A program made the translations under genes and the position numbers. Source: an uncultured Bacilli bacterium (GTDB lineage Bacteria; Bacillota_I; Bacilli_A; RF39; UBA660). Taken from it: a DNA stretch of 49,967 nucleotides. This document shows positions 1 to 49,967 of the stretch, in pieces. The notes under the pieces are model-generated. The model worked only from the letters and a program-made list of their open reading frames with translations. It did no database searches and had not been told where the DNA came from. Position 1 is the first letter of the stretch. Each line of letters opens with the position of its first letter. The stretch spans positions 1 through 49,967 of the forward strand of contig CALVRJ010000005.1 of the NCBI GenBank assembly GCA_944358545.1. Reading direction: 5' to 3'.

Positions 1-54
1 TGCTTTAAATAACTTATCTGTAATGAGAGGATAAAACTTTTTAATTGTACCTAT
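1..54 (-). CDS. possible 5' end of a gene with a non-AUG start (partial)
   Basis: Reading the minus strand, 18 open codons run off the window edge (translation IGTIKKFYPLITDKLFKA). They are preceded by a strong Shine-Dalgarno (GGAAGG at 62-67, within a longer stretch complementary to the 16S tail). No ATG, GTG or TTG lies in frame after the upstream in-frame stop at 76-78. Seven bases after GGAAGG comes ATA, preceded by ATC. Either could start translation, as in the few genes known to use AUU/AUC/AUA. A TATAAT lies upstream at 103-108. The family is not recognised. It could also be chance coding in a leader region. Confidence 0.3.
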   Translation of the reverse strand, partial: MGTIKKFYPLITDKLFKA

Positions 55-191
55 GATATCACCTTCCTTTCTTTTTTATGATGAAGTCCTTTTTTACCTT
101 CTATTATATATATACATCGTGCATAACCCTATTTCCTTTTTTATTTTGAACTTTCTTTTAAAATGTGACAAATTTAATTTAGATATTGGTG

Positions 192-197
192 TATAAT
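192..197 (+). promoter_or_regulatory. -10 box for the GH3 gene
   Basis: TATAAT about 24 bases before the ATG of the GH3 gene. A GTGACA at 165-170 is too far away (21 bases) to be a normal -35, so the -35 element is uncertain. Confidence 0.4.
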
Positions 198-220
198 GTT
201 TATGAAAGGATAAAAGGTAT

Positions 221-1573
221 ATGAAAAAGATTATAATTTTGGTTTTAGTTTTAGGCGTGCTTGGTTTATTTGTTGTTTTTGGGTTAAATAATAAAGAAAC
301 AGAGGTTAAAAAAGAAGAAAAAAAGGTCACTAAGGAGAAGATAAGTAAAAATTATGCAAGTGTAATTTCAAAGAACGAGGGTTCAATTACGCTTCAAGAT
401 AGTAAAAATGTTATTAAAGAGGCAAATTTAAATAGTGAGGTACAAAATGGGGATATGCTAGAATTTGTACATAAGAAAGATGATAAAACTGATGCGTTTG
501 CAGGCAAACACAAGGTTATTGCTTATGACGATAAATTACCTAAGGCTTGGGATGATGAAGGCATTTTTAAAAAATATTATAATAAGGCATATGAAAAGAT
601 TCAGAAAATGAGCTTGGATGAAAAAATTGCCCAAATATTATTAGTTAGATATCCAGATAGTAATCAAGTGGATACTTTAAAAAGCAATAAATTTGGTGGG
701 TATATTTTTTATGCGAAAGATTTTAAAGATAAAAGCTATAGTGATGTGCAAGAAATGATGAATAATTTACAAAGTGTTTCAGATATTCCTATTTTAACGG
801 CGGTTGATGAAGAAGGTGGCAAGGTTATAAGAGTAAGTAGTAATCCGAAGTTATCTCCTACTCCGTTCAAATCGCCTAGAGAGCTTTATTTAGAAGGTGG
901 GTTTGATAAAATAAAGGAAGATACAATAAATAAAAGCAATTTACTACATGATTTAGGAATTAATTTAAATTTGGCGCCTGTTGTCGATGTTACAACTAAC
1001 CCGGATGATTATATGTATGCAAGAGCTTTGGGAGAAGATAGCGAGAAAACAAGCGAGTATGCAGAAACGGTAATTAAGGCTAGTAAAGGTCTTGGTGTAA
1101 CATATGTATTAAAACATTTTCCAGGTTATGGTAATAATAGCGATACACATACTGGAAGTTCAGTAGATGAGCGTAGTTATGAAGATATTTTAAATAATGA
1201 TTTACCACCATTTCAAGCGGGTATTAATGCAGGTGCTGAAGCTGTTTTAGTTAGTCATAACATTGTAAATAGTGTTGATGGAGATAATCCGGCATCTCTG
1301 TCAGCTAAAGTACACAATTTGCTTAGAGAAAATCTAGGTTTTACAGGTATTATTATTACTGATGATTTAGGTATGGGGGCAATAGATGATACTAAGGAAG
1401 CAACGGTTAAGGCCGTCTTAGCTGGTAATGATTTAATTATAACAACTGATTGGGAAAGCAGTATGGCCGGAATTAAAGAAGCCACTGACAATGGAAGGAT
1501 TTCTTCACATTTAATAGATAAACTTGCTTTAAGAATAATTTCATGGAAATATTATATGGGTATTTTAAGATAA
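221..1573 (+). CDS. membrane-anchored GH3 beta-N-acetylhexosaminidase (NagZ-like)
   Basis: A glycoside hydrolase family 3 enzyme of the NagZ type, which removes N-acetylglucosamine from muropeptides or other glycans. The 450 residues start with a hydrophobic N-terminal segment (residues 3-22) without a lipobox Cys, so it is probably anchored outside the membrane. A Lys/Glu-rich linker of about 100 residues follows, then the GH3 TIM barrel. Family motifs are VDEEGG near 193, KHFPGYG near 298 with the DTH of the catalytic His loop just after it (usually KHFPGHG), and TDDLGMGAI near 381 carrying the nucleophile Asp. There is no C-terminal GH3 domain, as is usual for NagZ. The start ATG follows AAAAGG. 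The gene stands alone and ends in a hairpin terminator. Peptidoglycan recycling is the family role; the true substrate is not visible. Confidence 0.85.
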   Translation: MKKIIILVLVLGVLGLFVVFGLNNKETEVKKEEKKVTKEKISKNYASVISKNEGSITLQDSKNVIKEANLNSEVQNGDMLEFVHKKDDKTDAFAGKHKVIAYDDKLPKAWDDEGIFKKYYNKAYEKIQKMSLDEKIAQILLVRYPDSNQVDTLKSNKFGGYIFYAKDFKDKSYSDVQEMMNNLQSVSDIPILTAVDEEGGKVIRVSSNPKLSPTPFKSPRELYLEGGFDKIKEDTINKSNLLHDLGINLNLAPVVDVTTNPDDYMYARALGEDSEKTSEYAETVIKASKGLGVTYVLKHFPGYGNNSDTHTGSSVDERSYEDILNNDLPPFQAGINAGAEAVLVSHNIVNSVDGDNPASLSAKVHNLLRENLGFTGIIITDDLGMGAIDDTKEATVKAVLAGNDLIITTDWESSMAGIKEATDNGRISSHLIDKLALRIISWKYYMGILR

Positions 1574-1594
1574 TCGTTTGATTATCTTTTTTTT
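1569..1594 (+). terminator. terminator of the GH3 gene
   Basis: GATAATC, loop GTTT, GATTATC, then eight T; it overlaps the stop codon. Confidence 0.85.
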
Positions 1595-1600
1595 GCACAC

Positions 1601-1625
1601 AAAAAGAAAGGAGAGATTCCTTTCT
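1601..1625 (-). terminator. terminator of the pyk-like/GH31 operon
   Basis: 8-bp stem (1605-1612 with 1618-1625) with a 5-base loop, followed on the minus strand by a T run at 1601-1605. The stem overlaps the GH31 stop codon. Confidence 0.8.
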
Positions 1626-4035
1626 AGATTTCATCAATATATTCAAGTAATCGTAAGAACATTTTGATAAATTTCTTATCCAAGCCATCTTTGGCAAGTT
1701 TTCGAATAGCTATTCGCTTCTTTTTAATTGGTTCTTTGCCAAATAAAATGGCATCTATTTTGTCTTTGAGACTAGTTGAGATTTGCAAGTCACTTAAGAT
1801 TCTTTCAATATCTTCATTGATAAGTCTAACAGCATCAATCTCAATATCGTTTCCTTGACAGTTAATAGTAAGCTGACCGATGGTACTTACGTTATTTACT
1901 TCAACAACAAAGTTTGGACCATCAATATATGTTTTAAAAGATACGCTATCACGATTACTATAGACATTGACACCATTTGTATGTTTTGTATTTCTAAAGA
2001 TGATTTTATAATTTCTTTTATCTGGAACAATGCTGCTTTTACCTTCGACTGAACGGATAATTAAACTATAGTTGTTAGGTAAATAATTGTAGTCTATTTG
2101 GGTTAACAAATAGAAATCTTTACGATATAAATCACTTTCACCATCATCTTCAAATAAAGTATACGTATTACTTTTTCCTGGGAAGATATTTATTTCCATG
2201 TTTTTAGGTGGAGTTAAATCGTTTGGATTATCGTTGTAACCCATCGGAATAATCGCACCTTGTCTTGCGAATACAGGATAATCTTGGTCACGGAAGAAGC
2301 TTGTATATTTTCGGCCACCAGGGAATTTTTTCCCGGTTACAAAGTCATACCAAATTCCTTCTGGTAAATAGAAAGTGTGAATGACAACGTTCATGACTGA
2401 TTCTTTCGGAGAAGTAATTGGAGCGATAAATAACTCTTTTCCAAAGAAATATTCGTTGCGATAATTAGAATCGTCATAGAGATCTTTTTTGATATAGTAT
2501 AGTGGTTTAATTAAGGCATCGCCAAATTTATGATATTTATAAGCTTCACTATAAATATATGGAACTAGTTTATGTCTTAATTGCAGATAATCTTTAACGA
2601 TGGTATATGTTTTAATGTCCCAGCGCCATGGTTCACGTTTATAATATTTTCCACTGTCTGAACCGAATTTTAAGATTGGTGAGAAGGTTGCAAGTTGAAC
2701 AGATCTTATGTATAATTCGTTATCTTCGGTTCCTTTATAATAACCAGCTACATCGTTGGCAATAAAGGGAGCGCCTATGTTAAAGGTATTGTTATTGTAA
2801 AATGGAGTTTTTCTTAAAGTATTCCAATTTACTTCGGTTTTACCAGAGTAAGCAATTGGATAACGATGTGGAGATATAGGGTCTGGTTCAGCTAAAAGTA
2901 GTGGTCTTCGTTTATAATCCCTTTGCATGTCATAGAATTCATAATGTTTAAGCATATTTAAGGCATAGGTATCTAAAGAACCTTGGGTATCGAGCCAGTA
3001 GAAATCAATACCTAAATTGTCTAATGGATGAATATATAATTTTAAATATACATCGATAAACTTAGGATCATAGACGTTAAATGGTATTCTTCCCATTTCA
3101 TCAGTTTTTAAATATTTTAAAGCTTCTTTATAGATGGGGTCAACATTAAACAAACCTTCACTTGGAGAAATATTTAAACCGATTCTAATCCCTTTACTAT
3201 GAAGATAATCTGTCATATCTTTCGGACTTCTAAATAGTTTTTTATTAAAGGTAAAACCAGTTTTTAATGGTTTGCCATCTAAAAGTATACGGTCATGCCA
3301 ATCTTTATCTAAAACGACAATAGAAAGTGGTATTTCTTCTTTTTCAAAAGTGTCGACTAATTCTTTTAGAGATAAATCGTTATAGGCAAGGTTACGGCTC
3401 CACCAAACTCCTAAGGCATATCTAGGAACTAAAGCAGGATAACCTGTTATTTTAAAGTAATCTTTTAAGGCTTCTTCAAAGTCGTTATTATACATAGATA
3501 AGTATATATCGATGTGAGAATCAGCATCGGCATTTCGAAAAACTGTGCCATCTGGGTTATAAATTAAAGATTTAGAGTCATCAATACTAGCCATACCGTC
3601 GACTGAATATAGTCCTTTTCCTTCAGTTATTTTGTTACTATCTAATGATTTGTTTGGAATACCTAAATTTCTGATTTCTGGGTGCCCATAATACCAACTA
3701 CGGTCTGTATTTAAAAGTTCTACTTTAAGATTGTTGTCGGGACTTACTTTACCTCCAGCAAATGGTTTTCCTTTGAGGTATGTAAGTTTAAAGTATGATG
3801 TTTGAATGACTAAGACATTTGTAGAATCTTGAAAATCAAATTTAGGGGTTTCTAAATCACGATATAAAATTCTTTCAGTTGGACTATCGATGAAGGTTCC
3901 ATTTTCACTATATTCTAATCTGATTAACCTTTCTGTTAAAACGGTAAAGCGATAATTTTTACCTTTTAAAATACTTTTTTCCTTGGCAAGTCCACGTTGC
4001 ATATTGATTTTAAATTGTTCACCTAAATTATACAT
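1624..4035 (-). CDS. GH31 family alpha-glycosidase (alpha-glucosidase type)
   Basis: Glycoside hydrolase family 31, probably a cytoplasmic alpha-glucosidase or alpha-xylosidase (no signal peptide). The 803 residues hold an N-terminal beta-sandwich (about 30-200), the TIM barrel with the nucleophile Asp in FYWLDTQGS near 347, the acid/base Asp in NDVAGYYKG near 427, the family GSDSG/W-R-W-D region near 445-460, and the C-terminal beta domains. The usual WxDMNE nucleophile motif reads WLDTQG, so the subfamily is unusual. The last 70 residues or so form a charged helical extension not typical of the family. The gene lies 15 bases after a pyruvate-kinase-like gene, probably in one transcript. RBS AGGGGAG (minus strand) is well placed. 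Oligosaccharide breakdown is a reasonable role; specificity cannot be read. Confidence 0.85.
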   Translation of the reverse strand: MYNLGEQFKINMQRGLAKEKSILKGKNYRFTVLTERLIRLEYSENGTFIDSPTERILYRDLETPKFDFQDSTNVLVIQTSYFKLTYLKGKPFAGGKVSPDNNLKVELLNTDRSWYYGHPEIRNLGIPNKSLDSNKITEGKGLYSVDGMASIDDSKSLIYNPDGTVFRNADADSHIDIYLSMYNNDFEEALKDYFKITGYPALVPRYALGVWWSRNLAYNDLSLKELVDTFEKEEIPLSIVVLDKDWHDRILLDGKPLKTGFTFNKKLFRSPKDMTDYLHSKGIRIGLNISPSEGLFNVDPIYKEALKYLKTDEMGRIPFNVYDPKFIDVYLKLYIHPLDNLGIDFYWLDTQGSLDTYALNMLKHYEFYDMQRDYKRRPLLLAEPDPISPHRYPIAYSGKTEVNWNTLRKTPFYNNNTFNIGAPFIANDVAGYYKGTEDNELYIRSVQLATFSPILKFGSDSGKYYKREPWRWDIKTYTIVKDYLQLRHKLVPYIYSEAYKYHKFGDALIKPLYYIKKDLYDDSNYRNEYFFGKELFIAPITSPKESVMNVVIHTFYLPEGIWYDFVTGKKFPGGRKYTSFFRDQDYPVFARQGAIIPMGYNDNPNDLTPPKNMEINIFPGKSNTYTLFEDDGESDLYRKDFYLLTQIDYNYLPNNYSLIIRSVEGKSSIVPDKRNYKIIFRNTKHTNGVNVYSNRDSVSFKTYIDGPNFVVEVNNVSTIGQLTINCQGNDIEIDAVRLINEDIERILSDLQISTSLKDKIDAILFGKEPIKKKRIAIRKLAKDGLDKKFIKMFLRLLEYIDEI

Positions 4036-4050
4036 ATTCTTTCTCCCCTT

Positions 4051-5463
4051 TTATATTTCTTCTATTTTCATAAAGTTAGTATATTTTAGTTCTTTAAATG
4101 GATAACCACCGGTAACAATTACTTTATCACCTTGATTAATTGGTATTTCTTCTTTTACTTTGTCTTTGACTTTTTCAGTTATGTTATCGAAGTTATAGTT
4201 ATCGATTAAAACTGGAAAAACGCCGAAGCATAGTTGAAGGCTTTTAGCTACCGATTTATTATTAGTAACGGCAATTATAGGACAAGATGGTTTAAATCCG
4301 CTTATCATTTTGGCCGTTCGGCCTCTATTAGTCGAAATGATAATTGTTTTACAGTCTAATTCATTGACGGCTAAAATTACACTTGAGGAAATAGTTCCAG
4401 CAATAGTTTTCTTATCTTTTTGTAATGATTTTTGAAAAAATTCTTTATAATCGATGCTTTCTTCAGATGTTTTAATAATTCTTTTGATTGTTTCAACGGT
4501 TGATATTGGGTTTAAGCTAATAGTTGTTTCACTAGTTAACATTATAGCATCGATAGCATCTGAGACTAGGTTTGAAAGGTCAGATACTTCTGCTCTATTG
4601 GGAACGGCTTTTTTTAGCAAGAAACTACTAAATTCAGCAGTGATAATCGATAATTTATTATACTTATAACATAAATCGATAACTTTTTTTTGAACGTTTG
4701 GAACTTTTTCAACTGGAATATCAATTCCTAAATCTCCTCTATCTAAAATTATACCATCTGAGACTTTGACGATGTTTTCAAGGTCATCAACGGTTCTTTT
4801 ATTTTCAATTTTAGCAAGTAAACTGATATTTGAATTTTCAAGTTCAATTAAAAGGTCGTTTACTTCGAGAATGTCTTCGGCTGAGTCAATGGCTGAAATA
4901 GCTAGAAAATCAACGTTCATTTTATGGGCAAAAACTATGTCATCAACGTCACCTTTAGTTAAATATTTACGATTTACTTTACTTTCTGAAAGATAAATTT
5001 TAGAGTGGTCATAAACTTCACCACCTTTTATGACTTCACAAAGGACATAGTCTAAGCCTTTTTCGATAACTTCTAATTCGACATTTCCTTTACTTAATTT
5101 TAGACGACTATGGAAGCTTAAACTTTTGATGAGTTCGGGAAAATTGACAGAAAAACCAGTCATATTTCCTTTTATTTTATTCATATATATTCTGATTTTA
5201 TCGCCAGTATTGAAATAGGCCATGCCATTTGCAAATTCACCGGTTCTTGGACAAGGGCCTTCAAGGTCAAGCATGATTGCAACGTTTGTGTTTAATTCAC
5301 TATTGACTTTGTTAATTGTTTCAATAACCTTTTTACATTCTTCATGGTTTAAATAACTCATATTTAAACGGATAACATCTATTCCTGTACTGATAAACTG
5401 ATATATTTGTTCTTCTAGTCTTGGAGTTATATTTACTGTTGCGATTAGCTTTGTTTTTTCCAT
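4051..5463 (-). CDS. divergent pyruvate-kinase paralog with altered active site
   Basis: Full-length pyruvate kinase architecture (470 residues: barrel, inserted B domain about 75-160, C-terminal alpha/beta domain). Retained: the catalytic Lys/Glu segment AKIENKRTVDD, RGDLGIDIP, and the Arg of RLNMS. Changed: DTKGPEIRTG becomes DLEGPCPRTG (Thr and Lys lost), ATQML becomes TAEFS (the conserved Thr is gone), MLSGET becomes MLTSET, and the N-terminal TIGPAS becomes NITPRL. The window also holds an orthodox pyk (44502-45911), so this copy need not be glycolytic. It leads an operon with a GH31 glycosidase under a TTGACT-17-TATAAT promoter. It may be a regulatory or substrate-shifted paralog, or a slow enzyme. 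That it belongs to the family is certain; the loss of normal activity is inference. Confidence 0.8.
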   Translation of the reverse strand: MEKTKLIATVNITPRLEEQIYQFISTGIDVIRLNMSYLNHEECKKVIETINKVNSELNTNVAIMLDLEGPCPRTGEFANGMAYFNTGDKIRIYMNKIKGNMTGFSVNFPELIKSLSFHSRLKLSKGNVELEVIEKGLDYVLCEVIKGGEVYDHSKIYLSESKVNRKYLTKGDVDDIVFAHKMNVDFLAISAIDSAEDILEVNDLLIELENSNISLLAKIENKRTVDDLENIVKVSDGIILDRGDLGIDIPVEKVPNVQKKVIDLCYKYNKLSIITAEFSSFLLKKAVPNRAEVSDLSNLVSDAIDAIMLTSETTISLNPISTVETIKRIIKTSEESIDYKEFFQKSLQKDKKTIAGTISSSVILAVNELDCKTIIISTNRGRTAKMISGFKPSCPIIAVTNNKSVAKSLQLCFGVFPVLIDNYNFDNITEKVKDKVKEEIPINQGDKVIVTGGYPFKELKYTNFMKIEEI

Positions 5464-5479
5464 AGTATCACCTATTTTG

Positions 5480-5508
5480 ATTATAAATTAAATGCGAATA
5501 TAAGTCAA
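5480..5508 (-). promoter_or_regulatory. promoter of the pyk-like/GH31 operon
   Basis: Minus-strand TTGACT (5503-5508), 17-base spacer, TATAAT (5480-5485), then GGTGAT ahead of the ATG. Confidence 0.8.
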
Positions 5509-5510
5509 TG

Positions 5511-5528
5511 AAAAAAGGCTTCAAGCCT
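5511..5528 (-). terminator. terminator of the EIIB-like gene
   Basis: Palindrome AGGCTTGAAGCCT on the minus strand followed by six T (5511-5516). Confidence 0.8.
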
Positions 5529-5529
5529 C

Positions 5530-5841
5530 TTACTTTAAATCGTCAATATTTTTCTTTAATTGTTTAGCGTCATCACCAAAAATTATTTTTAGCTCATTAT
5601 CGATTTCGACAATTCCTTTGGCTCCCATTTTTTGAATTCCTTCTTTGTCAACTAAGTCGACGTTATGAAGTTCAACGACAAATCTAGAATTATTTACTTC
5701 ATATCTGACGATATTAGCTGTGCCACCTAAGTATTCAATTAATTTATTGGCTTCTAATTTGAAGTCTTTTCTTTTGGTTCTTAAAATTGCGAATGCGATA
5801 ATTAGTAAAATTAAAATTATTATTATATATTGCCATATCAT
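5530..5841 (-). CDS. membrane-anchored PTS EIIB-like domain lacking the active cysteine
   Basis: 103 residues: an N-terminal transmembrane helix (about 4-20), a short basic stretch, then a domain that follows the glucose-family PTS EIIB pattern (ANKLIEYLGGTANI, then GAKGIVEI and IIFGDDA). In true EIIB domains the sequence after GGxxNI carries the phosphorylated Cys in CxTRLR. Here the aligned stretch is NNSRF, so Cys is replaced by Asn and only one Arg remains. It therefore cannot pass phosphate in the normal way. There is no EIIC or EIIA nearby. It is monocistronic, with RBS AGGTGAT and its own terminator. It could be a sugar/phosphate sensor or structural protein. The fold assignment is fairly sure, the role unknown. 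Confidence 0.7.
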   Translation of the reverse strand: MIWQYIIIILILLIIAFAILRTKRKDFKLEANKLIEYLGGTANIVRYEVNNSRFVVELHNVDLVDKEGIQKMGAKGIVEIDNELKIIFGDDAKQLKKNIDDLK

Positions 5842-5953
5842 TTTTAAATCACCTAACTACATTATACTATATTTATCGTTTTTTTTGTAACTTTTTAAAG
5901 AAATAATTGTATATTGACAATGATTAGTGTATCATATTTATAGGGTGATACGG

Positions 5954-7078
5954 GTGAAGAATATTTCAAAATACAAGATAGATAAATCAATATTACTACC
6001 TATTTTACTATTTGCCATTATAAGTGTGGTGACACTTTATGGAACGGGTAGTATTTTAAATGTTGACAATTTAGTATCAAAACAAATTATTTGGTATATT
6101 GCAGGATTTGCCTTTGTTTATTTAGTAATGACAATTGGAAATACTTATATTTACCGAATATCGTGGTTTTTATACGGAATTGGGTGTCTTTCATTATTCG
6201 GACTCTTTTTCTTTGGAACGGAGATTAACGATGCGACGTGCTGGTACACGATAAAAGGTATAGGAACACTGCAGCCAAGTGAATTTATGAAAATTATTTT
6301 AATTATTACAAATGCTTCACTAATTTCCAAGTTTAATGAGGATTTTCCTAACCCAAGTATTCGCGAGGAGTTTATGTTTTTAGTGAAAATGGCACTTGTT
6401 TTACTTGTTCCAAGTATTTTAACTTTTATGCAGCCGGATACGGGAGTCGTTCTAATTTACTTTTTAATTACTTTCGTTATGCTTTTTATTTCGGGAATTA
6501 GATATAGATGGTTTGCAATAATACTTGGAATTGGAATATTTTTCGTAGCTTTAGTTTTAGGAATTTATTTTATAAGTCAAGATTTATTTATTAAGATTTT
6601 TGGAACTAGTTTCTTTTTAAGGGTTGATAGACTTTTAGATTGGTCAAATCAAAGTGGTTATCAACTAGAAAATAGTTTAAGTTCAATTGGTTCGGCAGGA
6701 TTATTTGGCCATGGTCTTACGAATAATCCAATTTATTTTCCAGAGGCGGAAACAGATTTTATATTTGCCGCTTATGCGAGTCATTTTGGATTTATAGGGG
6801 CAGTTGTTTTATTATCACTTCTCGCCTACTTTGATATAAGGCTTATCAATTTAGCTTTAAAAACAAATAAGCTTGTAAATAAATATGTCGTAGCTGGTGT
6901 TGTAGGAATGCTTATATATCAGCAGGTTCAAAATATCGGAATGACGTTTGGTCTTCTACCAATTACGGGAATTACCTTACCTTTTATAAGTTATGGCGGT
7001 TCAAGTTTACTTAGTTATATGATTGCAATGGGAATGATTTTTAACATTTCCAATGAAAATATGAGATATACAAATTAA
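5954..7078 (+). CDS. rodA: RodA/FtsW-family peptidoglycan polymerase
   Basis: SEDS-family glycosyltransferase that polymerises lipid II at the membrane; about 374 residues with roughly ten transmembrane helices. Recognised motifs: GTLQPSEFMKI near 106, QPDTG near 160, the extracellular PEAETDFIFA region near 258 and TGITLPFISYGGSS near 340. The conserved AEExG after DFIFA reads ASHFG. I place the start at GTG 5954, because AGGGTGAT sits just before it; an earlier in-frame GTG at 5927 has no ribosome site. Its length and the QPSE region fit RodA (elongation) better than FtsW or SpoVE, but this is not certain. A class B PBP that could be its partner is at 30616-32751. Confidence 0.85.
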   Translation: MKNISKYKIDKSILLPILLFAIISVVTLYGTGSILNVDNLVSKQIIWYIAGFAFVYLVMTIGNTYIYRISWFLYGIGCLSLFGLFFFGTEINDATCWYTIKGIGTLQPSEFMKIILIITNASLISKFNEDFPNPSIREEFMFLVKMALVLLVPSILTFMQPDTGVVLIYFLITFVMLFISGIRYRWFAIILGIGIFFVALVLGIYFISQDLFIKIFGTSFFLRVDRLLDWSNQSGYQLENSLSSIGSAGLFGHGLTNNPIYFPEAETDFIFAAYASHFGFIGAVVLLSLLAYFDIRLINLALKTNKLVNKYVVAGVVGMLIYQQVQNIGMTFGLLPITGITLPFISYGGSSLLSYMIAMGMIFNISNENMRYTN

Positions 7079-7083
7079 GGATT

Positions 7084-7116
7084 AGACATATACTCGCAAG
7101 TGTATGTCTTTTTTTT
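7084..7116 (+). terminator. terminator of rodA
   Basis: 11-bp stem with one G-T pair (7084-7094 with 7099-7109), loop CGCA, then a run of T. Confidence 0.85.
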
Positions 7117-7122
7117 ATAATA

Positions 7123-7153
7123 AAAGAGTTAGAATTTAATTATCTAACTCTTT
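7123..7153 (-). terminator. hairpin at the 3' end of the nuclease remnant
   Basis: Perfect 11-bp arms (7123-7133 and 7143-7153) enclosing the last codons and stop of the degenerate reading frame at 7136-7330. A short T stretch follows on the minus strand. Probably the remnant's old terminator. Confidence 0.5.
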
Positions 7154-7330
7154 AATCTTTTCATTGGAATGGTTTGTAATTTCTGCGATTTTGATATTTC
7201 TATACCGCTATTTAACTATTTTTCGGCAATATCTAAGATGTTTTATTTGAATCTATTTCTACTTCACAACCTTGTTCAATGCCTTTTTTCAGATCTTTGT
7301 TTTCTGCTTCTTTTTTTATCTTTTTCAGAA
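7136..7330 (-). pseudogene. C-terminal remnant of an Rpn / PD-(D/E)XK transposase-family nuclease
   Basis: No intact frame exists, but minus-strand translation in shifting frames gives KKGIEQG, then DIAEK-stop-LNSGIEIS, then NIKIAEITNHSNEKIKEL before a TAA at 7136-7138. This is the usual tail of the Rpn / PDDEXK transposase-related nucleases: a run of KGIEKG-like residues, then AxxLLxxGxxIExIxxITxLxxEEIxxL. At least one in-frame stop and two frame changes are needed, and the N-terminal nuclease domain is absent. It lies between rodA and copA, which converge on it. It is decayed mobile-type DNA; the family call rests on the tail pattern only. Confidence 0.5.
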
Positions 7331-7362
7331 AAGCTATGAAAATTACTATTTTTCATAGCTTT
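7329..7362 (-). terminator. terminator of the copper operon
   Basis: Hairpin with 12-13-bp arms (AAAGCTATGAAAA and its complement) just after the copA stop. The T run is short (four), so efficiency is uncertain. Confidence 0.6.
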
Positions 7363-9550
7363 AATTATTAAATTTAATTTTATTTAAGCTTAGAGAATTT
7401 AAAACGACAAAGATACTACTAAACATCATGGCTATGCTGGCAAGAGTTGGAGTAATAGTTAGTCCTTTTACTAAGCCCATAGCAATTGGTATCATAAGGA
7501 AGTTATAGAAAAAGGCCCAGAATAAGTTTTGCTTAATTTTTCTAAATGTTTTTTTACTTACTTTAAAGAGATTTAAAATACCGGTTAAATCATCGTTAAT
7601 TAAAACAACGTCAGCACAGTCCATGGCAATGTCGGTGGCACCTTTTAGGCTTAAGCCGATGTCGGCTTTGGTTAAGGCCACAGAATCGTTAATACCGTCT
7701 CCACACATCATGACTGTTCCATATTTAGTTTTTAATTTTTGAATTATTTCGGCTTTTTCTTTTGGTGTGGTTTCGGAATAGTATTCAGTAATGTTTAAAT
7801 ATTTTGAAACTTCTTTAGCTACTTCTTTATTATCTCCAGTCAGCACGATTGTTTTTATTCCTTTATTATTTAAAGTTTTTATAACTTTAGGGGCTTCTTT
7901 GCGAATGATGTCGGTGATACTTATAACAGAAGATAATTTATTGTTTATAGCTACATAGACAAGAGTTGTGTTTGGAAGTTTTGTTTTGGGCAAAGTGATT
8001 TTATTTTCTTTTAAGAGTGTACTACTACCAACAAGTAATTTTTGATTGTTGACGGTAGCTTCTAAGCCTTTTCCTTGAATATTTTTGAAATTAGTTGTTG
8101 TGTATGATTTTAAATTATTTTCTTCAAGATATGTTTTAAAAGCATTACTTAAGGGATGAGATGATTTTAATTCAGCTGAGGCGACTAATTTAATTATTTC
8201 ATCATTTGTTAGATTACTGTAATTAAAGATGGCTGATATTCTAGGTTTTCCATAAGTAAGGGTGCCAGTTTTATCGAAGATAATAGCTTTGATTTTATTA
8301 GTTGTTTCTAAAACTTTAGATTTTTTGACGACAAGGCCATGAGATGCACATAGTCCTTCAGAAATGATAATGGCAACGGGAGTGGCTAAACCTAAGCTAC
8401 AAGGACAAGCTACTACTAAGACAGTTACGAAATAATTTAAGCTTTGACCAAATGAGTTTCCAAGAATTATATGATAGAGAAAAGCAATTATAGCTAAAAT
8501 AATAACGATTATAACAAAATATCCTGATACTTTATCGGCAAGGCTTTCGATATTGGATTTTTCACTACCTGCTTCGGTTACAAGTTTAACAATTTCAGAA
8601 ATAGTAGAATTTTTGCCAAATTTTTCGGCTTTATATTCGATGTATCCATCATAGTTTATACTACCGGTGATAACTTTATCGCCTATTTTCTTCTTTATTG
8701 GATTACTTTCACCGGTAATAAATGACTCGTCGAGGTGAGCTTCACCTGTAACTATAGTTCCATCGGCAGCTATTTTTTCACCGGGATGGCATACTAGAAT
8801 ATCACCCATTTTTATTTCATCTAAGGTGATTTCTCTTATTTTACTTTTCTCTTTTAGATAGGCCTTATCTGGGGTTACGGTCACTAATTTTTTTATAGCT
8901 TCTTTGGTTTTATTTTGACTTATATTTTCAAAGTAACGTCCTAGTTTAATAAAGTAAATGACCATTGATGTACTTTCAAAGTAGAGTTCATGAACTTTAT
9001 CGTAGTTACCATTTAAACATAAAATCATATTATAAAGGCTATAGAGAAAGCTACTAAGAACGCCTAAGGTTATTAAAGAGTCCATATTTAAGGTTAAATG
9101 AATAGCATTTTTATAACCGTTTTTTAAAATGTCAAAGCCATAGATTAAAAAAACACAGGTTAAGATAAAGATGGTTATGACATAAATCACTGGGTTTTCA
9201 TCTTTATTTAAGATGCTTGGAACCGGAAGGTTAATCATCTGACCCATGGAAATATACATAAATATTAAAATTAATATGGTATATATAATGAGATTTCGTT
9301 TGGTTTTTTGTTTGTTTTTTTCTTCTTTTAACCCCTTGAATTCACCAAGGCTTTGAAAGCCAGCTTTGGCAACAAATTTATTTAAGTCTTCAACCTTTAA
9401 TTTAGTATCGTCATAAGTGATAGTGGCGACGGCCATAACGAGGTTAACTTTAGCTGAGTTAATGCCATCTTGTTTATTTAAGTATTTTTCCAGGCCTGAC
9501 GAACAGGCACTGCAGGTCATGCCATCAATTGATAAGGTTATTTTTTTCAT
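7361..9550 (-). CDS. copA: copper-exporting P1B-type ATPase
   Basis: Cu(I)-transporting P-type ATPase of 729 residues that pumps Cu+ out of the cytoplasm. One N-terminal metal-binding domain has GMTCSAC at residues 10-16. Eight transmembrane helices are expected, with the intramembrane ACPCSLG near 385. The phosphorylation motif DKTGTL is near 427 and the hinge GDGIND near 617. The YN and MxxSS residues of the last two helices match the Cu(I) subgroup. It is the last gene of csoR-copZ-copA and overlaps copZ by 4 bases (ATGA). Regulation is expected through CsoR. Confidence 0.95.
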   Translation of the reverse strand: MKKITLSIDGMTCSACSSGLEKYLNKQDGINSAKVNLVMAVATITYDDTKLKVEDLNKFVAKAGFQSLGEFKGLKEEKNKQKTKRNLIIYTILILIFMYISMGQMINLPVPSILNKDENPVIYVITIFILTCVFLIYGFDILKNGYKNAIHLTLNMDSLITLGVLSSFLYSLYNMILCLNGNYDKVHELYFESTSMVIYFIKLGRYFENISQNKTKEAIKKLVTVTPDKAYLKEKSKIREITLDEIKMGDILVCHPGEKIAADGTIVTGEAHLDESFITGESNPIKKKIGDKVITGSINYDGYIEYKAEKFGKNSTISEIVKLVTEAGSEKSNIESLADKVSGYFVIIVIILAIIAFLYHIILGNSFGQSLNYFVTVLVVACPCSLGLATPVAIIISEGLCASHGLVVKKSKVLETTNKIKAIIFDKTGTLTYGKPRISAIFNYSNLTNDEIIKLVASAELKSSHPLSNAFKTYLEENNLKSYTTTNFKNIQGKGLEATVNNQKLLVGSSTLLKENKITLPKTKLPNTTLVYVAINNKLSSVISITDIIRKEAPKVIKTLNNKGIKTIVLTGDNKEVAKEVSKYLNITEYYSETTPKEKAEIIQKLKTKYGTVMMCGDGINDSVALTKADIGLSLKGATDIAMDCADVVLINDDLTGILNLFKVSKKTFRKIKQNLFWAFFYNFLMIPIAMGLVKGLTITPTLASIAMMFSSIFVVLNSLSLNKIKFNN

Positions 9551-9750
9551 TTGTTTACTACTTTAAAGTCTAAATCTTCGATAGCGTTTATTATTTCTTC
9601 TTTGTTATCTTTATTGGTTTTAACGATAACTTCACCAGTTTCGTGAGAAGCAGTTACTTCTTCAACGCCTTCTATTAATTTTAATGAATTTTTGATACGG
9701 TTTTCACAACCTTCACATGTCATTCCTTCAACTTTTAAATTTAACTCCAT
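9547..9750 (-). CDS. copZ: copper chaperone CopZ
   Basis: 67-residue heavy-metal-associated domain with GMTCEGC at 9-15. It carries Cu(I) in the cytoplasm and hands it to CopA or to CsoR. The length is typical. It lies between csoR (12 bases upstream, with an AGGAGGTAAT ribosome site) and copA (4-base overlap), so the three are co-translated from one mRNA. Its TGA stop is the one shared with the copA ATG, part of the evidence that TGA is a stop in this organism. Confidence 0.95.
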   Translation of the reverse strand: MELNLKVEGMTCEGCENRIKNSLKLIEGVEEVTASHETGEVIVKTNKDNKEEIINAIEDLDFKVVNK

Positions 9751-9762
9751 AATTATTACCTC

Positions 9763-10041
9763 CTATTTGTTAAATTTTTTAAATAAACTGATTATTTCTT
9801 CGATGACTTCTTCATCACCTTTTTGAAGTCCATCAGTAATGCATGTATATAAATGGTTTTCTAAAATGTGATTAGATAAACTTTTGACAGAGTTTGAAAC
9901 AGCTGATAGCTGGATTAAGACATCGTTACAATAAGCGTCGTTATTAATCATGCGCTTTATACCTTCTAATTGTCCGATGATTCTATTTAATCTTGAGAGG
10001 TCTTTTTTCTTTTCTTCTTCTGTACGATATGTTTTTTTCAC
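9763..10041 (-). CDS. csoR: copper-sensing repressor CsoR
   Basis: 92-residue all-helical CsoR/RcnR-family repressor. The Cu(I) ligand set Cys-His-Cys is visible: the Cys of AYCND, then the His and Cys of ENHLYTC. Apo-protein binds the operator; Cu(I) releases it. The start is GTG at 10041 with GGTGAT seven bases before it; the nearby ATG codons are out of frame. It is first in csoR-copZ-copA, so it represses its own operon. The ligand pattern separates it from formaldehyde (FrmR) and nickel (RcnR) relatives. Confidence 0.9.
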   Translation of the reverse strand: MKKTYRTEEEKKKDLSRLNRIIGQLEGIKRMINNDAYCNDVLIQLSAVSNSVKSLSNHILENHLYTCITDGLQKGDEEVIEEIISLFKKFNK

Positions 10042-10058
10042 ATTTCATCACCATGTTA

Positions 10059-10099
10059 ATTATATATCCTACCCAGGTATTTTGTAAATATAGGGGTAT
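10059..10099 (-). promoter_or_regulatory. copper operon promoter with CsoR-type operator
   Basis: Minus-strand TTTACA (10083-10088), 18-base spacer, TATAAT (10059-10064). The spacer holds the inverted repeat TACC-TG-GGTA (10070-10079), and a second partial box with CCCCTAT lies just upstream near 10092-10099. G/C-rich TACC..GGTA repeats over the promoter are typical of CsoR operators. Confidence 0.75.
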
Positions 10100-10115
10100 A
10101 TGTTATTTTTGCAAG

Positions 10116-10142
10116 AAAAAACAAGGCTTAAATTTAGGCCTT
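10116..10142 (-). terminator. terminator of yceD-rpmF
   Basis: Stem AAGGCCTAAA / TTTAAGCCTT (10123-10142) followed by six T on the minus strand. Confidence 0.75.
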
Positions 10143-10335
10143 ATTCGTTTTCTTCTTTTGACTCTTTTTTAATTATTTCTTCACCTTTATAACTTCCACA
10201 TTTTGGACATACTCTATGTGGTTTTACTGCAGCGCCACATTTTGGACATACAGTAGTGGTTTTGGCGTTTATTTTATAATGAGTACGACGCATTCTTCCA
10301 CTAGTTTTACTAACTTTACGTGCTGGTACAGCCAT
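10141..10335 (-). CDS. rpmF: 50S ribosomal protein L32
   Basis: 64-residue L32: N-terminal MAVPARKVSKTSGRMRRTH and a four-cysteine zinc ribbon (CPKC near 30, CPKC near 44). The C-terminal tail is acidic/lysine-rich and a little longer than usual. RBS GAGGTGG. It follows yceD by 14 bases, the common yceD-rpmF pairing. This is the zinc-binding form of L32. Confidence 0.97.
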   Translation of the reverse strand: MAVPARKVSKTSGRMRRTHYKINAKTTTVCPKCGAAVKPHRVCPKCGSYKGEEIIKKESKEENE

Positions 10336-10349
10336 GGTTCCACCTCTTT

Positions 10350-10802
10350 CTAAAACAAATCTTTTAATTTGGCAAGGCTATTATTTGTACTTGGACTATC
10401 TTCGACAAAACTCCAGCCTTCGCCTTCCGTCTTAAGAGCTTTGGAATCTTTTCCAGTAACTCTTATTGGAATTTCCATTAGTATATTTTCCCATATTATT
10501 GGTAAAATATCAATAGTTTTATCACTTTTTTTGAAATTTTCCGCAACTTCTTCAAGGTTTTCTTCGACATTTATGTCGAATGGATATTCAACTGGGTCTA
10601 AGGTTAAAGAGTCTGGCAGAGTCATTGTTCCTTTGATTTCTAAACTAATAAAGTAGTCATCGGCAACATCTTTAGTGATGGTTCCAGTTACTTTAACTTC
10701 TGTCATTTTTTGAATATCTGTTCCCTCAAAATTATTGAAGTTACATGTAGTATCGATATCGATACTTTTGTTTTGATCTAAAGGAAGTAAGTTTATTTCC
10801 AT
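10350..10802 (-). CDS. yceD: YceD/DUF177 family protein
   Basis: 150-residue DUF177 protein. In bacteria and plastids this family is needed for 23S rRNA accumulation or large-subunit biogenesis, and its gene is nearly always next to rpmF, as here. The family core DxSLxxPFDxxVxExF reads DPVEYPFDINVEE near 80-95. Cytoplasmic, no membrane segment. The start ATG has GAGGTG upstream. A promoter (TTGCTT-17-TATAAT, 10831-10859) drives yceD-rpmF. Confidence 0.88.
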   Translation of the reverse strand: MEINLLPLDQNKSIDIDTTCNFNNFEGTDIQKMTEVKVTGTITKDVADDYFISLEIKGTMTLPDSLTLDPVEYPFDINVEENLEEVAENFKKSDKTIDILPIIWENILMEIPIRVTGKDSKALKTEGEGWSFVEDSPSTNNSLAKLKDLF

Positions 10803-10830
10803 ATTGACACCTCATTTCCTCGACAAATCA

Positions 10831-10859
10831 ATTATATATTAATTTTAAAATAAAAGCAA
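10831..10859 (-). promoter_or_regulatory. promoter of yceD-rpmF
   Basis: Minus-strand TTGCTT (10854-10859), 17 bases, TATAAT (10831-10836). Confidence 0.65.
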
Positions 10860-10908
10860 CTTTGAATATTTTATACTTTTTTGGAAAACAATAAAACTAG
10901 GTGATTTT

Positions 10909-11394
10909 ATGGTCTATTTTTTAATTTTTGTTTTTAAAATTATTGAAGACGCGTTAGCTACTTTGAGATTAATTGTCGTAAGTAACGGGAAAAAGGTGTT
11001 TGGAGCAGTTTTACAGTTTGTCGTAACTTTAATTTGGCTGGTTTTAACGGGTACAGTTTTACTTGGAATTAGAGAGGATATTTTTAAAGCAATTGCGTTT
11101 TCATTTGGAGCTTTAGCTGGTTCTTATTTAGGAAGTTATTTAGAAGAAAAAATAGCTTTAGGGACTAATTTATTTAAGGTTGAGGTTAAGAATGATATTG
11201 TAAATGATTTAGAAAAAAAGCTTAATGATAGTAATTTTGATTTTACGATGATTAAAAATGGAAAAAATAAAACTATTTTAGAGATTAGAGGAGCGAGGAA
11301 AAGAAAGAAGACTTTAGCAGATATTATATTTAGTTTTGATAAAAAGGCGGTTATTATAAGTGAGAAGATTAGAATTATTTCGGCATCTGTTTAA
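10909..11394 (+). CDS. DUF5698/UPF0316 (YebE-like) membrane protein
   Basis: 161 residues with two or three transmembrane helices in the first 85, including the family pattern DALATLRLIVVSNGKK near 15-30 and GALAGSYLGSYLEEKIALG near 70-90, followed by a soluble alpha/beta domain like DUF2179. The family is widespread in Bacillota and has no established function. Start ATG after AGGTGAT. Its 3' end overlaps the convergent phosphodiesterase gene by 20 bases. Confidence 0.75.
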   Translation: MVYFLIFVFKIIEDALATLRLIVVSNGKKVFGAVLQFVVTLIWLVLTGTVLLGIREDIFKAIAFSFGALAGSYLGSYLEEKIALGTNLFKVEVKNDIVNDLEKKLNDSNFDFTMIKNGKNKTILEIRGARKRKKTLADIIFSFDKKAVIISEKIRIISASV

Positions 11395-11995
11395 ATATTT
11401 TTAAGGGGTTATCAGTAATTATGTTATATCTTTTTTTGATGTTTAAGTTTTTTAAATCGTTGACGGTCCAGATAAATGTTTCTTTGTTAAAATTATTACT
11501 TGCATAAGATAGGCTTAGAGAATTAAAGTTTAGATTGTTATTTATTTTGTCTTTATTTATTTGATAGCCAATAATAAGTCCGCATTTATATTCGGAATAT
11601 TTTTCTTTTAGTTTTTTGATTAGGTTATAATTAAAACTACATATGTAATAGTTAAGGTGAAAAGGTTTTAATGTTTTATTTAAGTTATTTATTATTTTAT
11701 TATATTTTGAATCTTCACTTTTTATTTCGAGCATAATGATTTTATCTGTTTTAATTTCATTTAAAACTTCTATTAGAGTATTTATACCTAATCTTTGAAG
11801 TTTTTTTACTTTAGTAAATTTGATAAAATGGCCATGATATATCGGGTCATGGGAGAGGACAAATTTACCATCTTTAGTAAGTCTAATGTCTACTTCTACT
11901 CCATCAATATAATCTTGATTTAAACAGTTTAAAACGGCTTCTAAACTGTTTTCTTTATGAATACCATCATTTGCCCGGTGAGCGATTATTTTCAT
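11375..11995 (-). CDS. glycerophosphodiester phosphodiesterase-family protein
   Basis: GDPD fold, which hydrolyses glycerophosphodiesters to glycerol-3-phosphate plus alcohol. Visible motifs: AHRANDG then ENSLEA at the N-terminus (normally HRG..ENT), EVDIRLTKDG with the metal-binding Glu/Asp near 38-40, and the catalytic His in LSHDP near 52. It ends with WTVND and TDNP, also typical. At 206 residues it is shorter than most (about 240), with the loss in the middle. No signal peptide, so cytoplasmic. Convergent overlap with the DUF5698 gene. RBS GGTGAT. Confidence 0.85.
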   Translation of the reverse strand: MKIIAHRANDGIHKENSLEAVLNCLNQDYIDGVEVDIRLTKDGKFVLSHDPIYHGHFIKFTKVKKLQRLGINTLIEVLNEIKTDKIIMLEIKSEDSKYNKIINNLNKTLKPFHLNYYICSFNYNLIKKLKEKYSEYKCGLIIGYQINKDKINNNLNFNSLSLSYASNNFNKETFIWTVNDLKNLNIKKRYNIITDNPLKIFKQMPK

Positions 11996-12020
11996 TTATA
12001 TCACCGGTTAATTGTATGCG

Positions 12021-12052
12021 AAAAAAGGATTATTTTTGACAAACAATCCTTT
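12021..12052 (-). terminator. terminator of the frameshifted surface-protein gene
   Basis: AAAGGATT and AATCCTTT arms (12024-12031, 12045-12052) with a T run on the minus strand at 12021-12026. Confidence 0.75.
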
Positions 12053-12061
12053 TACTTATTT

Positions 12062-13409
12062 TTAATTTGCTTTTTTAGTTACTCTTCTCATAACAAATAC
12101 TGAGACTATTACACATATTATTCCAAGTACAGCAATTATTATACTTGCGTAAGCTGATGTTGATGGAACTTCAACTATTTCTGGTCCTTGTTGACCCTTA
12201 TCATTTTCATTATTAACTAAAGAATTACAATTAGTGTTTATTACATTCTCTTCTTCGTTTATATAAACAAGCGTCCCGCATGAAAGTTCATTTGAATAAA
12301 TTGGTCCATCATAACTTGCTCCTAAACTTTCACATATTTTAACACCACTTGTTGAATTAGTATTTGAAACAGAAGGGTTATTACTACAAAAATTTAATTT
12401 TAATCTATTTCCTTCTAACTTTAAAAATTTCATTTTATCACTCATTTTTACAATTTTATTACTTGGATTAACGTATATATCTAAATCATAAAAAGTTTCA
12501 TCATAATATGAACTTGCTGGAGTATATGAATCAAACATAAAACCATTTTCTAAATTTAAAACATCATTTACTTCAATCCCATTTCCTTCACCACTATCAA
12601 TGGTTAAACTTCTATTTATAGTTAAACCATGATTAACGATTAATCCTGTTTCTGTAGAATAAATTTCCATTTTATCTAATGTAATATTAACACCATTTAC
12701 TATTAATCCTTGTTTGCCATTAATACCCCCATATCCATATTTATTAGTTAATTGGACGTTACCACCATTCATTTTAATACCAATTCTATCAGAAGAATCA
12801 ACCCCTACTGTACCTTCTAGTTCCCCACCATTCATTTCTATTCCAATATTTTTACCTCTAACTGTTGTAGCTCTAGGGCTTGCGCCTCCAACCGATTCAT
12901 ATTTTTCATTCACTTCACCATTATTTATTTTAATTCCTATATTTCCTGCTTTCTATATATGAATCATTTTGAATCAATGTCCCACCATTTACTTCAACTC
13001 CAATATTTCCTGCATATATACTCCATGTATCCAATACATTCCCACCGTTTATCACTAATCCGTTTCCAACACCTTTTACAGTTGACTCACGCCTTGAACC
13101 GTTTTCATTATATGTCCCATCCCATCCTGCAACGATATGAACATTTATAATTACATTACCACCATTTACGGTTATAAGGGTATTATCAGATTTCATATAT
13201 AAAAATTTCCCCCAACTTTCAATATCAACATCATGATTAATAACAATAGGTTTTGTTATATCTATATTTTCTTCCACATAAATATCATTTGTTCCCGATT
13301 CAATAGCTGCTCTAAGTTCTTCTTCATTTGAAACATCTACAGCTTTTACATCAATATTTGGTATAATTAAGCCTAAAACAAATAAACTTATAATTATAAC
13401 TTTTTTCAT
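12062..13409 (-). pseudogene. secreted beta-helix-like surface protein with C-terminal VPSTSAY anchor, frameshifted
   Basis: Read as one gene of about 449 codons broken by a frameshift near 12949-12956. The start at 13409 has AGGGGAGGT upstream and begins with a signal peptide ending near PNIDVKA. Then come imperfect repeats of about 30 residues around NGLVINGGNV / IGVEVNGGTL / IGIKINNGEV / IGIEMNGGEL, like the rungs of a beta-helix. The frame ends at 12930, but the next frame continues the same repeat from AGNIGIKINNG, showing one extra base (or two missing) after ATAGAA. The C-terminus is EVPSTSAY, a transmembrane helix, then RRVTKKAN, nearly identical to the protein at 48704-49849. The -10 is an extended TGC-TATAAT at about 13436. 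It may be a true pseudogene, a programmed shift or a sequence error. Confidence 0.7.
12079..12191 (-). repeat. copy 1 of a dispersed anchor-encoding repeat
   Basis: About 113 bases aligned without gaps to 48721-48833, with about ten mismatches by eye. It encodes the VPSTSAY / transmembrane / RRVTKK module. Confidence 0.8.
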
Positions 13410-13480
13410 ATGTACCTCCCCTATTATTATTTTTATTATAGCACGTTTTAATAATCGCATACAACTGCACTTTAACATTA

Positions 13481-13510
13481 AAAAATAATGAAATTATTCT
13501 TTCATTATTT
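13481..13510 (-). terminator. terminator of thyA-dfrA-tmk
   Basis: Ten-bp arms AAATAATGAA / TTCATTATTT (13483-13492, 13501-13510) overlapping the tmk stop, followed by a T-rich tract. Confidence 0.75.
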
Positions 13511-14177
13511 TATCGACGACTTCAAATATTTCATTATTGATTTCTTCTATAGGTCTTGGAGTTCCATCTTTAGAACATTCGATTTTAATAAAATTATATT
13601 TATCGGATAGTTCTAAGTAAGCTTTTTCGGCATGATTTAAATGTTCAGGACTTTTTTCATGACCATCAGGTGCTTCTTCACGATGTTCTTTTAGAATAGT
13701 GGCAACGGCTAGTGGCATATGAAGAAAGATGGTAATATCTGGTTTAGGAAGGTTTAAAAGACCAAATTCTAATTTATCAAGCCAGTTGTACATGTCGTAT
13801 CTTTCTTTTTTATCCTCTATTTTGCCACCTTGATGAGCCATGTTGGAATAAATGTATCTATCTAAGATGACGTTATAACCGTTATCTAATAAAAGTTTTA
13901 TTTTATCGATATTATATTGGCGATCGGCGGCATAATATAAGGATGCGACTTTGGGGTCAACATTGACTGAACCTTCCGGAAAATAACATGGGCCGAATTT
14001 TTCTTTTCCAAGGTATGGTCCACCGATTATTCTTCCGGTTGGAGAATTATAGTTTGGAAATGAAAAGTTTTGAACTCTATATCCGGCTTTATGCATTTTT
14101 TCAATTAATAAATTAGTTTGAGTTTCTTTACCAGAACAATCTGTTCCTTCAATGGCAATTAATTTACCTTTACTCAT
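13494..14177 (-). CDS. tmk: thymidylate kinase
   Basis: dTMP kinase (dTMP + ATP to dTDP), 227 residues. P-loop EGTDCSGKETQ at 9-19, DRYIYSNMAHQGG near 103-115 (the DRY/substrate-binding segment), and a lid with KEHREEAP near 159. The long form with the FPNYNSPTG insert resembles the thymidylate kinases of Mollicutes and eukaryotes rather than the short E. coli type. It is third in a thyA-dfrA-tmk operon, 6 bases after dfrA, so the whole dUMP-to-dTDP path is co-expressed. RBS AAGGAGGT. Confidence 0.92.
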   Translation of the reverse strand: MSKGKLIAIEGTDCSGKETQTNLLIEKMHKAGYRVQNFSFPNYNSPTGRIIGGPYLGKEKFGPCYFPEGSVNVDPKVASLYYAADRQYNIDKIKLLLDNGYNVILDRYIYSNMAHQGGKIEDKKERYDMYNWLDKLEFGLLNLPKPDITIFLHMPLAVATILKEHREEAPDGHEKSPEHLNHAEKAYLELSDKYNFIKIECSKDGTPRPIEEINNEIFEVVDKIMKE

Positions 14178-14182
14178 AATGG

Positions 14183-14650
14183 TTACCTCCTTTTATATAA
14201 GACGTGTTTATAATGAGTATCTTCATTTTCATCGTAACATGTTTTTAGAATTTCTTTGGCAAATAATGTTTTATCAAAGTCTGGAAAATAAGTGTCGGCA
14301 TCATATGTTTTATCTATTTCAGTTAAATATATATTACTTGCGTAGTTTAATAATAATTTATAAATCATTCCACCACCAATGACAAAGCCTTCGTTTTCAT
14401 TTTGAAGTAAATTTTCTAAATTATGATAGACTACGACTTCACTTGGAAAACTATTACTACTACTTAAGACGACATGTCTTCTATTTGGAAGTAATTTAGG
14501 AAGTGATTCAAAGGTTTTTCTACCCATAATAATGGTTTGATGATTAGTTTTTTCTTTGAAAAATTTTAAATCACCTTTTAAGTGCCATAGAAGTTTATTA
14601 TCTTTTCCAAGTTCATTATTTTTACCGACAGCGGCAATTATATTAATCAT
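14183..14650 (-). CDS. dfrA: dihydrofolate reductase
   Basis: 155-residue DHFR, reducing dihydrofolate to tetrahydrofolate with NADPH. Seen: IAAVGKNNELGKDNKLLWHLKGDLKFF with the catalytic Asp in GDLKFF, MGRKTFESLP, the NRRHVVLS strand, and the FVIGGGMIY cofactor loop near 95. It regenerates the folate oxidised by the thyA product encoded just upstream. The two genes overlap by four bases (ATGA), implying coupled translation. Confidence 0.95.
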   Translation of the reverse strand: MINIIAAVGKNNELGKDNKLLWHLKGDLKFFKEKTNHQTIIMGRKTFESLPKLLPNRRHVVLSSSNSFPSEVVVYHNLENLLQNENEGFVIGGGMIYKLLLNYASNIYLTEIDKTYDADTYFPDFDKTLFAKEILKTCYDENEDTHYKHVLYKRR

Positions 14651-15549
14651 TTAGAAACTGGAAATTTTATTTTCCCATGGTGGCGATAGTTTAATACTTT
14701 AACGTCTTTACAGTCTTTAGAATTATCGAAATCATAGAAGTTAGTAACTTCTGGGTTTAACCAAAGCTGTGGTGATGGATAATCTTCTTCCTCTTCTTCT
14801 CTTCTAAGTTGTTCTTTAATACCATCTATTTGATTAACATAAATATGGGCGTCTTTTAAACTCCAATTCATAGTTCCAGGTTTAAGGTTTGAAACTTTGG
14901 CAAACATATTTAAAAGAGCGGCATACTGTGAGATGTTGAATGGAAGTCCTAGGGGAACATCACAACTTCTTTGATGAACATTTACATTTAGTTTACCATT
15001 AGTAACGTCCCATTCACTTGACCAAACGCAAGGTTCTAAAACGCCTGTTTGAAGGTCAGCTTCTTGCCATAAGCTAATTACATTTCGTCTATTATATGGA
15101 TTATTTTTTATTAGATTTAAAGCTTTATCGGTTAGTTTATATTTATTTACAACATAGCCATAAGCCGTACCGATAGTATGGGCATACTCTTTACCAAAGT
15201 ATTTTTTATCTTGAATTTTTTGTAATTTACCGTCTTCTCCGACTTCATACTGGTCAGCATACCAATAACCGTCATCGGCAATTTCCCATTCATCCCAAAT
15301 ATGAACGTTTCTTTCTTTTAACCATCTTACATCGTTACTTTGAGCTTGATAAATCCAAAGAAGTTCAAGGATTGCCTGTCTGATAAATGTTTGTTTAGTA
15401 GTTAGAATTGGATATTCTTTTTCTAAGTCAAATGATAAGTTATATGAAGGGATTTTAATCGTATTGACACCTGTTCTGTTAGGTACTTCTATTCCTTCGT
15501 TTAAAATTGTTCTACATAATTTTGCGTATTCATGATCCCATGTAGCCAT
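14647..15549 (-). CDS. thyA: thymidylate synthase
   Basis: ThyA converts dUMP and methylene-THF to dTMP and DHF. 300 residues, with the catalytic Cys in QRSCDVPLGLPFNI near 195 (usually QRSxDxxLGLPFN), the Arg-rich NRRNVISLW near 155, the Asn/His substrate segment and the C-terminal KIKFPVSK. First gene of thyA-dfrA-tmk. RBS AGGAGG. Its promoter sits inside the end of hemW with an inverted repeat between -35 and -10. Ends in TGA overlapping dfrA. Confidence 0.96.
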   Translation of the reverse strand: MATWDHEYAKLCRTILNEGIEVPNRTGVNTIKIPSYNLSFDLEKEYPILTTKQTFIRQAILELLWIYQAQSNDVRWLKERNVHIWDEWEIADDGYWYADQYEVGEDGKLQKIQDKKYFGKEYAHTIGTAYGYVVNKYKLTDKALNLIKNNPYNRRNVISLWQEADLQTGVLEPCVWSSEWDVTNGKLNVNVHQRSCDVPLGLPFNISQYAALLNMFAKVSNLKPGTMNWSLKDAHIYVNQIDGIKEQLRREEEEEDYPSPQLWLNPEVTNFYDFDNSKDCKDVKVLNYRHHGKIKFPVSK

Positions 15550-15576
15550 GTTTTTCCTCCTTTATTTTCTACTTTA

Positions 15577-15605
15577 AGATTAACACAAACATTAGTTTGT
15601 GTAAA
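15577..15605 (-). promoter_or_regulatory. thyA promoter with embedded inverted repeat
   Basis: Minus-strand TTTACA (15600-15605), 17 bases, TAATCT (15577-15582). The perfect repeat ACACAAAC-ATTA-GTTTGTGT (15583-15602) fills the spacer and covers the hemW stop codon. No T run follows, so it looks more like an operator than a terminator. Confidence 0.5.
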
Positions 15606-16674
15606 GGGTATTTAAGAATTTTATTAAGATTTCGTTAGAAACGTAAAGATAATCTTTATTTATATATAAATCATCTTTATGTTTGATTAGTAATTTTTGG
15701 TTTAACAAATCTTTGACAACTTTATAATTTAAGGGATTTATTTGATATTTTTGGGTAAATTCAGAAATGCTTATGCCTTTTATTTTACGAAGTCCACAGA
15801 TAAATTCATTTTCAATTGTTTCTTCTTTAGATAAAATGATTTTTTCTTTTAAATAGTTTCCTTTTAGATATTCGTTTAGACTTCGGGTATTTTCATACCT
15901 TATATTGTTTAGGTATCCTGAAGCACCCAAACCAAAACCATAATAATTTTCGTTATTCCAATATGTAAGGTTGTGTTTTGATTCGTATCCTTCTTTAGAA
16001 TAATTACTGATTTCATAATGGTTATAGCCTTTTTCTTTAAGATAAGACGTTATATAGTCATACATTTGACGGTCATGATTATCATCTAATCTTTGGTATT
16101 TTTGATTATAAAAAACCGTATGTGGTTCTAAAATTAGACTATATAGAGATATATGTGGTGGATTTAAAGCGGTTATTTTAAATAAATCTTGTTTTAAATC
16201 GTCTAAGGTTTGATTATGAAAACCATACATTAAGTCTAGGTTTACATTTTTAAATATTTTTAAAGCATTTTTTACATTATCAATGTTTAAGGTTCGATTT
16301 AAGGTTTTAAGTCTTTTTTTATCGAATGTTTGAATACCAATACTAAGTCTATTGACATGTTTTTTTAAGAATTTTAATTTTTCTTCGGTTAAATCTTCAC
16401 TGTTGGCTTCAAAGGTTATTTCGGCATTTTTATTTATGTTTAATTTATTTATTATTTGAAATAGTTTTCCTAATTCTTTTAGGTTTAAGGTACTTGGAGT
16501 TCCGCCACCAATATACAATGTTTTAACTTCTTCATGATGATAATTTTGGGTTATTTCTTTTTCTAAGGCATCTAAATAACTGTTTATCCAATTATCATGA
16601 CGGTATAGTTTGCAAAAGTCACAGTACGTGCATATTTTATGGCAAAAAGGTATGTGGATATAAACACTAATCAT
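15592..16674 (-). CDS. hemW: radical SAM haem chaperone HemW
   Basis: HemW, long annotated as oxygen-independent coproporphyrinogen III oxidase; in characterised bacteria it binds haem and inserts it into acceptors. The radical-SAM CxxxCxxC motif is CHKICTYC directly after VYIHIPF, followed by GGGTPS near 75. I start it at ATG 16674, which overlaps the lepA stop by 8 bases; a longer frame begins inside lepA but adds only residues unlike the family. About 360 residues. The lepA-hemW order is the Bacillus one. No haem biosynthesis gene is in the window. Confidence 0.88.
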
Positions 16675-18472
16675 TGGAATCATCCATTTTGAGAATTGAT
16701 AAAAAGGCTTCTTTCGGAACTTCGACACTACCTATGGTTTTCATTTTCTTTTTCCCTTCTTTTTGTTTTTCTAAAAGTTTTCTTTTTCTGGTGATATCTC
16801 CACCATAACATTTAGCTAAAACGTTTTTACGAAGGGCTTTTATATCGGTTCTGGCGATGACTTTAGAACCAATGACTGCTTGAATCGGGACTTCAAATAA
16901 TTGTCTTGGAATTATTTCTTTTAAGTTTTCAACAATATTTCTTCCCCTTCTCTGAGCAAAATCTTTATGGACGATTAAGCTTAAGGCATCAACTACTTCA
17001 CCATTTAATAAAACATCCATTTTAACAAGGTCACTTGGACGATAGCCAATTAGGTCATAATCAAATGAGGCATAACCTTTGGTAGCTCCTTTTAGTTTGT
17101 CAAAGAAATCGTAAACTATTTCAGATAATGGAAGTTCATAATGAATATTGACTCTAGTTTCACTTATGTATTCCATATTAACATAGGTTCCACGTTTAGA
17201 CTGGCACAGTTCCATAATCGGACCGATGTAATTACTTGGAACGTATATGTTTGTTTTAATATATGGTTCTTCAATGGTTTTTATCTTTTGTCTTTCAGGC
17301 ATTTTAGATGGACTATCGATATAAATTATTTCGCCATCTGTTTTGGTTATTTTATAATTTACTGAAGGACTAGTAGCGATAAGTTCGATATTAAACTCTC
17401 TTTCGATTCGCTCTTCGGTTATTTCCATATGAAGTAAGCCTAAAAAACCGCAACGGAAGCCAAAGCCTAAGGCTTTAGATGTTTCTGGTTCATATTCTAA
17501 AGAGGCGTCATTTAATTTTAGTTTTTCTAAGGCTTCTTTTAAGTCGTCATATTTACTAGATTCAATTGGGTAGATGCCACAGAACACCATGGGTTTTATT
17601 TGTTTATATCCAGGGAGAGGTTCTTTAGCAGGATTATTTTCTAAGGTTATAGTATCGCCTACTTTGATATCTCTAATACTTTTAATGCTTCCGCAGAGGT
17701 AACCTACTTCGCCAGCTGATAACTCATTGATGCTTTTTTCTTTAGGGGTATGGATTGTAAGTTCGGTTACATCATGGATAGCGTTTGTGGCCATTAATTT
17801 GATTTTATCTTTAACTTTTAAAACTCCTTCTTTAACTCTAATAGAGATGACAACACCTTTATAGGCATCAAAGAAACTATCAAAGACTAAAGCTTTTAAA
17901 GGTTTATTTTTTTCTCCTATTGGAGCAGGAATTCTTTCGATAATAGCTTTCACTAATTCAGAAATTCCTTCACCAGTTTTGGCACTTGTTAAAATTATTT
18001 CTTCTTCATCAAATCCTAAGGTATCGATAAGTTCTTGTTTTACTTTGGGTATATCAGCATTTGGAAGATCAATTTTATTAATAACTGGAATTATCGTTAA
18101 ATCATTTTCTAATGCCAAATAAACATTGGCAAGGGTTTGAGCTTCGATTCCTTGGGCAGCATCAACAACTAAAATAGCTCCTTCACAGGCTGCAAGGCTT
18201 CTGGATACTTCATAGGAGAAATCGACATGTCCTGGAGTATCGATTAAATTCATGATATATGTTTCTCCATTATGGTTATATTCTAACTGAACAGCGTTTA
18301 GTTTAATAGTTATACCACGTTCTCTTTCAATATCCATATTATCTAATAGTTGATCTTGCTTTTCTCTTTCACTAATGGCACCGGTATATTCTAAGATGCG
18401 GTCAGCTAAGGTTGACTTACCATGGTCGATATGGGCAATTATCGAAAAATTACGGATGTTTTCTTGTTTCAT
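16667..18472 (-). CDS. lepA: elongation factor 4 (back-translocating GTPase LepA)
   Basis: 601-residue translational GTPase. G1 [13 protein letters not shown] near 14-26, DTPGHVDF near 79, NKIDLPN near 134, domains II and III ([13 protein letters not shown] near 350), and the LepA-specific C-terminal domain with [11 protein letters not shown] near 565. Typical length. RBS GGTGAT; extended -10 TGT-TATAAT at 18493-18498. In Bacillus, lepA and hemW follow gpr-spoIIP-yqxA, but here that block is about 16 kb away. Confidence 0.97.
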
Positions 18473-18513
18473 AAGTTATATCACCTTTAAATATTATAAC
18501 ATTTTTAAGAAAA

Positions 18514-18534
18514 TAAAAAAACGCTTAATGCGTT
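18514..18534 (-). terminator. terminator of the atypical pilin-like gene
   Basis: AACGC-ATTAA-GCGTT stem (18520-18534) followed by seven T on the minus strand. Confidence 0.8.
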
Positions 18535-18991
18535 ATTCACAAGTAATATCACCATTTTTTGATTTATTACATTTGCGCCAACCAAAATCTAAATCTTTGA
18601 CACTTATTTTACCATCTGGATTAATTATAACGCTTCCTCCTTCAGGTTTTTTTCCTTCTAGAGTAAGGTCGTTAATGACTGGAAGGGTGATTTTTTTACC
18701 ATTGTCATATGCAGTATATGAATCTTTATTAAATGTTACCTTAAAAGGTAAACCAACATCTTTAGTAAGATTAGTCCTGGTATAAATAGATTTTACGTAT
18801 TCAATAGTACCAGTTGTACTTGTTTCAGCAGCAGATTTAGACATGTTATAAAATATTTTATAAATGTAAGGTGAAGCAATAATTAAAATGGTACAGCACA
18901 AAATAATTACAGTACTGTATTCTATATGACTAATTCCTGACTCATATTTGTTTAGTCCGCTTGTTACATTTATATTGCCCATGTCTATCAT
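18533..18991 (-). CDS. divergent pilin-like protein (paralog of the next gene)
   Basis: 152 residues. A 19-residue uncharged leader ends in ESG, then comes ISHIEYSTVIILC, a transmembrane helix and a soluble domain. Aligned with the classical prepilin just upstream, GTIEYVKSIYTRTNL...VGLPFKVTF matches GTIDAVKYAYTQAQL...VNLPYTVDF, so the two are tandem duplicates. A Gly before the mature part and a Glu at mature position 5 survive, although the GFTLIEL signature is gone. It may still be processed by prepilin peptidase or be a membrane-anchored derivative. It has its own terminator and ends with a Cys pair. No function known. Confidence 0.6.
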   Translation of the reverse strand: MIDMGNINVTSGLNKYESGISHIEYSTVIILCCTILIIASPYIYKIFYNMSKSAAETSTTGTIEYVKSIYTRTNLTKDVGLPFKVTFNKDSYTAYDNGKKITLPVINDLTLEGKKPEGGSVIINPDGKISVKDLDFGWRKCNKSKNGDITCE

Positions 18992-19038
18992 CCTCTTATT
19001 ATAAATATATCATAATATGAAAAGTTATTCAAGGCAAG

Positions 19039-19059
19039 AAAAAAGAAGTTTGAACTTCT
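19039..19059 (-). terminator. terminator of the prepilin gene
   Basis: AGAAGTT / AACTTCT stem overlapping the stop codon, followed by six T on the minus strand. Confidence 0.7.
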
Positions 19060-19525
19060 ATTTTCTAGAACATTCAACTTCGTGGTTATTACTAGCTCCA
19101 GTATCGTAGCAATAATAGTTACCGAATTTTAATGCTGTATTATCAGAGGCTTTAGAGGCAACTAAATAAATTTGTCCATCAGTGTCGATTTTAATTTGCC
19201 CAGCAGTTGGCATTTCACCACTTGCTTTAACTTCTTCACTTTCTACGTAAGTAAAACCTTTGGATGTATCAGTGTCTCCAGCTCCACTTTGTTTTTTAGA
19301 AAAATCAACAGTATATGGCAAGTTAACTTCATCTCTTAGTTGTGCTTGAGTATAAGCATATTTTACGGCGTCGATAGTACCATATGCCTTATCCTTGGCA
19401 GCATCTTTTCTTGAGTTTTCCATGACGTTCAAAATCGTTGGCGTTGTAATTAAGGCGATGATTGCCAAGATAACGATAACAGCAAGCAACTCGATTAAAG
19501 TAAAACCTTTCCTGTTTTGCATCAT
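19058..19525 (-). CDS. type IV pilin-like (prepilin) protein
   Basis: 155 residues with a textbook class III signal: basic leader MMQNRKG, cleavage before F, then FTLIELLAVIVILAIIALI with Glu at +5. The soluble part is small and ends with a Cys pair (YCYDTG, VECSRK) that may form a disulfide loop. RBS GGAGGTGA. The window contains no prepilin peptidase, ATPase or platform gene, so its pilus or competence machinery must be elsewhere. It sits beside a divergent paralog. Role could be type IV pilus, competence pseudopilus or secretion. Confidence 0.85.
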   Translation of the reverse strand: MMQNRKGFTLIELLAVIVILAIIALITTPTILNVMENSRKDAAKDKAYGTIDAVKYAYTQAQLRDEVNLPYTVDFSKKQSGAGDTDTSKGFTYVESEEVKASGEMPTAGQIKIDTDGQIYLVASKASDNTALKFGNYYCYDTGASNNHEVECSRK

Positions 19526-19612
19526 AACATCTCACCTCCTCGCCTTACTTTAATTTCAGTTTATCATAGTTTAAGAGGTTAGTCAATATAATAATTTTGT
19601 GCTTTGTAAAAC

Positions 19613-19636
19613 AAAAAAGTGCGACTTAGGCACTTT
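19613..19636 (-). terminator. terminator of the valS operon
   Basis: AAAGTGC / GCACTTT stem (19616-19622, 19630-19636) enclosing the stop codon, followed by a T run. Confidence 0.75.
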
Positions 19637-22040
19637 CTTTCTTTAATTCTATGGTATTTACGGTGTATCCTTCTTCTTTGTCGTTTAAAATTAAATTATT
19701 TATAAATAGTGTCGCCTTAAAATCTTTTTCGGATTTGTTTATGGCTTCTTGTAATTTTGGCTCGGCACTAATATTTAAGGTTTCAATTTCTGTTTTTAAG
19801 GAAACAGAAGCATTAGTTTTTTCGCCACGTGCAAGACCAATAATTTCATTTATTAAATCACCATATTTAACTTCTTCTTGGAAATTATATTCTAATGGTT
19901 TTATTTCGGTTAAATGAATTGATTTACTATTATGATATATTTCAGCAAATATTTCTTCGGTGATGAACGGGAAGAAAATACTAAAGTCCTGAAGCAGTTT
20001 GTAAAGAAGTATGTAAACTGTTTTTTGACCAGAATATCTTGGAGTTTCACCAAACTCTTCTGGGCGATATAATCGGTGTTTGACTATTTCAATATAGTTA
20101 TCACAGAAATTCCAGAAGAATTTTTCGAGGGTGTTTAAGGCAAGTCCTATTTCAAATTCATCTAAGTATTTGATAAAGCCTTTTTCCATTTCTTCATATT
20201 TACCAATTATCCATTTATCGATATATTCAAAGTCATTAAATTCTTTGTCTTGGTAATCAGCTAAATGCATTTCGATAAACTTAGAAACATTCCATATTTT
20301 GTTAATGAGTTTTTTACCACGCATAAATGTTTCTTCACTATAGACAATATCAGTTCCAAGTCTTCCAGAACCGGCCCAATAGCGAACAACATCAGCTGAA
20401 TATTTATCGATAAGTTCAAGTGGTTCAATTTTACTATTGCCTTTACTTTTACTTATTTTTTCACCTTTACTTGCCATGATAAAGCCAGAAATCATAACGT
20501 CATTCCATGGTTTTTGACCGAAGTGATAAAAACTTTTAACTATGGTATAGAAATCCCAAGTACGAATTATATCAGAGGCGTTTGTCCTTAGACTCATCGG
20601 TTTTAAATATTTCTCGAAATTGTCTTTTTCACCATAACGCATATTGATAAGCGGAGTTACTGATGATGTTGCCCAAGTATCCATAACGTCGGTTTCAGGG
20701 ACAAACTCAGGACATTTACAAGATGGACATTCTTTAATATTAGGTTTAGTTATTAATGGGTTTACCGGTAAGTCTTCATCTTGGGCAAATACCGGTTTAC
20801 CACAGTCTTTACAGTACCATACGGGGAATGGAACTCCGAAATATCTCTGTCTTGAGATACACCAGTCCCACATGATGTTGTTAACCCATTCGTTATATCT
20901 ATTTTGCATGTATGCTGGATGCCAATGAATTTCATTTCCAATTCTAAGGAAATCTTCTTTATGGCTCATAATATCAATAAACCATTGTTTCATAACAGAG
21001 TATTCAACTTCTTTACCACATCTTTCATGGGTTTGAACTTCGTGCTCAAGTTCTTCAACTTTAACTAAGGCTCCGGCTTTGTCTAAATCTTCGACAACTT
21101 TTTTACGAGCTTCTTTGATTTTTAGACCACCATAATTCGGAACGTCATCTTTAATTCGACCATTTTTAGTAAAGATATATTTAAGCGGTAAATTATATTT
21201 TTTCCACCATTCAATATCGGTTTGATCACCAAAGGTACAACACATAACAACGCCAGTTCCTTTATCTTTGTCGACTTTTTCATCACCCATAATTGGAACA
21301 GTAATGTCAATGACTGGGATATGAGCTTTTTTACCAATTAGTGATTTATGTTTTTCATCACTTGGGTTAACAAAGACGCAAACGATTGCTGGAAGGAGTT
21401 CTGGTCTGGTTGTAGCGATAGTAAATGTTTCGCCATCTTCGGTTTTAAAGTTAACATAGTTGAATGTTGTTTTGACAGTTTTTGTTTCTAATTCAGCTTG
21501 AGCAATAGATGTTAAACATTCATTACACCACAATGCTGGTGATTCTTTATGATAACAGTAGCCTTTTTTGATTAAGTCTAAAAATGATCTTTGGCTTATT
21601 TTGATTGAAGTTGGACTTACTGTTTTATAATGAATATTCCAATCAGTACTAACGCCTAGTCTACTAAATAAGTTTTGAAACTCAGCTTCATATTTATCAG
21701 TTGTTTCGTAGCATAATTTAGAAAATTCTTCCCTACCTATTTCATGGGCTTTTTTTCCTTGTTCTTTTTCGACTAATCTTTCTGATGGAAGGCCGTTGTC
21801 GTCAAAGCCGAATGGATAGAAGATGTTATATCCTCTAAGGCGTTTATATCTTGCAATCATTTCTGTTTGAGAATAAGAGAATATATGGCCTATATGAATT
21901 TTACCATTAACGGTTGGTGGCGGGGTGTCAATAGAAAATACTTCTCTATAATCTGGTTTAAAGGCATAAATATTATTTTCTTTCCAATAATTTAACCATT
22001 TTTCTTCTTTTTCTTTAGCATTATATTTTTTGTCTAACAT
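19626..22040 (-). CDS. valS: valyl-tRNA synthetase, archaeal/rickettsial-like type
   Basis: ValRS, charging tRNA-Val; 804 residues. HIGH motif at 49-52 and KISKS near 527; an editing domain lies about 190-330, and zinc-type Cys pairs are present (CNEC, CKDC, CPSC). Several signatures (DTPPPTVNGKIHIGH, GFDDNGLPSER, the MCCTFGDQTDIEWW editing segment) look like the archaeal-type ValRS also found in Rickettsia, rather than the about 880-residue Bacillus enzyme. The C-terminal coiled-coil arm of the bacterial type is missing or short. It lies 4 bases after an HD-domain gene and is preceded by a T-box leader. The enzyme identity is certain; the archaeal-type subgroup is from memory of the motifs. 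Confidence 0.93.
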   Translation of the reverse strand: MLDKKYNAKEKEEKWLNYWKENNIYAFKPDYREVFSIDTPPPTVNGKIHIGHIFSYSQTEMIARYKRLRGYNIFYPFGFDDNGLPSERLVEKEQGKKAHEIGREEFSKLCYETTDKYEAEFQNLFSRLGVSTDWNIHYKTVSPTSIKISQRSFLDLIKKGYCYHKESPALWCNECLTSIAQAELETKTVKTTFNYVNFKTEDGETFTIATTRPELLPAIVCVFVNPSDEKHKSLIGKKAHIPVIDITVPIMGDEKVDKDKGTGVVMCCTFGDQTDIEWWKKYNLPLKYIFTKNGRIKDDVPNYGGLKIKEARKKVVEDLDKAGALVKVEELEHEVQTHERCGKEVEYSVMKQWFIDIMSHKEDFLRIGNEIHWHPAYMQNRYNEWVNNIMWDWCISRQRYFGVPFPVWYCKDCGKPVFAQDEDLPVNPLITKPNIKECPSCKCPEFVPETDVMDTWATSSVTPLINMRYGEKDNFEKYLKPMSLRTNASDIIRTWDFYTIVKSFYHFGQKPWNDVMISGFIMASKGEKISKSKGNSKIEPLELIDKYSADVVRYWAGSGRLGTDIVYSEETFMRGKKLINKIWNVSKFIEMHLADYQDKEFNDFEYIDKWIIGKYEEMEKGFIKYLDEFEIGLALNTLEKFFWNFCDNYIEIVKHRLYRPEEFGETPRYSGQKTVYILLYKLLQDFSIFFPFITEEIFAEIYHNSKSIHLTEIKPLEYNFQEEVKYGDLINEIIGLARGEKTNASVSLKTEIETLNISAEPKLQEAINKSEKDFKATLFINNLILNDKEEGYTVNTIELKKESA

Positions 22041-22044
22041 TTTA

Positions 22045-22758
22045 TCAAATCCTTTCTTTTAAATAGTTTTTGATTTTAATAAAGTATGGTTTTAATTTCT
22101 CTTTATCATTAGCTGTTTCGAAGATACGGTCTAATAAATGATACTCGATTAAATAGTTAAAGGAATATTTAAAGTTTAAATCATAAATCATAGCTAACAC
22201 TTTAAGGGTGTCGTCAATTTCACTTTGGACGATTGTGTTATTTATAGACTTATTTTGGTAAAATTCTTTTTCGACTTGAGGACTGACGGTTCCTTTATCT
22301 TTGATTTGTAAAGCTTTTTGGGAATATAAATATAAAATGTCAATTTTATCGGTATCGCGAATTATTTGGCAGAATAGTCGTTCCTTAGAGGTAAGATTTT
22401 CTGGTAAGGATAGTTTATTATGATTTTTGATGGCTTTAGAAATTATATTATAATTTTCTTTGTTTTGATAGTATTTAGTTATTTCACCATCTTTAAATAA
22501 TTTTTGATAGGCATAATCACCATGGTCAAGCGATAGGTGATCTTTATAGGTGTGATATTTTTCCCATTGTGGGAAACGGCCATAATCATGAAGTAAACCG
22601 ATGACTTCAGCTATTTTGATTTCTTCTGCGGAGAGATTTAAACTTTTAGCAATTAAGATACTTAAATCTTTTACTCTAAATGAGTGATAGTATTTGCGCA
22701 ACAGGTTTGAATCATCGAGATTAAAATTTTGGGTATATTTATTAAACTCTTCTATCAT
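22045..22758 (-). CDS. HD-domain phosphohydrolase
   Basis: 237 residues with the HD-superfamily metal site: His in YYHSFRV near 24, HD in GLLHDYGRFPQW near 54, and the distal Asp in RDTDKID near 128. Such proteins hydrolyse phosphate esters, often of nucleotides; the substrate here is unknown. It is the first gene after the valine T-box and lies 4 bases before valS, so it is expressed with ValRS. Its ribosome site is weak (GAAAG), directly after the T-box terminator. Why it is tied to valine starvation is not known. Confidence 0.75.
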   Translation of the reverse strand: MIEEFNKYTQNFNLDDSNLLRKYYHSFRVKDLSILIAKSLNLSAEEIKIAEVIGLLHDYGRFPQWEKYHTYKDHLSLDHGDYAYQKLFKDGEITKYYQNKENYNIISKAIKNHNKLSLPENLTSKERLFCQIIRDTDKIDILYLYSQKALQIKDKGTVSPQVEKEFYQNKSINNTIVQSEIDDTLKVLAMIYDLNFKYSFNYLIEYHLLDRIFETANDKEKLKPYFIKIKNYLKERI

Positions 22759-22773
22759 GACTATTTTCTTTCA

Positions 22774-22995
22774 TAAAAAAAGCATCCTTAAATATAAGGA
22801 CGCTTTTGACGTGGTACCACCTTAATTCGTAAGATATTTCTTACCTCGACAGCTTAACGCGCTTAAACGAATTTTTCTACTGTTTTCAAAAAATTAGCTC
22901 CCAAGCTACCTTCGATATAATTTATTATCAGTTTTCACCAATCTACTGACTCTCTTTTGAATAAATTTATATTTACTCCTCTTGTTCAAAGCTTT
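22774..22995 (-). promoter_or_regulatory. T-box riboswitch, probably valine-specific
   Basis: Minus strand. A leader of about 220 bases has Stem I beginning near 22980, with the GGTGAAAAC-type loop and GAAGGTAGC, where the specifier codon is probably GUA (Val) at 22907-22909. The conserved T-box core AAGGTGGTACCACG is at 22810-22823. A terminator follows (AAAGCGTCCTTA and its complement, 22784-22806) with a T run to 22774. The UGGU bulge of the core suits a tRNA with A73, as tRNA-Val has. Uncharged tRNA-Val should stabilise the antiterminator and turn on the HD gene and valS. Confidence 0.93.
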
Positions 22996-23001
22996 GTTTT
23001 A

Positions 23002-23030
23002 ATTATACTGTTTGTTTGTTATTTTGTCAA
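23002..23030 (-). promoter_or_regulatory. promoter of the T-box/HD/valS operon
   Basis: Perfect minus-strand TTGACA (23025-23030), 17 bases, TATAAT (23002-23007). The -35 overlaps the end of the upstream DUF5684 gene. Confidence 0.92.
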
Positions 23031-23731
23031 GGAAGTTTTGTGCCACAAAGGAAACAAGTGGTGGCATCTGGAGATAAATGAGCGCCACATTTTGGACATA
23101 TTTTTGGTCTTCCTGAGGCAGCTTTGATAATTGGAGTTTCTGGAGCCTTCGGTTCTTCGGTAGGTTTTGCTTCGACATATGTTTCCATACGTTTTGTCGG
23201 TTCTAAATTTTGACTGGAATAGATATTTTCAGCAACGTACAAATTTGGCCTTTGTGGTTCGGGTTCCGTAACCGGAGTATAGACTGGTTCTTCGACGGTC
23301 TTGGGTTCTTCATCTTCAGGATGTTTTTCAAAGAGGGCTTGCTGATTAGTGATAAATTCTTCAGTTTCGTCATACATATGAAGGGTAAACTTAGGGTGTT
23401 TAAAGACGAATTCTGGAAATTTATACATTGGTATTATAACAAATAATGGTCCTTCTTTAGGGTTTAGGCTGTGAGCTTCTAACATTTTACTGAAAATGAC
23501 GCTATAATAATATAAATTAATAAACGGTATCATTGTTTTATAAAATATTTTATTATCAAAATCTAGTTTACGGGCTAAAACAAGTCTATTATAAAAAGGA
23601 ACTAAGGCCTGCCAAGCTGGAAGCGACATGTTTTTAAATATTTTATATAGACATATTTTAACGGTTAAATAAACAATGAAAAAAAGAAATATTAAACCTA
23701 TGAAATATTTACCAGTGCCTTCCATCATCAT
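23027..23731 (-). CDS. DUF5684-like membrane protein with C-terminal zinc ribbon
   Basis: 234 residues. The N-terminal half has three hydrophobic segments (about 8-28, 40-60, 68-85) and the LPAWQALVPFYN motif near 37-48, as in DUF5684 proteins. The middle (about 120-200) is Pro/Glu-rich and disordered. The last 25 residues are a zinc ribbon, CPKC then CFLCGTK. The function of such proteins is unknown. RBS AAGGAGG. Its stop overlaps the -35 of the T-box promoter. Confidence 0.7.
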   Translation of the reverse strand: MMMEGTGKYFIGLIFLFFIVYLTVKICLYKIFKNMSLPAWQALVPFYNRLVLARKLDFDNKIFYKTMIPFINLYYYSVIFSKMLEAHSLNPKEGPLFVIIPMYKFPEFVFKHPKFTLHMYDETEEFITNQQALFEKHPEDEEPKTVEEPVYTPVTEPEPQRPNLYVAENIYSSQNLEPTKRMETYVEAKPTEEPKAPETPIIKAASGRPKICPKCGAHLSPDATTCFLCGTKLP

Positions 23732-23786
23732 TTTTACAGCCTCCTTTTATTATAATTATATCATGAGCTTCAAAATAATTAAAGTA

Positions 23787-24023
23787 TTAATTTGAACGAC
23801 GATTAAAATCGTTCATTTTAGAAATAATGCCATGGTAATCCACATTAGTGTTATATGTCCCAGTTATTTGATTTCCTTTATTGATTTGTTCTGTTGTTTT
23901 TATGTTTTTTTGAGGATTTAAAGTGCTATTTAAACGGTCAACTATGTCACTAGGTTTTTGATTAAATCCTCTTTTCATCATTCCTTGCATTATTTGGTTT
24001 TTATTTTCATTATTGATTATCAT
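23787..24023 (-). CDS. small hydrophilic hypothetical protein
   Basis: 78 residues, Asn/Gln/Lys-rich, no membrane segment and no recognised domain. It starts inside the end of the DHH phosphoesterase gene (14-base overlap, with GTGGGAAA as ribosome site), so it is likely translated from the rnhB-DHH mRNA. The 14-base overlap and plausible ribosome site favour a real gene. Function unknown. Confidence 0.55.
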   Translation of the reverse strand: MIINNENKNQIMQGMMKRGFNQKPSDIVDRLNSTLNPQKNIKTTEQINKGNQITGTYNTNVDYHGIISKMNDFNRRSN

Positions 24024-24948
24024 TTTCCCACTCTACTTTCTCAAATATTAATTCAGTTATGTTTTTTAATAAGTCTTTTGGAAGCGGACTTCCAGCAGCG
24101 TTTTTATGTCCTCCACCACCATGTTTTTTAGAGATTACACTTAGGTCAGTGCGGTCTTTTCCTCGGTAACTTATACCTCTAGAGACATTTATTAAAACGA
24201 TATAAGCTAAGTCTTCATATTTGCGGATTAAATAATTTCCAAGTTCACTACGATATCTTTCGGCATAGACAAGGCCAACTAAATCTCCTTCTAATTTTAC
24301 TTTCATCATTTCTTTTTCTTTTTGTTCTAAGTATCTTTGGATTTTTTCGTTTTCGATTTTGATTAGTTTTTTGTCAAATGCTGTATAGCTAAATTCTTCA
24401 TGTGTTTTTATAAAGCGCAAATATTTTTTTAGGTAACCTTCTCTGCCATACATGGAGAAGATAATGTCTAAGTCTTTGGCTTCAGGACGACCAACTTTTT
24501 CCCATTCCCAAGTATCTAATAATCTTACTCTTTCAACGAGTTCTTTAGTCGAATTACGTTTTAAGTATTCATTATCAACAATTGAAGTTAGATACTTGTA
24601 ATAGAGGCTTGTGCCACATTCTTTATGTCCATCTTGTTCATCAATAACAGTTATAAATGGATATTTATTTAAATCAATGTTACTTATATGATGGTCAAAT
24701 ATTTTGAGTTTATTTTTATAGGTAGAATTATTTATTTTTTCAGCATATTCTTCGGTAATATTTAAATCGACAATATGTATTTCTTTATATTTAGGATTTT
24801 CAATTACTTCTTTTAATTTTTCATCGACTTCATCGACGTTGGCCAAAGCATATTCGAGGTTTTTAAAGACTAATTTTCCTAAAAGAACGGCGGTTAAGCC
24901 ATCAGGGTCGGCTATATGAGAAATTAAGAATATTTTGGTATCTAACAT
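24010..24948 (-). CDS. DHH-family phosphoesterase (DHHA1 domain)
   Basis: 312 residues. DHH domain with HIADPDGLTAVLL near 11-23 (metal-binding Asp), DHHISN near 86, and the C-terminal DHHA1 substrate-binding motif GGGGHKNAAGSPLP near 280. The family includes NrnA/oligoribonucleases and cyclic-dinucleotide phosphodiesterases; the DPDG start is a variant of the usual DxDxxGS. It overlaps rnhB by 7 bases, suggesting a nucleic-acid turnover pairing. The exact substrate is unknown. Confidence 0.82.
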   Translation of the reverse strand: MLDTKIFLISHIADPDGLTAVLLGKLVFKNLEYALANVDEVDEKLKEVIENPKYKEIHIVDLNITEEYAEKINNSTYKNKLKIFDHHISNIDLNKYPFITVIDEQDGHKECGTSLYYKYLTSIVDNEYLKRNSTKELVERVRLLDTWEWEKVGRPEAKDLDIIFSMYGREGYLKKYLRFIKTHEEFSYTAFDKKLIKIENEKIQRYLEQKEKEMMKVKLEGDLVGLVYAERYRSELGNYLIRKYEDLAYIVLINVSRGISYRGKDRTDLSVISKKHGGGGHKNAAGSPLPKDLLKNITELIFEKVEWENDNQ

Positions 24949-25568
24949 TTTCCTTCCTCCTTGTATTTTTTTATTGGGCCATAAGTTAAACGATATCCAT
25001 CGATTAAGCCATATTTGTTAATAGCTTCTAAATGAGCTTTAGTCGGATAGCCTTTATGATTTTTAAAGCCATATTCTGGATGAGTTTTATCGACTTCATA
25101 TAGCATATGGTCACGGGTTACCTTGGCAATGACACTGGCAGCAGCAATGGTTAAGCTTTTGGCATCACCTTTAATAATAGGTATTACTTTGATGTCTAAG
25201 TCTATTGGCATAGCATCAGTAATGACAACGTCTAGGTCTACTTTTTCTCTTAAATTTTTAATGGCTATTTTCATAGCTTCTCTACTGGCTTCATATATAT
25301 TGATTTCATCAATTCTTTTAGCGTCAACAATACCAATACCGTATGGAACATGATTAATTAGATAATCGTAAAATTTTTCTCGTTTTTTTTCAGTTAGTTT
25401 TTTTGAATCGTTTAACCCTTCTAATTCAAAATTTTCGGGAAGAGCTACACAAGCGGCAACTACTGGCCCATAAAGAGGTCCTCTACCGGCTTCATCGGTA
25501 CCGCCAATATGTTTATAGCCTTCTTTTTTTAACTCTTTTTCATATTTTAATAAATCGATGTTTTCCAT
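24942..25568 (-). CDS. rnhB: ribonuclease HII
   Basis: RNase HII, which cuts RNA in RNA/DNA hybrids and removes ribonucleotides misinserted in DNA. 208 residues; the metal-binding Asp-Glu pair is in GGTDEAGRGPLYGPV near 22-36, with further acidic residues in VVITDAMPID near 115. The conserved SVIAKVTRD and the HPEYGF region are present. RBS AAAGGTC; extended -10 TGT-TATAAT at 25591-25596. First gene of rnhB-DHH-78 aa. Confidence 0.95.
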   Translation of the reverse strand: MENIDLLKYEKELKKEGYKHIGGTDEAGRGPLYGPVVAACVALPENFELEGLNDSKKLTEKKREKFYDYLINHVPYGIGIVDAKRIDEINIYEASREAMKIAIKNLREKVDLDVVITDAMPIDLDIKVIPIIKGDAKSLTIAAASVIAKVTRDHMLYEVDKTHPEYGFKNHKGYPTKAHLEAINKYGLIDGYRLTYGPIKKYKEEGKC

Positions 25569-25610
25569 ATTATTTGACCTTTCTTTAGTTATTATAACAT
25601 ATTTGAAAAT

Positions 25611-25636
25611 AAAAAAACATTAGATTTTTTCTAATG
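25611..25636 (-). terminator. intrinsic terminator upstream of rnhB
   Basis: CATTAGA / TCTAATG stem (25618-25624, 25630-25636) with a seven-T run on the minus strand. It lies about 75 bases beyond the terminator of the ytxH gene, so it seems to end something lost or very short. Confidence 0.7.
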
Positions 25637-25712
25637 CTTAATTTCAAAGATATTTTTTTATCATAGCCGTATTCAAAAAAGCGTAAGAATTAGTTCATTT
25701 AAGAATTTTCTT

Positions 25713-25735
25713 AAAAAAAACTATGAAAACCATAG
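25713..25735 (-). terminator. terminator of the YtxH/DUF948 cluster
   Basis: CTATG / CATAG stem with a 5-base loop right after the ytxH-like gene stop, followed by eight T on the minus strand. Confidence 0.75.
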
Positions 25736-25739
25736 CTTT

Positions 25740-26150
25740 TTACTTTTTTTCTAATTTTTCAATAACTTGTTTTGATACTTCAATTACTTTTTGTTTAATG
25801 GCATTAGCTGATTTTTCGATGTATGGAGTTCCTTTTTCGATAGTATATTCAACTAAGTCATTGGCAGCTTTTTGAAGTTTTTTTGCTTGCTTTTTTGCTT
25901 CTTCTAAAACTGTTTCTTTATCTAGATTAGCTAAACCATCTTGTATTTCAGCAATCTTTATTTCAACAGCTTCTCTAACTTCGTCGACATCAATGTCTTT
26001 TACTTTGGCAATAAAATCATCCAGCATTCTCTTAAGGTCTTCTCTTGTTTCTGAACCTTTTTTTGGAGCAAACAAGACTCCAAGAGCAGCTCCTACTCCA
26101 GCTCCTAGTAAAAATTTACCTAATCCACTTTTCTTTTTAGTCATTTTCAT
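25740..26150 (-). CDS. YtxH-domain envelope protein
   Basis: 136 residues. The YtxH/GvpP pattern LGKFLLGAGVGAALGVLFAPKKGSETR at 10-36 is a glycine-rich membrane helix followed by the APKxGxxTR signature. An amphipathic Lys/Glu-rich helical tail fills the rest. Bacillus YtxH belongs to the general stress regulon, but the molecular function is unknown. It overlaps the DUF948 gene by 14 bases, the same pairing as seen in Bacillus. Confidence 0.85.
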   Translation of the reverse strand: MKMTKKKSGLGKFLLGAGVGAALGVLFAPKKGSETREDLKRMLDDFIAKVKDIDVDEVREAVEIKIAEIQDGLANLDKETVLEEAKKQAKKLQKAANDLVEYTIEKGTPYIEKSANAIKQKVIEVSKQVIEKLEKK

Positions 26151-26418
26151 TTCCCTTCTTTCTTTTAAATAAACGACTTATACCATCTGTTATAAATCCG
26201 ACAATGGTATCACTAATTCCAACCATGGCATCAGTGGCCATATCGACAATATTGAAAAGTCCATCTAATTTACGAGATTTATCAGTAACGTCATCAACTA
26301 AGCGGTCAACTTTAGATAGGGTTTTTATCGAATTTATAACAAGAACAATTAAAGCTATTACTAATACAATTAATAATATGTAAAATATTATAGATAATGA
26401 CTGGATAAATATATTCAT
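26137..26418 (-). CDS. DUF948 (YoxC-like) membrane protein
   Basis: 93 residues: an N-terminal transmembrane helix (about 9-29), then a helical region with LSKVDRLVDDVTDKSRKLDGLF typical of DUF948. The family is of unknown function and often encoded beside YtxH proteins. It is flanked by, and overlaps, both neighbours: one base with the 271-residue gene (TAATG) and 14 bases with ytxH. All three are thus co-translated. Confidence 0.8.
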   Translation of the reverse strand: MNIFIQSLSIIFYILLIVLVIALIVLVINSIKTLSKVDRLVDDVTDKSRKLDGLFNIVDMATDAMVGISDTIVGFITDGISRLFKRKKGNEND

Positions 26419-27233
26419 TATTTTTTATCTCCTTTTTCATACATTGAATCAATTAAACTAAATAATTCACTATCGCTGATTTTACGTGGAGTTTTTTTCG
26501 GAGTTTCAGGGACTTCCTTATCCATTTCAGCATTTATTAAATCAGTTAGTTCATCTTTGCCTTCGGCTTTTACAGTTTCGGTATTCCCGTGACGTGGTTT
26601 TTCACCGATAATATTTGAATCGTATTCATCATCAGTTGATATAATTTCGTCTTTTGGTTGTTCACTTTGATTTTTATTATCATTTTCTTCAAAGAGAACT
26701 CTTTTTTTGCCAAATAATGTTGTTTCGATATCTGATTCTAAGGTACCATAAGCTTTATTTCTAATCTCATCAACGCTAGCTTCTTTAGCATTGTAAGAAT
26801 TTTCAGAGCTACGACGCATTTCTTCTTTTGGATAATCTTTGTCAAGTATTCCATACACTGGAGAGATTATTGGAGATGGTCTGAAAACCTTTTTTTCTTC
26901 TTTTGGTGGGTTGTATACTTCTTTATGATAAGGTTTTTTCTCCTTTTTTAGTGATACCGGTTCAACATTTAATGATTCAAAGTCACCATCATCAAAAAAT
27001 GGAAATTTCTTTTCTTCTTTGACTGGTTCTGGTTGCTTTGGCTCTTCTATTTTTGGTTCTTCTTTAACTTCTTCGGCATGTTTCTCTGAACGAGTTGCCT
27101 TTACAGGTGAAGGTATTTCAACTTGAATAACTTCTTTTTTTATTGCTTCTTCTTTTTTGCCCTTTTTTTCTTCTTTTTCTTCAACTTCTACTTCTTCAGT
27201 AAATAAGTTTTTTACTTTGTCAAATAGACCCAT
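26418..27233 (-). CDS. charged, largely disordered protein of unknown function
   Basis: 271 residues, cytoplasmic, very rich in Glu/Lys/Pro. It starts MGLFDKVKNLF, an amphipathic helix that could touch the membrane. A short ordered-looking core FRPSPIISPVYGILDKDY lies near 118-135, followed by two short conserved-looking helices (VDEIRNKAYGTLESD, and SDSELFSLIDSMYEK at the C-terminus). It leads the DUF948-ytxH cluster. I do not recognise the family. The layout (anchor helix, disordered linkers, short motifs) resembles adaptor proteins, but that is only inference. Confidence 0.7.
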   Translation of the reverse strand: MGLFDKVKNLFTEEVEVEEKEEKKGKKEEAIKKEVIQVEIPSPVKATRSEKHAEEVKEEPKIEEPKQPEPVKEEKKFPFFDDGDFESLNVEPVSLKKEKKPYHKEVYNPPKEEKKVFRPSPIISPVYGILDKDYPKEEMRRSSENSYNAKEASVDEIRNKAYGTLESDIETTLFGKKRVLFEENDNKNQSEQPKDEIISTDDEYDSNIIGEKPRHGNTETVKAEGKDELTDLINAEMDKEVPETPKKTPRKISDSELFSLIDSMYEKGDKK

Positions 27234-27245
27234 TTTAATACACCT

Positions 27246-27851
27246 CTACTTTTGATCTTCATATTTTAAGAAATTATCGTTATCTTCTTCATTTTGTTTG
27301 GAAGAGAAAACATCATAAGTTTCTTCTTTATTTTGTAAAAAGTTCTCGCTCAATGATAATTTTATTATATTATGGTTGTACTTTATTGTCGATAAAATGT
27401 ATGAACAATTAAGAACTGCATTATTTATTTCTTTTTTAGGAACAAGGGCTTCTACTTTAGCATAATTATAAACAAATTCAATTAAATATAAATTATCTTT
27501 TTTAGTTATTTCTAAATAACCTTTAGTTCCTTTATTAATTTTCCTCGAATAAAATTTGGAACTATCCTCTTTATAATTAACAGCTTTCTTATAGTAGTAG
27601 CTAACTTCATCAAGATATAAATAATAATATATTCCATTTGAATAAAGTTCATCATTTGAGCCAGTACTATCAATGTAGGTCATACCACGAGGGACGTAAT
27701 ATTTATAACCTATACCCACACGGTTATATAAAGTATTATCTTTTGAAAGAACGACGTTCACGATGTTATCTATGCTTGTTGTATCAATTCTAACGATTGT
27801 ACAACCAGTTAATAACAAGGTCAACAAGCATAAAAGCATAATTTTCTTCAT
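27246..27851 (-). CDS. predicted lipoprotein, unknown function
   Basis: About 201 residues starting MKKIMLLCLLTLLLTGC, a clear lipoprotein signal with lipobox LTGC and Cys at about 17. The soluble part is Tyr-rich with no recognised domain. I start it at ATG 27851 (AGGTG upstream) rather than at the in-frame GTG two codons earlier. It is 12 bases upstream of the 271-residue gene, so it may lead the YtxH/DUF948 cluster, placing the cluster at the cell envelope. Confidence 0.75.
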   Translation of the reverse strand: MKKIMLLCLLTLLLTGCTIVRIDTTSIDNIVNVVLSKDNTLYNRVGIGYKYYVPRGMTYIDSTGSNDELYSNGIYYYLYLDEVSYYYKKAVNYKEDSSKFYSRKINKGTKGYLEITKKDNLYLIEFVYNYAKVEALVPKKEINNAVLNCSYILSTIKYNHNIIKLSLSENFLQNKEETYDVFSSKQNEEDNDNFLKYEDQK

Positions 27852-27922
27852 ATACACACCTGCTTACTTTAAATTATACCAGATTTTCACAATAAATCAT
27901 ATAAAAACATTTACTTTACATG

Positions 27923-28552
27923 TCAATCTTTGTATACTTCTACCATATAGATAGGTAATCCTAATTTTATAAACTTTTCTTCATACTCACTGGTTACATT
28001 TTCTAAGTCGTCATTTGTAAGGTCTAATGATATTTTATCTATTTTATAATTGTGGTTTACAAATGAGATTAATGAGTATTCAAACAAATGACGATTATCT
28101 GTTTTTTGAATTATTCTCTTTTTACCTTTGAAGATGTTATCGTATTTATTTAAAAATATTTCACTTGTAAGTCGTCTTTTGGCATGCCTTTTTTTAGGCC
28201 AAGGGTCAGAAAAGTTTAAATAAATACATGATATTTCATGAGAAAAGACATTTTCTATATTAGTTGCATCCATCTTTATTAGTTTAAGATTGGAAATTTC
28301 TTCATTTTCGAGTTTTTCGGTTGCCCTGACAATGACGCTGTCAAACATTTCCATACCAATAAAGTTAATGTTTGGATATTTTTTAGCCATTTTAATAATA
28401 AATTCACCTTTGCCCATACCTATTTCTAGGTGGATTGGATTTGTATTATTAAATAAAGTTTGATATTTTCCTTTATAAATTTCAGGTGTTTTTATTATAT
28501 AATTTGAAGCTTCTATTTTTTCTTTTGCTCCTTTAACGTTTTTTAAGCGCAT
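27923..28552 (-). CDS. trmB: tRNA (guanine-N7-)-methyltransferase
   Basis: TrmB makes m7G46 in tRNA using SAM. 209 residues from ATG 28552, chosen because AAAGGTGATTAAT precedes it. SAM-binding HLEIGMGKGEFI near 45-56, NFSDPWPKKRHAKRRL near 115-130 (the catalytic DPWPKKRH signature), and a C-terminal TSEYEEKF that contacts SAM/tRNA. The -10 is extended (TGC-TATAAT, 28570-28575). Single gene. Confidence 0.95.
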   Translation of the reverse strand: MRLKNVKGAKEKIEASNYIIKTPEIYKGKYQTLFNNTNPIHLEIGMGKGEFIIKMAKKYPNINFIGMEMFDSVIVRATEKLENEEISNLKLIKMDATNIENVFSHEISCIYLNFSDPWPKKRHAKRRLTSEIFLNKYDNIFKGKKRIIQKTDNRHLFEYSLISFVNHNYKIDKISLDLTNDDLENVTSEYEEKFIKLGLPIYMVEVYKD

Positions 28553-28597
28553 ATTAATCACCTTTCCACATTATAGCACAAATTATGGATAAACGCA

Positions 28598-28603
28598 TAT
28601 AAT
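28598..28603 (+). promoter_or_regulatory. -10 box of the Met/Pro-rich small protein gene
   Basis: TATAAT about 29 bases before the start codon; no convincing -35 at 17 bases. The surrounding CATATAAT could also suit a sporulation sigma factor, which cannot be decided here. Confidence 0.4.
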
Positions 28604-28631
28604 TTATGTAGATATTGAAAGGGGTAATATA

Positions 28632-28883
28632 ATGAAAAAAGATCGTAATGCCGGAATGATGCCGATGTATCCAGGAATGGTTCCAAATTATGGAGGAATG
28701 GTTTTACCTGGTCAAGTTATTCCTATGCCATATTACCAAGAACAAGGGTGTATGGGAGATAATCAAATAAATAGTTTAATGACTAAGGTTAACAATTTGG
28801 AACAACGTGTGACAAGGCTTGAAAATACTGTTCAAGGAACGAATGGTTCAAATTATAATAGTTCAAATTATCAAATGATGTAA
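28632..28883 (+). CDS. small Met/Pro/Tyr-rich protein with C-terminal coiled coil
   Basis: 83 residues. The first 40 are low-complexity (Met, Pro, Gly, Tyr, with GMMPMYPGMVPNYGG), then come a single Cys, a coiled-coil heptad run (INSLMTKVNNLEQRVTRLENTV) near 46-67, and an Asn/Ser tail. Good ribosome site (AAAGGGG) and terminator support expression. The composition resembles small spore-coat or morphogenetic proteins, and sporulation genes lie in the same window. The role is inference; no family is recognised. Confidence 0.75.
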   Translation: MKKDRNAGMMPMYPGMVPNYGGMVLPGQVIPMPYYQEQGCMGDNQINSLMTKVNNLEQRVTRLENTVQGTNGSNYNSSNYQMM

Positions 28884-28905
28884 CAGTTCTGTGAACTGTT
28901 TTTTT
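28882..28905 (+). terminator. terminator of the Met/Pro-rich small protein gene
   Basis: AACAGTTC-TGT-GAACTGTT stem followed by T's. Confidence 0.85.
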
Positions 28906-28907
28906 AT

Positions 28908-28938
28908 AAAAAAAATAGTATTATTTTTTAATACTATT
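28908..28938 (-). terminator. terminator of the efp/coiled-coil transcript
   Basis: Ten-bp stem AATAGTATTA / TAATACTATT with a T run on the minus strand at 28908-28915. Confidence 0.8.
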
Positions 28939-29811
28939 ATATATTTTTTGTAAAAGAGATGTTGTTTTAGCTAATTTAGCTTCAAGTTCTTTATTTTCTT
29001 GTTCAAGTTTTTCATTCTGAGCTCGAAGCTCTTCATTTTCTTTAGAAACTTTTGAAATTTCATTATCTAATTTATCTTTTTGAGTTTGCTTTTCAGAATT
29101 TACTTTATCTAATTCTTTTTGAATTTTATCTAAGCTGTTTTCTAATTCTTTGATGGTGGCAGCCTGTTTTGAATAATCTTTTTGAACATGATTATAGTTA
29201 TCGATAAAATTATTAATTGTAGCTGTCATGTTATCAAATTCTTTATCATCATTTTTAGGCATATCTTCTTCTTTAGTTAAAAGTGATGATTTATCATATT
29301 CTTTAGAATCTTCTTTAATATCTAAATCACTTATCTCTTCTGATAAATTTTCGATTTCATCTAATAAATCTTCGGCTTTTTTCGGAGATAATTTAGTCAT
29401 TTCAGATACAAAGTCAATATCTTCATCTAATTTGTCTTCACTTTCAGAAAAATCTTCGATATATTTTTCATATAAGTTTAATTCTTTGATTTTATTCATG
29501 ATATCTTCAATGCCAACGGCATATTTATTCATAAGGTTACGAATATTCTTATCTTTAGAATAACTATTCATAAATTCAGAATCATCAGGAATTAAAATAT
29601 TGGCACGTAAGAGTTGTTCTTCTTCTTTTCCTTCGTCACCTTCACTAAAATGTATGTCCATTTTTTTAATAACGGAATTAATAAAGTCTTCTTTATCTTT
29701 TACAGCTTTATCAATTGATTCTTTAGATAATGTTTTAAATAGTTTTTCATTATCTTTTCTAATGTCTTTAGCTAGTTTTTTGATTGCTAAAAATTTCTCT
29801 TTATCTAACAT
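28921..29811 (-). CDS. coiled-coil protein of unknown function
   Basis: 296 residues, acidic, no signal peptide or membrane helix. The N-terminal 120 residues look globular and helical; residues about 210-285 form a long coiled coil (LDKIQKELDKVNSEKQ then ELRAQNEKLEQENKELEAK). It lies 25 bases after efp with a good ribosome site (AGAGGTG), so it is probably on the efp transcript. Candidates are a cytoskeletal or chromosome-organising scaffold, but nothing in the sequence decides this. Confidence 0.7.
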   Translation of the reverse strand: MLDKEKFLAIKKLAKDIRKDNEKLFKTLSKESIDKAVKDKEDFINSVIKKMDIHFSEGDEGKEEEQLLRANILIPDDSEFMNSYSKDKNIRNLMNKYAVGIEDIMNKIKELNLYEKYIEDFSESEDKLDEDIDFVSEMTKLSPKKAEDLLDEIENLSEEISDLDIKEDSKEYDKSSLLTKEEDMPKNDDKEFDNMTATINNFIDNYNHVQKDYSKQAATIKELENSLDKIQKELDKVNSEKQTQKDKLDNEISKVSKENEELRAQNEKLEQENKELEAKLAKTTSLLQKIYNSIKK

Positions 29812-29836
29812 ATTATCACACCTCTTTATTCTTTAA

Positions 29837-30394
29837 TTAAGCACGTGAGTCGTATTTTCCTTCTTTAGTGGATACGATAACACGGTCTGTATCATTTATG
29901 AATAATGGAACTTTGATAGTTAATCCATTTTCTAATGTTGCTTCTTTAGTGGCATTAGTGGCTGTATTACCTTTAACACCAGGTTCAGTATGCGCAATAG
30001 CATATTCGATTTTTTCTGGTAAGTTAATTCCTAATACTTCACCTTTATAGAAAGTAACTTCAACTTCTAAGCCTTCTTTTAAATACTTAGCGTCATCACC
30101 TAATGAACTTTTATCAATATCAATTTGTTCAAATGTTTCCATATTCATAAAGTTATAAGCATCGCCTGTATTATATAAAAATTGCATAGGTACTTTATCA
30201 ATGATGGCTTTTTCAAATTTTATATTTGTATTAAATGTTTTTTCAATTGTTGAGCCTGTACGCAAGTTTTTCAGTTTAATTCTGACAAAGGCAGGGCCTT
30301 TTCCAGGCTTAACATGTAAAAATTCTTGGATTAAATAAATATTTCCATCAATGATAACAGTCATGCCATTTTTAATATCATTAATATTTATCAT
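29837..30394 (-). CDS. efp: elongation factor P
   Basis: EF-P relieves ribosome stalling at polyproline stretches. 185 residues, three beta-barrel domains. The tip loop reads HVKPGKGPAFVR with Lys at the modified position; the C-terminal domain has the usual TEPGVKGNTATNATKEATLENG. The KPGKG loop leaves open whether it is modified with aminopentanol as in Bacillus. RBS AAGGTGAT. It follows rpmG by 12 bases. Confidence 0.97.
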   Translation of the reverse strand: MININDIKNGMTVIIDGNIYLIQEFLHVKPGKGPAFVRIKLKNLRTGSTIEKTFNTNIKFEKAIIDKVPMQFLYNTGDAYNFMNMETFEQIDIDKSSLGDDAKYLKEGLEVEVTFYKGEVLGINLPEKIEYAIAHTEPGVKGNTATNATKEATLENGLTIKVPLFINDTDRVIVSTKEGKYDSRA

Positions 30395-30406
30395 TTTTTA
30401 ATCACC

Positions 30407-30574
30407 TTATTTCTTTTCTACATGTTCAGTTGTTTTATTACATTTAGAACAATATTTTCTTAATTTTAAACGTTCTGTCGTATTTCTTTTGTTTTTTTGT
30501 TTACGATAGTTTTCACTTTTGCATTCACTACAAACGAAAGTGATGTTTTCTCTCGCTTCTCCTTTTTTAGCCAT
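30407..30574 (-). CDS. rpmG: 50S ribosomal protein L33, zinc-binding form
   Basis: 55 residues from ATG 30574 (AGGAGGGAT just upstream); a longer frame starting 18 bases earlier has no ribosome site. Four cysteines in CSEC (near 15) and CSKC (near 42) make this the zinc-containing L33, which is usually favoured when zinc is plentiful. Its own promoter (30605-30632) overlaps the end of the PBP gene. Confidence 0.95.
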   Translation of the reverse strand: MAKKGEARENITFVCSECKSENYRKQKNKRNTTERLKLRKYCSKCNKTTEHVEKK

Positions 30575-30604
30575 GTTATCCCTCCTTTTCACATTTCTGA
30601 TAGT

Positions 30605-30632
30605 ATTATAACAGATTATTGATAAATTTCAA
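30605..30632 (-). promoter_or_regulatory. promoter of rpmG-efp
   Basis: Minus-strand TTGAAA (30627-30632), 16 bases, TATAAT (30605-30610) with an extended TGT; it overlaps the PBP2 stop codon. Confidence 0.75.
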
Positions 30633-32751
30633 AGTATTTTTGTGAAACTCTTTGAGCAAGTCGTTTATTTATTGATGATTGATGGGAAGTTTTACCGTCT
30701 GGACGAGATATATTTGGTGAAATTATGGTAAAGGCAACTTTAGGGTCATCATATGGAGCATAGGCGGCAAAGGTGGTTGTAATTGTCTCCTGGTCGACGA
30801 CATGATTGCCATCGGTATCGACAAAGCTTTGAGCGGTTCCTGTTTTGCCAGCCGGTTTATAAGCTTCATTTATATAACCAGCTCCGGTACCATATTGCAG
30901 AACAGCTTTAAATCCTTCTTTCACCCTATCTAAATATTCTTGTTTTGTGTTTACGGTATTTAGAGTTTGGGGCTGGGTTTCATTGGTGATTTTACCATCA
31001 TCATAAAATCCTTTTAACAAGTATAATTTTTGTCTTTTGCCATTGTCGGCAATAGTATCTATATACTGAGCAACTTGAACTGGTGTGTATGTATCATACT
31101 GGCCGATTGAGAAGTCAAGAAGGTGACCTGGGGCTTTGTTCTTTCCTTCTAGTCCGGTTATTTCACCTGGAAGGTCGATATCAGTTTTAACGCCTAAGCC
31201 AAATTCAGCAAATTTATTACGGTAGGTGTCAAAGGCACTTTTATCAATTGATAATGGTTTATTATATTGATAATTTCCTTTACCAACATTGATAGCTGTA
31301 TAGTACTGATATGTATTTGAGGAATATGCTAAAGCGGTTATATCGTTTAGTTTTCCTAAGCTTTTCCAAGAACATTTTTCGGGAGTTGCGGCGATTTTAA
31401 CACATTTATCATATCTTACTTCCCCAACTTTTAGGGCTCCTGTGTTATAACCAACTATTTGGCTTGCACCTTTAACTACTGAACCCATTACAGCTGTATC
31501 AGTTACAGCGCCGCTAGTATAATCAACAACAACTTTTTGACCGTCTTTATTTTGGACTTGTTTACCAGACATGGCTAGTATTTCACCGGTTTTAGGGTCA
31601 GTGATAATGACAAATGAATGGTTATAAAATTCGGTATTAGCTTCATTAGAGGCATTTAATACTTCTTCGGAGAGGATTTCTTCTAAGGCTTTTTGTAATT
31701 CGATGTCAATTGTTAAAACGATGTCTTGTCCTCTTTTACCTTCTTCGATTAATTTATATGAGCCATCGTTTAAAACTTGATATTTATTTTTCTTTCCTCT
31801 TAATATATCTTCATATTGATATTCTAAGAAACTAGTACCTACTCTATCGTCTAAGCTATATCCTTTTTTCAAATAGTAATCTTTTAATTCAGCAGGAATT
31901 CCTGATTTACTACTTGAGACGTTACCTAGAATAGTTCTGAAAACATCACCATATGGATATGTCCTTTCCCAGTCTAGTTTGGTTCCGACGCCTTTTAGTT
32001 CACTTAAGTTTTCCGAGATTAAGGCATATTCTTCATCCGATACATTTTCGCCTTTTAAGACTTTTTCATCATATGAATATCCCGTATTCATAAGTTTATA
32101 TATATAAGCAGCTTTTTTATCGACGTCGGTATAAACAGCTAGTTCTTCTGGAGTTATACGTTCTAGTTCAAGATTATATATATCGTCGTTTGTAAGTTTT
32201 CTTTCTTCTAATTTTTTCCATTCTTTATCGGTTATTTTGGCTTTGGCTTTTTGAGGATTGTTTTTTATCCAAAAGTTTCTTAATGATTCATCTGACAAAG
32301 ATGAGTAATCAATATCAATCATACTTGTAAGTTTATATGCGATATTTATTTCTTGTTTGGTCGTAACCTTACTAGGCTTTTTATAATAGATAACTTTGGT
32401 TGGAACATTATCAACTATTATTTTGCCATTTCGGTCATATATTCTACCCCTTGGAGCCGTTTCACCATCGACTGTAGTTTGGGTTAATGTTTCTAGCTCA
32501 GTTTCGTATTTTTCTTTGCCAACTATTTGGATAAAGAAGAGAAAGATGACTAGGACAAACAAAATCAAAATTACAATAAAAGTTAATATGTTATATCTTT
32601 TTTCAATTTCGACTTTGACGTCTTTAAAGTTACGATATGTATTTAAATTATTATAACTAAGTTTGCTTTGCTTTTTACTTATTTTAAGGGAATTTTGACG
32701 TTTTTCTTTAATGTTTTCAAAAAAAGAACTAATTTTATTTATCAGTTTCAT
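30616..32751 (-). CDS. class B penicillin-binding protein 2 (peptidoglycan transpeptidase)
   Basis: 711 residues. Cytoplasmic basic N-terminus, one transmembrane helix at about 55-77, a PBP dimerisation domain with the GRIYDRNGKIIVDN signature near 101-114, then the transpeptidase domain with SVVK (active Ser, about 420), SSN (about 475) and KTGTAQ (about 633). It cross-links peptidoglycan outside the membrane. It fits PBP2, the partner of RodA (5954-7078), better than SpoVD/FtsI since no PASTA domains are present. RBS GAGGTGAT. Divergent from the small gene at 32806. Confidence 0.93.
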   Translation of the reverse strand: MKLINKISSFFENIKEKRQNSLKISKKQSKLSYNNLNTYRNFKDVKVEIEKRYNILTFIVILILFVLVIFLFFIQIVGKEKYETELETLTQTTVDGETAPRGRIYDRNGKIIVDNVPTKVIYYKKPSKVTTKQEINIAYKLTSMIDIDYSSLSDESLRNFWIKNNPQKAKAKITDKEWKKLEERKLTNDDIYNLELERITPEELAVYTDVDKKAAYIYKLMNTGYSYDEKVLKGENVSDEEYALISENLSELKGVGTKLDWERTYPYGDVFRTILGNVSSSKSGIPAELKDYYLKKGYSLDDRVGTSFLEYQYEDILRGKKNKYQVLNDGSYKLIEEGKRGQDIVLTIDIELQKALEEILSEEVLNASNEANTEFYNHSFVIITDPKTGEILAMSGKQVQNKDGQKVVVDYTSGAVTDTAVMGSVVKGASQIVGYNTGALKVGEVRYDKCVKIAATPEKCSWKSLGKLNDITALAYSSNTYQYYTAINVGKGNYQYNKPLSIDKSAFDTYRNKFAEFGLGVKTDIDLPGEITGLEGKNKAPGHLLDFSIGQYDTYTPVQVAQYIDTIADNGKRQKLYLLKGFYDDGKITNETQPQTLNTVNTKQEYLDRVKEGFKAVLQYGTGAGYINEAYKPAGKTGTAQSFVDTDGNHVVDQETITTTFAAYAPYDDPKVAFTIISPNISRPDGKTSHQSSINKRLAQRVSQKYFEIYQ

Positions 32752-32805
32752 TTGATTATCACCTCACTTCTAATGTTTTCATATAATTTTATTAAGGGGG
32801 TTTTT

Positions 32806-33066
32806 ATGAAGTTTTTAATCGAGAGTTATGTAAGAAATATCGAATGCCAAGATATTATTAATTTTGGAAGAGAAAATGAGATTGTTATAAATAATGATGA
32901 GGCTATGTTTTTAAAGGAACTATTAAATGATTATTTGAGTGATGTTTTAGAAGGAAATGATTACAATGTTTTACAAATTTTGAAAGAGCGGTTCGATGGA
33001 ACAAGGTTTGATAAAATGAAAAACTTATATTTAGTTTATAAAGAAAAATATAAGAATTATTTATAA
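32806..33066 (+). CDS. small protein beside nfo (DUF2624/YqfT-position)
   Basis: 86 residues, helical, from ATG 32806 with AAGGGGG upstream; a longer open frame continues back into the PBP gene and is not credible. Bacillus has the small DUF2624 gene yqfT next to nfo; the position and length here are similar, and a helix-loop pattern ending in a VNQLF-like YLVYKEKY is compatible. The match is weak, so identity is inference. The last 10 bases overlap the convergent nfo gene. Confidence 0.6.
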   Translation: MKFLIESYVRNIECQDIINFGRENEIVINNDEAMFLKELLNDYLSDVLEGNDYNVLQILKERFDGTRFDKMKNLYLVYKEKYKNYL

Positions 33067-33974
33067 TAATTTCTTATTTCGCTTAAAAGATTTTTATCAT
33101 ATTTTTTATTTCTAATCATAGCTATTTCAAATTTATATGGTGGATATGTATGATCTTTTTCGCCTTCTTTTTCACTGACATAAGGGGTTTCTAATATTTT
33201 AGGAATTCCTTTTAGTTTCTCATGATATATTATTTTCATAAGGTTGTCAAAGCCTATTTTACCAAAGCCGATATTATCATGACGATCTTTATGAGCGTTT
33301 ATTTCGTTTTTACTGTCATTGATGTGCATACAACCTATTTTATTTAGGCCGATGATTTTATCAAATTTTTCTAAAACTTCATCAAAGTTATTTAAGTCAT
33401 AACCAGCATCATGAATATGGCAGGTATCGATGCAGACTTTTATTCTGTTTTGATTTTCAATACCATCGATTATATATTTTAAGTCTTCGAATGTCGTACC
33501 TACTTCGGTTCCTTTACCGGCCATGGTTTCTAAGCAAATTACAGGCCCTTCTTTTTCACTTAAAACAATATTTAAGCCTTTAATGATGTTATCGAGTCCT
33601 CTTTCTTTGCCAAGACCAACGTGACTTCCCGGATGTAGAACGATGAGGTTTATGCCCAATTTTTTAGCTCGGCTAACTTCACCTTTTAAGAAATTTACAG
33701 CAAAGTTAAATTTTTCTGGTTCTTTATCATTAGCTAAATTAACGATATACGGGGCATGAATAACAACATTATTTATATCGATATTGTTTTCTTTCATTAT
33801 TTTTTTAGCTTCATTTACAACGTTTTCATCGATAGGTCCTCTAACAGTGTTTTGCGGAGCACCTGTATAAAACATAAATGTGTTTTCACCATAGCTTAGA
33901 GCTTCTTTAACAGAGCCAACTAAACCTTCTTTTTTATTATAAGATACATGACTACCTATTATTAAATCTTCCAT
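33057..33974 (-). CDS. nfo: endonuclease IV (AP endonuclease)
   Basis: Cuts DNA 5' of abasic sites in base-excision repair; trinuclear zinc TIM barrel, 305 residues. Zinc ligands are visible: IGSHVSY at the start, VVIHAPY near 72, LHPGSH near 117, CLETMAGKG near 150, CIDTCHIHDAGYD near 185-197, HINDSK near 222, HKDRHDNIG near 234, and the Glu of LETPY. Only a weak GGTGAAACC ribosome site. Convergent 10-base overlap with the small gene upstream. Confidence 0.96.
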   Translation of the reverse strand: MEDLIIGSHVSYNKKEGLVGSVKEALSYGENTFMFYTGAPQNTVRGPIDENVVNEAKKIMKENNIDINNVVIHAPYIVNLANDKEPEKFNFAVNFLKGEVSRAKKLGINLIVLHPGSHVGLGKERGLDNIIKGLNIVLSEKEGPVICLETMAGKGTEVGTTFEDLKYIIDGIENQNRIKVCIDTCHIHDAGYDLNNFDEVLEKFDKIIGLNKIGCMHINDSKNEINAHKDRHDNIGFGKIGFDNLMKIIYHEKLKGIPKILETPYVSEKEGEKDHTYPPYKFEIAMIRNKKYDKNLLSEIRNYYK

Positions 33975-34012
33975 GGTTTCACCTTCTAGCTAATATAATA
34001 CCACATTTTTGT

Positions 34013-34339
34013 TTATTCGCCTAGAAGTTTTGAGAAAAGTTTAAAGGTTCCCCCAATTATTTTTTGAATGTAATTTTGAGCTGTTTCAGAAACTTTTAAT
34101 CCAGCTTTGGCAAGGTTGTTGTCATAGTTTTTGGGTGGGGTTATATATTTGTCAATATCGATGTTTTTACCTTCCTTTACATCTTCTTCAAATTTTTTTA
34201 TTTGGTTTTCTGTAAGAGTAGCTTTACGGTTATTCTGAAATTCAAAGTAGCCTGTACTTTGCGAAATATAGAGGGCAATAAAGGTAATAAATAAGGTCAT
34301 TAAAACATATTTGAAAATTTTATTTAGTTTAGTTTTCAT
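34013..34339 (-). CDS. membrane-anchored protein in the YqxA position after spoIIP
   Basis: 108 residues: basic N-terminus, a transmembrane helix at about 9-27, a charged middle and an amphipathic C-terminal helix. In Bacillus the order is gpr-spoIIP-yqxA with YqxA of about the same size and topology; here the gene overlaps spoIIP by 11 bases. This is a positional match; I cannot confirm sequence homology to DUF3679. A role in sporulation is inferred from the context only. Confidence 0.7.
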   Translation of the reverse strand: MKTKLNKIFKYVLMTLFITFIALYISQSTGYFEFQNNRKATLTENQIKKFEEDVKEGKNIDIDKYITPPKNYDNNLAKAGLKVSETAQNYIQKIIGGTFKLFSKLLGE

Positions 34340-35282
34340 TTATGTATTCTCCAATTATTGGGGCGATTAATTCAATGGTGTTTAATACTTCATCGATTGT
34401 GTTTTCCTCACCGCCTATTTCAAGTAATGTCATTTTAGGATTTAAGTCTTGATTGTATACGCCATTATTGCCTTTACCTTCTTTGCCAATAACGCCTCTT
34501 GTAAGGCTTGGATATTTTGCTTTTATTTTATCGTTTATTTTATTGGTCATATCTAGGTTACTTTGATATCCGGGATTTTCTTTACCAATAACAAAGATTA
34601 TTTTGGCACATGATTTGTTATTGATAATAGTTGTCGATTTATCTTTGGCGAGGGCATCTCGGTGAAGGTCGATAATCAGTTTTAAAGATGGGGTGTTTTG
34701 GATAGTTTCAGTAATAAGATTTCTTGCTGCTTGATAGCTTTTACTATAACTCATATTATTGATGTTCATATAGTCAACAAGATTATCTTCCATGACTAAA
34801 GCTTTGACTTTATTTTCAGCTAGTTTATCTTGAAGAATGTATGAGGCCATCATAACTCCTGGCTTGATGTTATAGTTTTCAAGAGCATCGCCTTGATATT
34901 CTTCAGATTGATGAGAGTTATAGATGTAAACTGTCGGTTCAGTATTTAAATCTTCAACTTCGCTAAAGTTAGGATTACTAACATATGTCATCGTAGTTTC
35001 TTTAGTTTTAAAAGGCATACTTGTTTCTAAAATTGAAAGTGGTTTATTGATGTTTAAAATATGGGAAAACATTTTAGAAAAAAGATTACTTGCTTTCTTT
35101 TCATATAGTAAGTGATAATTAGAATCAGCAATTAAAGCTTTGACAAAGTCTTCATTATTACTTACTAGTTTAAAATTCATAATGATATTATAAGATAGTT
35201 CATAACCTAAAAAGATTAAAAATAGGTAGAAAAGTATACGATATTTAAACTTTCTTTTTTTAACAAGTTTCATTTTAGACAT
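34329..35282 (-). CDS. spoIIP: stage II sporulation protein P (peptidoglycan amidase/endopeptidase)
   Basis: SpoIIP works with SpoIID and SpoIIM to degrade septal peptidoglycan during forespore engulfment. 317 residues: a basic tail and transmembrane helix at about 13-32, then the SpoIIP catalytic domain with VYIYNSHQSEEY near 122-133 (zinc His) and LIIDLHRDAL near 202 (second His), ending TLLEIGGEENT. The family is restricted to endospore formers. RBS GGGGAG. The -10-like CATATAAT (35307-35314) resembles a sigma-E -10. Confidence 0.92.
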   Translation of the reverse strand: MSKMKLVKKRKFKYRILFYLFLIFLGYELSYNIIMNFKLVSNNEDFVKALIADSNYHLLYEKKASNLFSKMFSHILNINKPLSILETSMPFKTKETTMTYVSNPNFSEVEDLNTEPTVYIYNSHQSEEYQGDALENYNIKPGVMMASYILQDKLAENKVKALVMEDNLVDYMNINNMSYSKSYQAARNLITETIQNTPSLKLIIDLHRDALAKDKSTTIINNKSCAKIIFVIGKENPGYQSNLDMTNKINDKIKAKYPSLTRGVIGKEGKGNNGVYNQDLNPKMTLLEIGGEENTIDEVLNTIELIAPIIGEYINEN

Positions 35283-35306
35283 ATAATCTCCCCTTTTCTA
35301 TGGTTA

Positions 35307-35314
35307 ATTATATG
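35307..35314 (-). promoter_or_regulatory. possible sigma-E type -10 before spoIIP
   Basis: Minus-strand CATATAAT about 25 bases before the spoIIP start, matching the CATAnnAT form of sigma-E -10 boxes; the -35 candidate TTTTATT is about 12 bases away, slightly close. Bacillus spoIIP is sigma-E dependent. Weak evidence. Confidence 0.35.
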
Positions 35315-35338
35315 TGTTTTACTTTGAATAAAATGTAG

Positions 35339-35366
35339 AAAAAACTAGTCTTTTTGAACTAGTTTT
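35339..35366 (-). terminator. terminator after gpr
   Basis: AAAACTAGT / ACTAGTTTT stem (35341-35349, 35358-35366) with a T run on the minus strand. It separates gpr from spoIIP, so spoIIP has its own promoter. Confidence 0.8.
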
Positions 35367-35393
35367 AATCAAATATATTTCTATGTCAAAATT

Positions 35394-36401
35394 TTATATA
35401 TCGTTTTTAATATTGTGCATAGCATCATTTAAAGATTTACTTATTAAATCGGATAATTTTTCGATAACAAAGTCTTCTTCTTTAGGGGTTACCATAAAAT
35501 TATAACCGGTTGGGTTTAAGACTTCGGTGATTAGTGATTTGGTTTGTTCTTCGTTTAAGGTTCCAACAATTCCAAATAAGTTTTCTTTATCTTGATTATT
35601 GATTTGACTTTTTTTATTCAAGTAGTTAACGTTGACCATTAATTTGTTTTTAGGATTGTTTATGTTTTCTTTTTCGTAGGCAAAGTGTTTATACATATAG
35701 CCTATAGTGTCACTGACAATAGAGGCAGCATCGACAACGGTTGGGACACCAATGGCAATTACGGGGATTCCTAAGGTGTCTTTGCTTATTTCTTTTCTTT
35801 TATTACCTACTCCACTACCAGGGTTAATTCCAGATGATGATATTTGAACGGTTTTATTTACTCTTTCTAAGGATGATGAAGCGAGAGCGTCGATGACAAT
35901 AACAAAGTTTGGTTTAACGGTACTAATAATTCCTTTGATTAAGTCACTTGTTTCGATTCCAGTTTCTCCCATAACGCCTGGAGAGATGGCACATATTCTT
36001 CGGTAGTTATCATCAAGGTCACCATATAAGTAAAGATGATTTGTAACAATTATTTTAGAAATAACTAGTGGGCCAAGGGAATCCGGGGTGGATTTTTCAT
36101 TACCTAAACCTATAATAAGGCCTAAATCGTCTTTTTTTATGTTAGTTTGTTTGAGAATTTTTTTAATTTGTTTAGTTAAAATGGTTATAACTTCCCCTCT
36201 TGTTTCATAGTCTGTAATATCTTCAAATTCAACGGTTATGTATGTGCCTGGTTTTTTACTTATTTTTTTGGCTGATGCTTCATCTAGATTGATGGTTGTG
36301 ATTTTATTATTTCCAACCTTTTCAGTTATACCGCCTTCAGTTAGTTCAATAGCTAAATCAGTACGAATGTTAAAGTTTTTTAAATCAATTTGATGTTTCA
36401 T
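35394..36401 (-). CDS. gpr: germination protease GPR (spore protease)
   Basis: GPR degrades the small acid-soluble spore proteins at germination. It is made as an inactive zymogen that loses a short N-terminal peptide. 335 residues from ATG 36401 (AGGTGAAAC upstream); a longer frame beginning 20 codons earlier has no ribosome site. NIRTDLAIELTE near 10-21 matches the processing/substrate-like NxRTDLAxE sequence. GLGNEKSTPDSLGP near 102 and VIDALASSS near 190 are family-typical. Divergent from rpsT, as in Bacillus. With spoIIP it indicates a spore-forming lineage. Confidence 0.93.
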   Translation of the reverse strand: MKHQIDLKNFNIRTDLAIELTEGGITEKVGNNKITTINLDEASAKKISKKPGTYITVEFEDITDYETRGEVITILTKQIKKILKQTNIKKDDLGLIIGLGNEKSTPDSLGPLVISKIIVTNHLYLYGDLDDNYRRICAISPGVMGETGIETSDLIKGIISTVKPNFVIVIDALASSSLERVNKTVQISSSGINPGSGVGNKRKEISKDTLGIPVIAIGVPTVVDAASIVSDTIGYMYKHFAYEKENINNPKNKLMVNVNYLNKKSQINNQDKENLFGIVGTLNEEQTKSLITEVLNPTGYNFMVTPKEEDFVIEKLSDLISKSLNDAMHNIKNDI

Positions 36402-36455
36402 AGTTTCACCTCTTAAATTATTTTTCCCATAATGGCACTTTTTACCACATTTTTC

Positions 36456-36484
36456 TTGCATTTTTAGTTTTTTTTTGTTAAAAT
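36456..36484 (+). promoter_or_regulatory. rpsT promoter
   Basis: TTGCAT (36456-36461), 17 bases, TAAAAT (36479-36484) with an extended TGT. Confidence 0.7.
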
Positions 36485-36514
36485 GGTTGTACGAATGGCT
36501 TGGAGGTGAATATT

Positions 36515-36784
36515 GTGGCCAACTTAAAAAATGCGAAAAAGAGAATTCTTGTAAATAAGAAAAAAGAAGTACGTAACAATAATTACGAAGCTAGCATTAA
36601 AACAGCTATTAAAAAAACCGAAAGAGCAATTGCTAGAAAAGATAAAGATTTAGCTAAGGAAAATTTAGCAGTAGCAATTAAGAGAATCGACAAGGCCGCT
36701 GGAGCGAAAGTTATCGCTAAAAATACAGCAGCTCGTAAAAAATCTAGATTAACAAAGAAAGTAAATTCTATGGTAACTGAGTAA
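36515..36784 (+). CDS. rpsT: 30S ribosomal protein S20
   Basis: 89-residue basic helical S20, MANLKNAKKRILVNKKK onward. The start is GTG 36515 with GGAGGTGAA eight bases before it; the in-frame TTG at 36500 falls inside that ribosome site. Divergent from gpr with about 110 bases between, a conserved arrangement in Bacilli. Confidence 0.96.
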   Translation: MANLKNAKKRILVNKKKEVRNNNYEASIKTAIKKTERAIARKDKDLAKENLAVAIKRIDKAAGAKVIAKNTAARKKSRLTKKVNSMVTE

Positions 36785-36812
36785 TTTACTTTTTTTATAT
36801 ATAATTTTATAT

Positions 36813-36839
36813 AAAAAAAATAGGATTTTCATCCTATTT
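36813..36839 (-). terminator. terminator of lipoprotein A gene
   Basis: AAATAGGAT-GAAA-ATCCTATTT stem enclosing the stop codon, followed by eight T. Confidence 0.85.
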
Positions 36840-37268
36840 ACATGTATAACCTTGTTTTTCTAAAGATTTTTGAACATCGGCTTTAGACTGATTTTTCTTA
36901 GCATCAAATCCAAATGAGGCTTTATCTTCATCACTTATTTTATCCATTTCAGTTTTAAGACTATATTTAAGTGTTGTTTTATCTGTACTTACATTTACCG
37001 TTATACCTTTTTTTTCATTGCTTTTTAACATGCCTTCCATATTCTTTTTTATCTTGTTCATATTGTCTTCATATGAATCAGGATATTTTAACGATATAGT
37101 CGTTTCTACTGCTTTTACTTTATCATTTTCAAATGTAGTTTCTATTTCTTGAGTGGTAGTTGTATCACCATATTTTCCTGTCTGAGAACAAGTTAAAGTT
37201 TCAGTCCCACAGCCTGTTAAAGCAAGACATCCAACAAAAACGCTTATTATAAGTAAAGTCTTTTTCAT
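36834..37268 (-). CDS. lipoprotein A of a tandem pair
   Basis: 144 residues: a signal with lipobox LTGC, Cys at about 20, then a beta-rich domain. Conserved with the neighbour: CGTETLTC after cleavage, TTTTQEIETTF, KYPDSYEDNM, and the terminal KSLEKQGYTCK. A mature-part Cys pair (LTC and YTC) could form a disulfide. No recognised family; it resembles DUF1307/YehR-type lipoproteins only in outline. It has its own extended -10 (TGG-TATACT, 37289-37294), so it is not simply on the upstream transcript. Confidence 0.75.
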   Translation of the reverse strand: MKKTLLIISVFVGCLALTGCGTETLTCSQTGKYGDTTTTQEIETTFENDKVKAVETTISLKYPDSYEDNMNKIKKNMEGMLKSNEKKGITVNVSTDKTTLKYSLKTEMDKISDEDKASFGFDAKKNQSKADVQKSLEKQGYTCK

Positions 37269-37288
37269 AATCTACCTCCTTATATACA

Positions 37289-37297
37289 AGTATACCA
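37289..37297 (-). promoter_or_regulatory. extended -10 promoter of lipoprotein A gene
   Basis: Minus-strand TGG-TATACT; the paralog's promoter has the matching TGA-TATACT at 37863-37871. Confidence 0.55.
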
Positions 37298-37380
37298 TAT
37301 TTAATTTAATTTTTTTATTTTTTATTTTTTATTTACTGTAATAGTTAAAAATTATCTTATAATTATAGTTTAAACTTTAT

Positions 37381-37410
37381 ATAAAAAATAGGACTTTATT
37401 TGTCCTATTT
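37381..37410 (-). terminator. terminator of lipoprotein B gene
   Basis: AAATAGGAC / GTCCTATTT stem (37386-37394, 37402-37410) with a T-rich tail, nearly the same stem as after lipoprotein A. Confidence 0.8.
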
Positions 37411-37842
37411 ACAAGTATATCCTTGCTTTTCTAAACTTTTTTGTGCTACTTCTTTAGATTGGTCAGTATTGGCATCAAAACCGACATTAGATTTTTCTTC
37501 ATCAGATAATTTATCGATATCATATGTTAAGGTATATGTAAGTGATGTACCTTTAGTAGTGATATTAAAATCAACACCTTCTTCATCAGCATTTGAACCA
37601 AGCATACTTTCAGCCATTGATTTTATTTTATCCATTTGATTTTTGTATGAATCAGGATATTTGGCAGTTGATGATGCTTCGACTGTTTTAGTTTTGTCTC
37701 CTTCAAATGTAGCTTTGATTTCACTAGTTGTGGTTATATCTCCAGTCTTCTCCTCTTTAGTACAAGTTAGGGTTTCAGTTCCACAGCCTGTTAAAGCCAT
37801 ACTCCCAGCTACTAGACCAACTACTAATAATATTTTTTTCAT
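37405..37842 (-). CDS. lipoprotein B of a tandem pair
   Basis: 145 residues, homologous over its whole length to lipoprotein A (my rough alignment is about half identical). Lipobox LTGC, CGTETLTC, then TTTSEIKATF, KYPDSYKNQM and a terminal KSLEKQGYTCK. The middle (SMLGSNADEEGVDFN) differs most. Promoter TGA-TATACT at 37863-37871 and terminator mirror those of copy A, so the duplicated unit included promoter and terminator. Function unknown. Confidence 0.75.
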   Translation of the reverse strand: MKKILLVVGLVAGSMALTGCGTETLTCTKEEKTGDITTTSEIKATFEGDKTKTVEASSTAKYPDSYKNQMDKIKSMAESMLGSNADEEGVDFNITTKGTSLTYTLTYDIDKLSDEEKSNVGFDANTDQSKEVAQKSLEKQGYTCK

Positions 37843-37917
37843 TTTTACCTCCTCTATTTATAAGTATATCATATTTTTTTCACAATTCTATCATTTTTCT
37901 TTCATAAATATAAAACT

Positions 37918-37946
37918 TTGTATTTTAGGATATAATAAGGTATAAT
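37918..37946 (+). promoter_or_regulatory. promoter of the transglutaminase-like gene
   Basis: TTGTAT (37918-37923), 17 bases, TATAAT (37941-37946), then AGAGGTGA before the ATG. Confidence 0.7.
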
Positions 37947-37972
37947 AAGAATATCTTTAAAGAGGTGACTTT

Positions 37973-38899
37973 ATGCGAACTTTTAGAAATATATTTATTA
38001 CAGTTTTACTAGTTGTTTTAGCTTTTTTTATTTACGATAACCGGATTACGATAGTCCAAAATGTTTCAAAAACTGTCGATAAGGGAGAGACTTTAGTTCT
38101 TCCAGATAATCCAAATTTTAAAAATAATTTTGATTTTCAGTTTGTTCAGGAGACTGATGATTTTGATGTAAAAAGTAAGCAAGATATTTTAAATGTTTTA
38201 TATACTATTTTAAATAATGGATTAGATGAGTTTACTTTTTATTGCAGTCAAAATTATAGTTCTTGTGTGGATGATTTTAAAGAGATTAGTCAAGACCAAA
38301 TTTTACTTTCAACAATTAATAATATGGTTTCTCCTTTTAACAGTTACGACAAGGTTTCCTTTACAATTTCTAATTATGGAAAAATCGTAATGAAAATTCA
38401 AAAGTTATACAGTGATGATGAGATTACAAGAGTTGATAATGAGATAGAAAGGTTAATTAAAGAAAATCTCGGTGATAAAATGAGTGACCGAGACAAAATT
38501 AAGTTTTTCCACGATTATTTAATTAACAATAGTAAATATGATGAAAAAAGAGCCGAAGCAATTGAGAGTGGCGGTGATATAAATAACAATTCTCATAAGG
38601 CAATCGGTCCCCTATTCGACCATTTGAGTTTGTGCAGTGGATATAGTGATGCAATGAAGTTATTTTTAGATAATCTCGAAATTCCAAATTACAAAATTTC
38701 TAATACAAAACACAGTTGGAATTTAGTTTATATAGATGGTAAATGGCTACATTTAGATTTAACTTGGGATGACCCAGTTACAGATACTGGAGCAAATTTG
38801 CTTTTACATAAATTTTTCTTGATTTCAACCGATGAACTTCACGATTTAGATGCGACTGAACATAATTTTAATGTAGAATATTACCCTGAAGCAGCCTAA
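37973..38899 (+). CDS. membrane-anchored transglutaminase-like protein
   Basis: 308 residues: an N-terminal hydrophobic segment (about 6-22, signal anchor), a middle region, then a transglutaminase/protease-like core with the Cys-His-Asp triad: LCSGYSDAM near 219, KHSWNLVYIDGKW near 246, and HLDLTWDDP near 261. Such proteins are secreted or envelope-bound cysteine hydrolases or protein-modifying enzymes, some linked to spore coat or wall. Its last 4 bases overlap the convergent histidine kinase gene. Substrate unknown. Confidence 0.8.
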   Translation: MRTFRNIFITVLLVVLAFFIYDNRITIVQNVSKTVDKGETLVLPDNPNFKNNFDFQFVQETDDFDVKSKQDILNVLYTILNNGLDEFTFYCSQNYSSCVDDFKEISQDQILLSTINNMVSPFNSYDKVSFTISNYGKIVMKIQKLYSDDEITRVDNEIERLIKENLGDKMSDRDKIKFFHDYLINNSKYDEKRAEAIESGGDINNNSHKAIGPLFDHLSLCSGYSDAMKLFLDNLEIPNYKISNTKHSWNLVYIDGKWLHLDLTWDDPVTDTGANLLLHKFFLISTDELHDLDATEHNFNVEYYPEAA

Positions 38900-40125
38900 T
38901 AGGCTTTTTCTATTGGTAAAATTACGGTAGCTAAGGTATATTTTCCGGGTTTTGATGAGTAATTTAAAACTCCACAATGAGCTGAGATTATTTCATCTGA
39001 TAGGGATACTCCAAGTCCAGTTCCACGGGCTTTAGTCGTATAGAATGGTTCTTTGATTTTACTTAAGGTTTCTTTGTCCATACCTAAACCATTATCTTCG
39101 ATATATATTTTAATTTGGTCATTACTTACTTTAGACCAAATTTTTATTTTACTGACGTTGCTGGCTTCACAACTATTTTTAAGAAGATTTATAAACACTT
39201 GAACTAAGCGGTTATAGTCGCCATTTATATATATTTCGTCATCTTTGAGGTCGGTTTCCAATTTGATTTTATAGGAATTAAATAGGAGTTTTGTATTGTT
39301 TATGACTTCTTCTAGAAGAAGGTTAATGTCAAGGGGCTCTTTGGTTATTTTGATTTTATTCATGGCAAGAAAGTCTTCTAAGAGTAATAAGGTACGGTCG
39401 ATTTCTTCTTTTAAGATAGGAATGTATTTCTTGGCATGTTCTTTATTATTAACATCGAACATATCAAGATAACCTTTACAGACGGCGATGGGATTTTTTA
39501 TTTCATGAGTTATTTGAAATAGAGACGATTTTATTTCTTTGTCGTGTTCAATTTCTTTTAGGCTCATATGAAGTTTTAAAACGTCTTCGACCCTTGTGTG
39601 CAGGAATACAGCTCCTGTTGTTAAGACGAAAAGGATTAAAGAGATTAAAATTATTTCTAGGCTTTCATTTAAGATAAAGCCATTTAAAGTGATATTTAAA
39701 ATGAGAAGTGAGGCCATTTTGATAAGACAAAATTCAAGGATGAATTTATTGATATTCAATTTTTTCGCATCTTTTAAATATAAAAGATAATAAATTATAT
39801 ATTCTAAAATAATGAGTAAGTATAAACTTTTATAAAATGTACAATAATACCCGGCTATCAAGATAGAAGCGAACAAGATTGTCATATTAGATTTTTTGAG
39901 ATAGGCAAGAACTAGAGGTATATTTATCATGATAAGAGGAACTGCCGGAAAAAGAGGTTTAGCGAATTTAAATATCATATAAATCATAGTAAATATAGCT
40001 ATGACAAACACTAGTTCATTTTCTTTTTTATCAAATGTTTTAGAATAAGCTGTGTAAAGTAAATATAAACTTAAGGGCAAGATTATATTGTTGACATCTA
40101 AGAGTATTATGTTTATTTTATCCAT
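38896..40125 (-). CDS. orphan multi-pass sensor histidine kinase
   Basis: 409 residues. About six transmembrane helices occupy the first 175 residues. Next come the HisKA domain with the phosphoacceptor His in QITHEIKNPIAVCKGYLD near 208, and the ATPase domain: N-box INLLKNSCEAS near 316, G1 EDNGLGMD near 340, and TGLGVSLSDEIISAHCG near 370 (G2). There is no periplasmic sensor and no response regulator beside it. KinB of the Bacillus sporulation phosphorelay has six membrane helices and is also unpaired; this is a possible parallel, not evidence of identity. RBS GGTGAT. Confidence 0.88.
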   Translation of the reverse strand: MDKINIILLDVNNIILPLSLYLLYTAYSKTFDKKENELVFVIAIFTMIYMIFKFAKPLFPAVPLIMINIPLVLAYLKKSNMTILFASILIAGYYCTFYKSLYLLIILEYIIYYLLYLKDAKKLNINKFILEFCLIKMASLLILNITLNGFILNESLEIILISLILFVLTTGAVFLHTRVEDVLKLHMSLKEIEHDKEIKSSLFQITHEIKNPIAVCKGYLDMFDVNNKEHAKKYIPILKEEIDRTLLLLEDFLAMNKIKITKEPLDINLLLEEVINNTKLLFNSYKIKLETDLKDDEIYINGDYNRLVQVFINLLKNSCEASNVSKIKIWSKVSNDQIKIYIEDNGLGMDKETLSKIKEPFYTTKARGTGLGVSLSDEIISAHCGVLNYSSKPGKYTLATVILPIEKAY

Positions 40126-40174
40126 TTATTATCACCGTTTTAATTATATATAATTCTTTTGTCAATTTTTGTCG

Positions 40175-40218
40175 AAAAAAGAAGAAAATGCAGAAATTTA
40201 ATGATTTTCTTCTTTTTT
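40175..40218 (-). terminator. terminator of prepilin-gtrA
   Basis: 15-bp arms (40175-40189 with 40204-40218) overlapping the GtrA 3' end; the stem is AT-rich and T's follow on the minus strand. Confidence 0.65.
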
Positions 40219-40644
40219 AAATATGATAAGTTTACTACATATATAATTAAAGACGATGACAATTACTTGAGCAATCACTTTACAGATAAGGTCATTATAT
40301 GATAAAAGGGTTACAGTGACATACATAAATAACATTTCAATGATTAATGAAGATATTCTAGCTAAGAAAAAGTTAATTATTTCTTTTGCACGTTTAGTGC
40401 CTTGGGCTTTACTTTTAAAGACAAATTTACGATTTGTAAGATAGGCAAAGGTAACGGCGATAATCCAAGATAGAACGTTAGCAATTTGAATGTCAAGGGC
40501 TGTTTTAGCTGATAAAAAGGTACTTGTAAATATGGCGTAAGTTATAATGGTTACAACGGTAGTTAAAGCACCAAATATTAGGTAGTTAATAATTTCATCG
40601 TATTTTTTATAGTATTTAAGGGCTAAAGCATAATATTTTTTCAT
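40198..40644 (-). CDS. GtrA-family membrane protein
   Basis: 148 residues with four transmembrane helices and the GtrA pattern YLTNRKFVFKS near 65. GtrA-like proteins are thought to flip bactoprenol-linked sugars for glycosylation of surface polysaccharides or teichoic acids. It overlaps the prepilin gene upstream by one base (TAATG), so the two are co-translated; whether it serves pilin glycosylation is inference. Confidence 0.85.
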   Translation of the reverse strand: MKKYYALALKYYKKYDEIINYLIFGALTTVVTIITYAIFTSTFLSAKTALDIQIANVLSWIIAVTFAYLTNRKFVFKSKAQGTKRAKEIINFFLARISSLIIEMLFMYVTVTLLSYNDLICKVIAQVIVIVFNYICSKLIIFKKEENH

Positions 40645-41039
40645 TATTCACAAACCTCACTAGATGAGCACGTACTTTGATAGGTGTATTTATATTGATT
40701 GTTTGATGCTTCATATGTTATTTTAACGCAGCCATTCATTTCTTTATCTGTTGTTGGATCGATTATTTTTTTATCACTTTTTAAATATCCTTCTTCTTTT
40801 AAGCATTTTAAACTTTTTTCAATTGATTCACCGTTATTTAATGGTAATTTTCTAGTGTTTTCTGTCCCCCATTTACGAGCAGCATCAAGAATACTTTCTT
40901 TTTGTTGTTTATATGCATCTTCTCTTGAATTGTTAATAGTGTCATTAATAGTCGGAACAACGATGGTAGCTATTATTCCTAATATGACGATAACAGCTAA
41001 AAGTTCAATAAGTGTAAATCCTTTTTTCATATCTTTCAC
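40644..41039 (-). CDS. type IV pilin-like (prepilin) protein
   Basis: 131 residues. Class III signal: leader MKDMKKG, then FTLIELLAVIVILGIIATIVVP with Glu at +5. A small soluble domain contains a C-terminal Cys cluster (STCSSSEVCE) plus CLKEEGYLKSD and MNGCVKITY, patterns seen in minor pilins. Third pilin-like gene of the window (see 18533-19525), but with a different soluble domain. Joined to gtrA by TAATG. Confidence 0.85.
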   Translation of the reverse strand: MKDMKKGFTLIELLAVIVILGIIATIVVPTINDTINNSREDAYKQQKESILDAARKWGTENTRKLPLNNGESIEKSLKCLKEEGYLKSDKKIIDPTTDKEMNGCVKITYEASNNQYKYTYQSTCSSSEVCE

Positions 41040-41080
41040 CTAGTTTAAATTATACTTTGGGATTAAGGAGATGTCAACTT

Positions 41081-41102
41081 AAAAAGCAGGCATAGGCCTA
41101 CT
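41081..41102 (-). terminator. terminator of the 142-residue gene
   Basis: AGTAGGC-CTAT-GCCTGCT stem (one G-T pair) enclosing the stop codon, followed by T's. Confidence 0.75.
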
Positions 41103-41526
41103 TAATCTTTACTTTTTGATTTCTTTGTAATTCTGGATATATTTTAGCGGCAATTTCGGTATATTCAATAATTTTTTGTTCATATTCTTCTATTTTTTTG
41201 CGGTCTTCAGCGTCTTTTATATTATTGATACCAATTGTATATTTAAAGTAGAAAAGTAAAGGGTTTTGTTTAAAACACTCTTCAATATATTCTTGCCATT
41301 TTTGTTCAAATAAAAGTATTCTATTATTTAATTCTTCTTCGTCTTCAATGTAATCATTAACTTTAGTGATAAAGTTAACTCCTTTAATTTCTTCATCATC
41401 ATGTAGGTCATTGATTTCTGTGCCGACTTCTTTAGATACTTTTTTCATTTCTTCTAAATTATCACGTTCATTTATAAGTTCATAAGCATTTGCACAAAAT
41501 GCTTCAAAATCTTTAATATTCATCAT
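41098..41526 (-). CDS. hypothetical cytoplasmic helical protein (unknown cluster, 1 of 4)
   Basis: 142 residues, acidic, helical, no membrane helix, no recognised domain. Tryptophan/aromatic motif LLFEQKWQEYIEECFKQNP near 88-106. RBS GGGAGGTAAT. Its own promoter is TTGCAT-16-TACAAT with an extended TGT, at 41561-41588. First (at the low-coordinate end) of four unrelated small cytoplasmic proteins, each with promoter and terminator, on the same strand between the prepilin and tmcAL genes. Confidence 0.65.
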   Translation of the reverse strand: MMNIKDFEAFCANAYELINERDNLEEMKKVSKEVGTEINDLHDDEEIKGVNFITKVNDYIEDEEELNNRILLFEQKWQEYIEECFKQNPLLFYFKYTIGINNIKDAEDRKKIEEYEQKIIEYTEIAAKIYPELQRNQKVKIK

Positions 41527-41589
41527 TTAATTACCTCCCGCCTTGATTAGGCAATGATAATTGTAACACTTTTTCTTGCTAATGCAAAG

Positions 41590-41616
41590 AAAAAAATAGG
41601 ATTTTTTCCTATTTTT
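41590..41616 (-). terminator. terminator of the 106-residue gene
   Basis: AAAATAGGA / TCCTATTTT stem followed by a T run. Confidence 0.75.
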
Positions 41617-41936
41617 TAAAGTTGATGAGATGGTTGTGTTTCTTCTGGAGATTCTAACGTTTCGTTTTCTTGTAATGGTTGGTCTGAATACTCGTTAAGT
41701 AATCTTCCCATTTCCGCGGTAGCACGGTCAATTTCAATGTGTTGAATATCTAATGCTTTATCTGCAAGTTCAGTTGCTTGTTTTAAAATATCTTCATCGG
41801 TAAGTGTATTTTTTAATGTGGGATAGAGGGCTCTATACATATTGGCAATTATTTCTTCTCTTTTAGCCGTTATATCTCTAGCAGCTTTGTTATATTTTTT
41901 TAAAGCCTCTACTTTCTTTTCAATTCTTTTTTCCAT
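41616..41936 (-). CDS. hypothetical cytoplasmic helical protein (unknown cluster, 2 of 4)
   Basis: 106 residues, predominantly helical with heptad-like spacing, and a Gln/Glu/Pro-rich tail (PLQENETLESPEETQP). No membrane segment or known domain. RBS AGGAGGTAT. Its promoter TTGACC-17-TAAAAT (41962-41990) overlaps the very end of the next gene upstream (41994-42467), so it is transcribed on its own. Confidence 0.6.
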   Translation of the reverse strand: MEKRIEKKVEALKKYNKAARDITAKREEIIANMYRALYPTLKNTLTDEDILKQATELADKALDIQHIEIDRATAEMGRLLNEYSDQPLQENETLESPEETQPSHQL

Positions 41937-41961
41937 TTCGAATACCTCCTTTACTATTTAT

Positions 41962-41990
41962 ATTTTACCACGTCTTAATTTTATGGTCAA
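41962..41990 (-). promoter_or_regulatory. promoter of the 106-residue gene
   Basis: Minus-strand TTGACC (41985-41990), 17 bases, TAAAAT (41962-41967) with an extended TGG. Confidence 0.7.
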
Positions 41991-41993
41991 TTT

Positions 41994-42467
41994 TTATCTT
42001 TTTACATATACTTTCTGAGGTGTCTTTTGTTTAGGGGTTAAAGCATAAATCAAATTATTAATTGATTTGCAAAGGTTATGAATTCTTTTAGATAGGAATT
42101 TATGATAATACTCTTCTATTTTCATCCCAGATACTAAAATTCCATTAACAGGGATATTTATTTTTTTAGAACTTTGATAATCTCTTTCTAAATTTTGATA
42201 TCCATTTACCAAAATGTTTTTGGCGACCGCAAGGTTTGCTTCAAGTTCAGCCATTTGTTTTTCAACAGAATTAGATGTATCATTGTAACGTCTTCTATAA
42301 ATTCCTAAAGCATCAGAGGCAAAATCAGCTCCTTTTATTATTTCGGTATCATCGCTTGTTAATACTTTTGGGTCAATATTTTGGAGTGTTTCTTCACCCT
42401 TGATAACTGCCTCAGCTAATGTCGCTTTATCTTCTTTATACATTTCTTCTATAGTAGTCTTTTTCAT
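41994..42467 (-). CDS. hypothetical cytoplasmic helical protein (unknown cluster, 3 of 4)
   Basis: 157 residues, helical, basic C-terminus (KQKTPQKVYVKR). No recognised domain. RBS GGAGGAATG. Promoter TTGACA-17-TAGAGT at 42494-42522. The palindrome CAAACGTTTG (42481-42490) lies between the -10 and the ribosome site, where a repressor could sit. Function unknown. Confidence 0.6.
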   Translation of the reverse strand: MKKTTIEEMYKEDKATLAEAVIKGEETLQNIDPKVLTSDDTEIIKGADFASDALGIYRRRYNDTSNSVEKQMAELEANLAVAKNILVNGYQNLERDYQSSKKINIPVNGILVSGMKIEEYYHKFLSKRIHNLCKSINNLIYALTPKQKTPQKVYVKR

Positions 42468-42480
42468 TTTATCATTCCTC

Positions 42481-42522
42481 CAAACGTTTGTTTACTCTAC
42501 TCTTTTTTTTATGTATTGTCAA
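42481..42522 (-). promoter_or_regulatory. promoter and palindrome before the 157-residue gene
   Basis: Minus-strand TTGACA (42517-42522), 17 bases, TAGAGT (42494-42499). A perfect 10-base palindrome CAAACGTTTG lies at 42481-42490, near the likely transcription start. Confidence 0.55.
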
Positions 42523-42530
42523 ATTAGATT

Positions 42531-42558
42531 AAAAAAGTAGTGCCAATAAAAGCACTAC
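42531..42558 (-). terminator. terminator of the 226-residue gene
   Basis: GTAGTGC / GCACTAC stem (42537-42543, 42552-42558) enclosing the stop codon, then six T on the minus strand. Confidence 0.8.
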
Positions 42559-43235
42559 ATATTGGTTAAGCGTTTTTGGCCGGCGTTTTTTTCTTCTTTG
42601 TCTTTAATAATGCTCTCACCGTTAACGCTTTTGTCTAGGTTATCATTACCTAAGTCTTTAAGAAGGTTACGAACTTGATATTGTTCATACATTTCAATAA
42701 TATTTGGATCAAGGTATTTGCGCATATTCGATTTATATAAAAATTTGATATACGACATAATAAATTCTGTTTTCTTTTCGATGTAATTTTCGGTAGTAGT
42801 TTGAACATCGGGGTGTTCTTCTAGAAATTCGTTTTTTAAATCATTACTAAACCACTCGTTTAAAACATAGCGAATACGATTGGCACATGCTTCACAAAGG
42901 TCAGCTATTTGAATAAAGTTAGAGTAATTCATCCTTCTTTCGGCCATACTAATCTGAGTCATTTCTGAATTAATTGAAAAGACTGCCATATTATAATACT
43001 TTCCTAAGATATCTCTAACTTCAGGATTGTCAGCAAGATATTTTTCTTTATTTGCTTTTGATAGCCAATTTTCAAGAACAAAGTGAATATTTTTAGTACA
43101 TCTTTCACATATGTCTAAAACTTGGCCACGATTATTATTAGTAAGACTTTCTTCTGTTGATTCTATCTTACTTATTTCTGATTCAATAGAGTTTATACAA
43201 ATTTCGTAAAATTTCCTGTCGTCCTCCCCACTCAT
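42555..43235 (-). CDS. hypothetical protein with internal tandem duplication (unknown cluster, 4 of 4)
   Basis: 226 residues. Residues about 10-80 and 81-150 are two copies of one helical repeat: YEICINSIESEISKI...VLDICERCTKNIHFVLENWLS...KYLADNPEV and YNMAVFSINSEMTQI...IADLCEACANRIRYVLNEWFS...EFLEEHPDV. Each has a CExC motif and a VLxxW(L/F)S motif. The C-terminal 75 residues are single-copy. The four cysteines could form a metal or disulfide site across the copies. No family recognised. RBS AAGGAGTGA; strong promoter at 43260-43287. Confidence 0.65.
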   Translation of the reverse strand: MSGEDDRKFYEICINSIESEISKIESTEESLTNNNRGQVLDICERCTKNIHFVLENWLSKANKEKYLADNPEVRDILGKYYNMAVFSINSEMTQISMAERRMNYSNFIQIADLCEACANRIRYVLNEWFSNDLKNEFLEEHPDVQTTTENYIEKKTEFIMSYIKFLYKSNMRKYLDPNIIEMYEQYQVRNLLKDLGNDNLDKSVNGESIIKDKEEKNAGQKRLTNM

Positions 43236-43259
43236 ACATCTTCACTCCTTGATATTTAA

Positions 43260-43287
43260 ATTATACTATATTTTATTCTTTTGTCAA
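43260..43287 (-). promoter_or_regulatory. promoter of the 226-residue gene
   Basis: Minus-strand TTGACA (43282-43287), 16 bases, TATAAT (43260-43265). Confidence 0.85.
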
Positions 43288-43375
43288 ACTGGCATGAAGT
43301 AGTTCTGTTTAAATTTTACACTTTATTTGCATTAACTTCTTGATGATGATAAAATTTAAATGCGAGGTGATTATT

Positions 43376-44491
43376 TTGAAAGCTGTTGGCATTATTTGTG
43401 AATATAACCCGATGCATAATGGTCATTTATATCATATTAAAAAAGTTAAAGAATTATATCCGGATTATGCGATTATCCTAGTGATGAGTGGAAATTTTAC
43501 ACAAAGAGGAGATGTAAGTTTAATTGATAAATGGAAAAAGTGTGATGTTGCTTTAAATTATGTCGATTTAGTGGTGGAATTACCATTTGTCTATGCGACA
43601 CAGGCAGCAGATATTTTTACAAAAATGAGCTGTGAGATACTTAAAAGTTTAAATGTTTCGGCTTTTGTTTTTGGAAGTGAAAGTAACGATGTAGAGATGC
43701 TTAAGCAAATGGTTTTGATACAGCAGAGTGCGGATTATCAAGTTAAGGTGAGAGATTATTTAGATAAAGGTTTTAATTATCCGACTAGTATGTCTTTAGC
43801 TTTAAAAGATTTAGGTGGTACTTTAATGAATAAATCAAACGATTTATTAGGACTTGGCTATGTGAGGGGTCTTCAAAACAGTAATATTGAGGTTAAAACG
43901 ATTAAAAGGACGAATGATTATAATAGTTTAATCTTAACGGAAAAAATAACTAGTGCGAGAAGTATTAGACAGGCTTTACGGGAAGGCGTGGATATTAAAG
44001 ATTATGTTCCTTCAATTGTTTATGGCAATTTAAAGAATATACATTTTAATGATGACTATTTTGATTATCTTAGGTACAAAATTATAACTGACGATGACTT
44101 AAGTAAATATTTAGGGGTTGATGAAGGTATTGAAGGTAAGATTAAGGGTGAGGTTTTGAAGGCTAATAATTTGGATGATTTAATTAAAAGGGTTAAAAGT
44201 AAAAGGTATACATATGCGAAAATTAGTAGAATGTTTTTACATATTTTATGTGGTTTTACGAAGGAAGAAGCCAAGAAGACAAGGTCTTTAGAATATATTA
44301 GAGTTTTAGGTTTTAACGATAAGGGACAGAAGTATTTAAAAGAGGTACGGGATAAATGTGACATTCCTATTTTAGTTAAATATGAAAAAGGATATTTAGC
44401 TTTAGATATCGAAAGAAGAGTAAGTCTTGTTTATCATATAAAAGAAGATGATGTAATAGATGAATATAAACACAAGGTCATTATTCATTAA
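43376..44491 (+). CDS. tmcAL: tRNA(Met) cytidine acetate ligase TmcAL
   Basis: Nucleotidyltransferase-fold enzyme that, in Bacillus, uses acetate and ATP to make ac4C34 in the elongator tRNA-Met. About 371 residues. The N-terminal signature AVGIICEYNPMHNGHLYHIKK carries the HxGH-like nucleotide site; MSGNFTQRGDVSLIDKWKK near 40 and GSESND near 106 are family-typical. Start TTG 43376, with GAGGTGATT just upstream; the in-frame TTG at 43340 has no ribosome site. Convergent with pyk, 10 bases apart. Confidence 0.9.
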   Translation: MKAVGIICEYNPMHNGHLYHIKKVKELYPDYAIILVMSGNFTQRGDVSLIDKWKKCDVALNYVDLVVELPFVYATQAADIFTKMSCEILKSLNVSAFVFGSESNDVEMLKQMVLIQQSADYQVKVRDYLDKGFNYPTSMSLALKDLGGTLMNKSNDLLGLGYVRGLQNSNIEVKTIKRTNDYNSLILTEKITSARSIRQALREGVDIKDYVPSIVYGNLKNIHFNDDYFDYLRYKIITDDDLSKYLGVDEGIEGKIKGEVLKANNLDDLIKRVKSKRYTYAKISRMFLHILCGFTKEEAKKTRSLEYIRVLGFNDKGQKYLKEVRDKCDIPILVKYEKGYLALDIERRVSLVYHIKEDDVIDEYKHKVIIH

Positions 44492-44501
44492 CATCATCTT
44501 T

Positions 44502-45911
44502 TTAGATTGTTTCAACTTTTAGGAAGTTAGTCGATTTTAGGGTGTTCATTTTAGGAAAACCACCTGTAATAATTACTAAGTCTCCCTCTTTTAAGTTCAT
44601 AGTTTCTTTAGCTTTTTCTTTACAATTTTGAATTAAGTCTTCTAAGGTATTATATGGTTTAACAATTTCTGGATAGACTCCATAATTTAAAGCCAAACTT
44701 CGGGAAATTTTTTCATTATTGCAAGCAGCAAAGATTAAAGATTTGGGTTTTAAAGTACTAATTAATTTAGCTGTATAGCCTGTGGATGTGGCAACGATAA
44801 TTAATTTAGGGTTTAATAGTTTATCAGTGTCAATTACGTTTTGAGCAATAGCGGATGGAATGCGGTCTTTTCTGGCATATGATTTTTGATTTTGGTAATC
44901 GTAATATTCTTCGGCGGCTATACAAGCTTTAGCCATATATTTTACAGCTTCAGCGGGATGGGTACCAACGGTTGTTTCACCAGATAACATAACGGCATCT
45001 GTACCGTCCAAAACGGCATTGGCAACATCTGATATTTCGGCTCTAGTTGGTCTAGAGGTAGTATACATAGAAGCTAACATTTCAGTAGCCACGATACATG
45101 TACGACCAACAGTGCGGCATTTTTCAATGATTTGTTTTTGATAGATTGGTAAATTTTCCATTGGAACTTCAACGCCAAGGTCTCCTCTAGCAACCATTAT
45201 TCCATCACTAACTTTAATAATAGCATCTAGGTTTTCAATGGATGTCGCACTTTCAATTTTAGATATTAATTGCATGTCTTCCCTATTTTCTTCTTTCAGT
45301 ATTTCTCTTACGGCAAGAACATCTTCTGGGGTACTGACAAATGATAAGGCAATAAAATCACCGTTATGACGGCAGGCATAGATTATATCTTTTCTATCTT
45401 GGTCACTAATAAAGTCAAGATTTAAATTTACGCCAGGGACAGCTACACCTTTACGATCTTTTAGGATTCCTCCTTCAATTATTTTACAGGTTAAACCTTT
45501 TTTATCTTTATCTATAACTTCTAGTTTCATAAGGCCATCTTCTAAGAGAATTGTATGACCAATTTCGATACTATCTAAAGCGTCTTTATAGTTGACGGTA
45601 AAGGCTTCTTCAGTACCTAAAATATCGTCTTTGACTATTTTTATTGTTTTGCCGTTTTCTAATTTGATACTGCCATTTTTGGTTTTACCAGTTCTGAAGT
45701 CTGGTCCTTTGGTATCATATAAGACGGCAACGTGTCTATTTAGTTCTTTGTTTACTTTTTCAACTAAATTTAGAGTGTTTTCAACTTCTTCTTCAGTTGC
45801 ATGAGAAAAATTAATTCTCGCAACGTTCATGCCATTTAAAACCATTTGTTTGAATGTTTCGTATTTGGAACTTGCAGGTCCGATTGAGCAAATTATTTTA
45901 GTTTTTTTCAT
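44502..45911 (-). CDS. pyk: pyruvate kinase
   Basis: Glycolytic pyruvate kinase (PEP + ADP to pyruvate + ATP), 469 residues, orthodox motifs throughout: TKIICSIGPASS, VARINFSHA, YDTKGPDFRTG, LISKIESATS with the catalytic Lys, MVARGDLGVE, ATEMLASM, AVMLSGETTVG. Start ATG 45911 with AGGAGG; upstream in-frame codons overlap mutM. It lacks the extra PEP-utiliser C-terminal domain found in some Bacilli. Third gene of the 81 aa-mutM-pyk transcript. The contrast with the aberrant paralog at 4051-5463 is marked. Confidence 0.96.
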   Translation of the reverse strand: MKKTKIICSIGPASSKYETFKQMVLNGMNVARINFSHATEEEVENTLNLVEKVNKELNRHVAVLYDTKGPDFRTGKTKNGSIKLENGKTIKIVKDDILGTEEAFTVNYKDALDSIEIGHTILLEDGLMKLEVIDKDKKGLTCKIIEGGILKDRKGVAVPGVNLNLDFISDQDRKDIIYACRHNGDFIALSFVSTPEDVLAVREILKEENREDMQLISKIESATSIENLDAIIKVSDGIMVARGDLGVEVPMENLPIYQKQIIEKCRTVGRTCIVATEMLASMYTTSRPTRAEISDVANAVLDGTDAVMLSGETTVGTHPAEAVKYMAKACIAAEEYYDYQNQKSYARKDRIPSAIAQNVIDTDKLLNPKLIIVATSTGYTAKLISTLKPKSLIFAACNNEKISRSLALNYGVYPEIVKPYNTLEDLIQNCKEKAKETMNLKEGDLVIITGGFPKMNTLKSTNFLKVETI

Positions 45912-45921
45912 TTTTAGCCTC

Positions 45922-46731
45922 CTATTTTTGACATTTTGGACAGTAATATGTACTTCTACCGCCAATGGTAATTTTGTTTATTTTAGCTCCGCAGCTTGGA
46001 CATATTTCTTTTGTATGGACCAAAAGTTTATTTTGGAATCTTCCGTGAACTCCTTCACTTGATTCATAACTTTTAATAGTGGTTCCACCATAGTTTATAG
46101 CCTCTCCTAAGACTTTTCTCGTGTTGTCAATGATTGCTTGGAGTTTTACCTTGGGTATTTGCGAAGCTTTGGCTTCCGGGTTAATTTTACTTAAAAAAAG
46201 TATTTCATCGGCATATATATTGCCAATACCGACAATTATACTTTGGTCTAGAAGCTCTGATTTAATTGGCTTAGACTTCAATTTTGTCTTTAAATATTCT
46301 GGAGTTAAATTTTTATCCCAAGGTTCAAGGCCGAGTTCGGATAAAGGTTTAACTGATGAAGCTATTTCCTTTTTTAACAGGTACATTTTACCAAATTTTC
46401 GTGTATCATTATATCTTAATTCTGTACCGTCATTAAAGGTAAAGGTTACATGCTCATGTTTATTTAATGGGTCTTCTTTATGTTTAAAGAAGTATTTTCC
46501 TTCCATTCTAAGGTGACTTAAAAGAAAATAGTCATCTAGTTCAAACATAAGCCATTTTCCTCTTCTTTTAATGTCATTTATAGTTTGATTTTTTATTTGT
46601 TTTTTAAACTCTTCAGGGGTTGGATAAGCAATTATGTTGTTCCAGTAAATGTTTGAAGCGATTATTTTTTTACCTAAAACTATATTTTTTAAGGTATTTT
46701 TAACAGTTTCTACTTCAGGTAATTCGGGCAT
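45922..46731 (-). CDS. mutM: formamidopyrimidine-DNA glycosylase
   Basis: Fpg/MutM removes 8-oxoguanine and cuts the DNA strand (base-excision repair). 269 residues. N-terminal MPELPEVETV (catalytic Pro-2, Glu-3), Lys in KRRGKWLMF near 56, the H2TH region IVGIGNIYADEILF near 166, and a C-terminal zinc finger with CPSC and CPKC. Starts in the TAATG overlap with the small membrane gene; pyk follows 10 bases downstream. Confidence 0.96.
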   Translation of the reverse strand: MPELPEVETVKNTLKNIVLGKKIIASNIYWNNIIAYPTPEEFKKQIKNQTINDIKRRGKWLMFELDDYFLLSHLRMEGKYFFKHKEDPLNKHEHVTFTFNDGTELRYNDTRKFGKMYLLKKEIASSVKPLSELGLEPWDKNLTPEYLKTKLKSKPIKSELLDQSIIVGIGNIYADEILFLSKINPEAKASQIPKVKLQAIIDNTRKVLGEAINYGGTTIKSYESSEGVHGRFQNKLLVHTKEICPSCGAKINKITIGGRSTYYCPKCQK

Positions 46732-46976
46732 TATTTTTCTCTGTAATCTGATTCTTTAGCTTCAATTATTACTGGCTTTATTCTTTTTTTAGTTTTATTT
46801 TTTCTGTATTCTTTATAGTTTTTAATAGTCTGAACATTATCTTTAAATAATCTATATAAGGTATATATAAGTACGCATATTGCAATAAAAAGAATTATAT
46901 AGAAGAACATGGAAAAGAACGTAAGAATAATGGCTACGCCTAGGATAAATAGCAGTACTTTTTTAAATGTGTCCAC
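46731..46976 (-). CDS. small membrane protein upstream of mutM
   Basis: 81 residues: a long hydrophobic region at about 7-45 (probably two transmembrane helices), then a Lys-rich cytoplasmic tail. No family recognised. First gene of the mutM-pyk transcript, translationally coupled to mutM by TAATG. Start ATG follows AGGTGAT, and a good promoter lies upstream. Confidence 0.7.
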   Translation of the reverse strand: MDTFKKVLLFILGVAIILTFFSMFFYIILFIAICVLIYTLYRLFKDNVQTIKNYKEYRKNKTKKRIKPVIIEAKESDYREK

Positions 46977-47002
46977 ATTATCACCTAACTCTTTCTTTTT
47001 AG

Positions 47003-47032
47003 ATTATAACATTTTTAGCTTGATAAAGACAA
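47003..47032 (-). promoter_or_regulatory. promoter of the small membrane gene-mutM-pyk operon
   Basis: Minus-strand TTGTCT (47027-47032), 18 bases, TATAAT (47003-47008) with an extended TGT. Confidence 0.75.
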
Positions 47033-47257
47033 GTAAATAGTTGACGTAAAATAATGGTTATTTTTGTCATTTGTCTTGAATTATTTTTTGCTTATGATAA
47101 ACTAATTTTAGTGGGTTAATCCCATTATATTGTAACATTTTGTTTTTATTATTTTTTTCATGTATTATATAATAGTTAAAGAATGTATTAAATCTTTCTC
47201 TCATTATTATAACTTTTCTTAACTTTCCTAATCTATATATATATGTTACAATAGTTT

Positions 47258-47281
47258 AGCAGACCAATTGGTCTGCTTTTT
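47258..47281 (+). terminator. orphan intrinsic terminator on the plus strand
   Basis: Perfect AGCAGACC-AATT-GGTCTGCT hairpin with a T run. The nearest plus-strand gene upstream ends 2.8 kb away, so it must end a short unannotated RNA or act as an insulator. Read on the minus strand there is no T run. Confidence 0.7.
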
Positions 47282-47288
47282 GTATGTT

Positions 47289-47315
47289 AAAAAAACTAAT
47301 ACTTTGATATTAGCT
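47289..47315 (-). terminator. terminator of the ATPase gene
   Basis: AGCTAATA and AACTAATA-type imperfect arms around TCAAAG followed by a T run on the minus strand. Confidence 0.65.
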
Positions 47316-48550
47316 TATTTTAGGTCTTCTTTATTGTATATAAAGTCAACAATGTTTACATTGTGAATGCCATCAATGTTTTTTTGGAAAATCATATCTG
47401 ATGTAAATAGATATCTAGGATACATTTCTTTTATTTCATAAAATGGTTTATATTCTCTTTCTTCTGTTTTTTCATCATCAATATTTTTAGCTACTTGAAT
47501 ATAGAAGTATTCATCTACGCCACGTCTGGCAATAAAGTCACATTCAAGGTTTCCAATTTTACCAACGCTTAAGCTATAGTTTCTACTTTTTAGATAAGAG
47601 AATAAAACATTTTCTAATACTGGTCCATAGTTAATTCGATTATCGGTGTTTAAGGCATAATAGATACTTAAATCAGCTAAATAATATTTTTTTTCACCAT
47701 CTAATACTTTTTTTGATTTGATATCAAATAAATCACAAGGATAAATTATTTTAGCATTTTCTAAAACTTCAATATATGATTTGATAGTTCTTCTATCAAC
47801 TAAAACATTTTTATCTTTGGTTAAATAATTATAGATACTGCCAACCGAAATGATTGAACCAAAGTTATTAACGACAAATTTTTGGATTACTTCAAATAAT
47901 GATTTGTCTTTGATTTTTTTATGATTTTTTATGTCTTTATCAAAAATCTGTTCAATAATACTTTTTGTATATAATAGTTTATCTTCATATGTATCATATT
48001 TTAATGAACCGGGAAAACCACCCTCTCTTATAAATTCTTCAAATTCATGATATATATTTGTATCGATTTTTTTGCCCAAAAATCTTTTCATATCAACATA
48101 TTCATAGAAGTTCAAAGGAAGCATTTCGATTTCAATGTATCTTCCGGTTAGCTTTGTCACTAGTTCACCAGATAACAAATACGAATTAGAGCCGGTTAAA
48201 AAGATTGAAAAATTTTCCTCTTCTCTATAAGCATTTATTACTTTTTCATAACCAGAAACATTTTGAACTTCATCGATAAATAAATATTTAAAGTCATTAT
48301 CTACTACTAAACTATCGATTGTCTTTTCTAGCTCTTCTGGAGTTTTTATATCTTTATAAGCTTTACTATCTAACTCAATATAAATGATGTTTTTATCTTT
48401 TATACCTTTTTCTTTTAATTCTTCAATTATAGTTTTTAGAAGATAAGATTTACCACATCTTCTTATGCCAGTTATAACTTTTATCATAGTATCATCATAA
48501 AAACCTCTGACTTTATTTAAATAATCTTCTCTTTTATATAATTTTTCCAT
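47315..48550 (-). CDS. AAA_14/DUF4143 family ATPase
   Basis: 411 residues. P-loop ITGIRRCGKSYLLK near 26-39 and Walker B KYLFIDEVQNV near 92-102, sensor region FSIFLTGSNSYLLSGELV, then the DUF4143 C-terminal domain with a degenerate nuclease-like pattern (ECDFIARRG near 348). The family is abundant in gut and archaeal genomes, often in accessory DNA, and its function is not settled. Strong promoter with an inverted repeat just upstream. It lies in the more variable end of the window, next to a phase-variable surface gene. Confidence 0.88.
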   Translation of the reverse strand: MEKLYKREDYLNKVRGFYDDTMIKVITGIRRCGKSYLLKTIIEELKEKGIKDKNIIYIELDSKAYKDIKTPEELEKTIDSLVVDNDFKYLFIDEVQNVSGYEKVINAYREEENFSIFLTGSNSYLLSGELVTKLTGRYIEIEMLPLNFYEYVDMKRFLGKKIDTNIYHEFEEFIREGGFPGSLKYDTYEDKLLYTKSIIEQIFDKDIKNHKKIKDKSLFEVIQKFVVNNFGSIISVGSIYNYLTKDKNVLVDRRTIKSYIEVLENAKIIYPCDLFDIKSKKVLDGEKKYYLADLSIYYALNTDNRINYGPVLENVLFSYLKSRNYSLSVGKIGNLECDFIARRGVDEYFYIQVAKNIDDEKTEEREYKPFYEIKEMYPRYLFTSDMIFQKNIDGIHNVNIVDFIYNKEDLK

Positions 48551-48569
48551 AGTCTTTTCACCTGATACA

Positions 48570-48598
48570 ATTATATACTTTATTTAAATTTTTAGCAA
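48570..48598 (-). promoter_or_regulatory. promoter of the ATPase gene
   Basis: Minus-strand TTGCTA (48593-48598), 17 bases, TATAAT (48570-48575). Confidence 0.8.
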
Positions 48599-48599
48599 G

Positions 48600-48644
48600 T
48601 TATCGACCAGTTTTTGGTATATAAGTGTGAAAAGTGGTCGATAA
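48600..48644. repeat. inverted repeat upstream of the ATPase promoter
   Basis: Perfect 10-base arms TTATCGACCA (48600-48609) and TGGTCGATAA (48635-48644) with a 25-base AT-rich centre. It abuts the -35 box. There is no T run, so it is not a terminator; it could be an operator or a cruciform. Confidence 0.7.
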
Positions 48645-48669
48645 ACTAGTGTTTTTTGTGAATTATAAG

Positions 48670-48696
48670 AAAAAAACTCTGAATTTAATCAGAATT
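48670..48696 (-). terminator. terminator of the surface-protein gene
   Basis: ATTCTGA / TCAGAGT stem with G-T pairing, followed by seven T on the minus strand. Confidence 0.65.
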
Positions 48697-48703
48697 TTTT
48701 ATT

Positions 48704-49849
48704 TTAATTTTCTTTTTTGGTTACTCTTCTCATTACAAATACTGAGACAATTACACATATTATTCCAAGTACCGCAATTATTATACTACCGTAAGCAGAA
48801 GTTGATGGGACTTCAACTACCTCAGGTCCTTGATTATTATTGTTTTCTGTATTCCCATCAATATTTGTACTATCTGTTTGTTCTTCTTGATTTTCATTAC
48901 TACATTTATCTGATACTATGTAAGGATCGCTTTCTGTTCCACTACCACAGAATTTTACATCAGATTTTAAAAAGACTACTGGCCGTGGAGAATTATAAGT
49001 ATTACTATAAGCAACTCCAGCTGGACCAATATACACACCCCAATTATTTATTGCAGAAGCACCCCAAACAACTGATGAACTGTAACTGCTAATGTTATAA
49101 GAGGCATTTATTGTCCAGTAATATAATGTATCATTACTTCCTCTATCTAATAAATAATTATTATTGCATGAATCATAAACATTGCCTGAAGTTGTAGCAG
49201 ATGTACATAATGGATTTATACTTGCTTTAAGTATATCTGTTACATTAGCAAGTCCTACATTCCCTGTCCACGTATACATTCCTTCTCCTTGCTGATTTCT
49301 TTCAATACTATCTTGTGATGCATCATCTAAATATTCTACGGCTCCTATATTAAATGAATGAGATAATATTTGTTTTTTGGCAATTTCATTTATGTTATTT
49401 ACATAGTAATCATCATTTAAATATTCTTTTATACTTGAATCTTCCGTTACTGTTCCGCTTTGCAGATTACTTTGGGATTTAAATATTCCATCTACTGCAG
49501 CATATACGCCACACCCTCTTGACGGTTCTGTACAATATGTATTATTTTGAGTATGACGATGACTTCCATTATCAAACGGCATTTTGTCCAGTAAATCATT
49601 CCTAATTATTTTATATGTTCCATCAGCTTCTTTAGCTATTATTCTCCAAAGTTCTCCATTAAATTTTATATAGTTATTTGGGTTTTGTCCCCGATAAATA
49701 TATCTTCCTGACTCATAGCTATCTATGTAAAGTCCATCACCACTATTAATTGTATCTACATTTATTCCACCAATTGATACCGCTTTTACATTTATGTTAG
49801 GCAAAATAATGCCTAATATAAATAAAGTTATAATAATTATTTTCTTCAT
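48704..49849 (-). CDS. secreted surface protein with C-terminal VPSTSAY anchor, behind a poly-G promoter
   Basis: 381 residues. Signal peptide MKKIIIITLFILGIILPNINVKA, then an extracellular domain with IKFNGELWRIIAKEADGTYKI near 45-65, a Cys-rich region (YCTEPSRGCG), and RPVVFLKSDVKFCGSGTES near 300. This resembles the DUF6273-type domains of pilin-like and surface proteins. After a Thr/Asn/Gln-rich stalk it ends EVPSTSAY, a transmembrane helix and RRVTKKEN. Signal peptide and tail are nearly identical to those of the protein at 12062-13409, while the domains between are unrelated. RBS GGGAAT. Expression probably switches with the length of the upstream G run. Probably a ligand-binding or antigenic surface protein; this is inference. 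Confidence 0.8.
   Translation of the reverse strand: MKKIIIITLFILGIILPNINVKAVSIGGINVDTINSGDGLYIDSYESGRYIYRGQNPNNYIKFNGELWRIIAKEADGTYKIIRNDLLDKMPFDNGSHRHTQNNTYCTEPSRGCGVYAAVDGIFKSQSNLQSGTVTEDSSIKEYLNDDYYVNNINEIAKKQILSHSFNIGAVEYLDDASQDSIERNQQGEGMYTWTGNVGLANVTDILKASINPLCTSATTSGNVYDSCNNNYLLDRGSNDTLYYWTINASYNISSYSSSVVWGASAINNWGVYIGPAGVAYSNTYNSPRPVVFLKSDVKFCGSGTESDPYIVSDKCSNENQEEQTDSTNIDGNTENNNNQGPEVVEVPSTSAYGSIIIAVLGIICVIVSVFVMRRVTKKEN
48721..48833 (-). repeat. copy 2 of the dispersed anchor-encoding repeat
   Basis: Aligns with 12079-12191 over about 113 bases with about ten mismatches by eye. The two lie about 36.6 kb apart on the same strand. Confidence 0.8.
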
Positions 49850-49871
49850 ATGTATTCCCTACTTTCTATAA

Positions 49872-49890
49872 TGTACAATTTTATTGTACA
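49872..49890. repeat. inverted repeat overlapping the -10 of the surface-protein promoter
   Basis: Perfect 8-base arms TGTACAAT / ATTGTACA with a 3-base centre. It includes the minus-strand TACAAT -10 box, so it may be an operator or a 5' mRNA hairpin. Confidence 0.7.
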
Positions 49891-49912
49891 CCCCCCCCCC
49901 CAATAATGTCAA
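49883..49912 (-). promoter_or_regulatory. promoter with an 11-G tract in the spacer (candidate phase-variable switch)
   Basis: Minus-strand TTGACA (49907-49912), TACAAT (49883-49888), spacer of 18 bases of which 11 are a G run (49891-49901). Slippage of one G would change the spacer to 17 or 19. Homopolymer runs exactly between -35 and -10 are the classical layout of transcriptional phase variation. Confidence 0.85.
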
Positions 49913-49967
49913 CTTAAGAGGGGGGACAAATTTTAAAATGTGAAAAAGTCACAAAAAAACACCTTGA

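Follow-up and report, generated by a model that had tools for sequence, protein, structure and literature searches.

The locus considered here raises two questions: why eleven consecutive G stand between the −35 and −10 elements of a promoter in an AT-rich genome, and whether that promoter is native to the surface-protein gene that it precedes. The window, which is the whole stretch of 49,967 nucleotides analysed, is contig C5 of a metagenome-assembled genome (MAG) of 1.38 Mb, the organism's own genome, labelled G000.

The poly-G promoter and its gene

On the minus strand, 49912-49883 reads TTGACA, TTATT, eleven G, TG and TACAAT, an exact match to the original prediction, and the spacer of 18 proposed for the −35 and −10 elements was likewise confirmed by direct reading of the sequence. 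The promoter is situated 34 bp upstream of the start of the downstream ORF. The features of the promoter and the gene, all on the minus strand, are:

48704-49849, minus strand: surface-protein gene, 381 aa (ORF; weak DUF6273; AlphaFold)
49872-49890, minus strand: perfect dyad TGTACAAT-AAA-ATTGTACA overlapping the −10 (sequence)
49883-49888, minus strand: TACAAT, −10 hexamer, near-invariant at 24 sites (sequence)
49889-49890, minus strand: TG 5′ of the −10 (direct sequence reading)
49891-49901, minus strand: G11 tract, making up most of the −35/−10 spacer (sequence)
49902-49906, minus strand: TTATT between the −35 and G11 (direct sequence reading)
49907-49912, minus strand: TTGACA, −35 hexamer, from the terminal inverted repeat of a mobile element (sequence)

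The G run is as unusual as had been claimed. The G+C content of the window is 30%, it contains one C11 run (plus strand), no other run of G or C in it exceeding 6, and the expected number of G11 in the window was at most 0.0008 under Markov models built from the window itself.

The product had been described as secreted and tail-anchored, and an N-terminal hydrophobic segment, a C-terminal helix (residues 353-380) and a KK tail agree with this. The overall architecture consists of an N-terminal signal-like helix, one globular domain, a linker, the C-terminal hydrophobic helix and the KK tail. Matches to Pfam DUF6273 (E = 0.0095) and to the NCBIfam sortase-type surface-protein tails were below cut-off. 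The AlphaFold model was fair (pLDDT 78, pTM 0.75) and contained the helix at 353-380. Its sole significant Foldseek match was a large Thomasclavelia ramosa IgA peptidase structure (E 4e-7), which superposed poorly (rmsd 15.6), and no function is drawn from this modelled likeness. The domain family had 38 matches in the own genome and up to 82 in congeners, and a search for an orthologue of the window gene in the sister species returned only family-level homologues. Between YWTINA and RPVVFLKSD a hypervariable stretch (48974-49130, residues about 243-292) is bordered by conserved flanks and looks like the outcome of diversifying selection or the target of a retroelement; no template repeat or reverse-transcriptase motif of a diversity-generating retroelement was found in the DNA stretches examined. 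A scan of 47000-49967 against Rfam gave no match. Elsewhere in the window, 40644-41039 (minus strand) encodes a type IV pilin-like protein with an N-terminal methylation motif (Pfam N_methyl) in this small genome, and a similar pilin-like protein is encoded near an element end at G000:C7.

A family of promoters with G-rich spacers

G runs of length 9 or above occurred at ten separate places in the own genome, every one of them in a single promoter module:

C2: G12
C4: G12
C5 (the window): G11
C7: G12
C8: G9
C15: G12
C18: G9
C30: G18
C42: G12
C53: G11

By chance, 0.02-0.9 G9 positions would be expected genome-wide under the Markov models built from the window, compared to the ten tracts observed. 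Further copies of the module with interrupted or shorter G runs were found on C6, C14, C39, C41 and C45, the last of these also having a long spacer (23 bp). Together with two sister species of the same genus, G001 (Candidatus Coprosoma intestinipullorum) and G010 (an uncultured Bacilli MAG), the own genome provided 24 distinct module sites from three species, and their alignment gave the consensus CCCCCT-N6-TTGATT-TTTCT-[G-rich, 7-14]-TG-TACAAT-NNN-ATTGTACA. In an exact search, the downstream half with at least 7 G was present in 3 of the 44 genomes of the genus. The module had no match in a scan of viral contigs.

Across the 24 sites the hexamers TTGATT and TACAAT were near-invariant, and the spacer ranged from 14 to 23 bp with a mode of 18 (eight sites) followed by 19 (five sites). 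Spacers were pure G runs, G runs interrupted by A, C or T, GT repeats beside a G run, or A8G7. The upstream half CCCCCT...TTGATT was the commoner, CCCCCTCTTAAGTTGACATTATT being the rarer among module members. The modules lie upstream of surface-protein genes, whose products belong to a few families and are either secreted or anchored in the membrane. Each member thus has conserved halves upstream and downstream, separated by a G-rich spacer prone to slipping. The proposal that a promoter with a poly-G spacer precedes a surface-protein gene in the window gains strong support from these 24 related sites with their conserved hexamers and variable G-rich spacers.

The module is not used by every member of the surface family, as a tandem upstream copy of a leucine-rich surface-protein gene on C2 (L021:5861-6010) is without a G-tract promoter; the same region is AT-rich and contains ATTATAAATATTATATTTATAAT and repeated GACAT boxes. 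Several genes behind G-tract promoters contained early stops or frameshifts (L038, L044, L049, L124 and L118), and these are possible pseudogenes or a possible second layer of variation.

The original prediction did not include the dyad over the −10. Its general form is TGTACAAT-NNN-ATTGTACA, and at most of the 24 sites, in all three species, the arms were conserved and the centre triplet varied (AAA/AGA/GGA/GAA). Transcription would start about 7 bp past the −10, so that the dyad gives no hairpin in the transcript, which favours a protein-binding operator as its likeliest role. The −10 of each downstream half lies inside this operator-like dyad. Since such a dyad is common to the family, its genes may share one regulator besides any local switching.

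The −35 hexamer and the end of a mobile element

The sequence upstream of the G tract is not unique in the genome. A search with 49901-49967 revealed eight long copies in the own genome, seven of the eight at contig ends. A 63-bp repeat, here named B, was 100% identical at seven contig ends and 97% identical at C13. The corresponding features in the window are:

49891-49900, minus strand: ten G fitting a 10-bp target-site duplication of the element (sequence comparison)
49901, minus strand: last base of the element, being one G of G11 (sequence comparison)
49901-49924, minus strand: 24-bp module CCCCCTCTTAAGTTGACATTATTG, the last 24 bp of the element, 24/24 identical at three other sites
49901-49963, minus strand: 63-bp terminal inverted repeat, forming the L end of an insertion element present in several copies (repeat search; two inner flanks)
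49964-49967, minus strand: first bases of the L-end inner flank, at the contig end (common to the C31, C46 and C53 ends)

Behind the common 63-bp repeat two different inner flanks were found, L (C5, C31, C46, C53) and R (C7, C8, C13, C23), as expected of the two ends of one element. The element extends past the contig end of the window; its body and transposase were not found in the genome bin, where contigs end inside the repeats. The B repeats are scattered over several contigs, and in one case both sides of a single insertion could be recognised: C23 and C31 flank an element copy in the signal sequence of a surface gene, and each carries the 10-bp target duplication GCTATGCGGC. Closing this gap restored the start of the surface protein, and its first 55 residues are identical to an intact G010 paralogue. 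The site is coding sequence with no G run, and its duplication sets the element end as ...TTGACATTATTG.

The other insertions have a different setting. On C7, C8, C13, C46 and C53 the A-half is followed by its G run and then the element, and in the window the element is followed by G10 and the downstream half. In total, six or seven insertions could be distinguished, all but one at G tracts of the promoter module; by a crude uniform model, five of six insertions at G tracts would arise by chance with a probability of about 4e-17. The far side of the window insertion is missing from the assembly. A candidate partner is C8, for which the duplication would be GGGGGGGGGT against GGGGGGGGGG in the window, one G apart, and this gap could be due to slippage or to wrong pairing. 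When the neighbour gene of C8 was used to search for the empty site, the matching locus in the sister species had no G-tract promoter. On C13 (L031:4786-5090) the slightly diverged R end (97%) has the A-half and a C7 run on one side, while its other side resembles the tail of a gene for a leucine-rich surface protein, and this copy is an apparent remnant left by deletion.

The arrangement in the window may be traced as follows. The insertion element would have transposed into the G run, duplicating 10 bp as it did at C23/C31, and the repeat end TTGACATTATTG would have created the junction element-TTGACA-N5-G11-TG-TACAAT, with a consensus −35 and a spacer of 18, from which transcription may proceed. 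With its −35 being the end of an insertion element, the promoter at 49883-49912 is a transposon/host hybrid and not the native promoter of the gene. The earlier reading is thus supported in part: it stands as regards a poly-G promoter of a surface-protein gene, whereas a wholly native unit is unlikely.

An argument for native origin comes from CCCCCTCTTAAGTTGACATTATTG. This module is also found at G000:C6:14764, G010:C12:17592 and G001:C23:8159, in three species, where it forms the upstream half of a G-tract promoter and the remainder of the 63-bp repeat is absent. G010:C12 is orthologous to G000:C6 and shares its upstream DNA; the left boundary of these halves is CCCCCT, as in the TTGATT type. 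A TTGACA-type upstream half is accordingly native at these three sites, and the −35, G11 and −10 in the window could be a wholly native, plain phase-variable promoter to which the upstream repeat is incidental. This is distinctly unlikely, however, as the 63-bp repeat, which is matched in full at six further contig ends, takes in the −35 and ends exactly at the G run, and the same repeat end is found inside coding sequence with a 10-bp duplication.

Recombination would be another route to such junctions, with crossing over at the G run and B as one end of a promoter segment that inverts or shuffles. Three junction types (A-G-R, B-G-R and A-G-B reversed) do meet at the G run. The same B end is, however, also present in coding sequence, where there is no G run and 10 bp of target are duplicated, and an insertion element accounts for the occurrence of both L and R inner flanks behind a single inverted repeat, which leaves this explanation very little probability. 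An inverting promoter was considered as well and judged unlikely in view of the coding-sequence duplication.

We consider it probable that the G tract serves as spacer in a promoter which belongs to a family of surface-protein promoters in a Candidatus Coprosoma-like gut Bacillota and which has been rebuilt by a transposon. The likeness between the element end and the native upstream half has either of two origins: the element copied the native half, or old insertions became native halves. Through this likeness, insertion into a G run rebuilds the same promoter layout and does not destroy it. The element has a strong preference for these G tracts, and its insertion would probably swap the upstream half and leave the gene expressible and tunable by its G number, which suggests a benefit of the mimicry at the element end. 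More tentatively, and at somewhat less than even probability, the element homes to G-run spacers with a repeat end that copies the host's upstream half, so that insertion gives a stronger −35 and keeps switchability; it would then be a promoter-preserving, possibly domesticated transposon that acts on a bacterial contingency system.

The full-length repeat was not found outside the own genome in a genus-wide search, only the 24 bp being present in two sisters, and the repeat end had no match in viral contigs and no real match in plasmids or phages. Subgroup IS4 of the IS4 family has direct repeats of 10-13 bp and the end consensus -AATR--------WTW (PMC2266710). The 10-bp duplication falls in this range, and the terminal bases CAATA...TTA fit the consensus in the form -AATR--------WTW---- at 7 of 7 positions (chance 0.004, with ten consensuses compared; IS4Sa also fits, 3/3). 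The element is therefore like the IS4 family in duplication length and terminal bases, whereas it differs in its 63-bp perfect inverted repeat, the family's repeats usually being short, and in its targeting of poly-G promoters, none being recorded for the family in PMC2266710. Membership of subgroup IS4 would also call for a DDE transposase with a YREK motif. With no transposase recovered and an unusual 63-bp repeat, subgroup IS4 is a lead for the element and not an assignment. The ISAs1 family was rejected as the source of B, the ISAs1 element of G010 ending in TATGGCAATCGCATAAAAA, unlike B. An ISAs1-family insertion sequence with 23-bp inverted repeats is located on G010:C7 (L166:4883-6126) beside a LysM gene and near a C8-type locus.

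Three G-tract promoters of G010 have a different upstream repeat of about 75 bp (...GGGTACTTGACCCCCTCTTTACATTGTCTAAAAAAATGATAACATCCC) directly 5′ of the −35, probably a second mobile element landing upstream of the same promoters. Its sites, all at contig ends, are:

G010:C5:1-107 (L047:1-107)
G010:C15:32065-32159 (L048:65-159)
G010:C9:46521 to the contig end (L068)

Spacer length, assembly and related systems

The spacers differ at related sites and include GT and A repeats, from which slippage-driven phase variation at the G tract is plausible. A gain or loss of G would alter the −35/−10 spacing gene by gene and give a mixed surface in the population. Differing spacers between fixed hexamers are what is expected of a loosely held, slippage-prone spacer, the differences being between genes and species and not between cells or strains. 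The orthologous pair also has different spacers, GGGAGGGAGGGG at C6 against GTGGGGGTG at G010:C12.

Alternatively, the G-rich spacer is a fixed structural or regulator-binding feature, for instance through the stiffness of G-run DNA or through base pairing to the C5 upstream, and does not switch in length. Five intact tracts of the own genome (C2, C4, C7, C15 and C42) were all G12, which could mean either a fixed length or smoothing of the consensus; the interrupted spacers are mostly 17-19 bp, and the upstream C5 can pair with the G run (predicted RNA fold z = −3.15). The range of 14-23 bp, the differing microsatellite units at related sites and the differing spacers of the orthologous C6 and G010:C12 nevertheless make a fixed spacer unlikely.

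The MAG is a short-read assembly in which G lengths are unreliable. The C30 end (L028:3971-4047) runs through G18 into poly-A/T and a corrupted A-half copy, which is sequencing garbage, and given such garbage after a homopolymer the tract lengths in the MAG count neither for nor against switching. This end, together with a window contig whose own end is a k = 77 branch point exactly 66 bp from the tract, is also what would be expected if the length of G11 or the junction were a short-read artefact. The contig ends of C53/C46 and of C38/C13 have exact 77-mers in common, indicating a k = 77 graph in which an 11-bp run alone is unable to join unrelated sequence, and the junctions are thereby supported. 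The half-sites are furthermore found again at many loci and in the separately assembled genomes of two species, and an artefact is the least credible of the explanations considered. The last 77-mer of the window contig is G11 plus 66 bp of the element. Since the contig stops at a branch point, another path continues differently, implying a longer tract, another copy or a sequencing error.

In porA of Neisseria meningitidis, poly-G between the −35 and −10 controls the promoter (van der Ende 1995, as related in PMC3899988). The window promoter resembles it in having a G homopolymer as the −35/−10 spacer of a surface-protein gene, where one-base changes are predicted to tune transcription. Going by that account, switching was shown for porA, whereas for the present family it is predicted; there are also many promoters per genome here, with a common upstream box and an operator-like dyad, in an uncultured Bacillota and with an element-derived −35. 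The vlp genes of Mycoplasma hyorhinis have promoters with a variable repeat in the 5′ regulatory region (Yogev 1991, as related in PMC3899988). As far as that account goes, the likeness is in a multi-gene surface-protein family with a repeat-controlled promoter for each gene and combinatorial expression. The vlp promoter repeat is poly-A, whereas the present promoters have a G-rich repeat, a dyad that overlaps the −10, and insertions of a mobile element.

Hybrid promoters borne by insertion sequences are known, for example in the IS6/IS26 family, where an outward −35 in the element end pairs with a −10 of the host. The element end described above would provide an outward −35 in the same manner, but the spacer is here the G-run target itself, consisting of duplicated DNA, and the end of the element is the same as an upstream half native to the host. 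In a limited literature search, no insertion element was found described as inserting into tracts of this kind and restoring the promoter.

Switches with poly-G spacers have been described chiefly in pathogens, Neisseria among them. The presence of an entire family of such promoters in an uncultured gut Bacillota with a small genome suggests that combinatorial surface switching takes place in ordinary gut life, and such switching would be readable from metagenomic long reads. A further idea is that the transposon targets the switch itself and that its end rebuilds the promoter, which would explain how it can insert again and again upstream of genes that are expressed without costing the host much.
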